A DNA stretch of 64,000 bases from Streptomyces sp. NBC_00513 (GTDB taxonomy: Bacteria > Actinomycetota > Actinomycetes > Streptomycetales > Streptomycetaceae), in the NCBI RefSeq assembly GCF_041431415.1, contig NZ_CP107845.1, positions 1,984,001-2,048,000 of the forward strand, given 5' to 3'. Below are positions 1 to 64,000 of this stretch, piece by piece. Position 1 is the stretch's first letter. Each line of letters opens with the position of its first letter. The notes beneath the pieces are model-generated. The model worked only from the letters and a program-made list of their open reading frames with translations. It was not told the origin of the DNA and ran no database searches. Made by a program: the position numbers and the translations under genes.

Positions 1-964
1 TGCCCGTGAGGATGTTCAGTACGTCGACCAGCCAGCTGGCGAGGGTGCCGTACTCGGCCGTGCAGCTGCCGATGCGCCCGTACACGGCGGCGGTGGGCGC
101 GGCCGCCAGTTCCCGGGCGAGGGAACGGATCTCATCGGCGGTCAGGTCGCAGGCCGGGGCGACGGCCTCGGGAGTGAAACGGGCGAGGGCGTCGGCGAGT
201 TCCCCGAGGCCCTCGGTCCACTCCCCCGGCGTCCCGGGGGTCGCGAGTCCTTCCGCGAGCAGGGTGTGCGCGAGCGCGGCCAGCAGCAGGGCGTCGCTGC
301 CGGGGCGCGGTGCGAGGTGCCGGTCGGCCAGCGCGGCGGTGCGCGTGCGCCGCGGATCGACGACGACCAGGGTGCCGCCGCGGGCGCGCAGGGCCTTGAG
401 CCGGCCGGGAAAGTCCGGGGCGGTGCACAGGGAGCCGTTGGACTCGACCGGGTTCGCGCCGAGGAGCAGGAGGAAGTCGGTGCGGTCGAGGTCGGGGACC
501 GGGATGGCGAAGGGGTCGCCGAACAGCAGCCCGCTGGACACGTGCTTGGGCATCTGGTCCAGGGTGCTGGCGGTGAAGAGGTTCCGGGTGCCGAGGGCCT
601 TGAGGAGGAGCGGCGGGTAGAGGGCTCCGGCCATGGTGTGGACGTTCGGGTTGCCGAGAACGACGCCGACGGACTGGGCTCCGTGTTCCCGCACGAGGGC
701 GGGCACGGCCGCGGCGATCACCTCGTAGGCCTCCTCCCAACTCGCTTCGCGCAGCCGGCCGTCGCGGCGTACGAGAGGGGTGCGCAGCCGGTCCGGATCG
801 CCGTCGAGGGCCCCGAAGGCCGCCCCCTTGGGGCAGATGAAGCCACGACTGAACACATCGTCCCGGTCGCCGCGGGCGCCGGTGACCGTGGTGCCCTCGA
901 TGGTCAGCGTGAGGCCGCAGGTGGCTTCACAGAGGGGGCAGATGCGCAGGGCGGTGCGGGGCAT
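1..964 (-). CDS. Molybdopterin oxidoreductase (MopB family), 3' end cut by the window
   Basis: The frame runs leftward from ATG 964 and stays open to the window edge, giving 321 residues of the N-terminal part. Residues 9-16 read CPLCEATC, and a fourth cysteine lies in the ICPKG segment near residue 44. This is the CxxCxxxC...C [4Fe-4S] site of the formate dehydrogenase/nitrate reductase type Mo-bis-MGD enzymes. Further motifs fit the MopB fold: GNPNVHT, LLGANPVESNG and VVVDPRRTRTA, where the last two are typical cofactor-binding segments. The substrate cannot be told from this half. It lies downstream of a TetR gene on the same strand, 113 nt away, and may be its target. No Tat signal is visible, so it is probably cytoplasmic. 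Confidence 0.88.
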   Translation of the reverse strand, partial: MPRTALRICPLCEATCGLTLTIEGTTVTGARGDRDDVFSRGFICPKGAAFGALDGDPDRLRTPLVRRDGRLREASWEEAYEVIAAAVPALVREHGAQSVGVVLGNPNVHTMAGALYPPLLLKALGTRNLFTASTLDQMPKHVSSGLLFGDPFAIPVPDLDRTDFLLLLGANPVESNGSLCTAPDFPGRLKALRARGGTLVVVDPRRTRTAALADRHLAPRPGSDALLLAALAHTLLAEGLATPGTPGEWTEGLGELADALARFTPEAVAPACDLTADEIRSLARELAAAPTAAVYGRIGSCTAEYGTLASWLVDVLNILTG

Positions 965-1017
965 GGTCGCTCCTGGGGACGGCAGGCTGCGGTGCGGGCA
1001 CACGGGCGGGTCGAGCA

Positions 1018-1029
1018 TACCGACCGGTA
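1018..1029. promoter_or_regulatory. Candidate TetR-type operator upstream of the molybdopterin oxidoreductase
   Basis: TACCGACCGGTA is a 5+2+5 inverted repeat 54 nt upstream of the oxidoreductase ATG. Many TetR-family sites have this ACCGxxCGGT form, and a TetR gene ends 49 nt upstream. The assignment to that regulator is inference, and a 12-nt repeat in GC-rich DNA can arise by chance. Confidence 0.35.
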
Positions 1030-1077
1030 GGGAGGTTGGGGAGGGGTGCGCTCGCGGCGGTTGTGGACCCTGGAGGC

Positions 1078-1701
1078 TCAGTCCAGTACGCGGGCCAGGT
1101 AGGCCTGCATCATCGCCCGGGTTTCGGCGACGATCCCGGGGTCCCCGGCGGGGTCGACGCGGAAGGCCAACTGAATGAGCGCGTCGGTGGCCTCGACCGC
1201 CACCAGCACGGACCGTTCGAGGGCGGCGTCGCGGGTGCGGCCGAGGTGGCGGGAGAGCAGTTCGGTGAGCCGTGCGGCAACCAGGTGGTTGGGGTCGGCG
1301 GCCGGGCCCTCGGGAGGCGGCGCGGGCACCCCGAAGTCGACGAGCGCGAATCCGGGCACGCTGCGCTTCATCGCCAGGTACTCGTCCAGGACGGCGTCGA
1401 CGACGGGCCGCCAGTGGGTGGCCGGAAGGACGGCCAGCCGTTCCTCGATGCCGTCGGCGTAGCGGTCGAGATTGCGGTGGGCCAGGGCGATGGCCATGGC
1501 TCGCTTGTTCCCGAAGAAGCGGTACACGGAGCCGATGGGCACTCCGGCGCGCAGGGCGACGGCACGGGTGCTGAGGTTCTCGTACCCGGTCTCGTCCAGG
1601 AGTTCCGCGCAGGCGTCGAGGATCCGGGCGAGCCGGTCGGCGCTGCGCTGCTGGATCGGGGTCCGGCGCATGGGGTGGGCGGGGGGCACGGGATCCATCA
1701 T
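1078..1701 (-). CDS. TetR/AcrR family transcriptional regulator
   Basis: This 207-residue protein has a TetR-type helix-turn-helix at about residues 20-66. The segment LSTRAVALRAGVPIGSVYRF is the classic recognition helix of the family, followed by FGNKRAM. The C-terminal ligand domain is not of a type I can link to a known ligand. Met11 (MRRTPIQQRS) is an alternative start. The gene sits 32 nt downstream of the polytopic membrane gene and upstream of the molybdopterin oxidoreductase, all on the minus strand, so it may be co-transcribed with the genes above it and control the oxidoreductase or the whole group. Confidence 0.88.
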   Translation of the reverse strand: MMDPVPPAHPMRRTPIQQRSADRLARILDACAELLDETGYENLSTRAVALRAGVPIGSVYRFFGNKRAMAIALAHRNLDRYADGIEERLAVLPATHWRPVVDAVLDEYLAMKRSVPGFALVDFGVPAPPPEGPAADPNHLVAARLTELLSRHLGRTRDAALERSVLVAVEATDALIQLAFRVDPAGDPGIVAETRAMMQAYLARVLD

Positions 1702-1733
1702 GCCGTTCCTGGCTTCCGCTCGGGCCGGTGGCC

Positions 1734-3188
1734 TCAGTTCAGCAGGAGGCTGAGGCCACCGATGGTGTACGTGATCATCAGCGCGAGCAGGGGCAGTTGG
1801 CCGGCCACGGCCTTGGCGGGCGGGAAGAGGCGCACGGACCGGTCGTGCGCGGCGATCACTCCGAGTACGTGTCCGGTGACGACGGCGATCACCTGGAGGG
1901 CCGCGAGACCGCCTGGACCCAGTGGTGGCAAGGGTTCTGGGGCGTTGTCAGTGCCTGCTGCCATGATTACTGTGCGTGGTCCTTCGGTGACGAGGAGGGA
2001 GAAGTAGTGGGCGACGAGATAGCCGAGCGCGATCGGCACGAGTGAGTGCGCGAAGGCCGTCAGCGGGCGGGGGTGCGGGCCGCTGACGAGGCGGGTGGCC
2101 GCCGCGCACAGGCAGTACAGGGCGGCGACGAGGGCGATGGAACCGAGAAGTCCGAGGGTGGCCGTGGGGGTGCGGCCGAGAGGGGAGGTCTGAATGGCGT
2201 TGATCCAGGCGGGGCTGTCGGAGTAGCCGTCGTAGGCGGTGGAGCCGAGCAGGACACAGACGACGGCGACGAGTCCGGGCCGCTCGGGCGTCGCGTCGAG
2301 TCCGTGGAACGGATTGCGGAGGACCAGCCGGCCGTCGGAGCGACGGCCGAGGGGGGAGAGTCCGGCCAGGAGATCGGAGTAGGCCTCGAAGGGGTCTCCG
2401 TCGGCGAACCAGTTCTCGCCGAAGCGGGCGGCGAGGGCCAGTTGACCGACGACGAAGCAACCGAGGGCGATCAGGAGGGTGGTGGTGGATGCGGGATCCG
2501 GGGAGACGAGCTCCAGCCAGGTGAAGCCGAACAGCCCGACCGCGGCGGGCCATTGGCCGAGCCGGGCGGGCAGTGGGCGGTCGGGGGCACGGCGGCGCAG
2601 GGCGACGGCGAGGAGTCGGTGCAGGGTGCGGAGCGGGTTGACAAGGCGCCATACGGGGCCGAGGAGGAGGGAGGCCGGGACGAGTCCGACCCAGAGCAGG
2701 ACGTAGACGGCGCCGGGAGCGGGGTTTCGGGCGGGGCCGTCGGGACCGATGAGGAGGTGGAGCAACACGACGAGGGCGGCGGCGAGACCGAGCCCGCGCA
2801 AGGTGGTGCGGGTGGCCGGCGCGTCGGCCACCCGCTGGAACCGGGCGGGCAGGGCGAGGCCCGAACGGTCACCCCGGAAGCGGGACGTGGACCAGAGCAG
2901 ACCGAGGGCGAGGAAGGAGACGAACAGCGCGGCGAAGGCACCGGCGAAGGCGTAGAAGGGAGAGATCGGCAGATCGTGCTGGGACCCGATCCCGTGTGCG
3001 AGCAGGGTGGTCGACGGATCGGCCAGGTACGGGACCACGTCCTGGCCGGAGCGACCGCCCCCCGCGCACGGGCCCGGACAGCCGCCGGCGCCCGGGCCGA
3101 GGAGGAGCCTCGGGGCGAGAGGGAGGTCCGGGGCGAGTCGGAGGTCCGGGGCGGGGGGCAGGCCCGGGGCGAGGCCGAGGGGGGTCAT
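1734..3188 (-). CDS. Polytopic membrane protein of unknown function, last gene of a three-gene overlapping set
   Basis: The 484-residue product is strongly hydrophobic after residue 80, with roughly ten predicted membrane segments. The first 60 residues are a low-complexity Pro/Leu/Ala stretch with a repeated LAPxLPLAP pattern. The ATG at 3188 overlaps the stop of the upstream cupredoxin-like gene by four bases (ATGA), which supports this start despite the odd N-terminus. Notable polar segments inside the membrane part are AHGIGSQHDLP and WFADGDPFEAYSDLL. Relatives are, as far as I recall, sometimes labelled fenitrothion hydrolase, but I see no hydrolase motif and would not transfer that name. 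Partnership with the two upstream exported proteins is inferred from the overlaps. Confidence 0.75.
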   Translation of the reverse strand: MTPLGLAPGLPPAPDLRLAPDLPLAPRLLLGPGAGGCPGPCAGGGRSGQDVVPYLADPSTTLLAHGIGSQHDLPISPFYAFAGAFAALFVSFLALGLLWSTSRFRGDRSGLALPARFQRVADAPATRTTLRGLGLAAALVVLLHLLIGPDGPARNPAPGAVYVLLWVGLVPASLLLGPVWRLVNPLRTLHRLLAVALRRRAPDRPLPARLGQWPAAVGLFGFTWLELVSPDPASTTTLLIALGCFVVGQLALAARFGENWFADGDPFEAYSDLLAGLSPLGRRSDGRLVLRNPFHGLDATPERPGLVAVVCVLLGSTAYDGYSDSPAWINAIQTSPLGRTPTATLGLLGSIALVAALYCLCAAATRLVSGPHPRPLTAFAHSLVPIALGYLVAHYFSLLVTEGPRTVIMAAGTDNAPEPLPPLGPGGLAALQVIAVVTGHVLGVIAAHDRSVRLFPPAKAVAGQLPLLALMITYTIGGLSLLLN

Positions 3189-4228
3189 CGGACGAGGAGC
3201 TGGGTGAGGACGAGGTCGCTCTCGTGGGTCTCGACCTCGAAGAGCCCGGTGCGGTCGGCCGTCAGGATCAGGGTGGCCTCCTGGCCTGCGGGCAGGGCGA
3301 GTTCCTTGTCGTAGCCGTGGACGTGCAGGGTGTCCGCGCGGTCGCTGGTGACGCGCAGGGCCACCCGCTCGCCGCGCCCCACCTCGACGCGGCCGGGAGC
3401 GGGAACCACCTTGCCGTCCCGGACGACGACGGTGACCGTGCGGTCGGCATCCGGGGTCTCGGAGCTCCGGGGGGTCTGGGCCGGCTGGGGGGTCTGGGTT
3501 GCCTGGGGTGGCGTCGTCGGCGTGGGGGCGGCGTGGCTGTGGGACCCCTGGCCCGGGGGGCCACCGGTCAGCTCGACGGCGGCCTCGACCACCTTGCCGC
3601 CGACGGCCCAGGCGGTGTGGTCGTCGGCGTACAGGCGGACGGCCAGGGTGTGCACGCCCTCGGGCACCTGCGCCGCGGGCAGGTGGTACCAGGGGCCGTA
3701 CACCCGGGCCAGCTTGCGCCCGTCCAGTTCCAGGTGGGCGTGGCCGGCGCCGGGGAGGGCCGCGCCGCCGACACTGTCGGGGGTGAAGCGGAAGTTCTTC
3801 ACGACCAGTTGGAGGTTCCAGCCGTCCTCCGAGTCCGGCCTGGTGGTGATCCGCACCTCCGGCGCGCCCTGGGCCGGGACCTGCCGGAGGCGGTGGCCGG
3901 CGCCGTCCTGGGCACCGAGCAGGGTGCCCACGTCACCTGAGGCCTGTTCGTGGCTGGTGCCGGGTTTGTGGTGGGTGGTGGCCCGACCCCCACAGCCCGT
4001 CGCCGTGCCGCCGGCGAGCAGCAGGAGCAGGGCGACCAGAACCGCGGTGCGGACGGTTCGGCGGCGAGGACCGACCGCACGCCGGGGAGGACGGGGCAGT
4101 CGGGTCGCGCGGGTCGCGCGGGTCGGTTGGGCCGTGAGGGGTGGGCGGGCCATGCGGGGTGGGCGGGCCGTGTGGGTCGGCGCGGCGCAGGCCTCGCGGC
4201 CGATGCGGTCGGCATGGTCTCGGCTCAC
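3185..4228 (-). CDS. Putative lipoprotein with C-terminal cupredoxin-like domain
   Basis: The GTG at 4228 overlaps the stop of the upstream beta-helix gene (GTGA), giving 347 residues. After an Arg/Pro-rich start there is one hydrophobic helix ending in ATGC-G at Cys79, a weak lipobox because Ala replaces the usual Leu. Two beta-rich regions follow, separated by a Pro/Thr-rich linker. The last 80 residues have the pattern of cupredoxin-like domains that bind or sense metals (HVHGYDKEL ... GLFEVETHESDLVL), with His-x-His and a late His as possible ligands, though a full blue-copper Cys/Met set is absent. The region around residues 140-230 contains HLELDG and YHLPAAQVPEGVHTL. The protein is probably tethered outside the membrane next to its two operon partners. 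Confidence 0.7.
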   Translation of the reverse strand: MSRDHADRIGREACAAPTHTARPPRMARPPLTAQPTRATRATRLPRPPRRAVGPRRRTVRTAVLVALLLLLAGGTATGCGGRATTHHKPGTSHEQASGDVGTLLGAQDGAGHRLRQVPAQGAPEVRITTRPDSEDGWNLQLVVKNFRFTPDSVGGAALPGAGHAHLELDGRKLARVYGPWYHLPAAQVPEGVHTLAVRLYADDHTAWAVGGKVVEAAVELTGGPPGQGSHSHAAPTPTTPPQATQTPQPAQTPRSSETPDADRTVTVVVRDGKVVPAPGRVEVGRGERVALRVTSDRADTLHVHGYDKELALPAGQEATLILTADRTGLFEVETHESDLVLTQLLVR

Positions 4229-6504
4229 CGCGGGCCTCCGTTCCCGGCCCGGGGTTCGGTCGCGGCCCGGGGTTCGGTCCCGGCCGGGGGTTCGGTCGCG
4301 GCCCGGGGTTCGGTGGCGGCCGAGGGTTCGGTCCCGGCCGAGGAGTGGGTGGCGGCCCGGGGTTCGGTGGCGGCCGGTGAGTGGGTGGCGGCCGCCGCGC
4401 TCAGGGCCGGGGGCGGGCCGACCGGGGCCGGGGCGCGATCCCCGTCGGGGTCGCCGCCGGGGCCGGTCGGGCGCGCCGGCGTGCCCGGGCGGGCTTCCGG
4501 ACGGGCGGAGGCGACGACCGCCCAGAGCACCCACACCACCGCGACGAGCGCCCGTACCCAGGCGGGGCCGAGGGGGATCCAGGGAATCATCAGGACGGCC
4601 CTGTCGAAGGCGTCGAGGAGGGTCAGGACGGCCAGTAGCAGGGTGAGCCGGGCGAGCCACGGCCGGTCGGCGCGCAGGACCAGCCAGACGCCCGTCCACC
4701 ACAGCCCCAGGAGGAGCAGGGCCAGTGCCGGCACGAAGGTGGGGGTGAGGGCGGTGGTGGACCCGGCGACGTCCAGGCACAGCCCGGCGAGGCCCAGCAG
4801 CGAGGCGAGCGTCCCCCCTCGGGAGCCGCGCAGTCGGCGCCACCACAGGACTCCGCCGACCAGCAGCAGCACGGCCGCGACGGCCAACGCGATCTGGGTC
4901 TCGACCCGCTCCAGGCCTCGGGCGCCGTACCAGTCGCAGCCCGCCGGCAGCTTGCGGGCCTGGACGTTGTAGTCGGCGCAGACCAGCAGTTGGACGAGCT
5001 TGACCGGTTCGCCGGCGAGACGCGCGGAGCCGCCGGAGACGGCGCCGCGGCGCTCGCCGCACTCGGGCAGGGTGGCGGGGGTGGAACCGTCGGGTCCGTC
5101 CTGCCAGCAGTTGCCCCTGCCCTGTCCGTCCCACCAGACGTCCATGCCGTTGGGCCGGGAGGCCCCGGCCTTGTCCTTGCCGAGGATGTTGGCGGCGTAG
5201 CGGTTGTGGTGGGAGGTGTCGGCCTGCTTGGCCCACGCCTCCTCGCCGCGGATGAAGGCGGGGACGGCGCTCAGGAAGAATCCGGCGCGCTGGTGGCCGT
5301 ACACCCAGTTGCCCTCGTACAGGTTCCAGTTCCCCCCGGCGGTGATGATGCCGGTGCCGGGCGGCATGGAGATCTGCGGGCAGACCACGCCCTGCTCGTA
5401 GCCCCGTTCGATGGGAGGTTTGGCGCAGGTGCCGTCGGCGACGTGACGGTAGTAGTCCTGGTTGTTGTCGTGGATCAGGTTCCGCTCGAACCTGGCGTGG
5501 TTCTGCGGGAGCCCGGGGTGGCCGGGGAAGGCGCTGTCCATCGACGCGCCGCCCATGTTCTGGTCGAACTCGTTGTCGTGGACCCAGACGGAGTCCCCGG
5601 CCGTGCCCGAGTAGCCGACCATGTTGTGGTGGCTGCGGCAGCCGGTGATCTCGATGGAGTAGCGGGGGACGTCGTAGCCGCGGCCGTCGTTGATGTCGGA
5701 GGCGCTGCCGGGGTAGATGCCGGAGTCCCCGTTGCCGTAGGACTCGCAGTTCTTGTAGAGCCCGTGGTCGCTCGCGAAGGTCAGGAAGCCGTACTCGTCG
5801 TTCCAGCGGGTCAGTACGTCGTCGATGACGAAGCCGTCGCCGGCGAGCACGTACAGCGAGTTGAAGGTGGTGCGCTGGGCGGTGAAGTTGCGGAAGTAGA
5901 TGCCGTTGGACTTGTCGGCCCGGATGGCGTTCAGCTTCTGGTACTTGGCGTCGATGACCACGTCCTGGCGGGACGCCCCGGTGCCCTCGATCTGGAGGTT
6001 CGTCTTGCCGAGGATCGCGACGAGGTTCTGGTTGTGCCGGCACCGCTCCTGCTGCTCGTAGGACAGGATCTGGTAGCCGAGCGAGGAGTTGGGCGCCTTC
6101 AGCGTGGCGCACTCGCCCGTGGGCTTGGGGAGTGAGGGCTCCTCCTCGTACAGGCCGGGCAGGATCGCGATGTTCATCCCCGGTCGGTCCACCGCGTCCA
6201 CGGCCTCTTGGAGGTGACGGAAGCCGGTCTTCTCGCATTGCGCGTAGAGGGCGAGGTTGCGCTGTCTGAGTTCCTGCGGGAAGCCCGATATCCGGCGCTC
6301 GAAGGCGGGGCGGTCGGTCTTGCACACCAGGAGGTCGGGCTCGGCCTTGCGGTACTCGGGTACGGAGCCGCTGCCGTCGGGGAGGGTGACGGGGCGCTCC
6401 TCGTGCGCGCGGGCGGCGGGCGCGGCGGCGAGGAGGGACAGGAACGCGAGGAGGGCGGCGAGGAGCGCCGCCGGCACGGCAGGAAACCTGCGGGTCCACG
6501 ACAT
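4225..6504 (-). CDS. Secreted right-handed beta-helix protein fused to a C-terminal membrane domain
   Basis: Start ATG 6504 gives 759 residues with a clear Sec signal peptide (cleavage near ARA-HEE, residue 33). Residues about 100-430 form a parallel beta-helix of the NosD/pectate-lyase-like kind, with repeated Asn/Asp-Gly turns such as NGIYFRNF, GDGFVIDD and NLIHDNNQDYY. Many cysteines suggest an extracytoplasmic location. Residues about 535-690 contain around five hydrophobic segments, so the beta-helix is membrane-anchored through a polytopic C-terminus. The final 48 residues are a six-residue repeat (ATEPRA-like) encoded by an 18-nt tandem repeat. Its stop overlaps the start of the cupredoxin-like gene. 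The ligand or substrate is unknown; polysaccharide binding is possible. Confidence 0.78.
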   Translation of the reverse strand: MSWTRRFPAVPAALLAALLAFLSLLAAAPAARAHEERPVTLPDGSGSVPEYRKAEPDLLVCKTDRPAFERRISGFPQELRQRNLALYAQCEKTGFRHLQEAVDAVDRPGMNIAILPGLYEEEPSLPKPTGECATLKAPNSSLGYQILSYEQQERCRHNQNLVAILGKTNLQIEGTGASRQDVVIDAKYQKLNAIRADKSNGIYFRNFTAQRTTFNSLYVLAGDGFVIDDVLTRWNDEYGFLTFASDHGLYKNCESYGNGDSGIYPGSASDINDGRGYDVPRYSIEITGCRSHHNMVGYSGTAGDSVWVHDNEFDQNMGGASMDSAFPGHPGLPQNHARFERNLIHDNNQDYYRHVADGTCAKPPIERGYEQGVVCPQISMPPGTGIITAGGNWNLYEGNWVYGHQRAGFFLSAVPAFIRGEEAWAKQADTSHHNRYAANILGKDKAGASRPNGMDVWWDGQGRGNCWQDGPDGSTPATLPECGERRGAVSGGSARLAGEPVKLVQLLVCADYNVQARKLPAGCDWYGARGLERVETQIALAVAAVLLLVGGVLWWRRLRGSRGGTLASLLGLAGLCLDVAGSTTALTPTFVPALALLLLGLWWTGVWLVLRADRPWLARLTLLLAVLTLLDAFDRAVLMIPWIPLGPAWVRALVAVVWVLWAVVASARPEARPGTPARPTGPGGDPDGDRAPAPVGPPPALSAAAATHSPAATEPRAATHSSAGTEPSAATEPRAATEPPAGTEPRAATEPRAGNGGPR
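4253..4396. repeat. 18-nt tandem repeat, eight units, inside the beta-helix gene
   Basis: Eight consecutive 18-nt units follow the pattern GGTTCGGTSSCGGCCSRG without frame change. On the minus strand they encode repeats like ATEPRA. The length is a multiple of three, so copy number could change without disrupting the gene or its overlap with the next one. Confidence 0.9.
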
Positions 6505-6572
6505 GCGCGAGAGAGTAGAGCAATGTTCACCTTTTGGGATCCCCCTCGACGCGAATCGGTTCGGCGCCCGCC

Positions 6573-6620
6573 GGAACCCGTCTGAACCCGCCCGTCGGAA
6601 CCCGCCTGAACCCGCCGGTC
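6573..6620. repeat. 24-nt direct repeat in the promoter region of the beta-helix gene
   Basis: Two adjacent 24-nt copies differ at only two positions (GGAACCCGYCTGAACCCGCC plus SGTC). They lie 69-116 nt upstream of the beta-helix start. A GGCACG-rich simple stretch follows at about 6637-6677. No function is evident. Confidence 0.8.
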
Positions 6621-6799
6621 CGACGGCAGGCGCGAGCACGGGCACGGGCTCGGGCACGGGCACGCTCGGGCACGGGCAGACCGGCCGTGCGGGGACGGAG
6701 GCCGAGCGCCGCCGAACCGGGCTTCACACACCCGAACGGAGGCTCTTCGGGCCGGTAGGGCGGGCCGGCCGGAAGGTCACCGTTGACGCGGGGGGCCGT

Positions 6800-6825
6800 G
6801 AATCCTACTGTCACCCATAGGATTC
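6800..6825. promoter_or_regulatory. Inverted repeat upstream of hmgA, likely operator
   Basis: GAATCCTA and TAGGATTC form perfect 8-bp arms around a 10-nt centre, 23 nt before the hmgA start codon. The arms are AT-richer than the surroundings. The position near the promoter and start suggests a repressor or activator site. The GntR gene downstream of hmgA is the obvious candidate binder, but this is inference. Confidence 0.6.
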
Positions 6826-6848
6826 CTTCGGCAGACCGGGAGCGTTCC

Positions 6849-8177
6849 ATGAGTGACGGCGACACCAGCGAGCAGGCCAGGAAGACCGCGGAGGCGCTGG
6901 AGTACCTCACCGGATTCGGCAACGAGCACAGCTCCGAGGCCGTTCCGGGCGCGCTCCCCCACGGCCGGAACTCGCCCCAGCGCGCCCCTCTCGGCCTCTA
7001 CGCCGAGCAGCTCAGCGGCAGCGCGTTCACCGAGCCCCGCACCCACAACCGCCGCTCGTGGCTCTACCGAATCCGCCCCTCGGCGGCGCACCCGCCGTTC
7101 ACCCGCGTCGACAACGGCGGCCTGCGCAGCGCACCCTTCACCGAGACCGTGCCGGATCCGAACCGGCTCCGCTGGAACCCGCTGCCCGACCCGGCGCCCG
7201 GCACCGATTTCCTGGCCGGCCTGTGGACCCTCGGCGGGAACGGCGACGCCGCCCAGCGCGCCGGCATGGCGATCCACCTCTACTCCGCCAACGCCGCCAT
7301 GACGGATCGGGTGTTCAGCAGCTCGGACGGCGAGCTGCTGATCGTCCCCGAACGCGGCGGCCTGCTGCTGCGCACCGAGTTCGGCCTGCTCAGCGCCCGG
7401 CCGGGCGAGATGGCCCTGATCCCGCGCGGGGTCCGCTTCCGCGTCGAGCTGCTCGACGCGAACGCCCGCGGCTACGTCTGCGAGAACTACGGGCAGCCCT
7501 TCGAGCTGCCGAACCTCGGCCCGATCGGCGCCAACGGCCTCGCCGCCGCGCGGGACTTCCGGGCGCCCGTGGCCGCGTACGAGGACGTCGACCGCCCGAC
7601 CGAGGTGGTCAACAAGTACTGCGGCAACCTCTGGACGGCCACGTACGACCATTCGCCGCTCGATGTGGTCGCCTGGCACGGCACCCACGTCCCGTACGTG
7701 TACGACCTGCGCCGTTTCAACGTGATCGGCTCGATCAGTTACGACCACCCCGACCCGTCGATCTTCACCGTGTTGACCTCGCCCTCGGACACCCCGGGGC
7801 TGGCCGGGGTGGACTTCGTGGTGTTCGCCCCGCGCTGGCTGGTGGGAGAGGACACCTTCCGTCCGCCGTACTTCCACCGCAACGTGATGAGCGAGTACAT
7901 GGGCCTGATCGAGGGCGCGTACGACGCGAAGGCCGAGGGCTTCGTGCCCGGTGGCGGCTCGCTGCACAACATGATGTCCGCGCACGGCCCGGACCGGGAG
8001 ACCTTCGACCGGGCGAGCGCCGCCGAGCTGAAGCCGCAGAAGATCGACGACGGGCTGGCCTTCATGTTCGAGACCCGCTGGCCCATCGTCGCCACCGACC
8101 AGGCGGCCGGCGCCGAACACCTCCAGCGCGGATACGACGACGTCTGGCAGGGTCTGGAACGCCACTTCCGCGCCTAG
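6849..8177 (+). CDS. hmgA: Homogentisate 1,2-dioxygenase
   Basis: The 442-residue protein matches the usual length of this non-haem iron enzyme, which opens the ring of homogentisate to maleylacetoacetate in tyrosine and phenylalanine catabolism. The opening [12 protein letters not shown] is the family N-terminus. The iron site is intact: His in YFHRN, Glu in SEYMG and His in SAHGPD. The second-sphere His in [11 protein letters not shown] is also present. I chose ATG 6849 because family members begin just before this point. Other pathway enzymes are not in the window, so only this step plus a regulator is clustered here. The inverted repeat 23 nt upstream probably controls it. Confidence 0.97.
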
Positions 8178-8226
8178 CATTCGCTGCACGCCCGCCCCAG
8201 ACGTCCAGCCGTACGGAGAACCACCC

Positions 8227-8976
8227 GTGACCGCCTTCGCCCCCGACTCCCTGGTGCTGAACCGGAAGTTGCCGCTCTGGTACCAGGTGTCCCAGTCGCT
8301 GCGCGCCTCGATATTGGGGCGCACCCCGGACGCCTCGCTGCGCCTGCCCACCGAGGAGCAGTTGGCCGGGCACTACGGGGTGAGCGTGCTGACGATGCGG
8401 CAGGCCCTCAAGGAGTTGGAGGGGGAGGGCCTGATCAGTCGGCACCGGCGGCGCGGGACGTTCATCGAGCCGGGGGCGCGGCGCGGGGCCCCGGTGCGGT
8501 TGTTGGGTTCGGTCGACGCGATCGTGGCCCAGCAGTCGGGTGAGCGTACGACGATTCTCGGACACGAGCGGACGGCGGTGTCCGGGGAGCTGCTGGAGCA
8601 CTTCCCGGACACCTCGGAGCTGGTCACGTACCGGCGGCTGCGCCACGACAGCGTGAGCGGCGAGCCGACGAACTGGGCGGAGAACGCGGTCCGCACGGAG
8701 CTGGCCGCATCCATCGACCTGAGCGACCTGGAACGGTTCCCGATGACCAAGGTCCTCCGTGACCTGGTCGGGGTGAAGATCAGCCGGATCACGGACACCG
8801 TGGAGGCGCGGCTCGCGGACCCGGAGACGGCCGCGCTGCTCCAGGTCCCGCTGCTGAGCCCGATCCTGCACTACACGGGTGTGACGTACGACGACGGGGG
8901 CCGGGTGGTGGACGTGGCCCGCATCCGCTACCGCGGCGACCGGTTCTCCTTCACGGTGACGGTCGACGCGCACTGA
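8227..8976 (+). CDS. GntR/HutC family regulator (UTRA domain), likely of hmgA
   Basis: The GTG start gives 249 residues. An N-terminal winged helix (PLWYQVSQSLRASI ... LPTEEQLAGHYGVS ... TMRQALKELEGEGLI) is followed by a UTRA-type ligand-binding domain from about residue 90 to the end. It follows hmgA by 49 nt on the same strand, so the two may be co-transcribed and the ligand may be homogentisate or a related acid. That role is inferred from position only. Confidence 0.87.
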   Translation: MTAFAPDSLVLNRKLPLWYQVSQSLRASILGRTPDASLRLPTEEQLAGHYGVSVLTMRQALKELEGEGLISRHRRRGTFIEPGARRGAPVRLLGSVDAIVAQQSGERTTILGHERTAVSGELLEHFPDTSELVTYRRLRHDSVSGEPTNWAENAVRTELAASIDLSDLERFPMTKVLRDLVGVKISRITDTVEARLADPETAALLQVPLLSPILHYTGVTYDDGGRVVDVARIRYRGDRFSFTVTVDAH

Positions 8977-9066
8977 GAGCGGCCTCGACCGGCCTGCGCA
9001 CACCGAGCCGGTCGAGGCACGGGGGCCCGCCCACCCGCCGACCCACGCGCCGCCCACACGCCCCGC

Positions 9067-9243
9067 CTACGCGCCCGGGGGCCGCTTCGCGTCTTCCTCC
9101 GCGCCCCGCTCGCCCTCGGCCTGCGACGGGGTGGTGCGCGTGGTCTGCGGATGCCGTTGGCGCTTCTGCCGCTCGTCCATGTCCTCGTCGAGGCGTTCGC
9201 CCTCGGCCTGGGAAGGAGTCGAGTATTCGTCGTACTGACTCAT
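9067..9243 (-). CDS. Small hydrophilic protein with a duplicated TPSQAEGER motif
   Basis: The reading frame from ATG 9243 encodes 58 charged residues without hydrophobic segments. The motif TPSQAEGER occurs twice, near residues 9-17 and 38-46, linked by a Glu/Asp/Arg/Gln-rich stretch. Similar short proteins with this motif occur in other Streptomyces, as far as I recall, without known function. The frame continues upstream into a tandem-repeat region, which looks like non-coding sequence, so I start at MSQYDEY. Confidence 0.55.
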   Translation of the reverse strand: MSQYDEYSTPSQAEGERLDEDMDERQKRQRHPQTTRTTPSQAEGERGAEEDAKRPPGA

Positions 9244-9256
9244 CAGCCGTCTCCTC

Positions 9257-9370
9257 GGTCCACAGCGGTTGGTCCACACAGGGGTCGGTCCACACAGCGG
9301 TCGGTCCACACAGGGGTCGGTCCGCGCGGGGCTCGGTCCGCGCAGGGGGCCCGCACAGGGCTCGGTCCAC
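9257..9370. repeat. 16-nt tandem repeat array between divergent genes
   Basis: About six imperfect units of GGTCCACACAGSGGTC follow each other, with later units drifting to GGTCCGCGC. The array fills most of the space between the small gene at 9067-9243 and the type ISP-like gene at 9459, so it may carry or separate their promoters. Confidence 0.85.
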
Positions 9371-9458
9371 CACACCGGTACAGATGCGTTCATAAGGAGC
9401 GTAACGCTTCGGCCTGGACGCGGCCCGGGCGTCGCCTCCCCTCGCTACCATCTGCCGG

Positions 9459-10619
9459 GTGAGCGACGACGTACCGCTGCTGGACGATCTGATGCCCTGG
9501 GCCGTGGGTTCGCTGCGGCTGGGGCGGGACTGGGTGACGGCCCCCGAGCCGGCGACCCTGCGGGCCCGCTGGGCGACCCTGGCCGGCGCCGAAGGCGCCG
9601 AGCGGGAGAGGTTGTTCCGTCCGACCCGGGCCCGTACGCCCTCCTCCGGGGCCGCCGCGCTGCCCGGGCAGCGGTCCGCGTCCACGGCCCGCTTCGCCGA
9701 GGCGCCGGGCCCGTTCCCGGAGCCCGTACGGGTGCTGACCGCACCCTTCGACGAGCAGTGGCTGCTGCCCGACCAGCGGCTCATCGACCGGGCCCGCCCC
9801 GAGCTGTGGCGGGTGCGCGACGCCCACCAGCTGTTCGTCGTGGAGACGCCGGAACCGCTGGTCACCGCCCATCTCCCGGCCGGCCGGCTGGGCCGGATCC
9901 GCCCGCTGCACCGGCGCCCCGGCGGCGCGGAGCCCAACCTCGCGCCGGGCCTGCTGCACCTGCTGGGCGAGCGGCTCGGCGGTTGGGTCACTCCCGAGGA
10001 CGTGCTGTGCTGGGTGCTCGCGGCGGGCCGCCCCGGGGCCCGGGGCACGTACGAGGTCCCGCTGACGGCCGACCCGGAACGCTGGCGGGCCGGGCTGGAA
10101 CTCGGGCAGCGCCTGCTGACCGTCCAGTTGCGCGGGGCGCGGGGCGGTGAGCCGCCCCGTCTGCCCGGCGGGCGGCGGCCGTACGTCCGCTCGACGGTCA
10201 CGGCGTGGCCGCGCGGGCTCTCGTACGACCCGGACACCGAGACCCTGGGGCTCGGGGACGGGAGCATCTCCCCCGTGCCGCCGGGAGCGTGGGATCAGGA
10301 GTCCCGGGGCGAGCGGGTGTTGGAGTCCTGGTTCGCCGCCCGGACCGCGCACCGCTCGGACGGGGTCGACGGCTTGGAGGCGCTGGGGCCCGGGGAGTGG
10401 CCGCAGTCATGGACCTCGGAGCTGTTGGCGTTGGTCACGAGCCTGGCGCTGCTGGCCGATCTGGCGCCGGAGCGGGCGGCGTTCGAGCCCGGCCCGTCGC
10501 TCACGGCCACCGAACTCGAAGGCCTCGGGGTGTTGCCGCCGCCGCGCGGGTCCCGCCGACCGGCCTCGGTGTTGGACCACCGCGAGGAGGGCCCGGGCGG
10601 CCAGTTCGCCCTGCTGTGA
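9459..10619 (+). CDS. Stand-alone type ISP restriction-modification C-terminal (DNA recognition) domain protein
   Basis: The 386-residue product resembles the C-terminal part of single-chain type ISP (LlaBIII-like) restriction-modification enzymes. Segments such as FDEQWLLPDQRLIDRARPELWRV, RPLHRRPGGAEPNLAPGLL and WVLAAGRPG are typical, as I recall, of the short Streptomyces proteins annotated this way. No nuclease, helicase or methyltransferase motif is present (no NPPY, no DEAD/DExH box), and neither flanking gene supplies one. It could be a remnant, or a domesticated DNA-binding protein. The GTG start fits the family. The stop codon lies at the beginning of a downstream direct repeat. Confidence 0.65.
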   Translation: MSDDVPLLDDLMPWAVGSLRLGRDWVTAPEPATLRARWATLAGAEGAERERLFRPTRARTPSSGAAALPGQRSASTARFAEAPGPFPEPVRVLTAPFDEQWLLPDQRLIDRARPELWRVRDAHQLFVVETPEPLVTAHLPAGRLGRIRPLHRRPGGAEPNLAPGLLHLLGERLGGWVTPEDVLCWVLAAGRPGARGTYEVPLTADPERWRAGLELGQRLLTVQLRGARGGEPPRLPGGRRPYVRSTVTAWPRGLSYDPDTETLGLGDGSISPVPPGAWDQESRGERVLESWFAARTAHRSDGVDGLEALGPGEWPQSWTSELLALVTSLALLADLAPERAAFEPGPSLTATELEGLGVLPPPRGSRRPASVLDHREEGPGGQFALL

Positions 10620-10700
10620 ACCCCGGCGCGGCGCGAACCCAGGGCAGCGCGGTGAACCCCGGCGCGCCGCGAACCCAGGGCGCGCCGTGAACCCGGGTGC
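10616..10700. repeat. 35-36-nt direct repeat overlapping the stop of the type ISP-like gene
   Basis: GTGAACCCCGGCGCGSCGCG followed by AACCCAGGGC occurs at 10616 and again at 10652, with a partial third copy at 10687. The first copy contains the stop codon of the upstream gene. No clear hairpin with a T-run is seen. Confidence 0.8.
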
Positions 10701-10766
10701 GCGGTCGACGCCGCCCGAGGACCGGGTGCCCGCCCGTGCGCGCCCCGGGTGTCCGACCCCGCGCGT

Positions 10767-11492
10767 TCATGCCCCCCAGGTGTCGAGCAGCTGCGTGATC
10801 CAGCGGTCGAACAGTTCGTCCGGCGCGTCCAGGTCGGCGGGGACGGAGGGCAGCGCCGTGAGGGCGCCCGCCAGCCGCGGGTAGTCCCCGCTCGCCAGCC
10901 GGGACCCGAGCCACGCCGCCCGTACGCGCTGCTCGTCGGCCTCGCTCCAGGGCAGTGCGCGGGCCCGCTCGGCCAGGGCCAACTCGCCGCCCACGTAGGT
11001 GGCCACGGTGCCGTTGACGGCGGCGACCAGTTCGAGTTTCCGTCCGTCCGGCGCGTCCAGCGGCTCCAGGCAGGCCAGGCTGTACTCCAGGTACCGCAGG
11101 GCGTGCGGACTGAAGCCGTAGACCGGGGTGAGCAGCCGGGGCAGCCACGGGTGGCGGCGCATCAGGTCGCGCGTCTGACGGGCCAGCGCGAGCATGTCGG
11201 CCCGCCAGTCGCCGGTGGGCGGGGTCAGTTCGTACTCCCCGCTGACGGCGTCGACCATCAGCTCGTACAGGTCCTCCTTGCGTGGCACGTAGTTGTACAG
11301 GGACATCGTCCCGGCCCCGATCCCGGCGGCCACGCGGCGCATGGAGACGGCCTCGATCCCCTCGGCGTCGGCGATCCGCACGGCCTCGGCCGCGATCGAC
11401 TCGCGGCTGTGGGCGGGGCGGGGGCCCCGTCCCGCGCGTTGTGGGCGGGCCCAGATCACTTCGGGTTCAGCGGGGCGGCCGCTGGGGGTCAT
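10767..11492 (-). CDS. TetR family repressor of the divergent ABC exporter
   Basis: This 241-residue protein has a TetR helix-turn-helix at about residues 30-78 (RIADAEGIEAVSMRRVAAGI, then GTMSLYNYVPRKEDLYELM). The C-terminal domain is of the TetR_C tetracycline-repressor-like type often found next to drug exporters. It is divergent from the ABC ATPase gene with 70 nt between the start codons, and two copies of an unusual TACGTACG-based palindrome lie there. Autoregulation and repression of the exporter are likely. The inducer is unknown. Confidence 0.9.
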   Translation of the reverse strand: MTPSGRPAEPEVIWARPQRAGRGPRPAHSRESIAAEAVRIADAEGIEAVSMRRVAAGIGAGTMSLYNYVPRKEDLYELMVDAVSGEYELTPPTGDWRADMLALARQTRDLMRRHPWLPRLLTPVYGFSPHALRYLEYSLACLEPLDAPDGRKLELVAAVNGTVATYVGGELALAERARALPWSEADEQRVRAAWLGSRLASGDYPRLAGALTALPSVPADLDAPDELFDRWITQLLDTWGA

Positions 11493-11526
11493 CGCTCATC
11501 ACCTCGTTCGTCGCCTCCATCCTAGT

Positions 11527-11543
11527 TACGTACGCCGTACGTA
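11527..11543. promoter_or_regulatory. Operator 1 of the TetR/ABC exporter divergon
   Basis: TACGTACGCCGTACGTA is a perfect 17-nt palindrome with a single central base, between the two divergent start codons. Such AT-balanced sequence stands out here. A diverged second copy lies 44 bp away. Confidence 0.8.
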
Positions 11544-11562
11544 GTGAGGTAGGGTGCCGTGC

Positions 11563-12546
11563 ATGACGACTACGTACGCTGTACTTAGTGAAGGTCTGGA
11601 AAAGTCCTACGGCGAGGTGCGCGCCCTGCGCGGGCTCGATCTGGCGGTGCCCGAGGGCACGATCTGCGGGCTCCTGGGCCCCAATGGCGCCGGCAAGACC
11701 ACCGCCGTCCGGATCCTCACCACGCTCACCGCGCCCACCGCCGGGCGGGCCCTGGTCGCCGGCCACGACGTCACCCGCGCTCCGGGGGCCGTTCGCCGCA
11801 GCATCGGGGTCACCGGCCAGTACGCCTCGGTGGACGGGGACCTCACCGGCCGGGAGAACCTGCGGCTCTTCGCCCGCCTCGCCGGGCTGCGCGGGGCCGC
11901 CGGTCGGGCCCGCGCCGACGAGCTGCTGGAGCGCTTCGAGCTCACCGAGGCCGCCGACCGCACCGCCTCCACCTGGTCGGGCGGCATGCGGCGGCGCCTG
12001 GACCTGGCCGCGGGGCTGCTCGCCCGGCCCCGCGTGCTGTTCCTGGACGAGCCCACGACCGGCCTCGACCCGGCGGCCCGCGACCGGATCTGGACCGCGG
12101 TGCGAGAACTCGCCGGCCGCAGCGGAGGCGGCGGGGGCACGACCGTGCTCCTCACCACCCAGTACCTGGAGGAGGCGGACAGGCTCGCCGACGACATCGT
12201 GGTGGTGGACGGCGGCCGGGCCATCGCCACCGGCACCCCGGCCGAACTCAAGTCCCGGATCGGCTCCCACGCGGAGGTGACCGTCACCCACCCCGACGCC
12301 CTCACGGGCGCGGCGGCCGTACTGGACCGACTCACCGGGGGCCGACCCGTCCTGAACGGGGAACGCCTCACCGTCGGCGTGACCGTGTCCGACACCGGCC
12401 TGACCCTGCCGCGGATCATCCGCGCCCTCGACACGGCCGGCATCCCGGTCACCGACGCCACCCTGCGGCCACCCACCCTCGACGAGGTGTTCCTGCGCCT
12501 CACCCGGGTCCGCGAGGTCACACCCGAGAAGGAGCACGCGGCATGA
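11563..12546 (+). CDS. DrrA-type ABC transporter ATP-binding protein
   Basis: Start ATG 11563 gives 327 residues (a GTG at 11554 would add three). Walker A is GPNGAGKTT, the signature is WSGGMRRRLDLAAGL, and Walker B is VLFLDEPTTGLD. The switch region reads TQYLEEADRL, with Gln-Tyr where many ABC proteins have His, which is normal for the daunorubicin-resistance DrrA subfamily. The C-terminal 90 residues form the extra DrrA domain. It overlaps the permease gene by four bases. It probably powers export of a hydrophobic toxin or drug at the membrane under control of the divergent TetR protein. Confidence 0.93.
   Translation: MTTTYAVLSEGLEKSYGEVRALRGLDLAVPEGTICGLLGPNGAGKTTAVRILTTLTAPTAGRALVAGHDVTRAPGAVRRSIGVTGQYASVDGDLTGRENLRLFARLAGLRGAAGRARADELLERFELTEAADRTASTWSGGMRRRLDLAAGLLARPRVLFLDEPTTGLDPAARDRIWTAVRELAGRSGGGGGTTVLLTTQYLEEADRLADDIVVVDGGRAIATGTPAELKSRIGSHAEVTVTHPDALTGAAAVLDRLTGGRPVLNGERLTVGVTVSDTGLTLPRIIRALDTAGIPVTDATLRPPTLDEVFLRLTRVREVTPEKEHAA
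11571..11587. promoter_or_regulatory. Operator 2, inside the first codons of the ABC ATPase gene
   Basis: TACGTACGCTGTACTTA keeps the left arm of operator 1 exactly and differs at two positions in the right arm. It starts at the fourth codon of the ATPase gene. The 44-bp centre spacing is about four helical turns, compatible with binding on the same DNA face. Confidence 0.65.
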
Positions 12547-13331
12547 ACACCCTGCTGTCCGACGGCGGAGCCGTCGTCACCCGCCAGTTGCAGAAGGCCC
12601 GGCACGCGCCCGCGCTGCTGCTGCTCACGCAGACCATGCCGATCATGATGCTGCTGTTCTTCGGGTACGTGTTCGGCAGCGCGCTCGCGATGCCGGGCTC
12701 CGAATACCGCGAGTTCCTGCTTCCGGGCCTGCTCGCCGCCACCGCCGCCAACGGGCTGATGACGGGCCTGTTCACGGCCGCACAGGACGCCCACCGTGGG
12801 GTCACGGACCGGTTCCGCACCCTGCCGATGAGTCGGGCCGCCGTGCCCCTCGGGCAGATCACCGCCGACCTGCTGACGACGGGGGTGTCCATGGTGCCGC
12901 TGATGCTGGTGGGGATCGCCATGGGCTGGCGGATCGAGAACGGGCTGCCGGGCGCGCTGGGGGCCCTCGGAGTGCTGCTGCTGTTCCGCTTCGCCTCGGC
13001 CTGGGTGGGCACGTACCTCGGCCTGCTCAGCAAGAGCGAGGAGGCCGCCGGCCAACTCGGCGGCGCCACCTTCGTCCTGCCGATGCTGTCCAGCGCCTAC
13101 CTGCCGACCTCCGGGCTGCCCGGATGGCTGCGGACGGTCGCCGAGTGGAACCCGATCAGCGCCGTGGCCGGCGCCGTGCGCACCCTCTGCGGCAACGCGG
13201 GCGGCGAACCGGCGGCCGGGGCCGCCTGGCCGGCCGCGCACCCGGTGGCCGGGGCGCTGCTCTGGTCGCTCGTCATCCTGGCCCTCTTCGCGCCGCCGGC
13301 CACCCGCCGGTTCGCGCGCGGCCAGGACTGA
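12543..13331 (+). CDS. DrrB-type ABC-2 transporter permease
   Basis: The 262-residue protein starts at an ATGA overlap with the ATPase gene. It has about six membrane helices typical of ABC-2 permeases, beginning with LLLLTQTMPIMMLLFFGYVF. The family segment TDRFRTLPMSRAAVPLGQ lies in the first cytoplasmic loop, and YLPTSGLPGWLRTVAEWNPI precedes the last helix. With the ATPase it forms a two-gene DrrAB-like exporter. Substrate unknown. Confidence 0.92.
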   Translation: MNTLLSDGGAVVTRQLQKARHAPALLLLTQTMPIMMLLFFGYVFGSALAMPGSEYREFLLPGLLAATAANGLMTGLFTAAQDAHRGVTDRFRTLPMSRAAVPLGQITADLLTTGVSMVPLMLVGIAMGWRIENGLPGALGALGVLLLFRFASAWVGTYLGLLSKSEEAAGQLGGATFVLPMLSSAYLPTSGLPGWLRTVAEWNPISAVAGAVRTLCGNAGGEPAAGAAWPAAHPVAGALLWSLVILALFAPPATRRFARGQD

Positions 13332-13430
13332 GACGCGGTCAGAACCGAGACGCGGTCAGGACCGAGCGCAGGGGCGGAGCCGCCGGGCGGGGGGTGACAG
13401 ATCCGGGTCGGACCGGGTAGGCAGGCTGCC

Positions 13431-14642
13431 ATGACACCCGATTCACGCCCCCACGACCCGCTCCCCCTCGACGGTGTCACCGTCGTCGCCGTCGAACAGG
13501 CCGTCTCGGCCCCCTTCGCCACCCGCCAGCTCGCCGATCTCGGCGCCCGGGTGATCAAGGTCGAGCGTCCCGACGGCGGCGACTTCGCGCGCGCCTACGA
13601 CACCGCCGCGAAGGGTCTGGCCTCGCACTTCGTTTGGGCCAACCGGGGCAAGGAGTCCCTGGCGCTCGACCTGAAGGACGCGCGGGGCCGGGAGGTCCTG
13701 CACGAGCTGTTGGCCGACGCCGACGTCTTCGTCCAGAACCTCGCCCAGGGGGCCGCCGCCCGCCTCGGGCTGGACTCGGCCGCGCTGTGCGCCCGGTACC
13801 CGCGTCTGGTCGCCGTGGACGTCTCCGGCTACGGGGCCGAGGGGCCGTACGCGCACAAGCGCGCCTACGACATGCTCGTGCAGTGCGAAGCGGGGCTGGT
13901 GTCGGTGACCGGGACCCCGGAGCGGCCGGTCAAGGCGGGCATCCCGGCGGCGGACATCGCGGCGGCCATGTACGCGTTCTCGGGGGTGCTCGCCGCCCTC
14001 CTGCGCCGCGGGATCACCGGGCGCGGGGGCCGGGTGGAGGTGTCGATGCTGGACGCGCTCGCCGAATGGATGGGGCACCCGCTGCACCACACGATGCACG
14101 GCGGGGAGCAGCCCGTGCGGACCGGTCTCGCGCATGCCGTGATCGCGCCCTACGACGCCTACCCGACGGCGGAGGGGGACCGGGTGCTGCTGTCGGTGCA
14201 GAACGACCGGGAGTGGCGGCGGCTGGCGGAACAGGTGCTGAAGAAGCCGGAGTTGGCGGATGATCCGGCGTTCGCGACGAACGCCGCCCGCACGCTGGGC
14301 CGGGAGCGCACGGACGCGGTGGTGGCCGGGGCGCTGGCCGCGCTGGACGCGGACGAGGCGATCCGGAGGCTGGAGGCGGCGGGCATCGCCTGCGCGCGAC
14401 TGAACTCGGTGGCGCAGGTCGCGGCGCATCCGCAGTTGGCGGCGCGCGACCGCTGGCGGGAGATCGGGTCGCCCGCGGGTCCGCTGCGCGCTCTGCTGCC
14501 GCCCATCGGGCTGCCGGACGGCGCGCCGGCGCGGATGGGAGCGGTACCCGCGCTCGGCGAACACACCGACGCCCTGCTGCGCGCCCTGGGGATGACGGGC
14601 GCGCAGATCACGACTCTGCGCCAGGACGGCGTGGTCGCCTGA
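13431..14642 (+). CDS. CaiB/BaiF CoA-transferase family III protein
   Basis: The 403-residue length is standard for family III CoA transferases, which move CoA between carboxylic acids through an aspartyl thioester. The opening PLDGVTVVAVEQAVSAPFA, then LADLGARVIKVERPDGGDFAR, and the segment VDVSGYGAEGPYAHKRAYDMLVQ are diagnostic. The Asp near residue 147 in RAYDM occupies the catalytic position. The GGRVEVSMLDALAEWMGHP segment is also conserved. There is no partner acyl-CoA gene beside it, so the substrate is not indicated. Confidence 0.93.
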   Translation: MTPDSRPHDPLPLDGVTVVAVEQAVSAPFATRQLADLGARVIKVERPDGGDFARAYDTAAKGLASHFVWANRGKESLALDLKDARGREVLHELLADADVFVQNLAQGAAARLGLDSAALCARYPRLVAVDVSGYGAEGPYAHKRAYDMLVQCEAGLVSVTGTPERPVKAGIPAADIAAAMYAFSGVLAALLRRGITGRGGRVEVSMLDALAEWMGHPLHHTMHGGEQPVRTGLAHAVIAPYDAYPTAEGDRVLLSVQNDREWRRLAEQVLKKPELADDPAFATNAARTLGRERTDAVVAGALAALDADEAIRRLEAAGIACARLNSVAQVAAHPQLAARDRWREIGSPAGPLRALLPPIGLPDGAPARMGAVPALGEHTDALLRALGMTGAQITTLRQDGVVA

Positions 14643-14762
14643 GGCGATCCACACCGGAAGAACACCGATGACGTCGACGAGACCGACGACACCGGTGACA
14701 CCGCGAACACGTACAGGGCCGGGTGGGCGCAGCCGGGTCAACCGGCCGCGTTCTGCGGGCAG

Positions 14763-15032
14763 TTACGAGCGGCGGCTGCCGAAGAGCGTGCGACGCAGGC
14801 GACGCAGCGGCGCGAAGAGCGCGACGCGCGCGCTCCGGCTCCGCTGGACGTGCGTGTGATCGCGGGCGGTGAGCTCGCGCATCAGCAGCGTCGCCTCGGC
14901 GGTCTCGTGATGCGGGACGGCGGGACCGCCCAACACGGCGAGATGGCGGTCGAGGCGCGAGCTGGTCGCGCTGCTCCCGCAGGTGATGGCAGGCACGCGA
15001 GGCGGCCTGCTGCGCATTGCTATCTGTTCCAT
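14763..15032 (-). CDS. Small basic conserved hypothetical protein
   Basis: Start ATG 15032 gives 89 residues, Arg-rich at the C-terminus (RSRSARVALFAPLRRLRRTLF). I recall close relatives in other Streptomyces beginning with the same MEQIAMRSR segment, which supports this start over an upstream one. No domain, membrane segment or signal peptide is recognised. It is divergent from the Ser/Thr kinase gene across a 282-nt spacer with a hairpin and a palindrome. Confidence 0.6.
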   Translation of the reverse strand: MEQIAMRSRPPRVPAITCGSSATSSRLDRHLAVLGGPAVPHHETAEATLLMRELTARDHTHVQRSRSARVALFAPLRRLRRTLFGSRRS

Positions 15033-15143
15033 GTCTCTCCCCACCCGTACGAGGGCACCCGGCCCGGGCAGGTTCACCCTATCGCCCCCGCGTCGCGCCC
15101 GGGTATCCCGGTGGTGTGAATTACCCCTATACCTACGGGGAGT

Positions 15144-15172
15144 TGACGATTACTCACCGGAGTCAATCGTCA
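15144..15172. promoter_or_regulatory. 12-bp inverted repeat with 4-nt loop between divergent genes
   Basis: TGACGATTACTC pairs with GAGT-C-AATCGTCA through one bulged base around an ACCG loop. It lies upstream of both the kinase gene and the divergent small gene and has no T-run, so an operator or leader structure is more likely than a terminator. Confidence 0.5.
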
Positions 15173-15236
15173 CTCTCCGCACAGATTGTGCGGAATTGAC
15201 GCCCCCTCGGAAGTCGTGGCGGTTCATACGGGGAGT

Positions 15237-15250
15237 CCTGTCGCGACAGG
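15237..15250. promoter_or_regulatory. Perfect 14-bp palindrome upstream of the Ser/Thr kinase gene
   Basis: CCTGTCGCGACAGG is fully symmetric and lies 65 nt before the kinase start codon. It may be a regulator site. No regulator can be named. Confidence 0.45.
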
Positions 15251-15314
15251 GGCCACACGGCGCACACTGCGCTAACTTGGAGTGATCGTCCGGTAACACG
15301 TTCGGGGGGCTCGG

Positions 15315-17018
15315 ATGAGTGGGAATGCGGGTGAGGACGGGCGTGTCATCGCCGGTCGGTACCGGTTGCTGGGCCCCCTGGGTCGCGGCGGCATGGGGAT
15401 CGTCTGGCGGGCGCGCGACGAGGTGCTGGGGCGCGAGGTCGCCGTCAAGGAGGTGCGGGCGCCCGCCGGACTGGACACCGCCGAGGTGGAGCGGTTGTAC
15501 CGGCGCATGGAGCGCGAGGCCTGGGCGGCGGCCCGGGTCTCCCATCGCGGGGTCGTCACCGTGTACGACGTGGCGAGCGAGGGCGGCCGCCCCTGGATCG
15601 TGATGGAGCTGATCCGCGGACTGTCCCTGGCGGAGGTGCTGGAGGGCGAGGGGCCCATGCCCCCGCAGCGGGCCGCGCACATCGGCGAGCAGGTGTTGGC
15701 CGCGCTGCGTTCCGCGCACGAGTCGGGGGTTCTGCACCGGGACGTCAAGCCCGCCAACGTGCTGATCGCCAACGACGGGCGGGTGGTGCTGGGCGACTTC
15801 GGCATCGCGAGCCTGGAGGGTTCCTCGGCCATCACCATGACCGGCGAGGTGGTGGGCTCCCCCGAGTTCCTGGCCCCGGAGCGGGCGCTGGGACGCGAGC
15901 CGGGTCCCACGTCGGACCTGTGGTCGCTCGGCGTGCTGCTGTACACGGCCGTCGAGGGGTCCTCACCGTTCCGGCGCGACACGCCGTTGTCCACACTGCA
16001 GGCGGTGGTGGACGAGGAGTTGACCCCGGCGCGCCGGGCCGGCCCGTTGGAGCCCGTGTTGGAGGGGCTGCTGCGGAAGGACCCCGCCGAGCGGCTGTCG
16101 GCGGCGGAGGCGTCCCGGATGCTGCGGATCATCGGCGCGGGCGGCACGGCACGGGCCGCCGGCGGACCGGTGTCGGGGCCGTCGTCGGGGCCGGCTCCGG
16201 CGGTGACGGCCGCGCACGGGCACGATCGGGACGCGGGGTCCCGGGCCGCGACGCCGCCGACACCCCTGTCGGTGCCGCCGGGGTCGGGCACGGCGCCGAC
16301 CGTGGTGTCCCCATCGGGACCGACGCCGCCGCAGGGGCGGGCCGGGACGGTGCTGACGGTGGGGATCGTGGTGCTGGTCCTGGCCTTGGTCGTGCTGGGT
16401 TGGCTGCTCTGGAAGGACGACGGGGACACGGCCGGGGCTCCCGCGAACGGGGCCGGCGGTTCGGGTCCCGCGGCCACGCGGTCGACGTCGTCGACGCCCG
16501 CCTCGACTCCCTCTTCCCCCTCCCCCTCGACTTCCGCGTCCACCTCGGCGTCGGCGGGCGCCGGCGCGCCCGCGCGGAAGGTCACGGTGTACGTCCACAC
16601 GCTCCGCGTTCGCTACGCGGGGAGTTGCCCGCCGCCCCCCGTCGACGCGCCCGCCTTCGCCGGCACCGTGGAGGTGGCGCGCGTTCCCGCCGAGTTGGAG
16701 TACCGCTGGGTGACCCGGGGCGGGTCGGCCGACGGGTCGGAGCCCCGCTGGCAGGACCTCTCGTACGGGGCGGACGGCGCCACGACCCGGCAGGTCGACC
16801 ACGTCGAGGCGGGCCATCGCGCCGGCGCGACCCTCGACGACGCGGTCCGGCTGGAGGTGCGGGGCGCCGCGCGGGCCACCTCGCCGTGGCTGGAGTTCTC
16901 CGTGACCTGCGAGAAGGAGACCCCGACGGGCGGGGCCTCCTCCCCCGGCCCTTCCGGTTCACCGGGTTCCCCGGGCCCGACGCCGTCGCCGGCGCCGAGC
17001 CCGGGGGTCACGCTCTGA
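15315..17018 (+). CDS. Membrane Ser/Thr protein kinase (PknB-like, no PASTA repeats)
   Basis: The 567-residue protein has an N-terminal Hanks-type kinase domain (about 15-275): glycine loop LGRGGMGIVW, Lys45 in VAVKEV, catalytic loop HRDVKPAN, DFG, and activation-segment GSPEFLAPERALG. A Pro/Ser/Thr-rich juxtamembrane segment is followed by one membrane helix at about 345-366. Outside the membrane lie an Ala/Ser/Thr linker and a domain of about 130 residues containing two cysteines (residues about 437 and 535) that could form a disulfide. No PASTA, NHL or other named sensor domain is recognised, so the ligand is unknown. It sits alone, divergent from a small gene. Confidence 0.93.
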   Translation: MSGNAGEDGRVIAGRYRLLGPLGRGGMGIVWRARDEVLGREVAVKEVRAPAGLDTAEVERLYRRMEREAWAAARVSHRGVVTVYDVASEGGRPWIVMELIRGLSLAEVLEGEGPMPPQRAAHIGEQVLAALRSAHESGVLHRDVKPANVLIANDGRVVLGDFGIASLEGSSAITMTGEVVGSPEFLAPERALGREPGPTSDLWSLGVLLYTAVEGSSPFRRDTPLSTLQAVVDEELTPARRAGPLEPVLEGLLRKDPAERLSAAEASRMLRIIGAGGTARAAGGPVSGPSSGPAPAVTAAHGHDRDAGSRAATPPTPLSVPPGSGTAPTVVSPSGPTPPQGRAGTVLTVGIVVLVLALVVLGWLLWKDDGDTAGAPANGAGGSGPAATRSTSSTPASTPSSPSPSTSASTSASAGAGAPARKVTVYVHTLRVRYAGSCPPPPVDAPAFAGTVEVARVPAELEYRWVTRGGSADGSEPRWQDLSYGADGATTRQVDHVEAGHRAGATLDDAVRLEVRGAARATSPWLEFSVTCEKETPTGGASSPGPSGSPGSPGPTPSPAPSPGVTL

Positions 17019-17030
17019 ACGGGGCCCGGG

Positions 17031-17843
17031 TCAGGCCTTGGAGGCGAAGGACGGCAGGTAACCGCCCGACTGGCCGGACGCGGTCGGGTGGTAGGACTCC
17101 CCGATGTTGGTCCAGTTGACGCTGTGCAGCCACGGGCTGCCGGAGCAGATCTCGTGGCCCGTGAAGGCACCGGCGACCGAGGCGTAGGTGAAGCCGTGGT
17201 CGGCGGCCCGCTTGGCGACGGCGGCGTTGAGGTAGTCGGCCGCGCCGTTGATGGCGGCGCGTTCGCCCTCGGTCAGGCCGCTGACGCAGGATCCGTTCAG
17301 CTTGTAGAAGCGGGGATAACCGAGGACGACCACGTGGGCGCCCGGGGATCGGCCGGAGACGGCGTCGTAGACCTGGTCGAGCTTGCCCGGCAGGGTGGAG
17401 TCGACGTACGCCTTGGCCTGGTTGACGCGGTTGACGCAGGTGGATTCGGACTGGAGCACACAGGTCGTCATGACATCGGAGAAACCGGCGTCGTTGCCGC
17501 CGATCGTGATGCTGACGAGGTCGGTGCCGGAGTTCAGCGGGCCCAGTTGGTTGGCGAGGACGTCGCCCGTCCGGGCACCGGAGCAGGCGACGAAGGAGAA
17601 GGTCTGCGGGGAGTGGGCGGCGGCCCAGAGGGCCGGATAGGCGCGGTTGGTGCGCTTGCAGTTGCCGCTCGAACCGTCGTAGTTGCCGGCGCCGACGCCG
17701 GACGAGTACGAGTCGCCGAGCGCGACGTAGCCGAAGTCGGCCCGGGCGGAGGCGGCCGCCTGGCCGGCGCCGAACAGGGCGGCGCCCGCGGCGAGTAACA
17801 GGGAGGAGGTGAGGGCGGCGAAGCGCGACATTCTCTTGCTCAT
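17031..17843 (-). CDS. Secreted SGNH/GDSL esterase-lipase, with a TTA codon
   Basis: The 270-residue protein starts with a Sec signal peptide (cleavage near residue 35). The SGNH blocks are GDSYSSG (nucleophile Ser), the Gly in ACSGARTGDV, GGND and the C-terminal HPTASGQ with catalytic His. Six cysteines fit three disulfides, as in the S. rimosus/S. coelicolor extracellular lipase group. Leu16 in the signal peptide is encoded by TTA (17796-17798), so translation may depend on the bldA tRNA, linking the enzyme to late growth. ATG 17843 is used; Met5 is an alternative. It converges with the kinase gene only 12 nt apart. Confidence 0.92.
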   Translation of the reverse strand: MSKRMSRFAALTSSLLLAAGAALFGAGQAAASARADFGYVALGDSYSSGVGAGNYDGSSGNCKRTNRAYPALWAAAHSPQTFSFVACSGARTGDVLANQLGPLNSGTDLVSITIGGNDAGFSDVMTTCVLQSESTCVNRVNQAKAYVDSTLPGKLDQVYDAVSGRSPGAHVVVLGYPRFYKLNGSCVSGLTEGERAAINGAADYLNAAVAKRAADHGFTYASVAGAFTGHEICSGSPWLHSVNWTNIGESYHPTASGQSGGYLPSFASKA

Positions 17844-18042
17844 GTGTGCGGCTCCTTGTGGGGGTTACTCCTGAGTCCGTGGTACAAGCAGCCGCGCACT
17901 TCTGGAAGTGGCCATGCCAAGAATGTTCGGGGCAGGCTTGCGCCGGAATCTTCACTCCCCATGCGTTTGAAGAGGGAACTTGAGCACCCGTTCCGGCGAA
18001 ACACGGGTGCACGGGGCCAGATCGTGCCGGATCATGGGCGCC

Positions 18043-19140
18043 ATGCCAGCCAACCCGCACGAGGCCCTGCCGATCAGGCTCAACGTAGACGACAGCGACT
18101 CACCGTCCGACGTCGTCGACGCCCTGTTCCTCGGCCGGTTCGCCTCCGGCGAGCAGCCTTACTCCCAGAGCGTTTCCATCGAACGGGTGAAGGTCGAAGC
18201 GACCCTCCTGCCGGCCGGGGCGAAGGTGCTGCGCTCGGCTCGCGACACCGACCGCAGCGCCACCCTCGCGGAGGGCGAGGGGTGGACCATGCTCGTGTCG
18301 CGTTGGAGTCGCGGCGCGGACGTGACGGTGACGGCCGTCAGCGACGAACTCGCCACCCGCGTGCTCGGGGAGGCCACGGACGGGGCCCAGGACGAGCCCG
18401 AACCCCAGCCGGAGAACGTCACGATGGGGTTCTGGTACGTCTCCCCGCGCCGCGGGCCGTACCGCACGACCCGGCAGATCGCCGCCGGCACCTGGCCCGA
18501 GGTGCGCTCGAACTACACCGCGCCGGTGGCCGGGGCGATGGACCGGCTGATGAAGGTCACCCCCGACGACATCGCGGGCCGGCTGCTGTTGCTGCACGGC
18601 CCGCCCGGTACCGGGAAGACCTCGGCGCTGCGGACGCTGGCGCGCTCGTGGCGGGACTGGTGCCAGGTCGACTGCGTCCTGGACCCGGAGCGGCTGTTCA
18701 ACGACGTGGGCTACCTGATGGACATCGCGATCGGCGAGGACGAGGGCACGGCGAAGGGGCGCTGGCGGCTGCTGTTGCTGGAGGACTGCGACGAGCTGAT
18801 CCGCGGCGAGGCCCGGCACCAGGCCGGGCAGGCGTTGTCCCGGCTGCTGAACCTGACGGACGGTCTGCTGGGCCAGGGCCGCAACGTCCTGGTCGGCGTG
18901 ACGACCAACGAGGACCTGGAGCGGCTCCACCCGGCGGTGGTCCGGCCGGGCCGTTGCCTGGCCCGCATCGAGGTCGGCCGGCTGACGCACCGCGAGGCCG
19001 TGGACTGGCTCGGCACCGACGAGGGGGTCTCCCGCGAGGGCGCCACCCTGGCCGAACTGTTCGCCCTCCGGCGGGGCGCCGGGCCGGCCGCGCTGCTGCC
19101 CCCGCAGGGGCACGGGACCGAGGCGGGGCTTTACCTGTAG
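18043..19140 (+). CDS. DUF5925-type AAA-family ATPase
   Basis: The 365-residue product starts MPANPHEALPIRLNVDDSD, as its Streptomyces relatives do; ATG 18034 is an alternative. The N-terminal 170 residues are the actinobacterial DUF5925 region. An AAA module follows: Walker A HGPPGTGKTSALR near residue 190, Walker B LLLLEDCDELI near 250, sensor-1 VGVTTNEDLERLHPAVVRPGR, which is the classic AAA second region of homology. The C-terminus is a short Gly/Pro tail. The substrate is unknown. It is not in an operon. Confidence 0.85.
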   Translation: MPANPHEALPIRLNVDDSDSPSDVVDALFLGRFASGEQPYSQSVSIERVKVEATLLPAGAKVLRSARDTDRSATLAEGEGWTMLVSRWSRGADVTVTAVSDELATRVLGEATDGAQDEPEPQPENVTMGFWYVSPRRGPYRTTRQIAAGTWPEVRSNYTAPVAGAMDRLMKVTPDDIAGRLLLLHGPPGTGKTSALRTLARSWRDWCQVDCVLDPERLFNDVGYLMDIAIGEDEGTAKGRWRLLLLEDCDELIRGEARHQAGQALSRLLNLTDGLLGQGRNVLVGVTTNEDLERLHPAVVRPGRCLARIEVGRLTHREAVDWLGTDEGVSREGATLAELFALRRGAGPAALLPPQGHGTEAGLYL

Positions 19141-19266
19141 CCCGACCCGCGTCGGGGCGGCGCCGCCGCGGTACCGGCGGGCCGGGGACAATGGCCCCGT
19201 AGTCGCAGTCCCGTCGGTCGGCGCGAGCCCGCCGCGGTCAGGACCCGCCGAACAGGAGAGTGCCCC

Positions 19267-19809
19267 GTGCCCGAGCCGGCGCAGGAGAATCCGTACCCCG
19301 ACAGCCTCACGCCGGGCGGGGGCCCCGCGCCGCACCCGCAGCTCGCGCCGGTGCTGGCCCTGCTGGGGCGCTGGCACGGCCGGGGGCGGGGCGAGTACCC
19401 GACCCTGGAGCAGGGGTTCCGGTACGAGCAGGAGATCACTTTCAGCCACGACGGCAGGCCCTTCCTGCGGTACGAGTCGCGGGCCTGGCTGATCGACGAG
19501 TCCGGTGCGCCCCTGCGTCCCTCGGGCCGGGAGAGCGGCTGGTGGCGGGTCATGCCCGACGCCTCGCTGGAGGTCACGCTGGCCCACCCGACCGGGATCG
19601 TGGAGACGTACGTGGGCCGTGTGTCCGGTACGGAGATCGAGATCGAGACGGATCACGTGGCGCGGACCCCGCGGGCGAAGGAGGTGACCGGGATGAGGCG
19701 CCGGTACTCCCTCGCCGACGGACAGTTGACGATCACGCAGGAGATGGCGGCGATGGGGCAGCCCATGCGACACCACCTCAAGGCCGAACTGGGACGCCGC
19801 GAGGACTGA
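19267..19809 (+). CDS. Nitrobindin-like haem-binding beta-barrel protein (FABP family)
   Basis: The 180-residue protein begins with GTG at 19267. The motif LGRWHGRGRGEYPTL is the GxWxGxG-type signature of nitrobindins, which hold a ferric haem in a ten-stranded barrel and react with NO and peroxynitrite. The late RHHLKAEL segment provides the expected proximal His. The length matches actinobacterial members. It has no operon partner; the next gene is convergent. Confidence 0.88.
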   Translation: MPEPAQENPYPDSLTPGGGPAPHPQLAPVLALLGRWHGRGRGEYPTLEQGFRYEQEITFSHDGRPFLRYESRAWLIDESGAPLRPSGRESGWWRVMPDASLEVTLAHPTGIVETYVGRVSGTEIEIETDHVARTPRAKEVTGMRRRYSLADGQLTITQEMAAMGQPMRHHLKAELGRRED

Positions 19810-19848
19810 GGCCGGCCCGGGTGGACCTGCTTGCCGTACCGGGTGCGC

Positions 19849-20241
19849 CTACTTGCCGTACCGGGCCCGCAGGGCGTCCAGGGCGGCGGCCGTGGCCTCG
19901 TCGAAGGTCAGCCCCAGCCGGTGGGCCCGCTCCGCGTACGCCTGCGCGGCGGTGGCCGATTCCCGGGAGGCCGAGTCGTCCGCGGCCGCGACGAGGGTTC
20001 CGTTGCGGCCCCGGGTCTCGACGACACCGTCCGCCTCCAGTGCCCGGTAGGCCTTCGCGACGGTGTTCGCCGCCAACCCCAGTTCCTCCGCGAGGGCCCG
20101 GACCGTGGGCAGTCGGAACCCCACGGGCAACCGTCCCGCCCGGGCTCCCGCCGAGATCTGCGCGCGCAGTTGCTCGTAGGGGGCGGCAGCGCCGGCCGAG
20201 CCGTCGATCTTGATCTTCAGGTGCGAGGGAGTCGGGGTCAC
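19849..20241 (-). CDS. Short GntR family regulator (YtrA type)
   Basis: The 130-residue protein contains a GntR winged helix (PYEQLRAQISAGARAGRLPV, PTVRALAEELGLAANTVAKAYRALEADGVVETRGRNGT) followed by only about 45 residues. This short C-terminus is typical of the YtrA subfamily, which usually controls ABC transporters. No such transporter is adjacent; it is divergent from a GNAT gene with 71 nt between starts. Confidence 0.87.
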   Translation of the reverse strand: MTPTPSHLKIKIDGSAGAAAPYEQLRAQISAGARAGRLPVGFRLPTVRALAEELGLAANTVAKAYRALEADGVVETRGRNGTLVAAADDSASRESATAAQAYAERAHRLGLTFDEATAAALDALRARYGK

Positions 20242-20312
20242 GCGGCCGATTCTCTCCCATCGCCCGCCTAATTCGCAGGCGTCCCCGCTCTGATCGTCCT
20301 AGCGTCGGCGCC

Positions 20313-21260
20313 ATGACCCTCACCATCCGTGACCTGCGCCCGGGCGACCCGGGCGACGCCGAGGCAGTCGCCGCGGTGCGCCGCGCCGCGCTCCCGTTCA
20401 TGATCGCCAGTGGGGCCGGGGTGGCCCACGAGCTCGCCTCCGCCCACCCCGACAAGCGCTACCGGCTGCTCCTCGCGGAGAACGGGGACGGCCGGGTCGT
20501 CGGCACTGCCCAGGTCGGCATCGCGCACGACAGCGCCGAGCCGGGCGCGTCCTTCGTCAACGCGTACGTCCATCCCGACCACCGGGGGCTCGGAGCCGGG
20601 ACCGCCCTGCTGCACACGGCCGAGGAGCACCTGCTCGCGCGGGGCGCGGTGGAGACGTACGCCTGGGTCGTGGACGAGCCCGGCCACCGGGCCTTCGCCG
20701 AGCGGCACGGCTACCGTCCCGGCCGCTCCGCCCACTTCCTGCGGCTGGACCTCACCACCGCCGTCCTTCCCCCGTACCCGGCCGAGCTGCCGCCTGGGGT
20801 GGAGCTGCGCACCGGTTCCGCCTTCGTCGACGATCCGCGGCCGCTGTACGAGGCCGACGCGGCGGTGAGCCGGGACGAGCCGGGCGACCTGCCGGTGGAA
20901 CTGGACGACTACGAGGACTGGCTGAGCAGTGTCTGGCACGAGCCCACGCTCGACAAGGAGCTGACCACGGTCGTCCTCGTCGACGGCGAGCCGGTCGCGT
21001 TCACCGCCGCCCGGACCGACGGCACCGGGCGCTACGCCTCGGGGATGACCGGAACCCTGGCGGCCCACCGGGGCCGCGGCCTGGCCAAACTCGCCAAGAT
21101 CGATTCCCTGCGCCGGGCCGTCGCGGCCGGCTGTACGGAGGCCTTCACGGGCAACGACGCCGGGAACGCCCCGATGCTCGCGATCAACTCCTGGTTCGGA
21201 TACGAGATCCGCGCCACGGAGACCCGTTTCACCAAACGTCTGGAGCCCACGGCGCGATGA
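20313..21260 (+). CDS. Tandem GNAT-family acetyltransferase
   Basis: The 315-residue length and two acetyl-CoA-binding segments, HRGLGAGTALL near residue 90 and HRGRGLAKLAK near 250, show two GNAT folds in one chain, an arrangement shared with mycothiol synthase and several antibiotic acetyltransferases. The substrate cannot be inferred. It overlaps the DUF402 gene by four bases (ATGA), so the two are translated together. Confidence 0.88.
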   Translation: MTLTIRDLRPGDPGDAEAVAAVRRAALPFMIASGAGVAHELASAHPDKRYRLLLAENGDGRVVGTAQVGIAHDSAEPGASFVNAYVHPDHRGLGAGTALLHTAEEHLLARGAVETYAWVVDEPGHRAFAERHGYRPGRSAHFLRLDLTTAVLPPYPAELPPGVELRTGSAFVDDPRPLYEADAAVSRDEPGDLPVELDDYEDWLSSVWHEPTLDKELTTVVLVDGEPVAFTAARTDGTGRYASGMTGTLAAHRGRGLAKLAKIDSLRRAVAAGCTEAFTGNDAGNAPMLAINSWFGYEIRATETRFTKRLEPTAR

Positions 21261-21739
21261 GCGAGCGAATCGACGTCACCCTCACCAAGGCGGGCCGCAC
21301 CAAGATCCGTTATCCGGCCGAGCTCCTCGCCGACACCGGCGACCGGATCTCCGTACGCGCCCCCTGGGCGGCCGCGACGGTGCGCGACTTCGGGTTCGTG
21401 CGCTTCGAGCCCGGCGACGTGTTCACCGAGCACTTCTGGCGCGACCGCTGGTACGCGGTCAAGGAGGTCCGCACGGGCGACGGCGTCCTGAAGGGCTGGT
21501 ACTGCGACATCACCCGCCCCGCCGTGGTCCGGGACGGCGAGATCCTCGTCGAGGACCTGGACCTGGACCTGTGGGTCTCGGCGGACGGGGCCCTCGTCCT
21601 GCGCCTGGACGAGGACGAGTTCGAGGCGAGCGGACTCGCCGCGACCGACCCGGAGGCCGCCGGCGAGGCGGTCCGCGCGCTCGACGCCCTGGAACGCCAG
21701 TCCCGCACACCGGTCGGTCTGGCCGCGCTCCTCGGCTGA
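21257..21739 (+). CDS. DUF402 family protein, probable nucleoside di/triphosphate phosphatase
   Basis: The 160-residue protein carries the DUF402 pattern: FEPGDVFTEHFWRDRWYAVKEV, then GWYCDITRPAVV, then YxD-like VEDLDLDLWVSADG and DEDEFEASG. Family members of this size hydrolyse nucleoside diphosphates and need the conserved Asp/Glu residues, which are present. It follows the GNAT gene with a 4-nt overlap. The cellular substrate is unknown. Confidence 0.85.
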   Translation: MSERIDVTLTKAGRTKIRYPAELLADTGDRISVRAPWAAATVRDFGFVRFEPGDVFTEHFWRDRWYAVKEVRTGDGVLKGWYCDITRPAVVRDGEILVEDLDLDLWVSADGALVLRLDEDEFEASGLAATDPEAAGEAVRALDALERQSRTPVGLAALLG

Positions 21740-22043
21740 GCGGACGCGGCCCCGGGGCAGGTCCCGGGGCCCGGCCCCGAGGCGGTACGGACGTGTTCCG
21801 GAGGCTGCACGGACGTGTTCCTGAGGTGGCGCTTGTCCCTGCCTTAAGCGCGCCCTAAGGATCTCCGATCGGCGCCGGATCCGGGCCGAACGGGGCTTTC
21901 GGGAGGCTAGCTTGGCCGAGCCGGGGAGGGCCCCGGGCGGCGCCGCGACCCGTGAGGGACGGCCGTCGGCCCGGCCGACTCGCACCGGCCCGCCCCTGAC
22001 GCGCTCAGCCCGTTCCGCCGCCTTGCCCAGAGGAGTTCCATCC

Positions 22044-23171
22044 ATGCGCCACGCACGCCGTACCGCCGCCCGAATCGCCGCCGTCGGCCTGGCCCCGCTC
22101 GCGGTGGCCGCGTACGCCGCCGTGCCCGCGGCCGCCCACGGTTCGATGACGGACCCGGTCAGCCGGGTGGCGGCGTGCTACGCGGAGGGCCCGGAGTCCC
22201 CGAAGTCGGCGGCCTGCAAGGCGGCGGTGGCGGCGAGCGGGGCGCAGGCGTTCTACGACTGGAACGCGGTGAACATCGCCAACGCGGCCGGGCAGAGCAA
22301 GTCCCTGATCCCGGACGGGCAGTTGTGCTCCGCGGGCAACGCCAAGTACAAGGGCCTGGACCTGCCCCGCGCCGACTGGCCGGCCGGTTCGATGACCTCG
22401 GGCGCGCACACCTTCCGCTACAAGGGCACCGCCCCGCACAAGGGGTCCTTCGAGCTGTACGTGACGAAGGACGGCTACGACCCGACGAAGCCGCTGAAGT
22501 GGTCCGACCTGGAGTCGAAGCCGTTCGTGAAGGTCACCGACCCTGGCATGCGCAACGGTGACTACGTCTTCTCCGGCACCGTCCCGAAGAAGACGGGCCG
22601 CCACCTCGTCTACAGCGTGTGGCAGCGCTCGGACAGCCCGGAGGCGTTCTACAGCTGCTCGGACGTGGTCTTCGGCAAGGACAACGGCGCGGGTGCCGGC
22701 ACCGGCGGCGGCGCGCAGCCCACGGGCAAGCCGAGCACCGGTACGGGAACAGGCACCGGTACCGGTACCGGTCCGAGCGCGAAGCCGAGCGCCGGTGGGA
22801 GCGGCAAGCCGTCGAAGGCGCCCGGCAAGCCGGGCACCAAGCCCGGTACGGGCGTGCCCGGCACCGACGAGGACTGCCCCCTGGCCAAGGCGCCCACGGA
22901 CCAGCAGATCGCGGCCGGCGCGGTCAAGTCCTCCGTGGAGCACCACGGTCACGGTGACGACGACGCGAAGACCAACACCGGGAACGCCGCCGCTCCCCTC
23001 CTCGCCTCGGAGGCACCCGTGACCCCGAAGGACGGCAACCTCGCGGAGACGGGCGGCAACAGCGCCACCCCGACGATCGCGATGGCCGGGGCCGGCGCCC
23101 TGGCCGTCGGCGCGGCCGCGCTGTTCGTGGCGGCCCGCCGCCGGAGCGCCGCGGGCCGCCACGGCCGCTAG
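22044..23171 (+). CDS. Cell-wall-anchored AA10 lytic polysaccharide monooxygenase
   Basis: ATG 22044 follows an AGAGGAG site and gives 375 residues. The signal peptide ends AAA-HGSM, so His32 becomes the N-terminal residue of the mature protein and forms the copper histidine brace with the His in SGAHTF. The catalytic domain (about 32-210) contains CYAEGPESPKS, YDWNAVNIANAAG and YSVWQRSDSPEAFYSCSDV. A Gly/Thr/Lys/Pro linker follows. LAETG at about 333-337, a membrane helix and an Arg-rich tail form a sortase signal of the Streptomyces LAxTG type, so the enzyme should be linked to the wall rather than released. A second region, DEDCPLAKAPTDQQIAAG, is unassigned. Target: chitin, cellulose or a cell-surface glycan. 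Confidence 0.92.
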   Translation: MRHARRTAARIAAVGLAPLAVAAYAAVPAAAHGSMTDPVSRVAACYAEGPESPKSAACKAAVAASGAQAFYDWNAVNIANAAGQSKSLIPDGQLCSAGNAKYKGLDLPRADWPAGSMTSGAHTFRYKGTAPHKGSFELYVTKDGYDPTKPLKWSDLESKPFVKVTDPGMRNGDYVFSGTVPKKTGRHLVYSVWQRSDSPEAFYSCSDVVFGKDNGAGAGTGGGAQPTGKPSTGTGTGTGTGTGPSAKPSAGGSGKPSKAPGKPGTKPGTGVPGTDEDCPLAKAPTDQQIAAGAVKSSVEHHGHGDDDAKTNTGNAAAPLLASEAPVTPKDGNLAETGGNSATPTIAMAGAGALAVGAAALFVAARRRSAAGRHGR

Positions 23172-23257
23172 GTCCTGTCGCCTAAGTGGCGCCGCGGGCC
23201 AGGCGGGACCTTGACGACAGGGCCCAGGCCGTCCGTCAGGCCGTCCGGACGGACCGC
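23172..23257. terminator. Two inverted repeats between convergent genes, candidate terminators
   Basis: GGTCCTGTCG directly after the LPMO stop can pair with CGACAGGGCC at about 23214-23223. A second GC-rich palindrome centred on CGTCCGGACG lies at about 23235-23257, next to the lipase stop. There is no strong T-run, as often in Streptomyces. Confidence 0.4.
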
Positions 23258-23267
23258 CCGTGCCTCG

Positions 23268-24131
23268 TCACTCGAAGATCGAGGCGCAGGTGGTCCGTTC
23301 GGCGTGTGCCGGGTCGAGTGCGTTGAGCGCCTCGTGCCAGGCGATGCGGTCGGTCAGGCCGATGGTCACGTGCTCGGAGAGGTCCAGGGCGCACAGGTCC
23401 TGGAGCACGACGTTGCGCACGTTCGCCCCGTCGAGGAAGGCGCTGCGGTAGGGGGTGACCACCTCGTCGTAGCGGGTCGCGATCACGGTGTACTTCACGC
23501 CCGGGACGGTGTCCCCGCCCTCGTTGAGGCGGGTGATGAAGGCCGAGCCGGCGATCTGGTCGGCCAGGCCGGGGGTCGAGGCGCTGATCAGGTCCTCGGC
23601 GCCGGGGAAGTACGGGAGCAGGCGCGTCAGCCCGCTCAGGGTGGTGCCGTGGTTGTCGGGGGCGAGTCCGACGAGGGCGTTGACCTTGGCGGCGCCGCCC
23701 AGGAACTTCAGGTAGTGGCGCGGCATCATGCCGCCCTGTGAGTGGCCGACGATGTCGGTCTTGGCGGCTCCGGTGGCGGCGAGCACCTTGTCGACGAACA
23801 CGTCGAGTTGGGCGGCGGACTTCTCGATGGGGCCGAGGCCGTGGAAGAAGGGGACGCCGGGGAGCTGCCCGTAGTCGAGGGAGTAGACGCAGTAGCCGCG
23901 GTTCACGAGGTACGGGGCGAAGCCGAGCCAGTTGTCGACGGAGTTCCCGAGGGTGCCGTGGACGAGGACGACGGGGCGGGGGTGTGCGGCCGTCGGCCGA
24001 CAGGACCAGTTGTTCCAGCCGCTGCCGGGCGCCGACGCGGCCTGCGCGGCGGGGGTGGTGGGGGCGATGAGCGCGGCGGTGGTGAGGGCGAGGACGGCCA
24101 GCGGGCGGAGCAGTCGTCTCCAGGGCAGCAT
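23268..24131 (-). CDS. Secreted lipase/esterase, alpha/beta hydrolase (lipase class 2 type)
   Basis: Start ATG 24131 gives 287 residues with a signal peptide (cleavage near residue 32). PVVLVHGTLGNS is the oxyanion-hole segment, GHSQGG holds the nucleophile, ATRYDEVVTPY the acid and LSEHVTIGLTD the catalytic His. Spaced cysteines (WSCRP, DLCALD, TTCASIF) fit disulfide-bonded extracellular lipases of actinomycetes. It is convergent with the LPMO gene. Confidence 0.92.
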   Translation of the reverse strand: MLPWRRLLRPLAVLALTTAALIAPTTPAAQAASAPGSGWNNWSCRPTAAHPRPVVLVHGTLGNSVDNWLGFAPYLVNRGYCVYSLDYGQLPGVPFFHGLGPIEKSAAQLDVFVDKVLAATGAAKTDIVGHSQGGMMPRHYLKFLGGAAKVNALVGLAPDNHGTTLSGLTRLLPYFPGAEDLISASTPGLADQIAGSAFITRLNEGGDTVPGVKYTVIATRYDEVVTPYRSAFLDGANVRNVVLQDLCALDLSEHVTIGLTDRIAWHEALNALDPAHAERTTCASIFE

Positions 24132-24299
24132 CGTGTGATCTCCTTGCGGGTCAAGGGGAAAGGGCGTGGGGGTTCGTCCCGTGATCCGGATCACAAGGGG
24201 GGCTGCTGCCGTTAAATTACGGGCGAGTAGCAAGACTTGGAAGTTACGCGTCGGTAAAAACTCGCGTGTCGAGGCTCCCGCCGGCCCCGCACCAGAAGA

Positions 24300-25406
24300 A
24301 TGACCCGCATGCACACGGTCCCCGGCGCCGGAACCGCACTGGCCACCCCGCCCGACCTGGCGGTCGATCCGTTGGTCGCCGCCGTCACCGAGACCGCGGT
24401 GCGCGTGTTGCGCCCGTGTGTGGAGGAGACCGCCGAGGCGGGGGTGCCGCGTTCGCACCTCGACGCGCTCGCGGCGTGTGGAGCGTACGGGCTGATCGCA
24501 TACGAACCGGATCCCGCGAGCGGGGTCGGGGCGCGGCGGGTGACGCGGGAGGTGCACGAGCTGCTGGCCGCCGCCGATCCGTCGACGTGGTTCGTGTGGA
24601 CGCAGCACCACGCCCTGGCCAAGGGGCTGTTGCGCGGTGGTGACGCGGCGCTCGGGGAAGCGTGGTTGCCGGCCCTGGCGCGCGGAGACCGGCGGGCCAC
24701 GGGCGGTTTCGCCTTCCTGCGCCATCCGCGACCGCCCGTCACCGCGGAGCGGGAGTCGGGCGGGTGGCGGTTGTCGGGGCGGGTGCCGTGGATGACGGGC
24801 TGGGGGCTGACCGACGTGGTGTACCTGGGCGCCCTCACGTCGCGGGACGAGGTGCTGTTCGCGCCGGTGGACTGCGCCCCGGGGGCCGGGCTGGCGTCGG
24901 CGCCGTCGGCTCCGCTGTGGGCGATGCGGGGGACGCGCACGGCGGCCGTCGAGGTCCGGGACGTGTTCGTGCCGGACGCCGAGGTGGTGGTCCGGGAGCC
25001 GCGGGCCGACTGGGTGCGGGCGTACGACCTGGAGAACGCCGACGCCCAGCCCGCCGTCTTCGGGCAGTTGCGCGCCACCGCGGACTTCCTGCTCGACTGC
25101 GAGGGCTACGAGGACCTCGGGCTGCGGATCGCGGACCGGGCGGCCCGGCTGCGCGCCGAGGCGTACGCGCTGCGGGACGAACTACCGCCCGGGGAACGGC
25201 CCGCGGACCGGCTGCGACTGCGGGCCGAGAGCCTGGACCTGGCCGTACGGGCCGCCGCGGCCTGCGTGGCGGTGGCCGGCGGGCGCGCGATCCAGTACGG
25301 CAACACGGCGGGTCGGCTCTCGCGGGAGGCGCAGTTCCACCTGATCCAGGCCCAGACCGGCGGGCTCAAGCGCGAGGTGGCCCGGCTGATGGTGGACGGG
25401 CCCTGA
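24300..25406 (+). CDS. Acyl-CoA dehydrogenase-like flavoprotein
   Basis: The 368-residue protein has the acyl-CoA dehydrogenase layout: helical N-domain, a beta domain with GGWRLSGRVPWMTGWGLTDV, and a helical C-domain. The C-terminal GGRAIQYGNTAGRLSREAQFHLIQAQTGG resembles the FAD/adenine contact and the last helices. The usual catalytic Glu of short-chain dehydrogenases is not evident, so it may belong to the monooxygenase- or biosynthesis-like branch. It is not in an operon. Confidence 0.78.
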   Translation: MTRMHTVPGAGTALATPPDLAVDPLVAAVTETAVRVLRPCVEETAEAGVPRSHLDALAACGAYGLIAYEPDPASGVGARRVTREVHELLAAADPSTWFVWTQHHALAKGLLRGGDAALGEAWLPALARGDRRATGGFAFLRHPRPPVTAERESGGWRLSGRVPWMTGWGLTDVVYLGALTSRDEVLFAPVDCAPGAGLASAPSAPLWAMRGTRTAAVEVRDVFVPDAEVVVREPRADWVRAYDLENADAQPAVFGQLRATADFLLDCEGYEDLGLRIADRAARLRAEAYALRDELPPGERPADRLRLRAESLDLAVRAAAACVAVAGGRAIQYGNTAGRLSREAQFHLIQAQTGGLKREVARLMVDGP

Positions 25407-25436
25407 TCCACCGGCCGGGCCCCGGGGCCCGTCGGG

Positions 25437-26456
25437 TCACGAGGCCCTGCCGAGGCCGGCGGGATGCCGGACCGTGGCCGCCCCGAAGGTGGCCGCCGGG
25501 CGGACCGTGCCCGCGCCGAAGCGGGCGTTGGCCCGGTCGACGGCCGCCTCCACCGTCAGCCGGGATTCCCGTACCGGGTCCAGGGAGATCTGCCGGGCCA
25601 CGCGTTCGGCGCCGGTCAGGTCCTCGGCCCGCAGCACCATCCCGGTCAGTCGGGCCCGTTGCAGGCCCGCCGCGTCCATCAGCCGGTACGCCGCGGTGCG
25701 CAGGTCCTCGTCGTGCGCGGAGGGTTCCGCGAGCCGCCGGGTCTTCTCCCAACGGGTGCCGCCCGCGAAGCGCAGGGTCAGGGACAGGGAGCGGGCCGCC
25801 TGGCGGCGCCCGCGCAGGAGCGCGCCGAGCCGGACGACCAGGGCGAGCAGGGTGGCCCTGGCGTGCGGGCCGTCCAGTTCCTCCCGGGTGAACCCGCTTC
25901 TGACGGCGGCCGAGGAGGGCAGGTCGCGGGGGGTCACCGGGCGCGGGTCGATGCCCCGGGCGCGCTCGGCGACCAGCCGGCCGGTCCGCTTGCCCAGGAT
26001 CCGTTCGACGACGCCGGGCGGGACCCGGGTGAGGGCTCCCACGGTGTGCAGTCCGTACCCGCGCAGCGCCTCGGCCTGTCGGGAGCCGAGCCCGTACAGC
26101 GCCTCCACCGGCAGCGGCCCGAGGAATCCGGCCACCGCGTCGGGGTCGTCGGGGACGGCCAGGATCCCGCCGGGGCCCGGGATCCGGGCGGAGGCCATGG
26201 CCGCGAGGGCCCAGGTCGCGGCGACCCCGATCCGCACGTCCGTGCCCAGCCGGGCCACCGCGCGCAGTCGGACCACCTCGGCGATCCGGGCGGCCTCGAT
26301 GCCGAAGTACCGCTGGGCTCCCCGTGCCTGGACCAGGGCGGCGCGGGGCGGCAGGGCCTGGACGAGCGGGGAGAACTCCCGCAGCAGTTCCAGGACCTCC
26401 CGGTAGCCCTCACCGGTGAGGGTCGGGGCGCACCGTACGTGCAGGATCGCGCTCAT
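25437..26456 (-). CDS. ImuB-like, apparently inactive Y-family polymerase homologue
   Basis: ATG 26456 gives 339 residues, overlapping the dnaE2 stop by four bases. The layout is Y-family: palm/fingers-like N-part, helix-hairpin-helix around LYGLGSRQAEALRGYGLHTVGAL, and a little-finger-like C-part (SLTLRFAGG ... LTGMVLRAEDL). The acidic catalytic motifs are missing: HVRCAPTLT replaces the usual DxDxFFA, and ARGAQRYFG replaces the SxDE region. This is the pattern of ImuB, which bridges DnaE2 to the beta clamp in translesion synthesis. No ImuA-like gene is adjacent. Confidence 0.85.
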   Translation of the reverse strand: MSAILHVRCAPTLTGEGYREVLELLREFSPLVQALPPRAALVQARGAQRYFGIEAARIAEVVRLRAVARLGTDVRIGVAATWALAAMASARIPGPGGILAVPDDPDAVAGFLGPLPVEALYGLGSRQAEALRGYGLHTVGALTRVPPGVVERILGKRTGRLVAERARGIDPRPVTPRDLPSSAAVRSGFTREELDGPHARATLLALVVRLGALLRGRRQAARSLSLTLRFAGGTRWEKTRRLAEPSAHDEDLRTAAYRLMDAAGLQRARLTGMVLRAEDLTGAERVARQISLDPVRESRLTVEAAVDRANARFGAGTVRPAATFGAATVRHPAGLGRAS

Positions 26457-29400
26457 CCCGCGCTCCCCGGGCTGGAGTGCCACAGCTTGCGGCCGGTCGC
26501 GGCGCCCTCGCCGGGCGGCCGGAGGTCGGCCCACGGGTTCATCTTGTAGCCGTTCGCCAGGTGGATGCGGCGGCCGTCCGGTTCGCCGTCCGGCTGGGGG
26601 GCGCGCTCGCGGGCCGGTTCGGACAGTCGGGCGGTGACCGCCTCCAGGCCTTCCTCCCCGCGCAGTTCGACCAGTTCGGACAGGTTCCAGGCGGCCGCTC
26701 CGACGATGCTCAGGCTCTGTGGGCCGCGGCGCTGCACGACGCCTCGGACCAGCAGCAGGAAGGAGTGGAAGACGGTGTGGGCGCAGGTCTCGTGGCTGTC
26801 GTCGAAGAAGGCCAGGTCGACCAGTCCGGTGCCGTCGTCGAGGGTGGTGAAGATGACCCGCTTCCCGGATCGGATCGGCGGGGTCTGGGTGGCCGCCTTG
26901 GCGCCGGCGACCAGTACCGTCCGCCCGTGTTCGACGTCGCGGAGCCGGGCGGCCGGGACCACGCCGAGTTCGGTCAGGAAGGCCTGGTGGTCGCCCATGA
27001 GGTGACGGGAGGCGTCCATGCCGAGGACGCCGAGTTCGGCGCTGAGGCGTTCGCCGTCGGTCAGGTCGGGCAGGCCGACGGGTGCGGTGGACCGGCCTCC
27101 CTCCAGCGGGAGTTGGGTGTTCGCGCGGGCGCCGGCGGCTCGTTGTGCCCCGTGCAGTTCGGTCAAGTGCAGCAGCAGGTCACGGCGGTTCGCGCCGAAG
27201 GCGTCCAACGCGCCGACCTGGGCGAGTCGTTCGGCCACGGGTCGGCCCGGGTGGGCGCGGTCCCAGAAGTCGCGCAGGGAGGCGTAGGGCTGTCCGGCCT
27301 CGATCCGGGCCGCCTCGGCCTCGCCGATGCCGTGGACGTCGGCCAGGGCCAGCCGGAGCCCCCACTTTCGCTCGGACACCAGTTCGATACGGTGGGCGAC
27401 CGCCGACCGGTTCACGTCCAACGGCAGCACCGGCACGCCCCGCCGGCGGGCGTCGGCCAGCAGCAACCGCTTCGGGTACATCCCCGGGTCGTGGGTGAGC
27501 AGCCCGGCGTAGAAGGCCGCCGGGTGGTGGGCCTTGAGCCAGGCCGACTGGTAGGTGGGCACGGCGAAGGCGACCGCGTGCGCCTTGCAGAACCCGTACG
27601 AGCCGAAGGCCTCCACGATCTCCCAGGTCCGGGCGATCACCTCGGCCGAGTAGCCGCGCGCGCTCGCCGTCGTGGCGAACCAGACCTTGATCCGGCCCTG
27701 CGACTGCGGGTCGGACAGTCCGCGCCGCACGCGGTCCGCCTCGTCCCGACCGCAGTCGGTCATGACGTGCACGATCTCGATGATCTGCTCGTGGAAGACC
27801 ACCACCCCGTACGTCTCGCGGAGCGCGTCCGCAAGGGCCGGGTGCGGGTATCGCGCCGGGGCGCGGCCGTGCCGGGCTTCGATGAAGGGCCGCACCATGT
27901 CGGCGGCCACCGGCCCCGGGCGGAAGAGGGAGATGTCGACGACCAGGTCCTGGAAGGTGGCCGGCTGGAGCCGTCCCACCAGGTCCCGCTGGCCCGGGGA
28001 CTCGATCTGGAAGCAGCCCAGCGTCTCGGCCGAGCGGATCAGCTCGTACGTGGCCGGGTCGCCCGGCGGGACCTGCGCGGGGTCGTCCAGGTCGAGTTCC
28101 TCGCCGGTGGCGCGCCGGAGTTCGGCGACGGCGTGGGCCATCGCGGACTGCATCCGCACGCCGAGGACGTCCAGCTTGAGCAGCCCCAGCTCCTCCACGT
28201 CGTCCTTGTCGAACTGGGACATCGGGAAGCCCTCGCCGCCGCTCGGGACGACCGGGGTGCGGGAGAGCAGCGAGGCGTCGGACAGCAGGACCCCGCACGG
28301 GTGCATGGCGACCCCGCGCGGCAGTGCGTCCAGCGCCTCGACCAGTTCCCAGAGCCGACCGTACGACTCCCCCCGAACGTCGCGCAGTTCGGGGAGTTCG
28401 GCGAGGGCCGTGCGGGCGTCGCGGGCCCGGATGTGCGGGAAGGCCTTGGCGAGCCGGTCCACGGCGGCCGGGTCCATGGACAGGGCGGCGCCGACGTCGC
28501 GGATGGCGTGCCGGACCCGGTAGGTCTCGGGCATGGACACGGTGGCGACGCGTTCGGCGCCGAACCGGTCGATGATCCGCCGGTAGACGTCCAGCCGGCG
28601 GGCGGACTCCACGTCGATGTCGATGTCGGGCAGGACGTGGCGGCGCTTGGACAGGAAGCGCTCCATCAGCAGACCGTTCGCGACGGGGTCGGCGTGCGCG
28701 ATCCCCAGGAGGTGGTTGACGAGGGACCCGGCGCCGGAGCCCCGGGCGGCCACCCGGATGCCCATGTCCCGTACGTCGTCGACCACTTGCGCGACCGTCA
28801 GGAAGTACGAGGCGAAACCGTGGTAGGCGATGACGTCGAGCTCCCGGTGCATCCGGTCCCAGTACGCGTGGTCGTCCGCGTACCCGCGGAGCACCATGCC
28901 GGCGGAGGCCCGGGAGGCGAGCACCCGCTGTGCGGTGCGGTGGCCGGCGCCGACGAGCCGGGCCTCGGGGAAGTGCACGGAGCCGATGCCCAGGTCGTCC
29001 TCGGGGTCCACGGCGCAGGCGTCGGCGGTGCGCCGGGTCTCGCCGAGCAGCCGGCGCGCGTCGGTGGGGCGCAGACCGGCCGCCCGGGCGATCCGGTCGG
29101 CGACCTCGGCCATGGCGGTGGGGTCCTTGAGCCAGCGTTCGCCGCTGTCCAGGCGCTTGCGGGGGTCCACGGGAACCAGGCGGCGGGCCGCGTCGAGGAC
29201 GTCGGCGACCGGCCCCTGGCCGGGGTCGGCGTAGCGGACGGCGTTGGTGACCACGGCCGGGACGCCCTGCTCGACGGCGAAGCCGACCGTGCGCGCGGCG
29301 AGGCGCAGCGAACCGGGGCCCGTGTCGACGTCGGCGCCGGCGCGGCCGTGGTGGACGGCTTCCAGGCGCAGCGCGTCCCCGTACAGCTCCCGCCAGGGCG

Positions 29401-30019
29401 CGAGCAGCCGCGCGGCCCGGTCGGGGCGGCCCGCGGCCAGCGCCCGGCCGACCTCGGAGTCGGGGCCGAGCAGGACGAACACGCCGCTCAGCCCGAAGGA
29501 GCCGAGCGCCTCGCGCAGGGCGTCCCAGGTCACCAGCGGGACCTCGGGGGCGCCCGCGTGGGCGGCGGTGACCAGCCGGCAGAGCTCGGCCCAGCCGGCG
29601 GCGCCGTCCCGGGCGAGGAAGACGGCTCGGGCGGCGGACTCGTCGACGAAGGCGCCGCCCCTGACGGGGGTGCGGCGGCGGAAGGAGGCCTCGGCGTGGG
29701 AGGTCCCGCCCCCGCCGGACCCCGTACCAACGGAGAACCCCGCACCACCGGAGGACCCGGCGCCACCGGAGGACCCGGCGCCCGCCGGCGAGGCGTCCGC
29801 GGCGGGGGCGACCGCGAGGTTCACTCCGAACAGGGGCCGGACCCCGGCCCCCGCGGCGGCCTTCGCGAAGCGCACCGCGCCCGCGAGGGTGTCGCGGTCG
29901 GTGAGGGCGAGGGCGTCCATGCCCCGCTCCGCGGCGCGTTCCGCGAGCCGTTCCGGGTGCGAGCCTCCGTAGCGTGCGGAGAACCCCGAAACGGTGTGCA
30001 GATGCGTAAAACCAGGCAC
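26453..30019 (-). CDS. dnaE2: Error-prone DNA polymerase III alpha subunit DnaE2
   Basis: I start at GTG 30019, preceded by AGGAGG; this gives 1188 residues beginning PGFTHLHTVSGFSARYG. The PHP domain (1-about 290) carries FTHLHTVSG and ALTDRDTL. The polymerase core contains the catalytic PDIDIDVE near residues 463-468, and SYGFCKAHAVAFA in the fingers. A C-terminal OB-fold region includes the GTGLVDLAFF segment. A Gly/Ser-rich insertion of about 35 residues near 80-115 lengthens it compared with most DnaE2 proteins. With the overlapping imuB-like gene it forms a damage-induced mutasome operon; a LexA-box-like site lies 56 nt upstream. Confidence 0.94.
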   Translation of the reverse strand: MPGFTHLHTVSGFSARYGGSHPERLAERAAERGMDALALTDRDTLAGAVRFAKAAAGAGVRPLFGVNLAVAPAADASPAGAGSSGGAGSSGGAGFSVGTGSGGGGTSHAEASFRRRTPVRGGAFVDESAARAVFLARDGAAGWAELCRLVTAAHAGAPEVPLVTWDALREALGSFGLSGVFVLLGPDSEVGRALAAGRPDRAARLLAPWRELYGDALRLEAVHHGRAGADVDTGPGSLRLAARTVGFAVEQGVPAVVTNAVRYADPGQGPVADVLDAARRLVPVDPRKRLDSGERWLKDPTAMAEVADRIARAAGLRPTDARRLLGETRRTADACAVDPEDDLGIGSVHFPEARLVGAGHRTAQRVLASRASAGMVLRGYADDHAYWDRMHRELDVIAYHGFASYFLTVAQVVDDVRDMGIRVAARGSGAGSLVNHLLGIAHADPVANGLLMERFLSKRRHVLPDIDIDVESARRLDVYRRIIDRFGAERVATVSMPETYRVRHAIRDVGAALSMDPAAVDRLAKAFPHIRARDARTALAELPELRDVRGESYGRLWELVEALDALPRGVAMHPCGVLLSDASLLSRTPVVPSGGEGFPMSQFDKDDVEELGLLKLDVLGVRMQSAMAHAVAELRRATGEELDLDDPAQVPPGDPATYELIRSAETLGCFQIESPGQRDLVGRLQPATFQDLVVDISLFRPGPVAADMVRPFIEARHGRAPARYPHPALADALRETYGVVVFHEQIIEIVHVMTDCGRDEADRVRRGLSDPQSQGRIKVWFATTASARGYSAEVIARTWEIVEAFGSYGFCKAHAVAFAVPTYQSAWLKAHHPAAFYAGLLTHDPGMYPKRLLLADARRRGVPVLPLDVNRSAVAHRIELVSERKWGLRLALADVHGIGEAEAARIEAGQPYASLRDFWDRAHPGRPVAERLAQVGALDAFGANRRDLLLHLTELHGAQRAAGARANTQLPLEGGRSTAPVGLPDLTDGERLSAELGVLGMDASRHLMGDHQAFLTELGVVPAARLRDVEHGRTVLVAGAKAATQTPPIRSGKRVIFTTLDDGTGLVDLAFFDDSHETCAHTVFHSFLLLVRGVVQRRGPQSLSIVGAAAWNLSELVELRGEEGLEAVTARLSEPARERAPQPDGEPDGRRIHLANGYKMNPWADLRPPGEGAATGRKLWHSSPGSAG

Positions 30020-30074
30020 CCGCGGCCTCCTGCTTCGCTCGATACTCGACCTCCCCTCTCCACCATAGAGCAAT

Positions 30075-30090
30075 TCGAATACGCGTGCGA
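30075..30090. promoter_or_regulatory. Putative LexA (SOS) box of the dnaE2-imuB operon
   Basis: TCGAATACGCGTGCGA matches the actinobacterial SOS consensus TCGAAC-N4-GTTCGA at 10 of 12 defined positions, 56 nt upstream of the dnaE2 start. A second half-site (GTTCGAT) lies at about 30098-30104. LexA control of dnaE2 is known in mycobacteria. Confidence 0.65.
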
Positions 30091-30234
30091 AACAGTTGTT
30101 CGATCACCGGGTGGGAGACCCGTCCGGGAGACCCGTCCCACCCGGTTCCGGGCGGGCCGCGGGACCGGTTCCCGCGTCATCCGTTCGGCCCGCCCCTGCT
30201 GCGCCCCTCCCCCGATACGCCGAGCGTGTGAGGC

Positions 30235-31338
30235 ATGACCCAGACCACCTCCACAGGTCCGCCCGGCGGCTTCCTCGCCGAGGTCAAGGACGCCGTGACC
30301 GCCCGGGCCGCCCTGCTGGTCCTGGGGGTGCTGGCCCTCCAACTCGCCTTCATCACCTCGTACATCGGGGCCTTCCACCACCCCGTGCCCAGCGAGATCC
30401 CCCTCGCCGTGGCCGCTCCCGCGCGAGGGGTCGCCGACCGGTACGCCGAGCAGCTCGACACCCTGCCCGGCACACCGCTCGACGCCCACGCGGTCAAGGA
30501 CGCGGACACGGCGCTCGCGCGGGTCCGGGACCGCGAGGTGGACGGCGCGCTGATCGTCGACCCGAGCGGCAAGACCGACGAGCTGCTGGTCGCGAGCGGT
30601 GCCGGGGCCTCCCTCTCGCAGGCGGTCGAGGAGGTCGTCGGGCGCGCCGAGAAGGCCGCCGGGCGCAGCGTGCGGTTCCGCGACGTGGCCCCGGCCGCCC
30701 GGGGCGACGCCCGCGGCCTGAGCTCCTTCTACCTGGTCGTCGGCTGGTGCGTGGGCGGCTACCTGTGCGCCGCGATCCTCGCGATCAGCGCCGGCGCCCG
30801 GCCCGCGAACTCCGCCCGCGCCGTCATCCGGCTGGGCGTCCTGCTCGTGTACTCGATCGTCGCCGGGCTGCTGGGCGCGGTCATCGCCGGTCCCGTCCTG
30901 GGAGCGCTGTCCGGAAGCATCACGGCCCTGTGGGGCCTGGGCACCCTGGTCGTCTTCGCCGTCGGCGCGCTCACCCTGGCCCTCCAGGGACTGGCGGGCG
31001 TGGTCGGCATCGGCCTGGCCATCCTCCTGGTGGTGGTCCTCGGCAACCCGAGCGCGGGCGGCGCCTACCCGTACCCGCTGCTGCCGCCGTTCTGGAGGAC
31101 CATCGGACCGGCCCTGCCGCCGGGCGCCGGCACGTACGCCGCCCGCTCGATCGCGTACTTCCGGGGCAACGGCGCGGGCGGCCCGATGCTGGTGCTGGCC
31201 GGCTGGGCGCTGCTCGGTTCGGCCGTGACCCTGGCCTGCGCGATGTTCCACAAGGGGAAGGCCGGGCCCGCGGTGGGCAGCGGGATCGGCGACGCCCCGC
31301 AGGACCCCGCGCCCGCCGGGAGCGGCTCCGACCGGTGA
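30235..31338 (+). CDS. ABC-2/YhgE-like integral membrane protein
   Basis: The 367-residue protein has a first membrane helix near residues 25-45, an extracytoplasmic domain of about 110 residues with DADTALARVRDREVDGALIV, and then about five helices (from YLVVGWCVGGYLCAAIL). This layout is that of YhgE/Pip or DUF3533-type ABC-2 permeases, which often act without an obvious ATPase. No ATPase gene is adjacent. It is divergent from dnaE2 and may share regulatory sequence with it. Confidence 0.72.
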   Translation: MTQTTSTGPPGGFLAEVKDAVTARAALLVLGVLALQLAFITSYIGAFHHPVPSEIPLAVAAPARGVADRYAEQLDTLPGTPLDAHAVKDADTALARVRDREVDGALIVDPSGKTDELLVASGAGASLSQAVEEVVGRAEKAAGRSVRFRDVAPAARGDARGLSSFYLVVGWCVGGYLCAAILAISAGARPANSARAVIRLGVLLVYSIVAGLLGAVIAGPVLGALSGSITALWGLGTLVVFAVGALTLALQGLAGVVGIGLAILLVVVLGNPSAGGAYPYPLLPPFWRTIGPALPPGAGTYAARSIAYFRGNGAGGPMLVLAGWALLGSAVTLACAMFHKGKAGPAVGSGIGDAPQDPAPAGSGSDR

Positions 31339-31375
31339 CCGGCCCGTCGGCCCGCGCGCGCCCCGACGGCGGCGC

Positions 31376-31786
31376 TCAGAAGTAGTCGGCCGGGTCGGGG
31401 ACGCGCAGGAAGCGGGTGGCGAGGTCGACGTCGGTGTCGTGGACGAGGAACCCGAGCCGGTCCCCGTCGGGCGCCCGGTACTCGACCATCTGCATGCCGG
31501 GCCGCCAGGAGGACCGGCGGGTCGCGCGGCCCCCGCCGGGCAACTCCACCGCCCGGCGGGCGGGCCGCTTGAAGACCGGCCCGCCGGTCGGGCCCGTGCT
31601 CAGCGTCCCGTACACGAAGCCCGCGCGGCCCAGCCCCTCGCGCCATTCGACCCGGCAGGAGAGGGCGGTCCGCACTCCCGCGGCCACCCCGGCGGCCCGG
31701 TGCGCGGCCAGCCGGCGACGCGCCAGGTGGACCACTCCCAGACCCGCCGCCGCACCGACGGCCGACCCCACCAGATCGACGAACAT
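31376..31786 (-). CDS. Small membrane-anchored hypothetical protein
   Basis: From ATG 31786 it has 136 residues: one N-terminal hydrophobic segment (FVDLVGSAVGAAAGLGVV), an Arg-rich stretch, and a small beta-rich C-part (CRVEWREGLGRAGFVYGTL ... HDTDVDLATRFLRV). The layout vaguely recalls DUF2550 proteins but I cannot confirm this. It follows the amidohydrolase gene on the same strand by about 40 nt. Confidence 0.6.
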   Translation of the reverse strand: MFVDLVGSAVGAAAGLGVVHLARRRLAAHRAAGVAAGVRTALSCRVEWREGLGRAGFVYGTLSTGPTGGPVFKRPARRAVELPGGGRATRRSSWRPGMQMVEYRAPDGDRLGFLVHDTDVDLATRFLRVPDPADYF

Positions 31787-31826
31787 GCCCGCGCCCCGCT
31801 TCCCGACCGACTCCGATCGGCACAGC

Positions 31827-33602
31827 CTAGGCGTCGAGCGACACGTCCTGTTCTTCGAACGACACGGCCCGACCCTCGGCCGGCACGGCCCGACCCTCAC
31901 AACCCACGCCCTGACCCTCGGCCGGCACGCCCTGACCCTCGACCGGCACCTCCTGGGCGGTGTGCACGACCTCCCCCGCCACCACGACGGTCCGCGCGAC
32001 GGTCCCGGGGATGGACTCCGCCGGGATCTCCAGGATGTTCCGGGACAGCACCACGAAGTCCGCCGCCTTGCCCACCGTCAGGGAGCCGCGCTCGGTGTCG
32101 AGGAAGTTGGCGTACGCCGAGCCCATCGTGTAGCCGTGCACGGCGGTGGCCACGTCCACCGTCTCGCCCGGCTGCCACGGGTCGCCGCCGTCCAGCGGCC
32201 GGCGCGTCACGGCCGTGTAGATGCCGATCATCGGGTCCATCTCGGCGACGTTCCAGTCGCTGGAGAAGGCCAGCACCGCGCCCGCGTCGTGCAGGCTGCG
32301 CATGGGCCACGCCTTGTGCCAGCGCCCCTCGCCCACGTTCTCCGCCCAGTCCTGGCCCGGTCCGGCGATCTCCGGCGCGCAGTGCCGGGGCTGCATGCAG
32401 GCCACCACGCCGAGTTCGGCGAAGCGCGGCACGTCCTGGGGGTCCAGGCATTCCACGTGCACCACCTGGTGGCGGGCGTCGCGCGGCCCGTTGACCGCCC
32501 GGGCGTGCTCGACGGCGTCGAGGACGGTACGGATGCCCCGGTCGCCCGTGGCGTGCACGAAGCACTGGAAGCCGCGGGCGTCCAGCCCGGCCAGCAGCTC
32601 CGCGAACTCCTCGGCCGGGTAGAAGGTCTCGCCCCGGTGGGCCCCGCATCCGGTGTACGGCTCCAACAGCGCGGCCGTGCGCGGCTCCACGACGTCGTCG
32701 ATGTACAGCTTCAGCGGGCCCACCCGCAGGCGGTCCCCGGAGTACATCCGGGCGCAGGCGGCGAAGAGGTCGAGTTCCTCGTCGCTCGTGCCGCGCGGGT
32801 GGAAGAGGGCGGCGACGATCCTGGACCTCAACCGTCCTTCCGCGCGGGCCCGTTCGAAGAGTTCCAGGTCGTCCAGGGAGTTCTGCGGCTCCACCACCGT
32901 GGTGATGCCGAAGCGGATCGCGTCGTCGAGGCTCTTGGCGAGCCGCCCGTACTGGCGGTCCGGGGAGGCCCACGGCACGCCCAGCTCGCGCAGCGCCCGG
33001 TGTCCGTCGCGGGAGAGTCCCTTGATGGCGAAGTCCTTGACGAAACCGGTGGGTTCGCCCGTGGCGGGATCGACGGCGGCAGTGCCGAAGGGCAGGTCGA
33101 CGCGGTCGCGGGAGACGCCGAGGCGACGCATGGCGGCGGTGTTCAGCCAGGCCGTGTGGACGTCGTAGGAGAGCACGATCGCGGGGGTGTCGCCGGTGAC
33201 CGGGTCCAGGTCGGCGGCGGTCGGCATCCGGCCGCCGGGGATGGCGGAGTAGTCGAAGGCCTCGGCCTCGATCCACTGCGCGTCCGGGTGGGCCTCGCGC
33301 CATTCCCCGATCCGGTCGAGGATCGCGTCGAGCGTGCGGACCCCGGCGAGTTGGACGCACGCGTCGTCGGAGCCGAGTCGTACGTGGTTGTGGGCGTCGA
33401 TGAAGCCGGGCAGCACCAGCCGCCCGCCCGCGTCGATGCGCTCGGTGTCGGGTCCGGCCCAGGCCTCGGCCTCGGCGTCCGGGCCCACCCAGACGATGGT
33501 GCCGTCGTGGACGGCGAGGGCCTCGGCCTCGGGCAGGTCCGGGTCCACGGTGTGGATCCGGGCCCCGGTGAGCAGCAGGTCGGCGGCGATGGGGTGTGAC
33601 AT
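31827..33602 (-). CDS. YtcJ-like metal-dependent amidohydrolase
   Basis: The 591-residue protein starts at ATG 33602. The amidohydrolase barrel shows the metal motif GFIDAHNHVRLG, later FVHATGDRGI, HVECLDP and FSSDWNVAEMDP, as in the YtcJ/N-substituted formamide deformylase branch. The composite beta domain is built by both ends (GTIVWVGPDAEAEAW, GKAADFVVLSRNIL). The last 35 residues are a seven-residue repeat of VPAEGQG type. It lies 44 nt downstream of an NCS1 transporter on the same strand, so the pair likely imports and hydrolyses a cyclic amide, ureide or nucleobase-like compound under control of the divergent TetR. Confidence 0.87.
   Translation of the reverse strand: MSHPIAADLLLTGARIHTVDPDLPEAEALAVHDGTIVWVGPDAEAEAWAGPDTERIDAGGRLVLPGFIDAHNHVRLGSDDACVQLAGVRTLDAILDRIGEWREAHPDAQWIEAEAFDYSAIPGGRMPTAADLDPVTGDTPAIVLSYDVHTAWLNTAAMRRLGVSRDRVDLPFGTAAVDPATGEPTGFVKDFAIKGLSRDGHRALRELGVPWASPDRQYGRLAKSLDDAIRFGITTVVEPQNSLDDLELFERARAEGRLRSRIVAALFHPRGTSDEELDLFAACARMYSGDRLRVGPLKLYIDDVVEPRTAALLEPYTGCGAHRGETFYPAEEFAELLAGLDARGFQCFVHATGDRGIRTVLDAVEHARAVNGPRDARHQVVHVECLDPQDVPRFAELGVVACMQPRHCAPEIAGPGQDWAENVGEGRWHKAWPMRSLHDAGAVLAFSSDWNVAEMDPMIGIYTAVTRRPLDGGDPWQPGETVDVATAVHGYTMGSAYANFLDTERGSLTVGKAADFVVLSRNILEIPAESIPGTVARTVVVAGEVVHTAQEVPVEGQGVPAEGQGVGCEGRAVPAEGRAVSFEEQDVSLDA
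31871..31954. repeat. 21-nt tandem repeat, four units, in the amidohydrolase tail
   Basis: Four consecutive 21-nt units of GACCCTCGGCCGGCACGCCC plus one base, with a partial unit upstream, encode the heptapeptide repeat at the C-terminus. The unit length keeps the frame. Confidence 0.88.
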
Positions 33603-33646
33603 GAGGTGGTGCTCCTGTGGCAGCTGAGGGGGATGTGTACGGAGGG

Positions 33647-35128
33647 TCAGGCGGCCGGGGTGTGGGCGGGTGCGCGCCGGACGAGGGCCCAGTAGGCGAG
33701 TCCGGAGACGACCGAGCCGAGGAGGGTGAGGTCGGCGCCGCCGAGGGGGGCCACGAGGGGGCCGGTCCAGAGCTCGGAGTCGCAGGTCAGGGCGGCGAAG
33801 AGCATGCCCGCGAGCAGGGCGGCCATGCCCGCGGGGTGGTAGCCGGCCCGGTACCAGTAGGCGCCCGCGTTCCCGGCGTGCAGGGCGTCGGAGTCGTACC
33901 GGCAGCGGCGCAGCAGCATGTCGGCGAGGAACACCCCGCCCCAGGGCGCGAACACGATGATCAGCAGGGAGAGGAAGGAGAGCAGGGAGGTCGTGAAGTC
34001 GGTGAGGAAGAGCGCGGCGAGCGAGCCGACGGCGGTCACGGCGGCGCTGATCACGATGGCCCGGGAGCGGCTCCACGGGATGCCGAGGACCTGGAGGTTC
34101 AGGCTGGAGGAGTAGAGGGTGATGATCGAGTTGGTGACGGAGCCGCCGAGCACGAGCGCCAGGAACACGGTCTGGAACCAGCCCGGCAGCAGGCTCTCGG
34201 CGCCCGCGACGGCGTCGGTCATGTCGGTCTGGGTGGCGGCCGCGACGCCCGCGACGCCGAGGGCCACGGAGGAGATGAACCCGCCCGACGCCCCCATCCA
34301 GGTGATCGACCTCAGCGAGGTGGTCCGGGGCAGGTAGCGGGTGTAGTCGGCGGGCATCGGCAGGTACGAGAAGGGGCCGGCCAGCATGACGACGAAGGCC
34401 AGGCTCCAGCCGGACAGTCCGGGGCCGGCGGCGGGCGCGGAGGTGTCGGCGCCGGGCAGCACGAAGACGAGCAGCGCGCCGAAGCCGACGGCGAGGACGT
34501 ACGCCATCCAGCGCTCGGCGAACTGCACGGTGGCGTGGCCCCACATGGCGACGGCGAAGGTCAGCGCGAGGGTGACGCCGAGGGCCAGGGCCCGGATCGC
34601 CGTGCCCCCGCCGAGGCCGATCTCGGCGAGGAACACCTCCAGTGCCAGGGTGCCGACCACGGTGTTGACGATGGTGTAGCCGATGCTCACCACCCAGTTG
34701 AGGACGCCGGCGGGGAAGTTGCCGCGCACCCCGAAGGCGGCGCGGGAGATCACCAGGGTGGCGGTGCCGGTGCGGATGCCGCTGAGCCCGGCGGCGCTGA
34801 CGGCGAAGAAGGAGAGTCCGCTGAGCACGACCACCAGGGTGGCCTGCCAGAAGGAGAGGCCGAAGGCCACGGCGAGGGCGCCGTTGATCACGTAGGTGAA
34901 GGTCAGGTTCGATCCGAACCAGAGCCAGAAGAGGTCCTTGGCGCCGCCGTGGCGCTCGGCGTCCGGGATGGGGTCGATGCCGTGCGTCTCGACCTTGAAG
35001 ACCTCGTCCTTGAAGACCTCGCCCTTGAAGACCTCGTCGACGTCGGCCGCCGGCTCCGGCCGGCTCGTCCCCTGTCGGCTCGTCCCCCGTCGTCTCGTCT
35101 CCGGCCGGCTCGTCTCCTGCTGTGTCAT
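33647..35128 (-). CDS. NCS1 family nucleobase:cation symporter
   Basis: ATG 35128 gives 493 residues and about twelve helices. WLWFGSNLTFTYVINGALAVAFGLSF at helix 1 is the NCS1 signature of cytosine/allantoin/hydantoin permeases (CodB branch), with PADYTRYLPR in a middle loop and FAPWGGVFLADMLLRR near the end. The hydrophilic N-terminus contains a five-residue repeat (EVFKD/G) made by a 15-nt tandem repeat at 34994-35038 and a related RRGTSRQGTSR repeat. It precedes the amidohydrolase gene. Expression is likely controlled by the operators at 35171-35205. Confidence 0.9.
   Translation of the reverse strand: MTQQETSRPETRRRGTSRQGTSRPEPAADVDEVFKGEVFKDEVFKVETHGIDPIPDAERHGGAKDLFWLWFGSNLTFTYVINGALAVAFGLSFWQATLVVVLSGLSFFAVSAAGLSGIRTGTATLVISRAAFGVRGNFPAGVLNWVVSIGYTIVNTVVGTLALEVFLAEIGLGGGTAIRALALGVTLALTFAVAMWGHATVQFAERWMAYVLAVGFGALLVFVLPGADTSAPAAGPGLSGWSLAFVVMLAGPFSYLPMPADYTRYLPRTTSLRSITWMGASGGFISSVALGVAGVAAATQTDMTDAVAGAESLLPGWFQTVFLALVLGGSVTNSIITLYSSSLNLQVLGIPWSRSRAIVISAAVTAVGSLAALFLTDFTTSLLSFLSLLIIVFAPWGGVFLADMLLRRCRYDSDALHAGNAGAYWYRAGYHPAGMAALLAGMLFAALTCDSELWTGPLVAPLGGADLTLLGSVVSGLAYWALVRRAPAHTPAA
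34994..35038. repeat. 15-nt tandem repeat, three units, at the 5' end of the NCS1 gene
   Basis: CTTGAAGACCTCGTC is repeated three times with one change, encoding the (D/G)EVFK pentapeptides just before the conserved transporter sequence. Confidence 0.88.
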
Positions 35129-35170
35129 CCGCCGTACCCCTGACCTTGGCACTCTCGGCCCTCCAGGACC

Positions 35171-35205
35171 TTGAATGGCGTTCTAAGTTCTTGAATGACA
35201 TTCAA
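35171..35205. promoter_or_regulatory. Two-site operator of the divergent TetR / NCS1-amidohydrolase genes
   Basis: TTGAATGACATTCAA (35191-35205) is a perfect 7-1-7 palindrome. TTGAATGGCGTTCTA (35171-35185) repeats its left arm exactly, with two changes in the right arm. The copies are 20 bp apart, close to two helical turns. Both lie between the start codons of the transporter and the TetR gene. Confidence 0.8.
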
Positions 35206-35284
35206 GATGCGCCGCCTCCGGGGGCCACGTCAAGACCCCGTCCGGGATAAGGTCCGACCAGGCAAGATCAGGAAGGCGGGACCG

Positions 35285-35890
35285 GTGGCGGGAGCGGCGC
35301 GGCGGCGCGACGGGCAGATCGCCCAGGAGCGGATGCTGGAAGAGGCCATGACGGTGATCGCCGAGGACGGGCTGGCGACGCTCACCATGTCGGCGCTGGC
35401 CGAGCGGCTCGGCACCAGCGGAGGCCACATCCTGTACTACTTCGGCAGCAAGGACCGGCTGCTGCTGGAGGCGCTGCGCTGGAGCGAGACGCAGCTGACC
35501 GCCGAACGCACCGAACTGCTGGGCCGCCGGCTCACCACCCACCGCAAACTGGCCCTGTTCGTGGAGCTGTACCTGCCCCGCGGCCCCCGGGATCCGCGCT
35601 GGACGCTGTGGATCGAACTGTGGGCCCGCACGCCCTCCAACGAGCCCCTCCAGGTCGCCCAGCAGGAGATCGACGACGGCTGGCAGCGGGACCTGGAGAC
35701 CCTGCTGGACAAGGGGGTGCGGCAGGGGCGGTTCGCCGCCGACCTGGACGTGCCGGCCCGCGCCTCGGAGCTGCTCGCGCTACTGGACGGACTGAGTACC
35801 CGCGTGGTCCTGGGTCAGCGCGGCGCGGAGCGGAACGTGGCCCTGGAGCGGGCCCGCTCGGCGGCGGCCCTGCTGATCCCGCGCCTCTGA
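35285..35890 (+). CDS. TetR family regulator of the NCS1-amidohydrolase genes
   Basis: I use GTG 35285, preceded by AGGAAGG, because an upstream ATG at 35204 region falls inside the operator. The 201-residue protein has its helix-turn-helix near residues 17-62 (DGLATLTMSALAERLGTSGG, HILYYFGSKDRLLLEAL), and a TetR C-terminal domain with WTLWIELWA. This form resembles BetI/PuuR-like TetR proteins that control catabolic uptake operons. Its ligand is probably the transported substrate or an intermediate. Confidence 0.88.
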   Translation: MAGAARRRDGQIAQERMLEEAMTVIAEDGLATLTMSALAERLGTSGGHILYYFGSKDRLLLEALRWSETQLTAERTELLGRRLTTHRKLALFVELYLPRGPRDPRWTLWIELWARTPSNEPLQVAQQEIDDGWQRDLETLLDKGVRQGRFAADLDVPARASELLALLDGLSTRVVLGQRGAERNVALERARSAAALLIPRL

Positions 35891-36292
35891 AGGTCCCGCG
35901 CGCGGGGCGCGCACCGGAGGCCGTCCGGGGTCCCGGCCGGCCACCCCTTCCCCGGCGCGAATGCCGCCACCCCTCGTGACGGGAACTCCTTCATTTCCGC
36001 CCGGTCCGAACCGGCGACCCGTTTTCCCGTGTCTCAATTCGACACCCGAAAGCGGAAGGCAGTGCGCCGAGAAAGCCCTTTCCGAAGGGGCAAAGGGGCC
36101 ATTCCTGCCCGTTCGCGCCCGTTCACGCCCCCCGTGACCACCCTTCTTGACCTGGGCATATGCAAGGGGACCGCAGGCCTCCACATATGCGTGAAAGCAT
36201 CCCCGAGAATTTCCCGCGAAGTGCGCTCTACCGCACTCCTCTCCCGGCGAGCACAATCACCGTGACGACTCGGACCGTGAGGGAGGGAGCGC
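35891..36292. other. Gene-free 400-nt stretch before an alpha/beta hydrolase gene
   Basis: No convincing frame is seen. The sequence is less GC-rich in its second half. It holds two CATATG-centred palindromes near 36157 and 36185, and an AGTGCG-N6-CGCACT inverted repeat at 36220-36237, 55 nt before the hydrolase start, that could be a regulator site. It likely contains the hydrolase promoter. Confidence 0.5.
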
Positions 36293-37195
36293 GTGCGCCA
36301 TCAGGTGCGTACCGCCGACGGACGTGCTCTGGCCGTGGAGCGCTGGGGCGATCCCGACGGCAAACCGGTCTTCCTGCTCCACGGCATGCCCGGCAGCAGA
36401 CTCGGGCCGGCCCCGCGGGGCATGGTCCTCTACCAGCGCCGGATGCAGCTCATCGCCTACGACCGGCCCGGCTACGGCGGCTCCGACCGCCATCCGGGCC
36501 GCACCGTCGCCGACGTGGCCCAGGACGTGGCCGCCGTCGCCGACGCCCTGGACCTGGACACCTTCGCTGTGGCGGGCCGCTCCGGCGGCTCCGCGGGAGC
36601 CCTGGCCTGCGCCGCCCTGCTCCCGGACCGGGTCACCCGGACGGCGGCCATGGTGGGCCTCGCCCCCCGGGACGCGGAGGACCTGGACTGGTTCGCCGGG
36701 ATGGCGGACTCGAACGTCCGGGAGTACACCACCGCCGCCGACGACCCCGAGGAACTCGCGGCCCGGCTGACCCCCCGCGCCGCCGGCATCCGCGCGGACC
36801 CCGGTCGGCTCCTGGACGAACTGCGCCGGGAACTCACCGACAACGACCGCATGATCGTCTCGGACGCGGGCCTGCGGTCCATGTTGCTGCGCAACTACCG
36901 CGAGGGCCTGCGGACCTCCGCGGACGGCTGGATCGACGACGTGCTCGCCTTCAGCCGCCCGTGGGGCTTCGACCCGGCCGACATCCGGACCCCGGTGATG
37001 ATCTGGCACGGGGAACTGGACGTCTTCTCCCCCGTCGGGCACTCCCGCTGGCTGGCCCGACGGATCCCCGGTGCCACCACCACCATCGACCCGGCCGCGG
37101 CCCACTTCGCGGCCCTGCGCGCCCTGCCCGACGTACTGAACTGGCTGCTGCGGGACGTGCCCGCACCCCCGGTCAGCGAACAACTGCCTGCCTGA
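36293..37195 (+). CDS. Alpha/beta-hydrolase
   Basis: The GTG start gives 300 residues. LLHGMPGSRLGP is the oxyanion segment, AGRSGGSAGALA the nucleophile elbow with Ser at about residue 99, WHGELDVFSPVGHSRW the acid region, and the His in AAAHFAAL probably completes the triad. The core resembles proline iminopeptidase- or haloperoxidase-like hydrolases, with a cap domain at about 130-220. The substrate is unknown. No signal peptide is seen. Confidence 0.85.
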   Translation: MRHQVRTADGRALAVERWGDPDGKPVFLLHGMPGSRLGPAPRGMVLYQRRMQLIAYDRPGYGGSDRHPGRTVADVAQDVAAVADALDLDTFAVAGRSGGSAGALACAALLPDRVTRTAAMVGLAPRDAEDLDWFAGMADSNVREYTTAADDPEELAARLTPRAAGIRADPGRLLDELRRELTDNDRMIVSDAGLRSMLLRNYREGLRTSADGWIDDVLAFSRPWGFDPADIRTPVMIWHGELDVFSPVGHSRWLARRIPGATTTIDPAAAHFAALRALPDVLNWLLRDVPAPPVSEQLPA

Positions 37196-37225
37196 GGTGC
37201 GCGGCGTACGGGACCTCGGCCGCGG

Positions 37226-38413
37226 TCAGTTGCCCCCGACGACCGGGTTCTCGGGGTCGTAGTTGGTCAGGACGCAGCCCTCGACCCGGGCGCGCTCCAG
37301 GCGGTAGCCGGTCGGGGCGGAGAATCCGGGGACGCAGTTCAGGTAGAGGAACTGCTGCTGGTAGAGGCCGAACCGGACGTCCGGGTCGTTGCTCTCGACC
37401 GCGACGTTCTCGCCGACCAGCAGCCGGCTCGCCGTGCGCCTGAGCTTGCCGTCGTCCTTGAGGTCCGCCTGCTGGGCGGCCTTGGCCCTGGTCTGGAGCG
37501 CCTTCATGTCCCCCACGGTGTCCAGCCAGTTGAGGTGGTGGGCGCGCTGCTCGCCGCCCGGTTCCCCGCACAGGGCCCGGCCGGTGACCCCCCAGTCGAG
37601 GGCGTTCCCCTCGACCACGGGCGTGTAGTCGATGGACTCGATCGCCACCGTGTCGGGGTCGGTGGAGAACCGCGTGCAGTCCACGCTGGGCGCCACCAGC
37701 TTGCGTAGTTCGGCCACGCTGCCGGCGCGCGCCAACCCGACGCTGCCCTTGGCCGGTTGGCCCGGCTTCTGTCCGCCCGGGTCCTGTGGGGTCTCGAAGT
37801 TCGGGCTGCCCTTGCCGTCCTCCGCGTTGACGAAGTCGCTGAGGCCGCACCCTTCGACGAGCGCCTTGTCCATCTTGTAGCCCTTGGGCGCCCAGAAGCT
37901 CGGGTTGCAGTACAGGATGCGCAGTTCGGACCGGGCCAGGGCGAGGGCCGACTCGGTCGAGGTCGGGGTGACGACGAAGCCCTTCCCGACGAAGACCCGG
38001 CTGAACAGCCCTTGGGAGCCGCCGGAGGACTCCATGACGCTCCGCTTGTAGCGTTCCTGGAACTCCTTCATGTCCGACGGTATGTAGAAGACGAGTTGCC
38101 CGTCCTTGGCCGCGTCGCTGCACACGCCCCGTTGCGTCACCGACCACTCGCCGACACCGACGAACTCGGTCAACGGAAGTCGGGGGTCGCCGGGTTGGTC
38201 GCTCAGGTCGTCACAGTTGGTGAACTGCCGTACGTACTGCTGCGCACCGGCGAGGGTGACCGGCGCCGGGCCCTTCCCGCCGACCGGCGTCGCCGCGGCT
38301 CCGGCGGACGGGGTGGCCCCGGACGCGCCCGGGGCCGGGTCCCCCTCACAGGCGGGGAGCGCGGCGAGGCAGGCGAGGGCGGCGGTCATGGCGAGGATCC
38401 GCTGGGTGCGCAT
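37226..38413 (-). CDS. Lipoprotein built from two diverged copies of one domain
   Basis: The 395-residue protein has a strong lipobox LAALPAC with Cys22. Residues about 60-210 and 240-395 are related to each other. In each half an early Cys, a Cys in GVCSD / ALCGE, a YCNPSFWAPKGYKMDKALVEGC / LNCVPGFSAP...RARVEGC segment and an FVGKGFVV / LLVGENVAV strand recur in the same order. It looks like an ancient duplication of a disulfide-bonded domain. No family name is recognised. It is divergent from the FxSxx precursor gene. Confidence 0.78.
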   Translation of the reverse strand: MRTQRILAMTAALACLAALPACEGDPAPGASGATPSAGAAATPVGGKGPAPVTLAGAQQYVRQFTNCDDLSDQPGDPRLPLTEFVGVGEWSVTQRGVCSDAAKDGQLVFYIPSDMKEFQERYKRSVMESSGGSQGLFSRVFVGKGFVVTPTSTESALALARSELRILYCNPSFWAPKGYKMDKALVEGCGLSDFVNAEDGKGSPNFETPQDPGGQKPGQPAKGSVGLARAGSVAELRKLVAPSVDCTRFSTDPDTVAIESIDYTPVVEGNALDWGVTGRALCGEPGGEQRAHHLNWLDTVGDMKALQTRAKAAQQADLKDDGKLRRTASRLLVGENVAVESNDPDVRFGLYQQQFLYLNCVPGFSAPTGYRLERARVEGCVLTNYDPENPVVGGN

Positions 38414-38719
38414 GGGGTGCTTCCGTCCGAAACAGCAGGTGGCGAGGGTGACGTGCTCATGCTAGGCGAATCCGCGCACCATGATCCGAATCCCCGGAGG
38501 GAGCGGGAAGACATGCCCGGGAAGAAAAGGATCTTGCCGTACGGCAAACGGCCGAATGCGACCCCGCGAGAATTGCGTCACGCTTTCTATAGAACGCTTG
38601 ACCAGGCGTCATGTCTCGGTTGCCAATGGGGTGTGGACGAGTAAAGTCCACGCTTGACACTGGCGCGCGCCGCTGTCAACCCCCTGCCCATTCCACCCGG
38701 CTTCCCCAAGGACGGTGTC
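38414..38719. other. Divergent promoter region between a lipoprotein gene and the FxSxx-COOH locus
   Basis: This 306-nt spacer is AT-richer than most of the window. It contains two copies of ACGCTTGAC followed by GGCG (38594 and 38650), each holding a TTGAC element like a -35 box, and a long near-palindrome at 38654-38679. It probably carries the precursor promoter. Confidence 0.5.
38654..38679. promoter_or_regulatory. 26-bp near-palindrome upstream of the FxSxx precursor
   Basis: TTGACA-CT-GGCGCGCGCC-GC-TGTCAA is symmetric except for the two CT/GC steps (22 of 26 positions). It ends 40 nt before the GTG of the precursor and overlaps a candidate -35 element, so it could be an operator or a 5' leader hairpin. 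Confidence 0.6.
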
Positions 38720-38884
38720 GTGAACACTTCCGCAACCCCCCCGACCACCACGGTCAAGACCTCCCGGGTCCCGCTCGACCGCATCGACGTGCACAGCACC
38801 TCGGCGGCGACGACACTCGGCCGCGTGTTGCGGACGGAATCCGGTCGTCACGTTCAGGCACCGATCTTCAACTCTGCGCTCTGA
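38720..38884 (+). CDS. fxsA: FxSxx-COOH type RiPP precursor peptide
   Basis: The frame from GTG 38720, preceded by AAGGA, encodes 54 residues ending F50-N51-S52-A53-L54, which is the FxSxx-COOH terminus that defines this predicted peptide class. The leader is Thr/Ser/Val-rich with PLDRIDVHSTSAATTLGRVL, a segment that could be the maturase recognition region. The next gene, 29 nt downstream, encodes the matching radical SAM/SPASM enzyme. By analogy with other such maturases, the aromatic and small residues of the C-terminal pentad are likely targets for a side-chain crosslink. Chemistry and bioactivity are not known to me. No cysteine is present, so thioether formation is excluded. Confidence 0.85.
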   Translation: MNTSATPPTTTVKTSRVPLDRIDVHSTSAATTLGRVLRTESGRHVQAPIFNSAL

Positions 38885-38913
38885 CAACGAAGTAGGCGCT
38901 CTAGACTGGTGGA

Positions 38914-41178
38914 ATGACCGGCCTGATCGCATTTCGCGAGATCGTCCTGAAAGTTCACAGCAGATGCGATCTCGCTTGTGATCATTGCTACGTCTACGAA
39001 CACGCAGATCAGAGCTGGCGAGCCCGGCCGAAGGTGATCTCCCCCGAGGTGATCGCACACACCGCGTCGCGGCTCGCCGAACATGCCCGTGACCATGCTC
39101 TCCCCTCTGTCACGGTGATTCTCCACGGAGGGGAACCCCTGCTGGCGGGCACCGCCCGACTCCGGCTCGTGTGCGAGGAATTCACCCGCGCCCTCGACGG
39201 AATCGCCGCCCTGGATCTGCGCATCCACACCAACGGGCTCCAGCTCGGTCACCGCCATCTGGACCTCTTCGCCGAGTACGACGTCCGGGTCGGCATCTCC
39301 CTCGACGGGGACCGCGCCGCGAACGACCGCCACCGCCGGTTCGCGGACGGCCGCACCAGCCACCCCCTGGTCCTCGCCGCCGTCGCGCTGCTCCGCTCCG
39401 AGCCCTACCGCCACCTCTACCAGGGGCTGCTCTGCACCGTGGACGTGGCCAACGACCCCGTCGCCGTGCTCGACGCCCTCGTGGAGCTGGAGCCCCCCCG
39501 GGTGGACTTCCTGCTCCCCCACGCCACCTGGGAGACCCCTCCGGTCCGCCCGGACGGCGCCCCCGACGCGTACGCGCGCTGGCTACTGCGGGTCTTCGAC
39601 CACTGGGAGCGCCGGGAACGACCCGTCCCCGTACGGCTCTTCGAGTCGCTGCTGTCCACCCTGCGCGGCGGCCCCAGCCTGACGGAGTCCCTGGGTCTGG
39701 CCCCGACCGACCTCGTCGTCGTCGAGACCGACGGACAACTGGAGCAGGTCGATTCCCTCAAGACCGCCTTCGAGGGGGCCGCGGCCACCGGCTTCAACGT
39801 CTTCGACCACACCTTCGACCAGGTGGCGGCCCACCCCGGGGTGCGCGCCCGACAGCAGGGGCTGTCCGGTGTCAGCGACACGTGCCGGCGCTGCCCCGTC
39901 GTACGCTCGTGCGGCGGCGGACTCTACGCCCACCGCTACCGGCCCGACCCCGCCACCGGCGGGAGCTTCGACCACCCCTCCGTGTACTGCGCCGACCTGC
40001 GCGAACTGGTGGACGGCGTGGAGGGTCGCACCGCGCGGCGCGAGACCGCCCCGGAACTCACCGACCCGACCGAACTGGCCCGGTCCCAGCAGGAGCTGAC
40101 CCGGGTGCTGCTGGCCCGGTTGAACGCCGACCGGACGGGTGACCCCGACTGGGCCCGGGCCTGGGAACTGCTGGCGGCCGTGGAGCGGTCCGGGGACGCC
40201 GGCGCGGACGCCCTGGACGCCGTCCTGGACCACCCGTTCACCCGGACGTGGGTACTGGCGGCCCTGGACCCGGAGCACGAGGGCCCCCGGGAGGACGCCG
40301 GCCCGGCCCGTCGGCTGGCCGCGCTGGCCGCCGCCGCCGTGCTGCGCGGCGGGTTGAACCTGCCCGCCGAGGTGGTCTACCGGGACGGCGAGGTGTACCT
40401 GCCGACCCTGGGACTGCTGCGGCTCGGCGAGCCGGGCACGCGGGGGCGAGCCGCGCTCCGCGCCGTCGACGACGGGTACGCCGTACGGGACGGCCGCGCC
40501 GAACACCGCTTCGGACCGGCGGCGGGGGACTCGCGCTGGCAGCCCGTACGGACCTGGTCGCCCGGGCCCGACGCGCCGCCGGTGGCCCTGGAGGACCTGG
40601 ACCCGTACCGCAACTGCTTCGCCCGCCCGCCCCGGCTGCGGCTCGGGGCGGGCGAGGCCGAGGAGTGGCGGGGTCTCCTGGACCGGGCCTGGGCCCTGCT
40701 GCACGACACGGTCCCGGAGTTCGCCCGGGCGGCCGCCGCCGGGCTGACCACGCTGACCCCACTGGCCGGCGGACCCCGGGAGCACGGCTGGGGGGAGGCC
40801 GGCCGGCACGCCCCCGGGGCGCTCGGCGTCCCGTACGGGGCGGGGGTGCGGGAGACGGCGCTCGCGCTGCTGACCGGCCGCCGCCGGGCCCGCCTGCGCG
40901 CGCTGACGGAGGTGGCCGACCTGTACGCCCTGGACGGGGAGTGGCAGCACCCGTCGCCCTGGCGGGAGCGGCCCGTACCGGTCTCCCGACTGCTGGCCGA
41001 CGTACACGAGCGGGTGGCGGTGGAGGCCTACCGGCGGGCCGTCGCGGGCCCCGAACCCGGCGCCGCCGACCCCATCCACCGGGCCCTGGACCGGCTGTCC
41101 GGAGCGGCCGAACTGACCATCACGGGCAAACGCCTGGTGGAGGAGCTGCGCTGGGAACTGAAGGCGGTCGACGCGTGA
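38914..41178 (+). CDS. fxsB: FxsB-family radical SAM/SPASM maturase with degenerate C-terminal HExxH-type domain
   Basis: The 754-residue protein has a radical SAM domain at its start: C18-x3-C22-x2-C25 in SRCDLACDHCYVYEH, then VTVILHGGEPLLA. A SPASM region near residues 320-360 supplies auxiliary-cluster cysteines (CRRCPVVRSCGGGLYAHRY, YCADL). From about 385 to the end it follows the layout of the HExxH-type peptide-modifying domains known beside such maturases: PFTRTWVLAAL, LPTLGLLRLG, LEDLDPYRNCF, and a late SPWRERPVPVSRLLADVHERVAVEAYRR. At the expected HExxH site (654-658) it has TGRRR, so that domain probably lost metal binding. Its stop overlaps the acetyltransferase start (GTGA). Confidence 0.88.
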   Translation: MTGLIAFREIVLKVHSRCDLACDHCYVYEHADQSWRARPKVISPEVIAHTASRLAEHARDHALPSVTVILHGGEPLLAGTARLRLVCEEFTRALDGIAALDLRIHTNGLQLGHRHLDLFAEYDVRVGISLDGDRAANDRHRRFADGRTSHPLVLAAVALLRSEPYRHLYQGLLCTVDVANDPVAVLDALVELEPPRVDFLLPHATWETPPVRPDGAPDAYARWLLRVFDHWERRERPVPVRLFESLLSTLRGGPSLTESLGLAPTDLVVVETDGQLEQVDSLKTAFEGAAATGFNVFDHTFDQVAAHPGVRARQQGLSGVSDTCRRCPVVRSCGGGLYAHRYRPDPATGGSFDHPSVYCADLRELVDGVEGRTARRETAPELTDPTELARSQQELTRVLLARLNADRTGDPDWARAWELLAAVERSGDAGADALDAVLDHPFTRTWVLAALDPEHEGPREDAGPARRLAALAAAAVLRGGLNLPAEVVYRDGEVYLPTLGLLRLGEPGTRGRAALRAVDDGYAVRDGRAEHRFGPAAGDSRWQPVRTWSPGPDAPPVALEDLDPYRNCFARPPRLRLGAGEAEEWRGLLDRAWALLHDTVPEFARAAAAGLTTLTPLAGGPREHGWGEAGRHAPGALGVPYGAGVRETALALLTGRRRARLRALTEVADLYALDGEWQHPSPWRERPVPVSRLLADVHERVAVEAYRRAVAGPEPGAADPIHRALDRLSGAAELTITGKRLVEELRWELKAVDA

Positions 41179-41954
41179 GCGCCCTCGCCCTCGCCGTCCA
41201 CCTGCGCCTGCTCGGCGTCCGACCCCGGACCCGGCTGCTGGTGCACGCCGGGCTCGGCGGGACCGGCCTGCGCGCCGAGGTGCTGCGCGACGCCCTGACC
41301 GGGGTGCTCGGCCCGCACGGCACGCTGGTGGTGCCGACCTTCACCCCGGAGAACTCCCTCACCTCCAGCGCCCACCTGGCCGGGATCGCCGGGCTGAGCG
41401 CGTCCGAGGCGGCGGCGTTCCGCGCCCGGATGCCGGCCTTCGACCCGGCGACCACACCGAGCCAGGGCATGGGCGCCCTGGCCGAGGCCGTGCGCACCGC
41501 GCCGGGAGCCGTGCGCAGCGACCACCCGCAGACCTCCTTCGCCGCGCTCGGCAAGGACGCGGAGCGCCTGTGCGCGGGTCATCGGATCGAAAGCCACATG
41601 GGCGAGGAGTCGCCTCTGGGAAAGCTGTGCTGGGAGGGAGGGCAGGTACTCATGATCAATGTGGGGTTTTCAGTTTGCACTGCTTTCCATCTCGCGGAGT
41701 ATCGAATTCCGAAGCCCCCCTTGCGCATGTACGACTGTGTGGTGAAGGTGAACCTTCCGGGGGGTCAGCAGGGGAGGGAATGGACGACGTACGAGGACGT
41801 GGCACTGGACGACGGCGACTTCGCGGAGATCGGCGCGACGTTCCCGGATTCACAGGTGCGCAGGGGGCGGGTGGGCGGCGTCTCGGCCCTGCTCTTCTCG
41901 ATTCCGGATGCCGTCGATCACGCCCTTGACTGGATGACCGAAAACAGATGCTGA
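41175..41954 (+). CDS. AAC(3)-family N-acetyltransferase-like protein in the FxSxx locus
   Basis: The 259-residue product follows the aminoglycoside 3-N-acetyltransferase family: LVHAGLGGTGLRAEVLRDALTGVLGPHGTLVVPTFT, then SDHPQTSFAALG, GEESPLGKL, and GFSVCTAFHLAEYR. It begins inside the fxsB stop codon, so it is co-translated with the maturase. A peptide-tailoring acetylation or self-protection is more likely than true aminoglycoside resistance, but that is inference. The last 300 nt are noticeably AT-richer than the rest of the gene. Confidence 0.83.
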   Translation: MSALALAVHLRLLGVRPRTRLLVHAGLGGTGLRAEVLRDALTGVLGPHGTLVVPTFTPENSLTSSAHLAGIAGLSASEAAAFRARMPAFDPATTPSQGMGALAEAVRTAPGAVRSDHPQTSFAALGKDAERLCAGHRIESHMGEESPLGKLCWEGGQVLMINVGFSVCTAFHLAEYRIPKPPLRMYDCVVKVNLPGGQQGREWTTYEDVALDDGDFAEIGATFPDSQVRRGRVGGVSALLFSIPDAVDHALDWMTENRC

Positions 41955-42033
41955 TTGACTGAACGATGAGGGGATGTCGCGAAGCAGCTCCGGAATGATG
42001 TTTCTTCGCTCGCATCTTCGGGACGGGGGGCGT

Positions 42034-43464
42034 GTGCCCGCATCAGTGCAGCCGTACTTCTTTCTCAGTTATGCGCATACACCGAGATTCGGGGCCGGGG
42101 GGCCCGACCCGGACATGTGGGTCGAGCGTCTCTTCCGCGATCTCTGCAGTCACGTCATGGCGCTGACCGATCTGCCCGCCGGCTCCGAGGCGGGTTTCAT
42201 GGACCGGGAGATACGCAGCGGGGAGGGCTGGTCGGAGCGGCTCGGCACGGCGCTCGCCACCTGCCGGGTCTTCGTCCCGCTGTTCTCGCCGCGCTACTTC
42301 GCCAGCGAGATGTGCGGGAAGGAGTGGTTCGCCTTCGCGCAGCGCGCCATCCAGCACGGAGCGGCGAGCAACGAGCCGGCCGAGGCCATCGTCCCCGCCC
42401 TGTGGGTACCGGTGCCGCCGTCCCAACTCCCGGGCCCGGCGGAGCGGTTGCAGTTCAACCACAACACCTTCGGCGAGCGCTACGTCACCGACGGGCTGTA
42501 CGGGCTGATCAAACTGCGGGGGTACGCGGAGCAGTACGAGCGGGCCGTCTACGAACTCGCCAAACGCATCGTCCGCGTCGCGGAGACCGTCCGCCTCGAC
42601 CCCGTCCGCCCGGTGGACTACCGGGTGGTGCCCAGCGCCTTCGGTAGCTCCGACAATCCGGCCCGCTCCCTCCACGTGACCGTCGCCGCCGCGTCCCGCC
42701 ACGACCTGCCGGAGGGGCGCAGCCCCGAGTACTACGGGGACAGCGCGCTGGACTGGAACCCGTACCACCCGGCGTCCCAGCGGCCCGTCGCCCTGATCGC
42801 GGAGGACCTGGTCAGGAACCTCAACTACCAGACCAGCATCGGTTCCTTCGACGACGAGGCCGGGCACTTCGACAGCAAGCAGCCGCCGACCCGCCCGGAG
42901 ATCCTGATCGTCGACCGTTGGGCGGTCGAGGACGAGCAGCGCCGCCGGCGACTCGCCGCCTTCGATCAGGAGTCCCGGCCGTGGATCAACGTGGTCGTGC
43001 CGTGGAACCGGTACGACCACCAGAGCCGGGCGAAGGAGAGCGAACTGGCGCACCGGCTGGAGGACACCATGCCCGTCAAGATGGGCCAGGGCCGGGCCGC
43101 GTGCCGGGCCGCCGCGAACGGCGTGGCCAACATGGAGACGCTCGGGCAGATCCTGCCGCAGGTCGTGGAGGCGGCCGCGCAGCAGTTCCTCAGACACGCC
43201 CAGGTCTATCCACCGGCCGGCGGCACCCACACCGAACGCCCGCGGCTGATCGGGCCGATGGGGATGAACGGGCCGCCCGTGCCGCTGCCGCCGCCCGCCC
43301 CCTTCCCGCCCGACAGCGAGTCCCGGGACGGCGAACACCGCGACGGTGAGGGTCGCGACCACGAGCACCGGAACGGAGAAGACCGGAACAGCGAGCCGCG
43401 CGGCCGGGACGCCGCCGACCACAACGAATCAGACCGGGGGGACGCGGATGACAGCGAGTCGTGA
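42034..43464 (+). CDS. fxsC: TIR-like protein FxsC
   Basis: GTG 42034 gives 476 residues starting just before YFFLSYAHTPRFG; ATG 41974 would add 20 residues but lacks a spaced ribosome site. The N-terminal 170 residues are TIR-like, including FMDREIRSGEGW and FSPRYFASEMCGKEWFAFA, where Glu97 occupies the place of the catalytic Glu of TIR NAD-hydrolases. A second alpha/beta region contains EILIVDRWAVEDEQRRRRLAAF and INVVVPWNRYD. The tail (after about 420) is an Arg/Asp/Gly/Glu repeat. FxsC is a known companion of FxSxx-COOH maturases. It overlaps fxsT by 17 nt. Confidence 0.87.
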   Translation: MPASVQPYFFLSYAHTPRFGAGGPDPDMWVERLFRDLCSHVMALTDLPAGSEAGFMDREIRSGEGWSERLGTALATCRVFVPLFSPRYFASEMCGKEWFAFAQRAIQHGAASNEPAEAIVPALWVPVPPSQLPGPAERLQFNHNTFGERYVTDGLYGLIKLRGYAEQYERAVYELAKRIVRVAETVRLDPVRPVDYRVVPSAFGSSDNPARSLHVTVAAASRHDLPEGRSPEYYGDSALDWNPYHPASQRPVALIAEDLVRNLNYQTSIGSFDDEAGHFDSKQPPTRPEILIVDRWAVEDEQRRRRLAAFDQESRPWINVVVPWNRYDHQSRAKESELAHRLEDTMPVKMGQGRAACRAAANGVANMETLGQILPQVVEAAAQQFLRHAQVYPPAGGTHTERPRLIGPMGMNGPPVPLPPPAPFPPDSESRDGEHRDGEGRDHEHRNGEDRNSEPRGRDAADHNESDRGDADDSES

Positions 43465-46400
43465 CAGCCGTGACGGACGCATCGTCACCTTCTATTCGTA
43501 CAAGGGCGGTACCGGCCGCACGATGGCGCTCGCCAACACCGCCTGGATCCTCGCGGCCAACGGCAAGCGCGTGCTCGCCGTGGACTGGGACCTGGAGGCA
43601 CCGGGGCTGCACCGTTTCTTCCATCCCTTCCTGGACCCCTCCACCCTCGGGGCCACCACCGGGGTCATCGACCTGATCAGCGAGTACGCCTGGGCCGCCA
43701 CCAGCCCGGTGCAGCGCGCCGACGACTGGCACAAGGACTACGCGCGGATCCAGCCGCACGCCGTCTCGCTCACCCCGGAGACCCTGGGCTGGGAGTTCCC
43801 CGACGGCGGCACGCTCGACTTCGTCTCGGCGGGCCGACAGAACCGCGAGTACTCGGCGACCGTCTCCACCTTCGACTGGGACAACTTCTACGACCGGCTC
43901 GGCGGTGGTCTCTTCTTCGACGCCTTACGCGCCGACATGAAGCGGAACTATGACTACGTCCTGATCGACAGCCGGACCGGTCTGTCCGACATCGCGGACA
44001 TCTGCACGGTGCACCTGCCGGACGTCCTGGTCGACTGCTTCACCCTCTCCGACCAGTCGATCGACGGCGCCGCCTCGGTGGCACGCCAGATCGACGAGCG
44101 CTTCAACGACCGGGGCATCAAGATCTACCCGGTTCCGATGCGCATCGACGAGGGCGAGAAGGAGAAGGCCGACGCGGGCCGGGCCCTGGCCCGGATCAGG
44201 TTCGACCGCTTTCCCAACGGTCTCGTCGGGGACGAACTCACCTCGTACTGGGGTGCGGTGGAGATCCCGTACCGGCCCTACTACGCCTACGAGGAGACCC
44301 TGGCCACCTTCGGTGACGAGGCCGGTCTCACCAACTCCCTCCTCTCCGCGTTCGAGCGGTTGACGGCGGTGGTCACCGAGGGCGAGATCGTCTCGATGCC
44401 CGCCATCGCGGAGGACGTCCGGATGCGGATCCGGGACGCCTTCACCCGGCGGCGCCCCGCCCTGCCCGCCGACCTGTTCCTCTCCTACGTCGCCGAGAAC
44501 CGCATGTGGGCCGACTGGATCGAGTCGGTCCTCACCCGGGCCGGGTTCCGGGTGGTGCCGCAGGACGTCTCCGCCGAACGCCCGCCGGGCGACGGGAGCG
44601 GGAGCGGGGACACCCTCGGCGGGGCCGGCATCAGCGTCGACAACGCGGCCCGGACCGTGGTGCTGCTCTCCAGCGCCTACCTCAAGTCCGCCCGGGCCGT
44701 GGACGTGTGGAACCGGGCGGCCGCGGAGGACCCGACCGGGGGGCGACGCCAGCTGGTGCCGCTGCGCGTGGGCGACGTACGGCTGGCGACCCCGTACATC
44801 GACCGCAACCCGGTGGACCTGTTCCGCCTGGACGAGGTGCACGCCACCACGGCGCTGCTCCGCGCGGTGGAGCGGCCGATGGCCCTGCCGGACTCCGTCA
44901 ACAGCACCACCCAGCCCGGGCCCCGCTTCCCCGGGACGGTCCCGAAGATCTGGAACGCTCCGCCCCGCAACCCCGGGTTCACGGGGCGCAGCATCGTGCT
45001 GGAGCGGATGCGCGACCAGCTCGGCGGCGGCATGGCCGTGGTGCTGCCGCAGCCGCAGACGCTGTACGGGCTCGGCGGCGTGGGCAAGACTCAGGTGGCG
45101 CTGGAGTACGTGCACCGGTTCATGGCCGACTACGACCTGGTCTGGTGGATCTCCTCGGAACAGACCGACGACGTGGTGGCGGCCCTCGCGGAGCTGGCCG
45201 TACGCCTCGGCGCGCAGACCGGCGAGGACATGTCGGCCGCTTCCCAGGAGGCCATCGACCTGCTCCGGCGCGGGGTGCCGACCTCGCGGTGGCTGCTGGT
45301 CTTCGACAACGCCGACGATCCCGAGACCCTGAAGCGGTTCTTCCCGCCGGGCGGCCCGGGGCACGTGCTGGTGACCTCGCGCAACCAGTCCTGGTCGCAG
45401 TACGGCGACGCGCTCCCGGTGGACGTGTTCCTGCGCGAGGAGTCCATCGAGCACCTCCAGCGCCGGGCGCCGGGGCTCACCAAGGAGGACGCCGAGCAGG
45501 TGGCCGTGGCGGTGGGCGACCTCCCGTTGGCGGTCGAGCAGGCGGGCGCCTGGATCGCGGAGACGGCGACGCCGGTGTCCGCGTACCTGGAGCAGTTGGC
45601 GGAGCAGGCGGCCCGGGTGCTGGGGTTGAACCAGCCCCCCGGGTACCCGGAGCCGGTGGCCGCCACCTGGAACGTGTCCATCGAGCGGCTCCAGTCCCGC
45701 TCCCCCGCCGCCGTGCGGCTGCTCCAGCTCTGCGCGTTCTTCGCGCCCGAGCCGATCTCCGCCAACCTCCTCTACAGCAAGGAGATGATCAACGCGCTCA
45801 AGCCGTACGACTCCTCGCTCCAGGAGAAGCTGATGCTGGGCCGGGTGATCCGGGAGATCGGCCGGTTCGCGATGGCCAAGGTCGACCAGGTCGGCAACAG
45901 CATCCAGGTGCACCGGCTGGTCCAGGCCGTGATCCGGGCCCAGCTCTCGGAGGAGGAACAGCGCGAGGCCCGGCACGCGGTGCACCGGATCCTGGCGGGG
46001 GCCCGGCCGGACGACGACGAGCCGATAGACAATCCGGAGACCTGGCCGCGGTTCAACACCATCTGGCCGCACCTGACCCCCTCCGAGGCCCGCAACTGCA
46101 AGGAGCCGGAGACCCGCAGGCTGTTGATCGACCGGGTCCGCTACCTCTGGAAGCGCGGCGACTTCAAGGCCGCGTACCAACTCGGCGAGGAGCTGCGGGA
46201 GATCTGGAAGGACACCCTCGGCAACGACGACCTCCAGTACCTGTACCTGCGCTTCCACCTGTCCAACATCCTGCGCTCGCAGGGCCGGTTCGTGGAGGCG
46301 CAGGAACTGGGCGAGGTCACGCTGGAGCGGCAGCGGACGGTGCTCGGCCCCTCCCATCCGCACACGTACATGACCACCAGTGGTCTGGCGATGGACCTGG

Positions 46401-47431
46401 GGGCGCTGGGTCGGTACGCGGAGGCGATGGAGCTGGCGACGGCCGCCCACGAGGGCTTCAGCCAGATATTCCACGAGGCGCACCCCCGCACCCTGGCCGC
46501 GGCCAACAACCTGGCGCTGAACCTGCGCATGGTCGGCCAGTACGCCCGGGCCCGGGAGATCGACCAGGAGGTCTTCGACCGGCGCACCGAGGTGCTGGGC
46601 ACGGACCACCCGTACACGCTCTCGTCGGCCCAGAACCTGGCCCGTGACCTGCGCGAGGTCGGCCGGTACGACGATTCGGTGCAGCTCCTGGCACGGACGT
46701 ACGAGATCTACAAGCGGACGCTGGGCCGGGCCTTCCCGGGCACCCTGTCGGCCGCCAAGAACCTGGCGGTGTCGCTGCGCAGGGCGGGCGAGTTGGAGGA
46801 CGCGCTGCGGCTGACGACGGCGACCCGCAACCGGTACCGGGCCAAGTACACCTCGGTCAACCCCGACCTGTTGGCCTGCGAACTCAACCTCGCGTCCGAC
46901 CTGTTCGCGACGGGTGATCCGGGCGCGGCGCGGGACCTGGCGCAGGAGGTGGTGGACGAGTTCATGAAGGTGCCGGGCGAACGGCACCCGTACACCCTGG
47001 CCGCGGTCAACAACCTCGCGGTGTTCCACTGGGGCACGGGTGCGGCGGACACGGCGGAGCCGATGTTGCGGCAGACGATCCGACACATGAGCGAGGTGTT
47101 GGGCGACAACCACCCGCACACGATCTTCACCCATCTGAACCTGGCCAACGCCCGGGCGGACCTGGGTGATCCGGAGGGCGCGCTGGAACTGGAGCGGTTG
47201 TCGGTGATGCGGCTGCGCGAGGCGCTGGGAGTGCATCACCCCGAGACCCTGGCGAGCGCCTCCAACATGGCGGTCAGCCTGGACATGATGGGGCGCAAGG
47301 AGGAGGCCGCCCGGGTGCGGGCGGAGGCGGTGGCCGAGTTGACGCGGCTGCTCGGCGAGGACCACGGTCTGACCCGCTACGCCCGCGACGAGCGGCGGGT
47401 GCACCGCGATCTGGAGCCCCTCGCCGTGTGA
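43448..47431 (+). CDS. fxsT: FxsT: ParA/MinD-like - TIR-like - NB-ARC-like NTPase - TPR protein
   Basis: ATG 43448 gives 1327 residues. Residues 1-330: ParA/MinD fold with deviant Walker A KGGTGRT (19-25), VDWDLEAPGLHRF and YDYVLIDSRTGLSD. About 340-490: a second TIR-like domain (LFLSYVAENRMWADWIESVL) in which the SxxYxxS segment is followed by Ala and Val420 instead of Cys and Glu. About 535-870: a STAND/NB-ARC-like NTPase, Walker A GLGGVGKT (541-548), Walker B LLVFDNADD. About 895-1320: kinesin-light-chain-type TPRs of the form HPxTLxxxxNLAxxL. Leu160 is a TTA codon (43925-43927), suggesting bldA-dependent translation. It may sense or present the peptide. Confidence 0.9.
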   Translation: MTASRDSRDGRIVTFYSYKGGTGRTMALANTAWILAANGKRVLAVDWDLEAPGLHRFFHPFLDPSTLGATTGVIDLISEYAWAATSPVQRADDWHKDYARIQPHAVSLTPETLGWEFPDGGTLDFVSAGRQNREYSATVSTFDWDNFYDRLGGGLFFDALRADMKRNYDYVLIDSRTGLSDIADICTVHLPDVLVDCFTLSDQSIDGAASVARQIDERFNDRGIKIYPVPMRIDEGEKEKADAGRALARIRFDRFPNGLVGDELTSYWGAVEIPYRPYYAYEETLATFGDEAGLTNSLLSAFERLTAVVTEGEIVSMPAIAEDVRMRIRDAFTRRRPALPADLFLSYVAENRMWADWIESVLTRAGFRVVPQDVSAERPPGDGSGSGDTLGGAGISVDNAARTVVLLSSAYLKSARAVDVWNRAAAEDPTGGRRQLVPLRVGDVRLATPYIDRNPVDLFRLDEVHATTALLRAVERPMALPDSVNSTTQPGPRFPGTVPKIWNAPPRNPGFTGRSIVLERMRDQLGGGMAVVLPQPQTLYGLGGVGKTQVALEYVHRFMADYDLVWWISSEQTDDVVAALAELAVRLGAQTGEDMSAASQEAIDLLRRGVPTSRWLLVFDNADDPETLKRFFPPGGPGHVLVTSRNQSWSQYGDALPVDVFLREESIEHLQRRAPGLTKEDAEQVAVAVGDLPLAVEQAGAWIAETATPVSAYLEQLAEQAARVLGLNQPPGYPEPVAATWNVSIERLQSRSPAAVRLLQLCAFFAPEPISANLLYSKEMINALKPYDSSLQEKLMLGRVIREIGRFAMAKVDQVGNSIQVHRLVQAVIRAQLSEEEQREARHAVHRILAGARPDDDEPIDNPETWPRFNTIWPHLTPSEARNCKEPETRRLLIDRVRYLWKRGDFKAAYQLGEELREIWKDTLGNDDLQYLYLRFHLSNILRSQGRFVEAQELGEVTLERQRTVLGPSHPHTYMTTSGLAMDLGALGRYAEAMELATAAHEGFSQIFHEAHPRTLAAANNLALNLRMVGQYARAREIDQEVFDRRTEVLGTDHPYTLSSAQNLARDLREVGRYDDSVQLLARTYEIYKRTLGRAFPGTLSAAKNLAVSLRRAGELEDALRLTTATRNRYRAKYTSVNPDLLACELNLASDLFATGDPGAARDLAQEVVDEFMKVPGERHPYTLAAVNNLAVFHWGTGAADTAEPMLRQTIRHMSEVLGDNHPHTIFTHLNLANARADLGDPEGALELERLSVMRLREALGVHHPETLASASNMAVSLDMMGRKEEAARVRAEAVAELTRLLGEDHGLTRYARDERRVHRDLEPLAV

Positions 47432-47495
47432 TCCGACGGAGGGCGGCCCCCGCACGGGTCGCCCTCCACCCCGACAGCAGCCTGGGGGGTTCGCT

Positions 47496-48404
47496 GTGAG
47501 CGACAGCATGACCTTTCGAAACGAGGACCTGCCGGCCCTCTTCCACCACACCGATCAGGCGGCGATCTCCCGACAGCGGGAGTCCACCCAGGCCACGCGC
47601 GCCCAGCTGGTGCTGCTCGTCGTCGCGGCGGGAGCCGCCGCCCTGCCCGCGGGACCGACCGTGGGATCGCTGCGACTGTTCGGGGCGATCAGCGCGCTGG
47701 CGTACGCCGGTGTCCTGGGGGTGGGCATCCGGGCGACCCGGCGCCGGGCCCGGCCCCAGTGGCAGCTGAACCGGAGCGCGGCCGAGTTCATCAAGTCCCT
47801 GGCCTGGCGGTACGCCGTGCACGGGGCGCCGTTCGGCAGTGACGTCGCCGGGCCGGAGGCGACGTACCGGACCCGTTTGGAGAAGGGCCTGGACGAGCTG
47901 CGCAAGATGGGCTGGGAGGATCCCCGGGTCTCGGGCGCGGTGCCGGAGGGCGGGGAGATCACGGGGGCGATGCACCGGTTGCGCGGTCTGGGCTACCACG
48001 TGCGCCGGGAGACGTACGTCCGGGATCGGCTGATCGAGCAGCGCAACTGGTACCAGCGCAAGACGGAGGTGTCGCGTCGGGCGACCGCCCTGTGGTCGTG
48101 GACCATCGTGCTGTTGACGTGCCTGGGTCTGTTGTTCGCCCTGTTGGGGGCCTTCGGTTCGGGTCCGGGGCCGCGGCTGACGGGGCTGCTCAGCGCGGCG
48201 GCGGCGGCCGGCATCGCCTGGAACGAGGTGCGCCGGCACCATCCGCTGATCGAGGCGCACACCCTGATCGAGCAGGACCTGTCGGCGATGATGGTCGTGA
48301 TGCAGACGACGATCACCGAGGCCCAGTGGCCTTCCTCGGTGTACGAGACGGAACGCTACGTGTCTCCGCAGCACACGGACTGGCTCGCGCGACACAGCAG
48401 TTGA
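47496..48404 (+). CDS. SLATT/DUF4231-type membrane protein
   Basis: The 302-residue protein starts at GTG 47496. It has two hydrophobic hairpins: about residues 38-80 and 197-240, separated by an amphipathic region (FIKSLAWRYAVHG ... YVRDRLIEQRNWYQRK). This paired 2TM layout with AAEFIKSLAWRYA is that of DUF4231/SLATT proteins, which are predicted membrane effectors in nucleotide-signalling conflict systems. It follows fxsT by 64 nt on the same strand and converges with a SLOG-like gene. Confidence 0.8.
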   Translation: MSDSMTFRNEDLPALFHHTDQAAISRQRESTQATRAQLVLLVVAAGAAALPAGPTVGSLRLFGAISALAYAGVLGVGIRATRRRARPQWQLNRSAAEFIKSLAWRYAVHGAPFGSDVAGPEATYRTRLEKGLDELRKMGWEDPRVSGAVPEGGEITGAMHRLRGLGYHVRRETYVRDRLIEQRNWYQRKTEVSRRATALWSWTIVLLTCLGLLFALLGAFGSGPGPRLTGLLSAAAAAGIAWNEVRRHHPLIEAHTLIEQDLSAMMVVMQTTITEAQWPSSVYETERYVSPQHTDWLARHSS

Positions 48405-48427
48405 CGTCCGTGGCGGGAGGGTGTGGC

Positions 48428-48907
48428 TCAGACCCGGGTCACGCCCTCGCGCCAGACGACGGTGACGGGCTTGCCGAGCGCTCGCGCGTAGGCGACGATC
48501 TCGCCGGTGCCGCCGTGCCCGCGGGCGGGCAGCCCGTCCCAGACGGCGACGAGCCGGTCGCAGGAGTCCGCGATGAAGGTGCCGGCCGCGTAGTAGGCCT
48601 CGTCCGTGGACCGGTCGAAGGCCATCCGGATCTCCTGGGCCGCCCGGTGCTTGAGCCGTCGGTAGTGGGCCAGGGACTCGGCGCCCTCGAAGGTCTCCTC
48701 GTAGTCGCCGCTGGGGATCACCACGGTGAGGTCCGCGCCGCATTCCAGCGCGATGTCGGCGAACAGTTGGTCCGCTCCCTCGGCGAGGCTGGAGAAGGCC
48801 TCCAGCGGTCCGTCGTGGCCGTCGAGGACGGCCCGCAGGCCGTCCCTCACGTGGTCGAGCACCTCGATGGGAATCGACCGGTGTCCGGTCACGCCGATAC
48901 GTTTCAT
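48428..48907 (-). CDS. SLOG-like Rossmann-fold protein
   Basis: The 159-residue protein has the layout of single-domain SLOG proteins, which bind or make nucleotide derivatives: an opening strand with RIGVTGHRSI, SSLAEGADQLFADIAL, TVVIPSGDYEETF, and GGTGEIVAYARALGKPVTVV. It converges on the SLATT gene with a 23-nt gap. SLOG and SLATT (SMODS- and SLOG-associating) domains recur together in predicted second-messenger systems, so the pairing here is unlikely to be random. Confidence 0.78.
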   Translation of the reverse strand: MKRIGVTGHRSIPIEVLDHVRDGLRAVLDGHDGPLEAFSSLAEGADQLFADIALECGADLTVVIPSGDYEETFEGAESLAHYRRLKHRAAQEIRMAFDRSTDEAYYAAGTFIADSCDRLVAVWDGLPARGHGGTGEIVAYARALGKPVTVVWREGVTRV

Positions 48908-48987
48908 GCGGAATCCTCCCCCGTGGACGCCTGGACATCCTCCCAGAAGGCGGGAGGACGTCCAGGGGTCGAGCGGGGGCGCGCGGG

Positions 48988-49863
48988 TCAGTAGACGCTG
49001 ACGCCGTAGGCGTTCAGGGCTTCCACGACGGGCTGGAAGAAGGTCGTTCCACCGGAGGAGCAGTTGCCGCTGCCGCCGGAGGTGAGACCCACGGCACGGC
49101 TGCCGGAGTAGAGCGGGCCGCCGCTGTCGCCGGGCTCGGCGCAGACGTTGGTGCGGATCATGCCGTAGACGATGTCGCCGCCGCCGTAGTTGACGGTGGC
49201 GTTGAGGCCGGTGACGGAGCCGCTGTGGATGCCGGTGGTGGAGCCGCGCCGGGTGACGGACATGCCGGTGGTGGCGTTGACGGCGCTGGTGATGTCCTGG
49301 CTGCCGACGGTGCCCGGCGGGATCGGGGTGCTGCTGTTGTACTTGATCAGGCCGTAGTCATTGGTCGGGAAGCTGGAGCCGACGGTGGGGCCGATGACGG
49401 TGGTGTGGGCGGAGTTGCTCCACCAGGTACCGGCTCCGTCGGTGCAGTGGCCGGCGGTCAGGATGTAGTAGGTGCTGCCGCTGCGCACGTTGAAGCCGAG
49501 CGAACAGCGCCAGCTCGACGCGTAGATGGCGTCGCCGCCGGACAGGAGTTTCGTCAGCCTGCCCGGGGTGCGCTCGATGCGCAGGGCGCCGGCGTCGGCG
49601 CCCGCCTCGCGGCGGATCCTGGCGATGTCGGCGGCCGACACCCTGGAGTCCGCGGTGACCACGAGGGTTCCGTTGGCGGGGTCGGTGTGCCAGGCCGTGC
49701 CCGCCACGTCGGCGCGCAGGACGGATGCCCCGGCCGAGGCGAGGCGATCGGCGCTGAAGCCGCTGTCGGCGCTCGCCGTGGCGGGTGCGCCGAGCGCGGC
49801 GACGGCGGCCAGGCCGGTGGCCGCCGCGAGAAGCTTGATTCGGGTGATGCTCTGGATTCTCAC
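48988..49863 (-). CDS. sprB: Streptogrisin B-type secreted serine protease (S1 family)
   Basis: The 291-residue preproprotein has a signal peptide (about 1-32), a pro-region of about 75 residues and a mature part beginning near [17 protein letters not shown]. The mature length of about 185 residues matches S. griseus protease B. The triad is His in LTAGHCTDG, Asp in NDYGLI and Ser in PGDSGGPL. Cysteine pairs around WRCSLGF/AGHC and NVCAEPG/GNCSSGG match the two disulfides of the family. The C-terminal [10 protein letters not shown] is nearly invariant in streptogrisins. Confidence 0.95.
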
Positions 49864-50013
49864 TGACTCGTCCTCCCGGAGGGGATGGGGGGCCCGGCGG
49901 TGGTGGGGGTGCCGGAGCCCGGGAGAGAGGCGGTCGGGGGCACGACGGGCGCAAGCCCGTTCGCCGTGCCCCTGACAAGCCTCGTGAGAGACGCTTTCGG
50001 GAGTGTCCTGGCG

Positions 50014-50832
50014 TCAGATTCCCGCGACAAGAGCGGCTTTCAGCCTCCGCTCACCCGCCGGAACCTCGAACGGCAGCGTGTTCCCGGGTGGCGGGAACGG
50101 ACAGATGAAGTGGTCCGCGAAGGCGCACGGCGGCAGCTGGGCCCGGTTGAAGTCCACGGTGATCGAGCCGTCCTCGCCGGGGATCCCGGGCTTGAGGAAT
50201 CGGAACCGGTAGCTGGACACCCCACCGGTGGCGTCACCGAAGACGGCCCACAGGCTCCCGTCCTCCTCGTCCACGGCCACCTGGAGGGCGTGTTCCACGC
50301 CGTCGCGGGTGAAGACCAGTTCCCCGCCGAGACCGAGCCCGCGAGCCCGCCCGTCGGCGTTCTCGACCTGGACCGTCCGGTCCCGGCCGTACGGTCGAAA
50401 GCGCCCCGGGAGGGCGAGTTCCGGGTGGTACGGGCCGGCCTCGATGCCGGTGAAGTCCCGCCGGGCCTCGGAGGCCGGGTCGAAGACGCGCACCGCCCAC
50501 TCCCCCTCCCGCCGGATCACCACGATCCGGAGGTCGCCCGCGGAGATCCGGGAGTGCGAGGGCGGCGCCTCGTCGGCCGCGAGCACGGCGTCGCCGGTGA
50601 AGGGGGCGCCGTCGAGGCGCAGCCCGTCCTCGGGGTCGGCGTGCAGGGCCACCCCCGCGTCGGTGGTGCGCCATTCCCCGGGAACGGCCGGAATTCGACC
50701 TTCCGGGTAGTCGGCGAGCCAGTGGGTACCGGTCAGCGCGAGGGGCCCGTGCGGGGCGGACACGGTCGCCACCCGGTGCTCGTGCCAGCGCCGCCAGGCG
50801 GTCTCGGGGTCGGTGTCGTCGTCATGGTTCAT
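50014..50832 (-). CDS. DUF1684 family protein
   Basis: ATG 50832 gives 272 residues without signal peptide or membrane helix. The family pattern is clear: WRRWHEHRVATVSAPHGPLALTGTHWL near the start and YRFRFLKPG ... ITVDFNRAQLPPCAFADHFICPFPPPGNTLPFEV at the end. DUF1684 proteins have no established function. Confidence 0.88.
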   Translation of the reverse strand: MNHDDDTDPETAWRRWHEHRVATVSAPHGPLALTGTHWLADYPEGRIPAVPGEWRTTDAGVALHADPEDGLRLDGAPFTGDAVLAADEAPPSHSRISAGDLRIVVIRREGEWAVRVFDPASEARRDFTGIEAGPYHPELALPGRFRPYGRDRTVQVENADGRARGLGLGGELVFTRDGVEHALQVAVDEEDGSLWAVFGDATGGVSSYRFRFLKPGIPGEDGSITVDFNRAQLPPCAFADHFICPFPPPGNTLPFEVPAGERRLKAALVAGI

Positions 50833-50911
50833 GCCGCTCAACCCTTCCACGCCGGTCCGGACGGGAACCGCGGGGTACCCCGTCCGGACCTGGGAAATAT
50901 CTGAGGGAGGC

Positions 50912-52186
50912 TCAGCAGCCGTCGCAGGGGCAGCAGCAGCACCCGTCACCGCAGCTGTCACAGCAGTCGCACCCGTCACAGCAGTCGCAGCCGTCGCACC
51001 ACGGGTCCCTCTTCTGCCGGGACCACGGACCCTCGTGCTCCGTGCAGCAGAGTTGGCAGGTGCAGAAGAGCCCGACGGCCACCGCGCAGCCCGCGAGCAG
51101 ACCGCGGCGCGGTCGCTGCGGAGGCAGCCCGCCGCCACCGCCGCCTCCCGGCCCGCCCGGCCCCATCGGCGGAGGAGTCCCGGGGCCCCCGGGGGCGTAC
51201 GGGGTGCCCGGCGCGTAGGGGTTCCCGCCGCCGTACGGGTTCCCCGCGCCCGGGGCGTCGTAGCCCTGCGGGGCCGGGCCGAAGCCCCCGCCGGAGTTCA
51301 CGGCGGCGTGGTCGCCCGTGTGACCGCAGGCGGTCGTGCCGAAGGCCCGGTCGACCGAGGTGCGCAGCTCGTGCACCAGCAGGCGGTGGGCGAGACCGGC
51401 GTCCGCGAACTCCACCTCGCGCAGTGCCAGCCGGATGCCGCGCAGGGCGTCGTCGCAGAGCCTGCGCGCCTCGGTGAGGGAGGTGCCGGTGGCGGTGAGC
51501 GGGTTCCAGGCACCGGCGGCGGCGTCCGCCCGCTGGTCCTCCACGGCGTCCAGCAGGTGCGCGAGCCGGCCGAAGTACCGGCCCGCCTCGGCGAGCGGGA
51601 CGGTGTTGCCTGGCCGTCCCGCGAGGACCGCGGTATGCGCGAAAGCGGCGGCGGTCGCGGTCTCCGTCGGCTCCGTCACCACCAGCACGGGTGTGCCGAT
51701 TCCGGCCAGCACCTCGATGCCGCCCTGCCGGTCCACGGCGTCGACGAGCACGGCCGTGTCGAAGCCGAGCGAGGCCCCGGTGCGGGCGCCGGCCCGGTCC
51801 CAGCCCCGGGCCACCTTGCGCGCGGCGGCGGCGATCGGCGCCCGGGCCAACAGCCCGTCCCGGTCGGCGACGTGGTCGCGCACCTTCGCGGAGGCCAGCA
51901 CGAGCGAGACGGCCGCCGCGAGACGCGCGCCCTCCCCCTTGGCGACGGCTGCGGTGCGCATACCGCGCAGCGGGCAGGGGCCGGCGGTGCGTCGCGCCCG
52001 CGGATCCGGACCGGACTGAGCCTCCGTCAGAACGGATACCAGCAGGCCGTCGTAGTTGGTCACGATCCTGGCGAACTGTCCGTGGTCACCGCGAAGTGCC
52101 AGGCAGAGACCGCAGAGATGAGCCATCCACTCGGTCTTGAAGCGCTCCCCCAGCCGGTGCGTGCAAGGTCTGACGATGCCGAACAA
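50912..52186 (-). CDS. DUF5685 family protein with Cys-rich C-terminal tail
   Basis: I start at TTG 52186, preceded by GGGGGAAG, because relatives begin with FGIVRPCTHRLG; an ATG at 52207 adds seven residues. The 424-residue protein has a conserved N-part (HLCGLCLALRGDHGQ, CPLRGM) with paired cysteines, a helical middle, a Gly/Pro/Tyr-rich linker, one hydrophobic segment (LLAGCAVAVGLFCTCQLC) and a tail in which about half of the last 30 residues are Cys (CDGCDCCDGCDCC and onward). The tail may bind metal or form a membrane-proximal thiol cluster. It is divergent from the SepF paralogue. Confidence 0.85.
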   Translation of the reverse strand: MFGIVRPCTHRLGERFKTEWMAHLCGLCLALRGDHGQFARIVTNYDGLLVSVLTEAQSGPDPRARRTAGPCPLRGMRTAAVAKGEGARLAAAVSLVLASAKVRDHVADRDGLLARAPIAAAARKVARGWDRAGARTGASLGFDTAVLVDAVDRQGGIEVLAGIGTPVLVVTEPTETATAAAFAHTAVLAGRPGNTVPLAEAGRYFGRLAHLLDAVEDQRADAAAGAWNPLTATGTSLTEARRLCDDALRGIRLALREVEFADAGLAHRLLVHELRTSVDRAFGTTACGHTGDHAAVNSGGGFGPAPQGYDAPGAGNPYGGGNPYAPGTPYAPGGPGTPPPMGPGGPGGGGGGGLPPQRPRRGLLAGCAVAVGLFCTCQLCCTEHEGPWSRQKRDPWCDGCDCCDGCDCCDSCGDGCCCCPCDGC

Positions 52187-52470
52187 TCTGCTTCCCCCGT
52201 GTGTCATGCGTGTGCTTTCCGGGCATGGTATCGAGCCATCCCGGTCACCCGTACGCACCAGCGCATCACCCGAAAGGAGGCGGCGGTCGTATTTTCACTC
52301 AGTCAGCAGCGGTAGGCCGTCGCGCACCTTAGTCGTGCAACGAATGTTCTGCACCAGTACCGTCACGAAAAGCCGGCGCGGCGGCTATCCACTTGGCGCG
52401 TTGTCAGCATCATGGACGACCATAGGGGCAGCGGAGAGAAGACAACTGACCGCGGTGAAAGGAGGCGTCC

Positions 52471-52932
52471 ATGGGTTCGGTGCGCAAGGCGAGTGCCTGG
52501 TTGGGTCTCGTGGAAGACAACGACGACGAGCGGTACTACGACGACGACTACGCGGAGGCGGTGGAGCGCCAGCAGGGCGGGTCCGTCTCGGGCCCCGGTG
52601 ACCAGTGGGTCACCGACCCGCGCGTCAAGGTGGCCTCGGAGTCCGCGGTCGAGCAGGGTCGGCGGATCGCGACGGTGACGCCCGACGGCTTCCGTGACGC
52701 CCGCGGCATCGGCGAGCTGTTCCGCGAGGGCGTCCCGGTCATCGTGAACCTGTCGTCGATGGACCCGGGCGACGCGAAGCGCGTGGTCGACTTCGCGGCC
52801 GGTCTGACCTTCGGCCTGCGCGGATCGATCGAGCGGGTGGCGACCAGGGTCTTCCTCCTGACCCCGGCCGACACCCAGATCGTCAGCGGCGAGCCCGGTG
52901 GGCGCTCGCGCGACTTCTTCAACCAGAGCTGA
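52471..52932 (+). CDS. sepF: SepF-family cell division protein (paralogue)
   Basis: The 153-residue protein is preceded by a perfect AAAGGAGG site. An N-terminal amphipathic segment ([11 protein letters not shown]), an acidic Asp/Tyr stretch and a C-terminal SepF domain ([48 protein letters not shown]) match SepF, which links FtsZ to the membrane. It is not beside ftsZ, so it is probably one of the additional Streptomyces SepF copies rather than the main one. Confidence 0.9.
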
Positions 52933-52941
52933 GCCGGGCCC

Positions 52942-54111
52942 TCACCGGAAGGCGTCGAGCCCGGTGAGTGCCTTGCCCAGCACCAATTGGTGCATCTCGA
53001 CGGTGCCCTCGTAGGTGAGGACCGATTCGAGGTTGGTGGCGTGCCGCATCACGGGATATTCCAGGGAGATCCCGTTCGCGCCGAGGATGGTCCGCGCGGT
53101 GCGGCAGATGTCGATGGCCTCGCGGACGTTGTTGAGTTTGCCGAAACTGATCTGCTCCGGCCGCAGGGTTCCCGCGTCCATGCGGCGCCCCAGGTGGTGG
53201 GCGAGCAGGATGCCCTTGTGGAGTTCCAGTGCCATGTCCGCGAGCTTGGCCTGGGTGAGCTGGAAGCCGCCGATCGGCCTTCCGAACTGCTCCCGGGTCT
53301 TCGCGTAGTCGAGCGCGGACTCGAAGGAGGCGCGCGCCGCGCCCATGGAGCCCCAGACGATCCCGTACCGCGCGTGGCTGAGACAGCCCAGCGGCCCCTT
53401 GAGCCCGGTGACGCCCGGAAGCACCGCGTCCGCGGGCAGGCGTACGTCGTCCATCACCAGCTCACTGGTCACCGAGGCGCGCAGGGACCACTTGTGCTTG
53501 ATCTCGGGCGCGGAGAACCCGGCACTGTCGGTGGGCACGGCGAAGCCGCGGATGCCCTCGTCGGTCTGCGCCCACACCACGGCGACGGCGGCCACCGACC
53601 CGTTGGTGATCCACATCTTGCGGCCGGTCAACACCCAGTCGGTGCCGTCGCGCTTGGCGTACGTGCGCATCGCGGCGGGGTCCGAACCGACGTCGGGTTC
53701 GGTCAGGCCGAAGCAGCCGATGAGCTCGCCGGCGGCCATGCCGGGCAGCCAGCGCTCCTTCTGCTCCTCGGAGCCGTACTTCCAGATCGCGTACATGGCC
53801 AACGAGCCCTGCACGGAGACCAGCGAGCGGATGCCGGAGTCTGCAGCCTCCAGCTCCAGGCAGGCCAGGCCGTACTGCACGGCGGAGGCGCCGGCGCACC
53901 CGTATCCGGTCAGCGACATCCCGAGCGCGCCGATCGAGCCGAGTTCCCGGGCGAGTTCCCGGATCCCGGGCAGCTCGCCGTTCTCGTACCACTCGGCGAT
54001 GTGCGGCAGCACCCGGTCGGCGGCCCAGTCCCGGACGGTGTCGCGGACCGCGAGGTCCTCGGGGCTGAGCAGCTCGTCGATCCCGAGCGGATCGGTGGGT
54101 ACGAAGGACAC
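52942..54111 (-). CDS. Acyl-CoA dehydrogenase, glutaryl-CoA dehydrogenase-like
   Basis: GTG 54111 follows GGGAGG at a good distance and gives 389 residues. FGLTEPDVGSDPAAMRT binds the FAD isoalloxazine/substrate, RKMWITNGSVAAVAVVWAQ is the beta-domain segment, and YAKTREQFGRPIGGFQLTQAKLADM is the family signature. The catalytic base is Glu in LTYEGTVEMHQL, the position used by glutaryl-CoA and medium-chain enzymes. WGSMGAARASFESAL is also glutaryl-CoA dehydrogenase-like. It converges with sepF 9 nt apart. Confidence 0.92.
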   Translation of the reverse strand: MSFVPTDPLGIDELLSPEDLAVRDTVRDWAADRVLPHIAEWYENGELPGIRELARELGSIGALGMSLTGYGCAGASAVQYGLACLELEAADSGIRSLVSVQGSLAMYAIWKYGSEEQKERWLPGMAAGELIGCFGLTEPDVGSDPAAMRTYAKRDGTDWVLTGRKMWITNGSVAAVAVVWAQTDEGIRGFAVPTDSAGFSAPEIKHKWSLRASVTSELVMDDVRLPADAVLPGVTGLKGPLGCLSHARYGIVWGSMGAARASFESALDYAKTREQFGRPIGGFQLTQAKLADMALELHKGILLAHHLGRRMDAGTLRPEQISFGKLNNVREAIDICRTARTILGANGISLEYPVMRHATNLESVLTYEGTVEMHQLVLGKALTGLDAFR

Positions 54112-54216
54112 GTGGCCTCCCGGCGGCCTGAGGGACGGAAACCTGGCGGTGTCAGTGTGTCCGCGACCCCGCCCCCGGTCCACCCCCACCTGCGGGGGTG
54201 CCGGTCGGGCCGGGTG

Positions 54217-55905
54217 TCAGGCCGAGCGGGCGGCCGGGTCGCACTCGGCGTGCGCCTGACCGGGGATCCGCGCGGCGGGCCCGCCTGCGGGGGTCGCGGT
54301 CGTCGCCTGCGCGGGCAGCCGCAACGGTTCGCCGGCGTCCGCGTCGGCGGCGCAGTCCATCGTGCGCGGCAGCTTCAGCGCCATGACCGCGCCGGCGAAC
54401 AGCAGCCCGGCGCTGACCACCAGCGTCACGTGCAGGCCGTGGACGAACGAGTGCCGGGCGGCGGCGTACAGCGCGGCGCCGGCGGGACCGCCGAGGTGCG
54501 CCGCGATCTGGTAGGCCTCGCCCAGCGAGTTGGCGGCGTCGGCGGACTCGGCCGCCGAGACCCCCGGAACGTGCGCGAGGCCCGGCGCGTAGGCCGCGTT
54601 CATGACACTGCCCAGCAGCGCGATGCCCATGCCCGCGCCGAGCTGGTACGAGGTCTCGCCGATCGAGGCCGCGCCGCCGGCGGTGGCCGCCGGGGCCTCG
54701 CTCAGCATCGACTCGTAGGCGGCGAACAGCGTGGTCTGGAGGCCGAAGCCGAGCAGGATGAACCCGACGGTGAGCAGGACGGGCCGGTCCTGCTGCCCCA
54801 TGAGCGTCAGCAGGAGCACGGCGCAGGCGGTGAGCAGGAAGCCCAGCGAGACCATCGTGCGCGGGCCGACCCGTTGCAGGGTGTACGAGCCGGTGGCACC
54901 GGCGGCCATCGCGGCGAAGGTCAGCGGCAGCAACCGCAGGCCGGTCTCCAGCGGGCTCAGGCGCAGCACCAGCTGGAGGTACTGGACGGCGATCAGCTCC
55001 AGGCCGACCAGGGCCAGCATGGCGAGCACGATGCAGCCGACGGAGGTGGTGAAGGCCGCGCGGGAGAACAGCCGCATGTCGATCAGCGGGTGGGTGCGGC
55101 GTCGCTGGCGGCGCACGAAGAGGATCAGCAGCGCCACGCCGAGTAGCAGCGGGACCAGCGCCTCGGGGTCGACGAGCTGCCGTTCGGCGCCGAGTCGCTT
55201 GACCCCGAGGACCGCCCCGAGCACGCCGCCGGCGGCCATCAGCGCGCCGAGCACGTCCCACGGTCCCTCGGTGGATCCCTTGGACTCGGGAAGCAGCCAC
55301 CGCCCGAGCGGCAGGATCAGTGCCATCAGCGGAATGTTGATCAGGAAGACGGAGCCCCACCAGTAGTGCTGGACGAGGAATCCACCGAGGACGGGGCCGC
55401 TGGCCGCGCCGATGGCGGCGACGGCGGTCCAGATGCCGATGGCGAGGGCCCGCTCGCGCCGGTCGGGGAAGACCTGGCGCAGGATCGACAGGGTCGCCGG
55501 CATGATCATCGCCCCGCCGATGCCGAGCAGGGCGCGGGCGGCGATGAGGACCTGGGCGTTGTCGGCGAGGGCGGCGATGGCGGAGGCGATGCCGAAGAGC
55601 CCGTAACCGAGGAGCAGGATCCGACGGCGGCCGACCCGGTCCCCGAGGGTGCCGAAGAGGATCAGCAGCGCGGCGCAGACCAGCGGGTAGGCGTCGACGA
55701 TCCAGAGGAGCTCGATCGAGCCGGGGCGCAGGTCCTCGGTGACGGCGGGAACGGCCACGTGCAGGATCGTCGCGTCGAGCGCGACGAGCACGAGGCTGAC
55801 GCAGAGGACGGCGAGGACGACCCAACGATTCGCCCCGCCGGAGGCGGCGCTGATTCGCTGCCAGGGGGAAGGGTTCCGGTGGTCGGTCACGTTCGTCCCC
55901 GACAT
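54217..55905 (-). CDS. DHA2-type (EmrB/QacA) MFS drug transporter
   Basis: ATG 55905 with GGGAGG upstream gives 562 residues and about 14 helices. VLVALDATILHVAVPAV is the DHA2 motif in helix 1, LFGTLGDRVGRRRILLLG the loop 2-3 motif A, and ASGPVLGGFLVQHYWWGSVFLINIP motif C. The long hydrophilic C-terminus ends with Ala/Pro-rich sequence. Likely a proton-driven multidrug exporter. It has no adjacent regulator. Confidence 0.92.
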   Translation of the reverse strand: MSGTNVTDHRNPSPWQRISAASGGANRWVVLAVLCVSLVLVALDATILHVAVPAVTEDLRPGSIELLWIVDAYPLVCAALLILFGTLGDRVGRRRILLLGYGLFGIASAIAALADNAQVLIAARALLGIGGAMIMPATLSILRQVFPDRRERALAIGIWTAVAAIGAASGPVLGGFLVQHYWWGSVFLINIPLMALILPLGRWLLPESKGSTEGPWDVLGALMAAGGVLGAVLGVKRLGAERQLVDPEALVPLLLGVALLILFVRRQRRRTHPLIDMRLFSRAAFTTSVGCIVLAMLALVGLELIAVQYLQLVLRLSPLETGLRLLPLTFAAMAAGATGSYTLQRVGPRTMVSLGFLLTACAVLLLTLMGQQDRPVLLTVGFILLGFGLQTTLFAAYESMLSEAPAATAGGAASIGETSYQLGAGMGIALLGSVMNAAYAPGLAHVPGVSAAESADAANSLGEAYQIAAHLGGPAGAALYAAARHSFVHGLHVTLVVSAGLLFAGAVMALKLPRTMDCAADADAGEPLRLPAQATTATPAGGPAARIPGQAHAECDPAARSA

Positions 55906-56188
55906 GCATGTACCTCCCAGGTGATCCCTCGCACTCGGCGGACCAGCGTCGTGTGGAGCCACGGGGTGGGGTGGGGGTGCGGCGTCCTGCGGGGTCCGGC
56001 ATCGACAAGCGAGTGAACGGTCAGCGTACGCGAGTTCGTTTGACCCATACGTGGTCAAGCTCTCATCCCGACGGCGGCCGACGTGTGGTGTGTGCCACTC
56101 GCCGCGGCCCCTCTCCCTTCCCTCGTGTACACGCCTGGTCACGGCCCGTGGTTCTGGTCCGGCGCCCGGCGGGCCGGCGTCGATAATC

Positions 56189-57304
56189 ATGCCCGTGAAG
56201 GATCTTGGATTTCGTCGGGCCGCGCCCGCCCTGGCCGCGTTCGCGGCGGTCAGGCTGCTCGGGCTGAGCGTGCTCGCACTGTGGGGGGCGGCGGTCGACA
56301 GCAGCCCGCACACACTGCTGTCGGCGCGCTGGGACTCCCTCTGGTACGCCCGGATCGCCGCCGAGGGCTACGGGTACGAGGTGCTCCTGCCGAACGGCGA
56401 CGTCCACTCCAACCTGGCGTTCTTCCCCCTGCTGCCCTGGCTGGAGCGCCTGGTGGCGGCGGTGACCGGCTTCTCGTACGGCTCGGCCGGCCTGGTGGTC
56501 TCCGCGGTCGCGGGGCTCGCGGCGGCCTGGGGGATCTTCGCGGTCGCCGACTCGCTGTACGGCCGCCGGGTCGGGGTCCTGGCCGTCGCCGCCTGGGCGG
56601 CGCTGCCGGTCGCGATCGTGCAGTCCATGGCGTACAGCGAGTCGCTGTTCACCGCCCTCGCGGCCTGGTCCCTGTACGGGGTCCTGCGTGGCCGCTGGAT
56701 CACGGCGGGCCTGCTCGCGGCGGCGGCCGGGCTGACCCGGCCGGTCGGCGCCGCCGTGGTCGCGGCGGTGTGGGTGGCGGCGGTACTGGCCCTGCGGCGC
56801 GGGGAGCGGTCGTGGCGGATGGCGGCGGGGGCCCTGCTGGCCCCGCTCGGCGCGGCGGCGTACGTGCTGTGGGTCGGGGCGCGCACCGGCGAGGGCCTGC
56901 TGGGCTACCTCGACGTGCAGGGCGGCTGGGGCAACGGCTTCGACGGGGGCTGGGCCTTCGCCCGGTTCATCGGGGCCCGGCTGGCCTCCCCGGCGTTCCC
57001 GGCGGGGATCGGGCTGATCGCGGGGGTGGCGCTGGTGTTGTGGCTGTACCGGCTGTGCGTACGACAGCGCCAGCCCGCGGCCCTGCTCGTCTACTGCGGG
57101 ATCGTGGTGGCGCTGGCACTGTGCGCGTCCGGGTACTTCGGGTCCAAGCCCCGGCTGCTGCTGCCCGCCTTCCCGCTGATGCTGCCGGTGGCCGCGGCGC
57201 TGGCCCGCCTGCGGACCGGGCGGGCGGCGGCGGTGCTGGGCTCGGTGGCCTCGGTCTCCGCGGTGTACGGGGCGTTCTGGCTCAACGGATCGGGGCCTCC
57301 GTGA
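56189..57304 (+). CDS. GT-C type membrane mannosyltransferase-like protein (PIG-V family)
   Basis: ATG 56189 gives 371 residues with about ten helices. SARWDSLWYARIAAEGYGY, in the first outside loop, is the Asp-containing catalytic loop of PIG-V/GT-C enzymes, and HSNLAFFPLLPWLERLV follows as in that family. Such enzymes transfer mannose from polyprenyl-phosphate mannose. The acceptor is unknown. Confidence 0.82.
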   Translation: MPVKDLGFRRAAPALAAFAAVRLLGLSVLALWGAAVDSSPHTLLSARWDSLWYARIAAEGYGYEVLLPNGDVHSNLAFFPLLPWLERLVAAVTGFSYGSAGLVVSAVAGLAAAWGIFAVADSLYGRRVGVLAVAAWAALPVAIVQSMAYSESLFTALAAWSLYGVLRGRWITAGLLAAAAGLTRPVGAAVVAAVWVAAVLALRRGERSWRMAAGALLAPLGAAAYVLWVGARTGEGLLGYLDVQGGWGNGFDGGWAFARFIGARLASPAFPAGIGLIAGVALVLWLYRLCVRQRQPAALLVYCGIVVALALCASGYFGSKPRLLLPAFPLMLPVAAALARLRTGRAAAVLGSVASVSAVYGAFWLNGSGPP

Positions 57305-57539
57305 GCCCGGCCGGGGCCGCGGTCACGGAAGGGATCATTCCGATCCATGCTTGAGTAAAGTAATTGACCTGCGGTGATAAACCGTCGGTAAGCGGGTCGA
57401 TAATCGCCCTGCGGGCGTTTCAATCGGCAGTGGAATAACGGGAATTAAGTACCGCGTGAGACCAAGTCCACATCACATGGTCATCACAAAGCCGGCGATT
57501 CGACCGGGCCGAGCTTCGACGCGCGGTAACGTCGATTGA
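57305..57539. other. AT-richer spacer upstream of the PAP2 phosphatase gene
   Basis: This 235-nt gap is visibly richer in A and T than its neighbours. A TTGACC element near 57365 followed by several AT-rich hexamers could be a promoter. No small gene or strong hairpin is evident. Confidence 0.4.
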
Positions 57540-58631
57540 GTGCGTACCGACCATATGCTGACCCGTCTCGAGCGGGTCTTCGCCCGGCTCGACCGGGAAC
57601 CAGAGCGACCGGCTCATCTGCAAACTCCGCGGATGAGCCGGCACCGCGTCGTGCTCCTCGGTTCCACGCTCGCGTTCTATCTCGCGATCGTGGTCGCCGT
57701 GTTGACCACGTCCTGGCTCGTCCGGTTGGACTGGCAGATCATGTTCTTCCGGCCCTACGAGCAGTGGCCGCAGCTGCACGCCTTCCTCGACTACCTCGTC
57801 GTGCTCGGTCAGCGCGGACCCACCGCCGTCATGGTCGCGGCCTGGCTCGGGTGGCGCTCGTGGCGGCAGCACACCCTCCGCCCGCTGATCACCCTCGGCG
57901 TGGCGCTGCTCCTGCTGAACGTCACCGTCGGCGCCGTGAAGATCGGCCTCGGCCGGCTCGGCCCGCACTACGCGACCGAGATCGGCTCCGCCGAGCTCTT
58001 CGCCGGCGGCGATATATTTCCTTCCGGCCACACCGCCAACGCCGTCGTGACCTGGGGAATCCTGGCCTACCTGGCTTCCACCGTGGTCACCCGGCGGGTG
58101 CTGTCGGTGGTCTCCGCGGTCGTCTCGCTGAGCGTCGGCGCCACCACCGTGTACCTCGGCACCCACTGGGTGAGCGACGTACTGCTGGGCTGGACCGCCG
58201 GCCTGCTGATCCTGCTGGCGCTGCCCTGGTTCGAGCCGCTGGTCGCCCGGGCCGAGGCCTACGTCTTCGAGCTGCGCGAGCTGCTGCGCCGCCGGCTGGA
58301 GGAGGGCCGGGTGTCCGAGCCGGTCGCCGCCGCGCTCACCCCGCTGCTCTCCGCGGGCGGCAAGTGGCAGCTGCGGCGGAACGCGGAGGCCACGGCACCC
58401 GTCCCGGCCGCCGCTCCGGCCAACCCGCAGGCGCAGGCCGCCGGGCAGCCCGCCGCCAACGCCGGGACGGGCCACGGCCCGACGCCCAGGCCGGCCGCGC
58501 ACCTGACCACCCGCCCGCACGTGATCCGGTCCGAGCGGACCCCGGTCACCCCGGTCGGCAGCCGCCGGCCGCCGCACACCGAGCGGACCACCGCCCGGGG
58601 GGCGCCGGCCCGGCCGATCGCGGGCGGCTGA
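57540..58631 (+). CDS. PAP2-family membrane phosphatase
   Basis: The GTG start gives 363 residues with about six helices up to residue 240. The three PAP2 phosphatase motifs are in order: KIGLGRLGP near 140, FPSGHTANA near 162, and GTHWVSDVLLGW near 210 with the last catalytic His. Substrates in this family include polyprenyl diphosphates and phosphatidic acid. The last 120 residues are Pro/Ala/Arg-rich and probably cytoplasmic and disordered. A strong hairpin terminator follows. Confidence 0.9.
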   Translation: MRTDHMLTRLERVFARLDREPERPAHLQTPRMSRHRVVLLGSTLAFYLAIVVAVLTTSWLVRLDWQIMFFRPYEQWPQLHAFLDYLVVLGQRGPTAVMVAAWLGWRSWRQHTLRPLITLGVALLLLNVTVGAVKIGLGRLGPHYATEIGSAELFAGGDIFPSGHTANAVVTWGILAYLASTVVTRRVLSVVSAVVSLSVGATTVYLGTHWVSDVLLGWTAGLLILLALPWFEPLVARAEAYVFELRELLRRRLEEGRVSEPVAAALTPLLSAGGKWQLRRNAEATAPVPAAAPANPQAQAAGQPAANAGTGHGPTPRPAAHLTTRPHVIRSERTPVTPVGSRRPPHTERTTARGAPARPIAGG

Positions 58632-58690
58632 GCCGCCCCGACCACCGCGCGGAGCGGTACGCACGACCCCTCCCGCGACATGGCCCCGGC

Positions 58691-58723
58691 ACGGCGGGCC
58701 GGTTCATCGAACCGGCCCGCCGT
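58691..58723 (+). terminator. Perfect 15-bp hairpin terminator after the PAP2 gene
   Basis: ACGGCGGGCCGGTTC and its exact complement flank an ATC loop, and a T-rich stretch follows. It lies 60 nt after the PAP2 stop and is symmetric enough to work in both directions. Confidence 0.85.
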
Positions 58724-58797
58724 TGTCGTTCACCTGCCCGGTCCGTCAGCATCGCGCCCTGAGGTTCCTCCGTACCGGGTCACGCTTGTGTCACGGA

Positions 58798-58870
58798 TTG
58801 TCGACAGTCCTTTGCCCGGGCCCACTTACCCGGAAGTGGCCGACAAGAGGCCCGGGGCCTTTCTTTTTCG
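58798..58870 (+). ncRNA. Candidate small structured RNA ending in a rho-independent terminator
   Basis: TTGTCG (58798-58803) can pair with CGACAA (58841-58846), enclosing a CCACTT-N6-AAGTGG hairpin (58822-58839). Directly after comes AGGCCCGGGGCCT followed by TTCTTTTT, a classic intrinsic terminator. No protein gene ends just before it, because the PAP2 gene already has its own terminator 75 nt upstream. A short transcript starting near 58750-58790 is plausible. It could also be only a backup terminator. Confidence 0.4.
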
Positions 58871-58980
58871 ACCCGCGACACGCCCGCCGGGAAGGCTGTT
58901 TCCCATTCCGTTCCAGGGCCACCGATTTCCCCGCCGGAGGATTGCCGGGGAGTCGCCGAAGGAGTGGGACTGAACCCCCG

Positions 58981-59955
58981 TCAGCTTCCTTGCGGGTTCT
59001 TCACCGATCGGTCGAGAAGGTCACGCAGGGCCCGGATCCTCCCGGTAAGCTCCACCGGTTCGACGACTTCGAACTCACACCCGAGCATCATGATGTGAAT
59101 CACAAGTACGTCCAGATTCACCGCCCCGGTGCGCAGCAGACAGCTCTGTCCGTCCACCGGTTCCAGGGTGCCGTCGCTCGGCCCGACGATCGTGGCGGCC
59201 TCCTCGGCGGAGACGGCGAGCCGTACCAGCGCCCGGGCCGCGTAGGCCCGTCCGGACACGCCTTCGGAGACGTACGCGGCCAGGTCCTCGGCGGGCGCCG
59301 GGCGCGGCGGGAAACGCGGACCGTGCGGGGGTGCGGGCTCGATCCGGTCGGCCCGGAAGGTGCGCCAGTCCTCCCGGTCGACGTCCCAGGCGACGAGGTA
59401 CCAGCGTCGCTCGGTGCACACGAGTCGGTGGGGCTCCACCGTGCGGCGGGTGACGTTGCCCTCGTGATCCCGGTAGCCGAAGCGCAGTCGCTCGCCGTCC
59501 CGGCACACGGTCGCGAGCTCGGTCAGCACGGCCGGGTCGACGGTGGACCGCTGCGGCCCCCTCAGCATCGGCACGGTGAACTCGTTCAGCGCGGAGATCC
59601 GTCGGCGCAGCCGTGACGGCAGGACCTGCTCCAGCTTGGCGAGGGCCCGTACCGAGGCCTCGCCGATCCCCTCGACCCCGTTGCCGGCGGCCGTCCGCAG
59701 CCCCACGGCGACGGCCACGGCCTCGTCGTCGTCGAGCAGCAGCGGCGGCAGTTCCGCCCCCGCGCCCAGCTGGTACCCGCCCCCGGTACCGGGGCTGGCG
59801 TTCACCGGGTAGCCGAGCTCGCGCAACCGGTCCACGTCCCGTCGCACGGTGCGCGGGGTGACCCCGAGCCGGTCGGCGAGATCGGGGCCGGTCCATTCGC
59901 GGTGGGCCTGCAACAGGGACAACAGGCGCAGCAGTCGGGCGGAGGTCTCCAGCAT
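58981..59955 (-). CDS. WYL-domain transcriptional regulator (YafY/PafC type)
   Basis: The 324-residue protein has an N-terminal DeoR-like helix-turn-helix (RLLRLLSLLQAHREWTGPDLADRLGVTPRTVRRDVDRL), a middle PafC-type helical region, and a WYL domain containing LVCTERRWYLVAWDVDREDWRTFRADRI. A WCX domain with CEFEVVEPVELTGRI closes it. WYL domains may sense nucleic acid or nucleotides. No target is adjacent. Confidence 0.9.
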   Translation of the reverse strand: MLETSARLLRLLSLLQAHREWTGPDLADRLGVTPRTVRRDVDRLRELGYPVNASPGTGGGYQLGAGAELPPLLLDDDEAVAVAVGLRTAAGNGVEGIGEASVRALAKLEQVLPSRLRRRISALNEFTVPMLRGPQRSTVDPAVLTELATVCRDGERLRFGYRDHEGNVTRRTVEPHRLVCTERRWYLVAWDVDREDWRTFRADRIEPAPPHGPRFPPRPAPAEDLAAYVSEGVSGRAYAARALVRLAVSAEEAATIVGPSDGTLEPVDGQSCLLRTGAVNLDVLVIHIMMLGCEFEVVEPVELTGRIRALRDLLDRSVKNPQGS

Positions 59956-60024
59956 GATCGGAAGTCTGCCGGCGCGGGACGCGGGCGCCGCGCGCGGTGG
60001 TGCGGGGCCGGCCGGGCCGGGGCG

Positions 60025-60540
60025 TCAGCAGCCCGGGACGGCGAGGTCGCCACCCAGTTTCACCAGGGCGCAGAGCGAGGTGAGGGAGACCTTCCAGACG
60101 CCGTCCTCCAGGACGGCGCCCCCCTTGGTGTCGGACAGCACCGGGAATCCGCTCACGAGCAGGTCGTAGGTGACCTCGGCCTCGGTGGGCGAGGTGAAGG
60201 TGACCCCGGTGACCTCTGAGGACACGGCGGCGGCCTGGGGATGACCCGAGACGGCGGCCAGCAGGGGCTTGAGCAGGTCGCCGTTCTGCAGGACCTCGAC
60301 CTTCCGGTCGGCGGAGACCGAGGGGTCGAAGAACGCGGCCCAGTTCTTCTCGATCCGCGCCTCGGCCGCCGCAGGGTCCGCCGGGCCGTCCGCCCGGATC
60401 GCCGTCGCGGGTGCGAGGGCCGACGAGGCGCTCGCGACGCCGTTCTCGGTCGCCCCGGCGGTGCAGGCGGTGGCGGGTACCAGCAGGAGCGCCGCTGCCG
60501 CCGCCCAGGCGACGCGGCGGGAGTGTCCTTGTCCGCTCAT
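60025..60540 (-). CDS. MTB12-like small lipoprotein
   Basis: The 171-residue product has a signal ending VPATAC with lipid-site Cys26. The rest resembles the C-terminal domain of the mycobacterial low-molecular-weight antigen MTB12: IEKNWAAFFDPSVSADRKVEVLQNGDLL, VTFTSPTEAEVTYDLLVSG, LEDGVWKVSLTSLCAL. This is a cystatin/NTF2-like fold with a disulfide to the last Cys. Its role is unknown. Confidence 0.8.
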   Translation of the reverse strand: MSGQGHSRRVAWAAAAALLLVPATACTAGATENGVASASSALAPATAIRADGPADPAAAEARIEKNWAAFFDPSVSADRKVEVLQNGDLLKPLLAAVSGHPQAAAVSSEVTGVTFTSPTEAEVTYDLLVSGFPVLSDTKGGAVLEDGVWKVSLTSLCALVKLGGDLAVPGC

Positions 60541-60615
60541 GTCTCCAGGGTCGGCGCGTTCCGGACCGCCCGCAAGAAATGCCCCGGAACCGGCCGGGCC
60601 GGGCCCCGGGGCCGG

Positions 60616-61636
<1,021 letters not shown>

Positions 61637-62455
61637 GTGCCGCGCATGCTCGACGTCAGTGATGAGGTACGTGCCGAGATCGGTGACGAAGAAGCCGACA
61701 GGCTGCTCGTCGGCGACGACGCGCCGGGCAGTTACGACTGCACTTCCTGCCGCACCCCCGGCAACCCCGAGAGCGACCGCACCAGCACCGTGCTGTTCGT
61801 CGGCGAGGAGACCGCCGTCCTCGCCTTCGCCCACGCCACCTGCATCCCCTCCCAGGTGGTCTCCGTACCCGAGGCCCAGCTCCAGGGCGCCGTCGCCAGC
61901 ATCACCGGCGACAGTCCGGCACCCGCCCCCTCCCCGGTCGCCCCCGACGGCGCCCCCCAGTCCGTGCCCGGCGGTCAGGCCGTCCTCGGCATCACCAGCG
62001 GCCTGGTCCTGATCGACAACGAGCTGCACCCCGCGCTGGTCGTCGAGCCCACCGCCCCGATCGCCCGTCCCGGCACCACCGGCCCCGGCGACGACTTCCT
62101 GCCGCTCCTCATCGAGCAGGGCTTCATCCCGGTCACCGACACCAAGCAGCTCCCCTCACCGCTGGCCGGCTGGTCGGTCCTCCTCGCCGCGGGACAGCTG
62201 CACGCCGTCCTCCAGCCCGGTCCGGCCGGCGGCAGCCCGATCCACTGGTGGCAGGCGCACCAGGCGCTGTCCGTGACCGACGGCTGGCGAGCCGCCGTCA
62301 ACAAGACCCAGCGCGTGCTCATCTACGCGGCTCCGGTCGGTTCCATCGGCCAGCAGCCCCGCGAGGACCTGCTCCGCGACGCCCTCGACAAGGCCGCCGC
62401 CAACGGGCAGCTGGTCGCCGCCTCGATGCCCCTGGCCGGTACCCCGGGCGCCTGA
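61637..62455 (+). CDS. Conserved hypothetical protein near der
   Basis: GTG 61637, preceded by CGAGGAG, gives 272 residues. There is no signal peptide or membrane helix. A pair of cysteines in YDCTSCRTPG suggests a metal site or zinc knuckle-like turn. Later segments, LVLIDNELHPALVVEPTAPI and GWSVLLAAGQLHAVLQPG, resemble strands of a mixed alpha/beta fold repeated twice. I do not recognise the family. A strong hairpin follows the gene. Confidence 0.75.
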   Translation: MPRMLDVSDEVRAEIGDEEADRLLVGDDAPGSYDCTSCRTPGNPESDRTSTVLFVGEETAVLAFAHATCIPSQVVSVPEAQLQGAVASITGDSPAPAPSPVAPDGAPQSVPGGQAVLGITSGLVLIDNELHPALVVEPTAPIARPGTTGPGDDFLPLLIEQGFIPVTDTKQLPSPLAGWSVLLAAGQLHAVLQPGPAGGSPIHWWQAHQALSVTDGWRAAVNKTQRVLIYAAPVGSIGQQPREDLLRDALDKAAANGQLVAASMPLAGTPGA

Positions 62456-62533
62456 TCCCCTCGCCCTTCCCGCTCGTCCCTCACACCCCGCCGAAACGGT
62501 CGCCCGCCCCCGCCGAAGGGGCCGGACCGCATG

Positions 62534-62571
62534 CGCCGGGGGTGCGCGGTCCGTCCCGCGCACCCCCGGCG
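62534..62571 (+). terminator. Perfect 16-bp hairpin terminator
   Basis: CGCCGGGGGTGCGCGG pairs exactly with its complement around a TCCGTC loop; GCGTTTTC follows after five bases. It lies 80 nt after the hypothetical gene. Confidence 0.8.
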
Positions 62572-62685
62572 ATCTGCGTTTTCTCCCCGTTCACCCCGCA
62601 TCCGCAGGGCCCCGGGTTCGTTGGCTGATACGTGCATTCACACGACGTCTCCCGCGCCCCGTCCCATCCGAGCACCGTCCCCCCG

Positions 62686-63081
62686 ATGCGCCCGTCCCGG
62701 GATCGGGACATCGCCCCGGTCGCCTCGCACACCCCGATCTACGACACGTTGTACTCGGAGTACCTGCGCGCCTTCCGGACCCTGCCGGGTGACCGTACGG
62801 GCGAGGAGGACCTCGGTTTCACGGCCTTCTCCTACGGGGGCGGCCACGGCGGGGCCGGGGCGGGGGGCGGTTCGTACGCGGCGGCCTGGAGCACGCCCTC
62901 CTGGCAGCCGGTGGAGGCCTGGCAACCCGCCCCTTACGTCCCGGCCCCGCTGCCCTCGTACGCCCACTCCGCCGGCTCCGGTCAGGGACAGGGACAGGGA
63001 TACGCCAACGGGCGACAGCACCAGACCGGGATGCAACACGTCCCGGCGGCCCTGCCGCCCGCTCCGCGCCGGGGCTACTGA
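62686..63081 (+). CDS. Small Gly/Tyr/Pro-rich hypothetical protein
   Basis: From ATG 62686 it has 131 residues (a GTG at 62632 would add 18). The N-terminal 50 residues are the ordered-looking part (SHTPIYDTLYSEYLRAFRTLPGDRTGEEDLGFTAF). The remainder is low complexity, with Gly-, Ser/Ala- and Pro/Tyr-rich stretches and a GQGQGQG run. No known domain. It converges with der 27 nt apart. Confidence 0.6.
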   Translation: MRPSRDRDIAPVASHTPIYDTLYSEYLRAFRTLPGDRTGEEDLGFTAFSYGGGHGGAGAGGGSYAAAWSTPSWQPVEAWQPAPYVPAPLPSYAHSAGSGQGQGQGYANGRQHQTGMQHVPAALPPAPRRGY

Positions 63082-63108
63082 CCCCGGCGGCACGTCGGCG
63101 CGTACGCC

Positions 63109-64000
63109 TTACTTCTTCTTCTTGTACTGCGCGCCGCGCTTCTCGCGCACCCGCACCGAAAGGTGGATCGGGGTGCCCTCGAAACCGAACTCCTCGCGCA
63201 ACCGGCGCTCGATGAAACGGCGGTAGCCGTGCTCCAGGAAGCCGGAGGCGAAGAGGACGAAGCGCGGCGGCTTGCTTCCCGCCTGGGTCCCGAACAGGAT
63301 GCGGGGCTGCTTGCCGCCGCGGATCGGGTGCGGGTGGGCGGCGACGACCTCGCCGAGGAACGCGTTCAGCCGACCGGTGGGGACGCGCGTCTCCCAGCCC
63401 GCCAGCGCGGTCTCGATCGCCGGGACCAGCTTCTCCATGTGGCGGCCGGTGAGCGCCGAGACGTTGACGCGGGGCGCCCAGGCGACCTGCTGCATCTCGG
63501 TCTCGATCTCGCGCTCGAGGTAGTAGCGGCGCTCCTCGTCGAGCTCGTCCCACTTGTTGTACGCGATCACGACCGCGCGGCCCGCCTCGACGGCCATGGT
63601 GATGATGCGCTGGTCCTGGACGCTGATGGTCTCGGTCGAGTCGATCAGGATGACCGCGACCTCCGCCTTCTCCACGGCGGCGGCCGTGCGCAGCGAGGCG
63701 TAGTAGTCGGCGCCCTGCTGGAGGTGGACCTTCTTGCGGATGCCCGCGGTGTCCACGAACTTCCAGGTGACCCCGCCGAGTTGGATCAGCTCGTCGACCG
63801 GGTCGCGGGTGGTGCCGGCCAGTTCGTTGACGACGACGCGGTCCTCCTTCGCGACCTTGTTCAGGAGCGAGGACTTGCCGACGTTGGGGCGGCCGATCAG
63901 CGCGATGCGGCGGGGGCCGCCGATGGGGGTGCCGAAGGTCTGCGCGGGGGCCTCGGGGAGGGCCTCCAGTACCGCGTCGAGCATGTCGCCCGTGCCGCGG
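63109..64000 (-). CDS. der: Ribosome-assembly GTPase Der (EngA), 5' part outside the window
   Basis: The frame is open to the window edge, so only the second G domain and KH-like domain (about 297 residues) are present. G1 is [10 protein letters not shown]2 includes [10 protein letters not shown]3 is DTAGIRKK, G4 is NKWDELD and G5 is SALTGRHM. The C-terminal KH-like domain ends with a Lys-rich tail (YKKKK). Der is essential for 50S subunit maturation. The first G domain should lie just beyond 64000. Confidence 0.97.

Follow-up and report, generated by a model that had tools for sequence, protein, structure and literature searches.

The window analysed here is a 64,000-nucleotide stretch of the 8.62 Mb assembly of Streptomyces sp. 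NBC_00513. From left to right it carries genes for a hydrolase, FxsA, FxsB, an AAC(3)-like protein, FxsC, FxsT (our name for the large ParA-TIR-NB-ARC-TPR protein) and a SLATT protein, all transcribed rightwards, followed by a leftwards-transcribed SLOG gene:

36293..37195, + strand: alpha/beta hydrolase (PF00561, 69.2 bits), a constant neighbour of fxs loci
38720..38884 (open frame from 38654), + strand: FxsA precursor, ending FNSAL (TIGR04268)
38914..41178, + strand: FxsB radical SAM/SPASM maturase with an inactivated HExxH extension (TIGR04269, NF040587, motifs)
41175..41954, + strand: AAC(3)-like protein (PF02522; the start at 41175 is our own reading)
41974..43464, + strand: FxsC, TIR with a receiver/flavodoxin-like second domain (NF040588, TIGR04276; structure model; CGxEW motif)
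43448..47431 (open frame from 43346), + strand: FxsT, with ParA-like AAA, degenerate TIR, NB-ARC and TPR regions (family models, motifs)
47496..48404, + strand: SLATT_3 plus SLATT_1 double membrane protein (PF18184, PF18181; NF033610, NF033634)
48428..48907, − strand: SLOG-fold protein, convergent with SLATT (structure model, fold matches, conserved motifs)

The gene content given in a preliminary description of this locus is borne out: a FxsA precursor with an FNSAL end, FxsB, an AAC(3)-like enzyme, a TIR protein (FxsC), the ParA-TIR-NB-ARC-TPR protein, a double SLATT protein and a SLOG-fold protein. Family models match every module protein except the SLOG protein, and FxsA, FxsB, FxsC and the FxSxx_TPR protein all score above the NCBIfam cut-offs of the FxSxx-COOH families (bits/cut-off: TIGR04268 34.4/28; TIGR04269 579.8/370; NF040588 238.3/130; TIGR04276 223.6/55; NF040586 1056.9/300). 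Of 36 other loci scanned, 30 have an FxSxx end encoded upstream of FxsB. FxsB keeps CxxxCxxC and lacks HExxH, the extension being of the inactivated form (NF040587). A FxsC profile gave a single irrelevant match to solved structures (E 0.86). The CGxEW motif is present in all ten FxsC proteins compared; at the matching place no EW pair occurs in any of the 48 FxsT rows covering that stretch. Judged by these motifs, the TIR fused to NB-ARC in FxsT is degenerate and the glutamate motif is kept in the FxsC TIR.

The SLATT protein, whose domain Pfam names 'SMODS and SLOG-associating 2TM effector domain', scores far above the cut-off of 26.3 bits for both PF18184 (130.5 bits) and PF18181 (131.6 bits); family models indicate two tandem 2TM domains, and three hydrophobic stretches lie above a simple threshold. 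The SLOG protein is a stand-alone single domain of 159 aa, 100% identical to a protein from Streptomyces sp. WM4235, and its structure model predicts a SLOG-superfamily fold; a profile search against solved structures gave weak matches only, including DprA and YpsA (E 1.5–2). LOG phosphoribohydrolases carry the motif PGGxGTxxE, and the loop of the SLOG protein is GxGGT instead in all 30 aligned sequences. No SIR2 match is found among the module proteins, such as the SIR2-SLOG fusion of type I ThsA in Thoeris would give, and no Pfam match to the CD-NTase (SMODS) of CBASS in any of the eight. PF18171 has no match in the window's own genome, and the vWA, MoxR and VMAP domains of VMAP ternary systems are absent from the window proteins scanned (part of the window's genes, some frames being antisense).

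The end of FxsT and the start of SLATT are separated by 64 bp, and the convergent SLATT and SLOG genes by 23 bp; a promoter and terminator scan of 47350–49050 returned nothing. The alpha/beta hydrolase recurs across the fxs loci compared, with 57% identity between that of the window and one adjoining FxsT in locus L113. Seven Streptomyces loci (L091–L093, L096, L097, L101 and L104) have SLATT and SLOG but no AAC3 match. The lipoprotein-like gene at 37226–38413 was rejected as a member, with no tblastn match in 40 loci, as were an S1 protease gene and a DUF5685 gene, both of which occur without the module.

Linkage of SLATT and SLOG genes to FxSxx loci in other genomes, on which the preliminary proposal was made to depend, was found both in a family-wide sample and at named loci. 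In 200 genomes of the family, fxsC occurs in 122 and SLATT_3 in 118 (E <= 0.001, among the matches listed); among the matches listed, 114 genomes have both, eight fxsC alone, four SLATT alone and 74 neither, a table whose entries are not independent because the genomes are related. A listed fxsC stands no more than 10 kb away from 89 of the 150 SLATT_3 matches listed, against a chance expectation of ~0.49 on the assumption of 8.6 Mb genomes and the listed fxsC matches. Because these counts rest on 150 listed matches per search, some linked genes are counted as unlinked; L126, L134 and L137, so counted, in fact adjoin fxs genes. In other genera, SLATT matches lying 11–25 kb away from a second fxsC were taken as likely bystanders and not counted as linked (the one inspected, L128, adjoins a permease gene). 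Among 150 listed SLOG matches, the best 24 (at least 52% identity, the window's included) all have a convergent SLATT_3 within 2 kb, and 22 have fxsC within 10 kb. The other 126 serve as a natural control: no listed SLATT or fxsC match lies within 10 kb of any of them, and fxsC lies within 20 kb of 13. A sample of the phylum has SLATT_3 above cut-off in only four of 296 genomes, three of them in the window's genus, and therefore offers too few for a linkage test.

Scanning GTDB contigs with the SLOG alignment yields 80 loci, one of them in a contig titled Actinacidiphila and the rest in contigs titled Streptomyces. The 66 with at least 8 kb of flank on each side were counted, and 14 with shorter flanks, 12 of which have the convergent SLATT, were left out. 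The convergent SLATT is present in 65 of the 66, and SLATT, FxsB, FxsC and FxsT together in 62; AAC3 occurs in 34, the hydrolase within the flanks in 16, and an S1 protease directly upstream of SLOG in 52. SLOG stands without SLATT in L240. Three loci have SLATT–SLOG without a full fxs set: L193 has the protease, SLOG and SLATT amid the usual flanking genes with no fxs gene found, L194 has SLOG, SLATT and FxsB and lacks FxsC and FxsT, and L247 has SLOG and SLATT at a different site with an incomplete fxs set. Two SLATT genes are present in L134–L136 and probably in L123. In L125, a SLATT gene without fxs genes adjoins a TIR-WD40 gene.

Three gene orders recur. The window's clade has the hydrolase, the fxs operon, SLATT and a reversed SLOG; other Streptomyces and some relatives have SLOG and SLATT upstream of fxsA, with SLATT divergent from fxsA and the hydrolase convergent with fxsT; and further genera have, after the fxs operon, a hydrolase and a SLATT gene read from the other strand, this SLOG being absent. 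Only the orientation of the fxs operon, inverted while its flanks stay in place, separates the window order from the SLATT-divergent one, so the two Streptomyces orders are not independent evidence; gene order was accordingly dropped as proof of mobility.

Empty sites reveal the borders of the block. In module-free genomes the S1 protease that elsewhere adjoins SLOG has a second S1 protease as its neighbour; at 10 of 12 module-free loci examined the two are 0.6–2.0 kb apart, and in eight of these ten the same flanking gene, w26453, follows. No match to SLATT, SLOG or fxs genes occurs at any of the 12. In seven filled loci (L091–L093, L096, L097, L101 and L102), the proteases are 11.4–12.9 kb apart with SLOG, SLATT, the fxs genes and the hydrolase between them; L092 has one additional frame of 260 aa. 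The comparison thus delimits a block of SLOG, SLATT, the fxs operon and the alpha/beta hydrolase that is mostly gained or lost whole. L166, where the hydrolase is present and the second protease absent, and L193 are partial states of this block. Two of the empty-site genomes (G033 and G122) have fxsC elsewhere, with no SLATT_3 among the matches listed.

Together, the linkage, the SLOG control and the empty sites rule out chance neighbours. It is quite unlikely that SLATT–SLOG is an independent effector pair which merely shares a chromosomal niche with FxSxx operons, as neighbour rather than partner. L193, with the pair at the same site and no fxs gene found, and L247, with the pair elsewhere, would suit such an arrangement, as would the polyketide-type genes between the two proteases of L160, which indicate that the niche accepts other genes too. 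A shared niche, however, sits poorly with the lack of SLATT or SLOG at all 12 empty sites and the presence of both parts in 62 of 66 loci, and the pair also accompanies FxSxx loci in other gene orders, with another FxsT subfamily and in a second family.

Phylogenies add evidence for mobility of a kind that gene order does not provide. Most branches of the SLATT and FxsT trees agree, and genomes G083 and G071 disagree: their FxsTs pair together outside the window's FxsT clade, and their SLATTs both belong to the window's SLATT clade, each to a different sub-clade of it. The tests reject trees that group the two SLATTs (p-AU 4e-56) and trees that place either FxsT in the group joined by its SLATT (p-AU 1e-41 and 1e-52); the groups were picked after the trees were viewed, and several branches are long. 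As a counterpoint, all SLOG-linked FxsT rows can sit on one side of a single unsupported branch. This change of partners is evidence for mobility. In the second family (that of G384), SLATT_3 is above cut-off in four of 121 genomes and fxsC is present in 44, of which three have SLATT_3 above cut-off and 41 do not. SLATT_3 lies within 10 kb of fxsC in two (G544 and G384), and a below-cut-off match in G520 lies ~8 kb from fxsC; G544 has FxsC–FxsT, FxsB–AAC3 and a same-strand SLATT–SLOG pair in one locus. The suggestion that all these genes make one module is strongly supported by linkage, named genomes, presence or absence of the block and change of partners, and fails as a universal rule, SLATT and SLOG being accessories of some FxSxx lineages only.

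Gene content, linkage, presence and absence of the block at one site, change of partners and folds are what the analysis shows, and the functional steps are inferred. The reading we favour, with slightly less than even confidence, is a single genetic module in which an FxSxx-COOH peptide/NLR-like system acts with SLATT–SLOG, a predicted TIR-made ADP-ribose-type signal being read by SLOG and membrane damage being done by SLATT. FxsB would form a cyclophane by cross-linking FxsA at its FxSxx end, and the peptide, or its loss, would act on FxsT, whose degenerate TIR may serve assembly. Assembled FxsT would switch on FxsC, whose TIR retains the glutamate motif, and the NAD-derived product would bind SLOG, which would then open SLATT or cease restraining it. 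SLATT would breach the membrane, and the cell or hyphal compartment would die or shut down, most likely as abortive defence. The preliminary scheme, with a peptide sensed or released, a nucleotide signal and a membrane effector in defence or development, is consistent with the domains and with published precedent: signals of the TIR protein ThsB are sensed by the SLOG of ThsA, YpsA-like SLOGs are described as cADPR sensors, phage TIR genes adjoin SLATT (PMC9503650), and DRT10 defence needs SLATT (PMC12632851).

More specifically, the module may be a peptide-licensed NLR pathway, a possibility that we place well below even: a radical-SAM cyclophane peptide would set the threshold at which an NLR-like sensor drives a distinct TIR enzyme, whose product would gate a SLOG-controlled SLATT membrane pore, the whole being an exchangeable block in Streptomyces and relatives.

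SLATT could also receive the FxSxx peptide at the membrane, export it or confer immunity to it, with SLOG regulating SLATT and the TIR and NLR-like parts responding to the peptide. The SLATT–SLOG pair is indeed located beside the peptide genes, in many loci transcribed divergently from fxsA, and no other dedicated transporter is recognised among the module proteins. This role is nonetheless unlikely, as SLATT domains are predicted effectors elsewhere, one being required for phage defence (PMC12632851, PMC9503650), many FxSxx loci are without SLATT_3, and some SLATT–SLOG pairs are without a precursor locus (L193 and L247). Service in development or kin recognition in the mycelium, rather than in defence, is rather unlikely too; it would be in keeping with one chromosomal site in many Streptomyces and with fxsC in 122 of 200 family genomes (among the matches listed), a distribution steadier than that of a typical mobile defence island, but the block is patchy in the genus and cleanly absent from many genomes, and its domains are those of conflict systems.

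On the favoured reading of one peptide-to-membrane module, the recurrent SLOG–SLATT pair suggests both an output (membrane damage) and the kind of signal (a nucleotide), so that FxSxx function becomes testable and the peptide family would gain a testable pathway. If correct, bacteria link a modified peptide, an NLR-like protein and a TIR enzyme in one serial pathway, an arrangement close to that of plant TIR-NLR immunity; in the peptide-licensed version, the block would be a split relative of Thoeris that kills at the membrane and is regulated by a RiPP. Descriptions of FxSxx-COOH peptides go back to 2011 (Haft and Basu, cited in PMC7159879); none of the papers found states what they do. FxSxx systems and SLOG/SLATT are known separately; the combination was not found in print, the titles and abstract openings listed (few from subscription journals) including none that joins SLATT or SLOG to FxSxx loci.

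Stand-alone FxSxx systems consist of the FxSxx precursor, a radical SAM/SPASM protein and a TIR/AP-ATPase/TPR protein with a MinD/ParA-like domain, and a metallopeptidase is described as cutting the precursor (PMC7159879). The window shares the first three, but adds SLATT, SLOG and the alpha/beta hydrolase, which the available text of that source leaves unmentioned for these systems (its three mentions of SLATT there concern GTPase-centred systems), and its HExxH domain forms part of FxsB, in an inactivated state. With Thoeris it shares a TIR enzyme-type protein and a SLOG-fold protein, a possible nucleotide relay (PMC9503650, PMC10022894); in contrast to Thoeris, its 159-aa SLOG stands alone with no SIR2 matched in the module, the candidate effector is the SLATT membrane protein, and a peptide maturase and NLR-like protein are added. 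As in SLOG–SLATT and TIR–SLATT effector pairs, SLATT adjoins SLOG and TIR proteins (PMC9503650), although here the pair is coupled to a RiPP/NLR-like operon. Unlike plant TIR-NLR receptors (RUN1, RPP1), the window has its glutamate-bearing TIR and its NB-ARC on separate proteins, the NB-ARC-fused TIR being degenerate.

Seven compared loci (L091-L093, L096, L097, L101 and L104) retain FxsB, FxsC, FxsT, SLATT and SLOG but lack the AAC(3)-like gene, which thus seems to be dispensable. Three other loci (L134, L135 and L136) carry a tandem pair of SLATT genes adjoining FxsT, with one member of each pair much more divergent. A further gene lies between the hydrolase gene and fxsA in the window:

37226-38413, minus strand, lipoprotein-like gene (395 aa)

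It has no Pfam match, and no relatives were found by tblastn among the 40 compared loci.

Locus L193 contains SLATT-SLOG with the usual flanking genes and lacks the fxs genes, and L194 has the same arrangement with FxsB as the sole remaining fxs gene; these are possibly decay states of the module. L125 (6884-9736 and 9856-10803) holds a divergent gene pair, in which SLATT_3 adjoins the gene for a 950 aa TIR (ThsB-like) WD40 protein and fxs genes are absent from the vicinity. A second locus in the window's own genome (L155; contig C1 5174000-5193900) encodes an FxsB-like radical SAM protein (46%) and an FxSxx_TPR-like protein scoring above the family cut-off, and searches of this locus for SLATT and SLOG gave no match.

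The module site, bounded by two S1 protease genes, may be an insertion hot spot, since in a genome lacking the module (L160; 4869-14554) the same two proteases flank polyketide-type genes (carboxyl transferase, AMP-binding and ketosynthase-acyltransferase).

Genome G083 (L127 with L149), whose SLATT falls inside the window's SLATT clade and FxsT outside the window's FxsT clade, has a divergent FxsB (31%) adjoining a SLATT-SLOG pair, a precursor with the C-terminus FQSAI, and FxsC and FxsT relatives with 27-40% identity.
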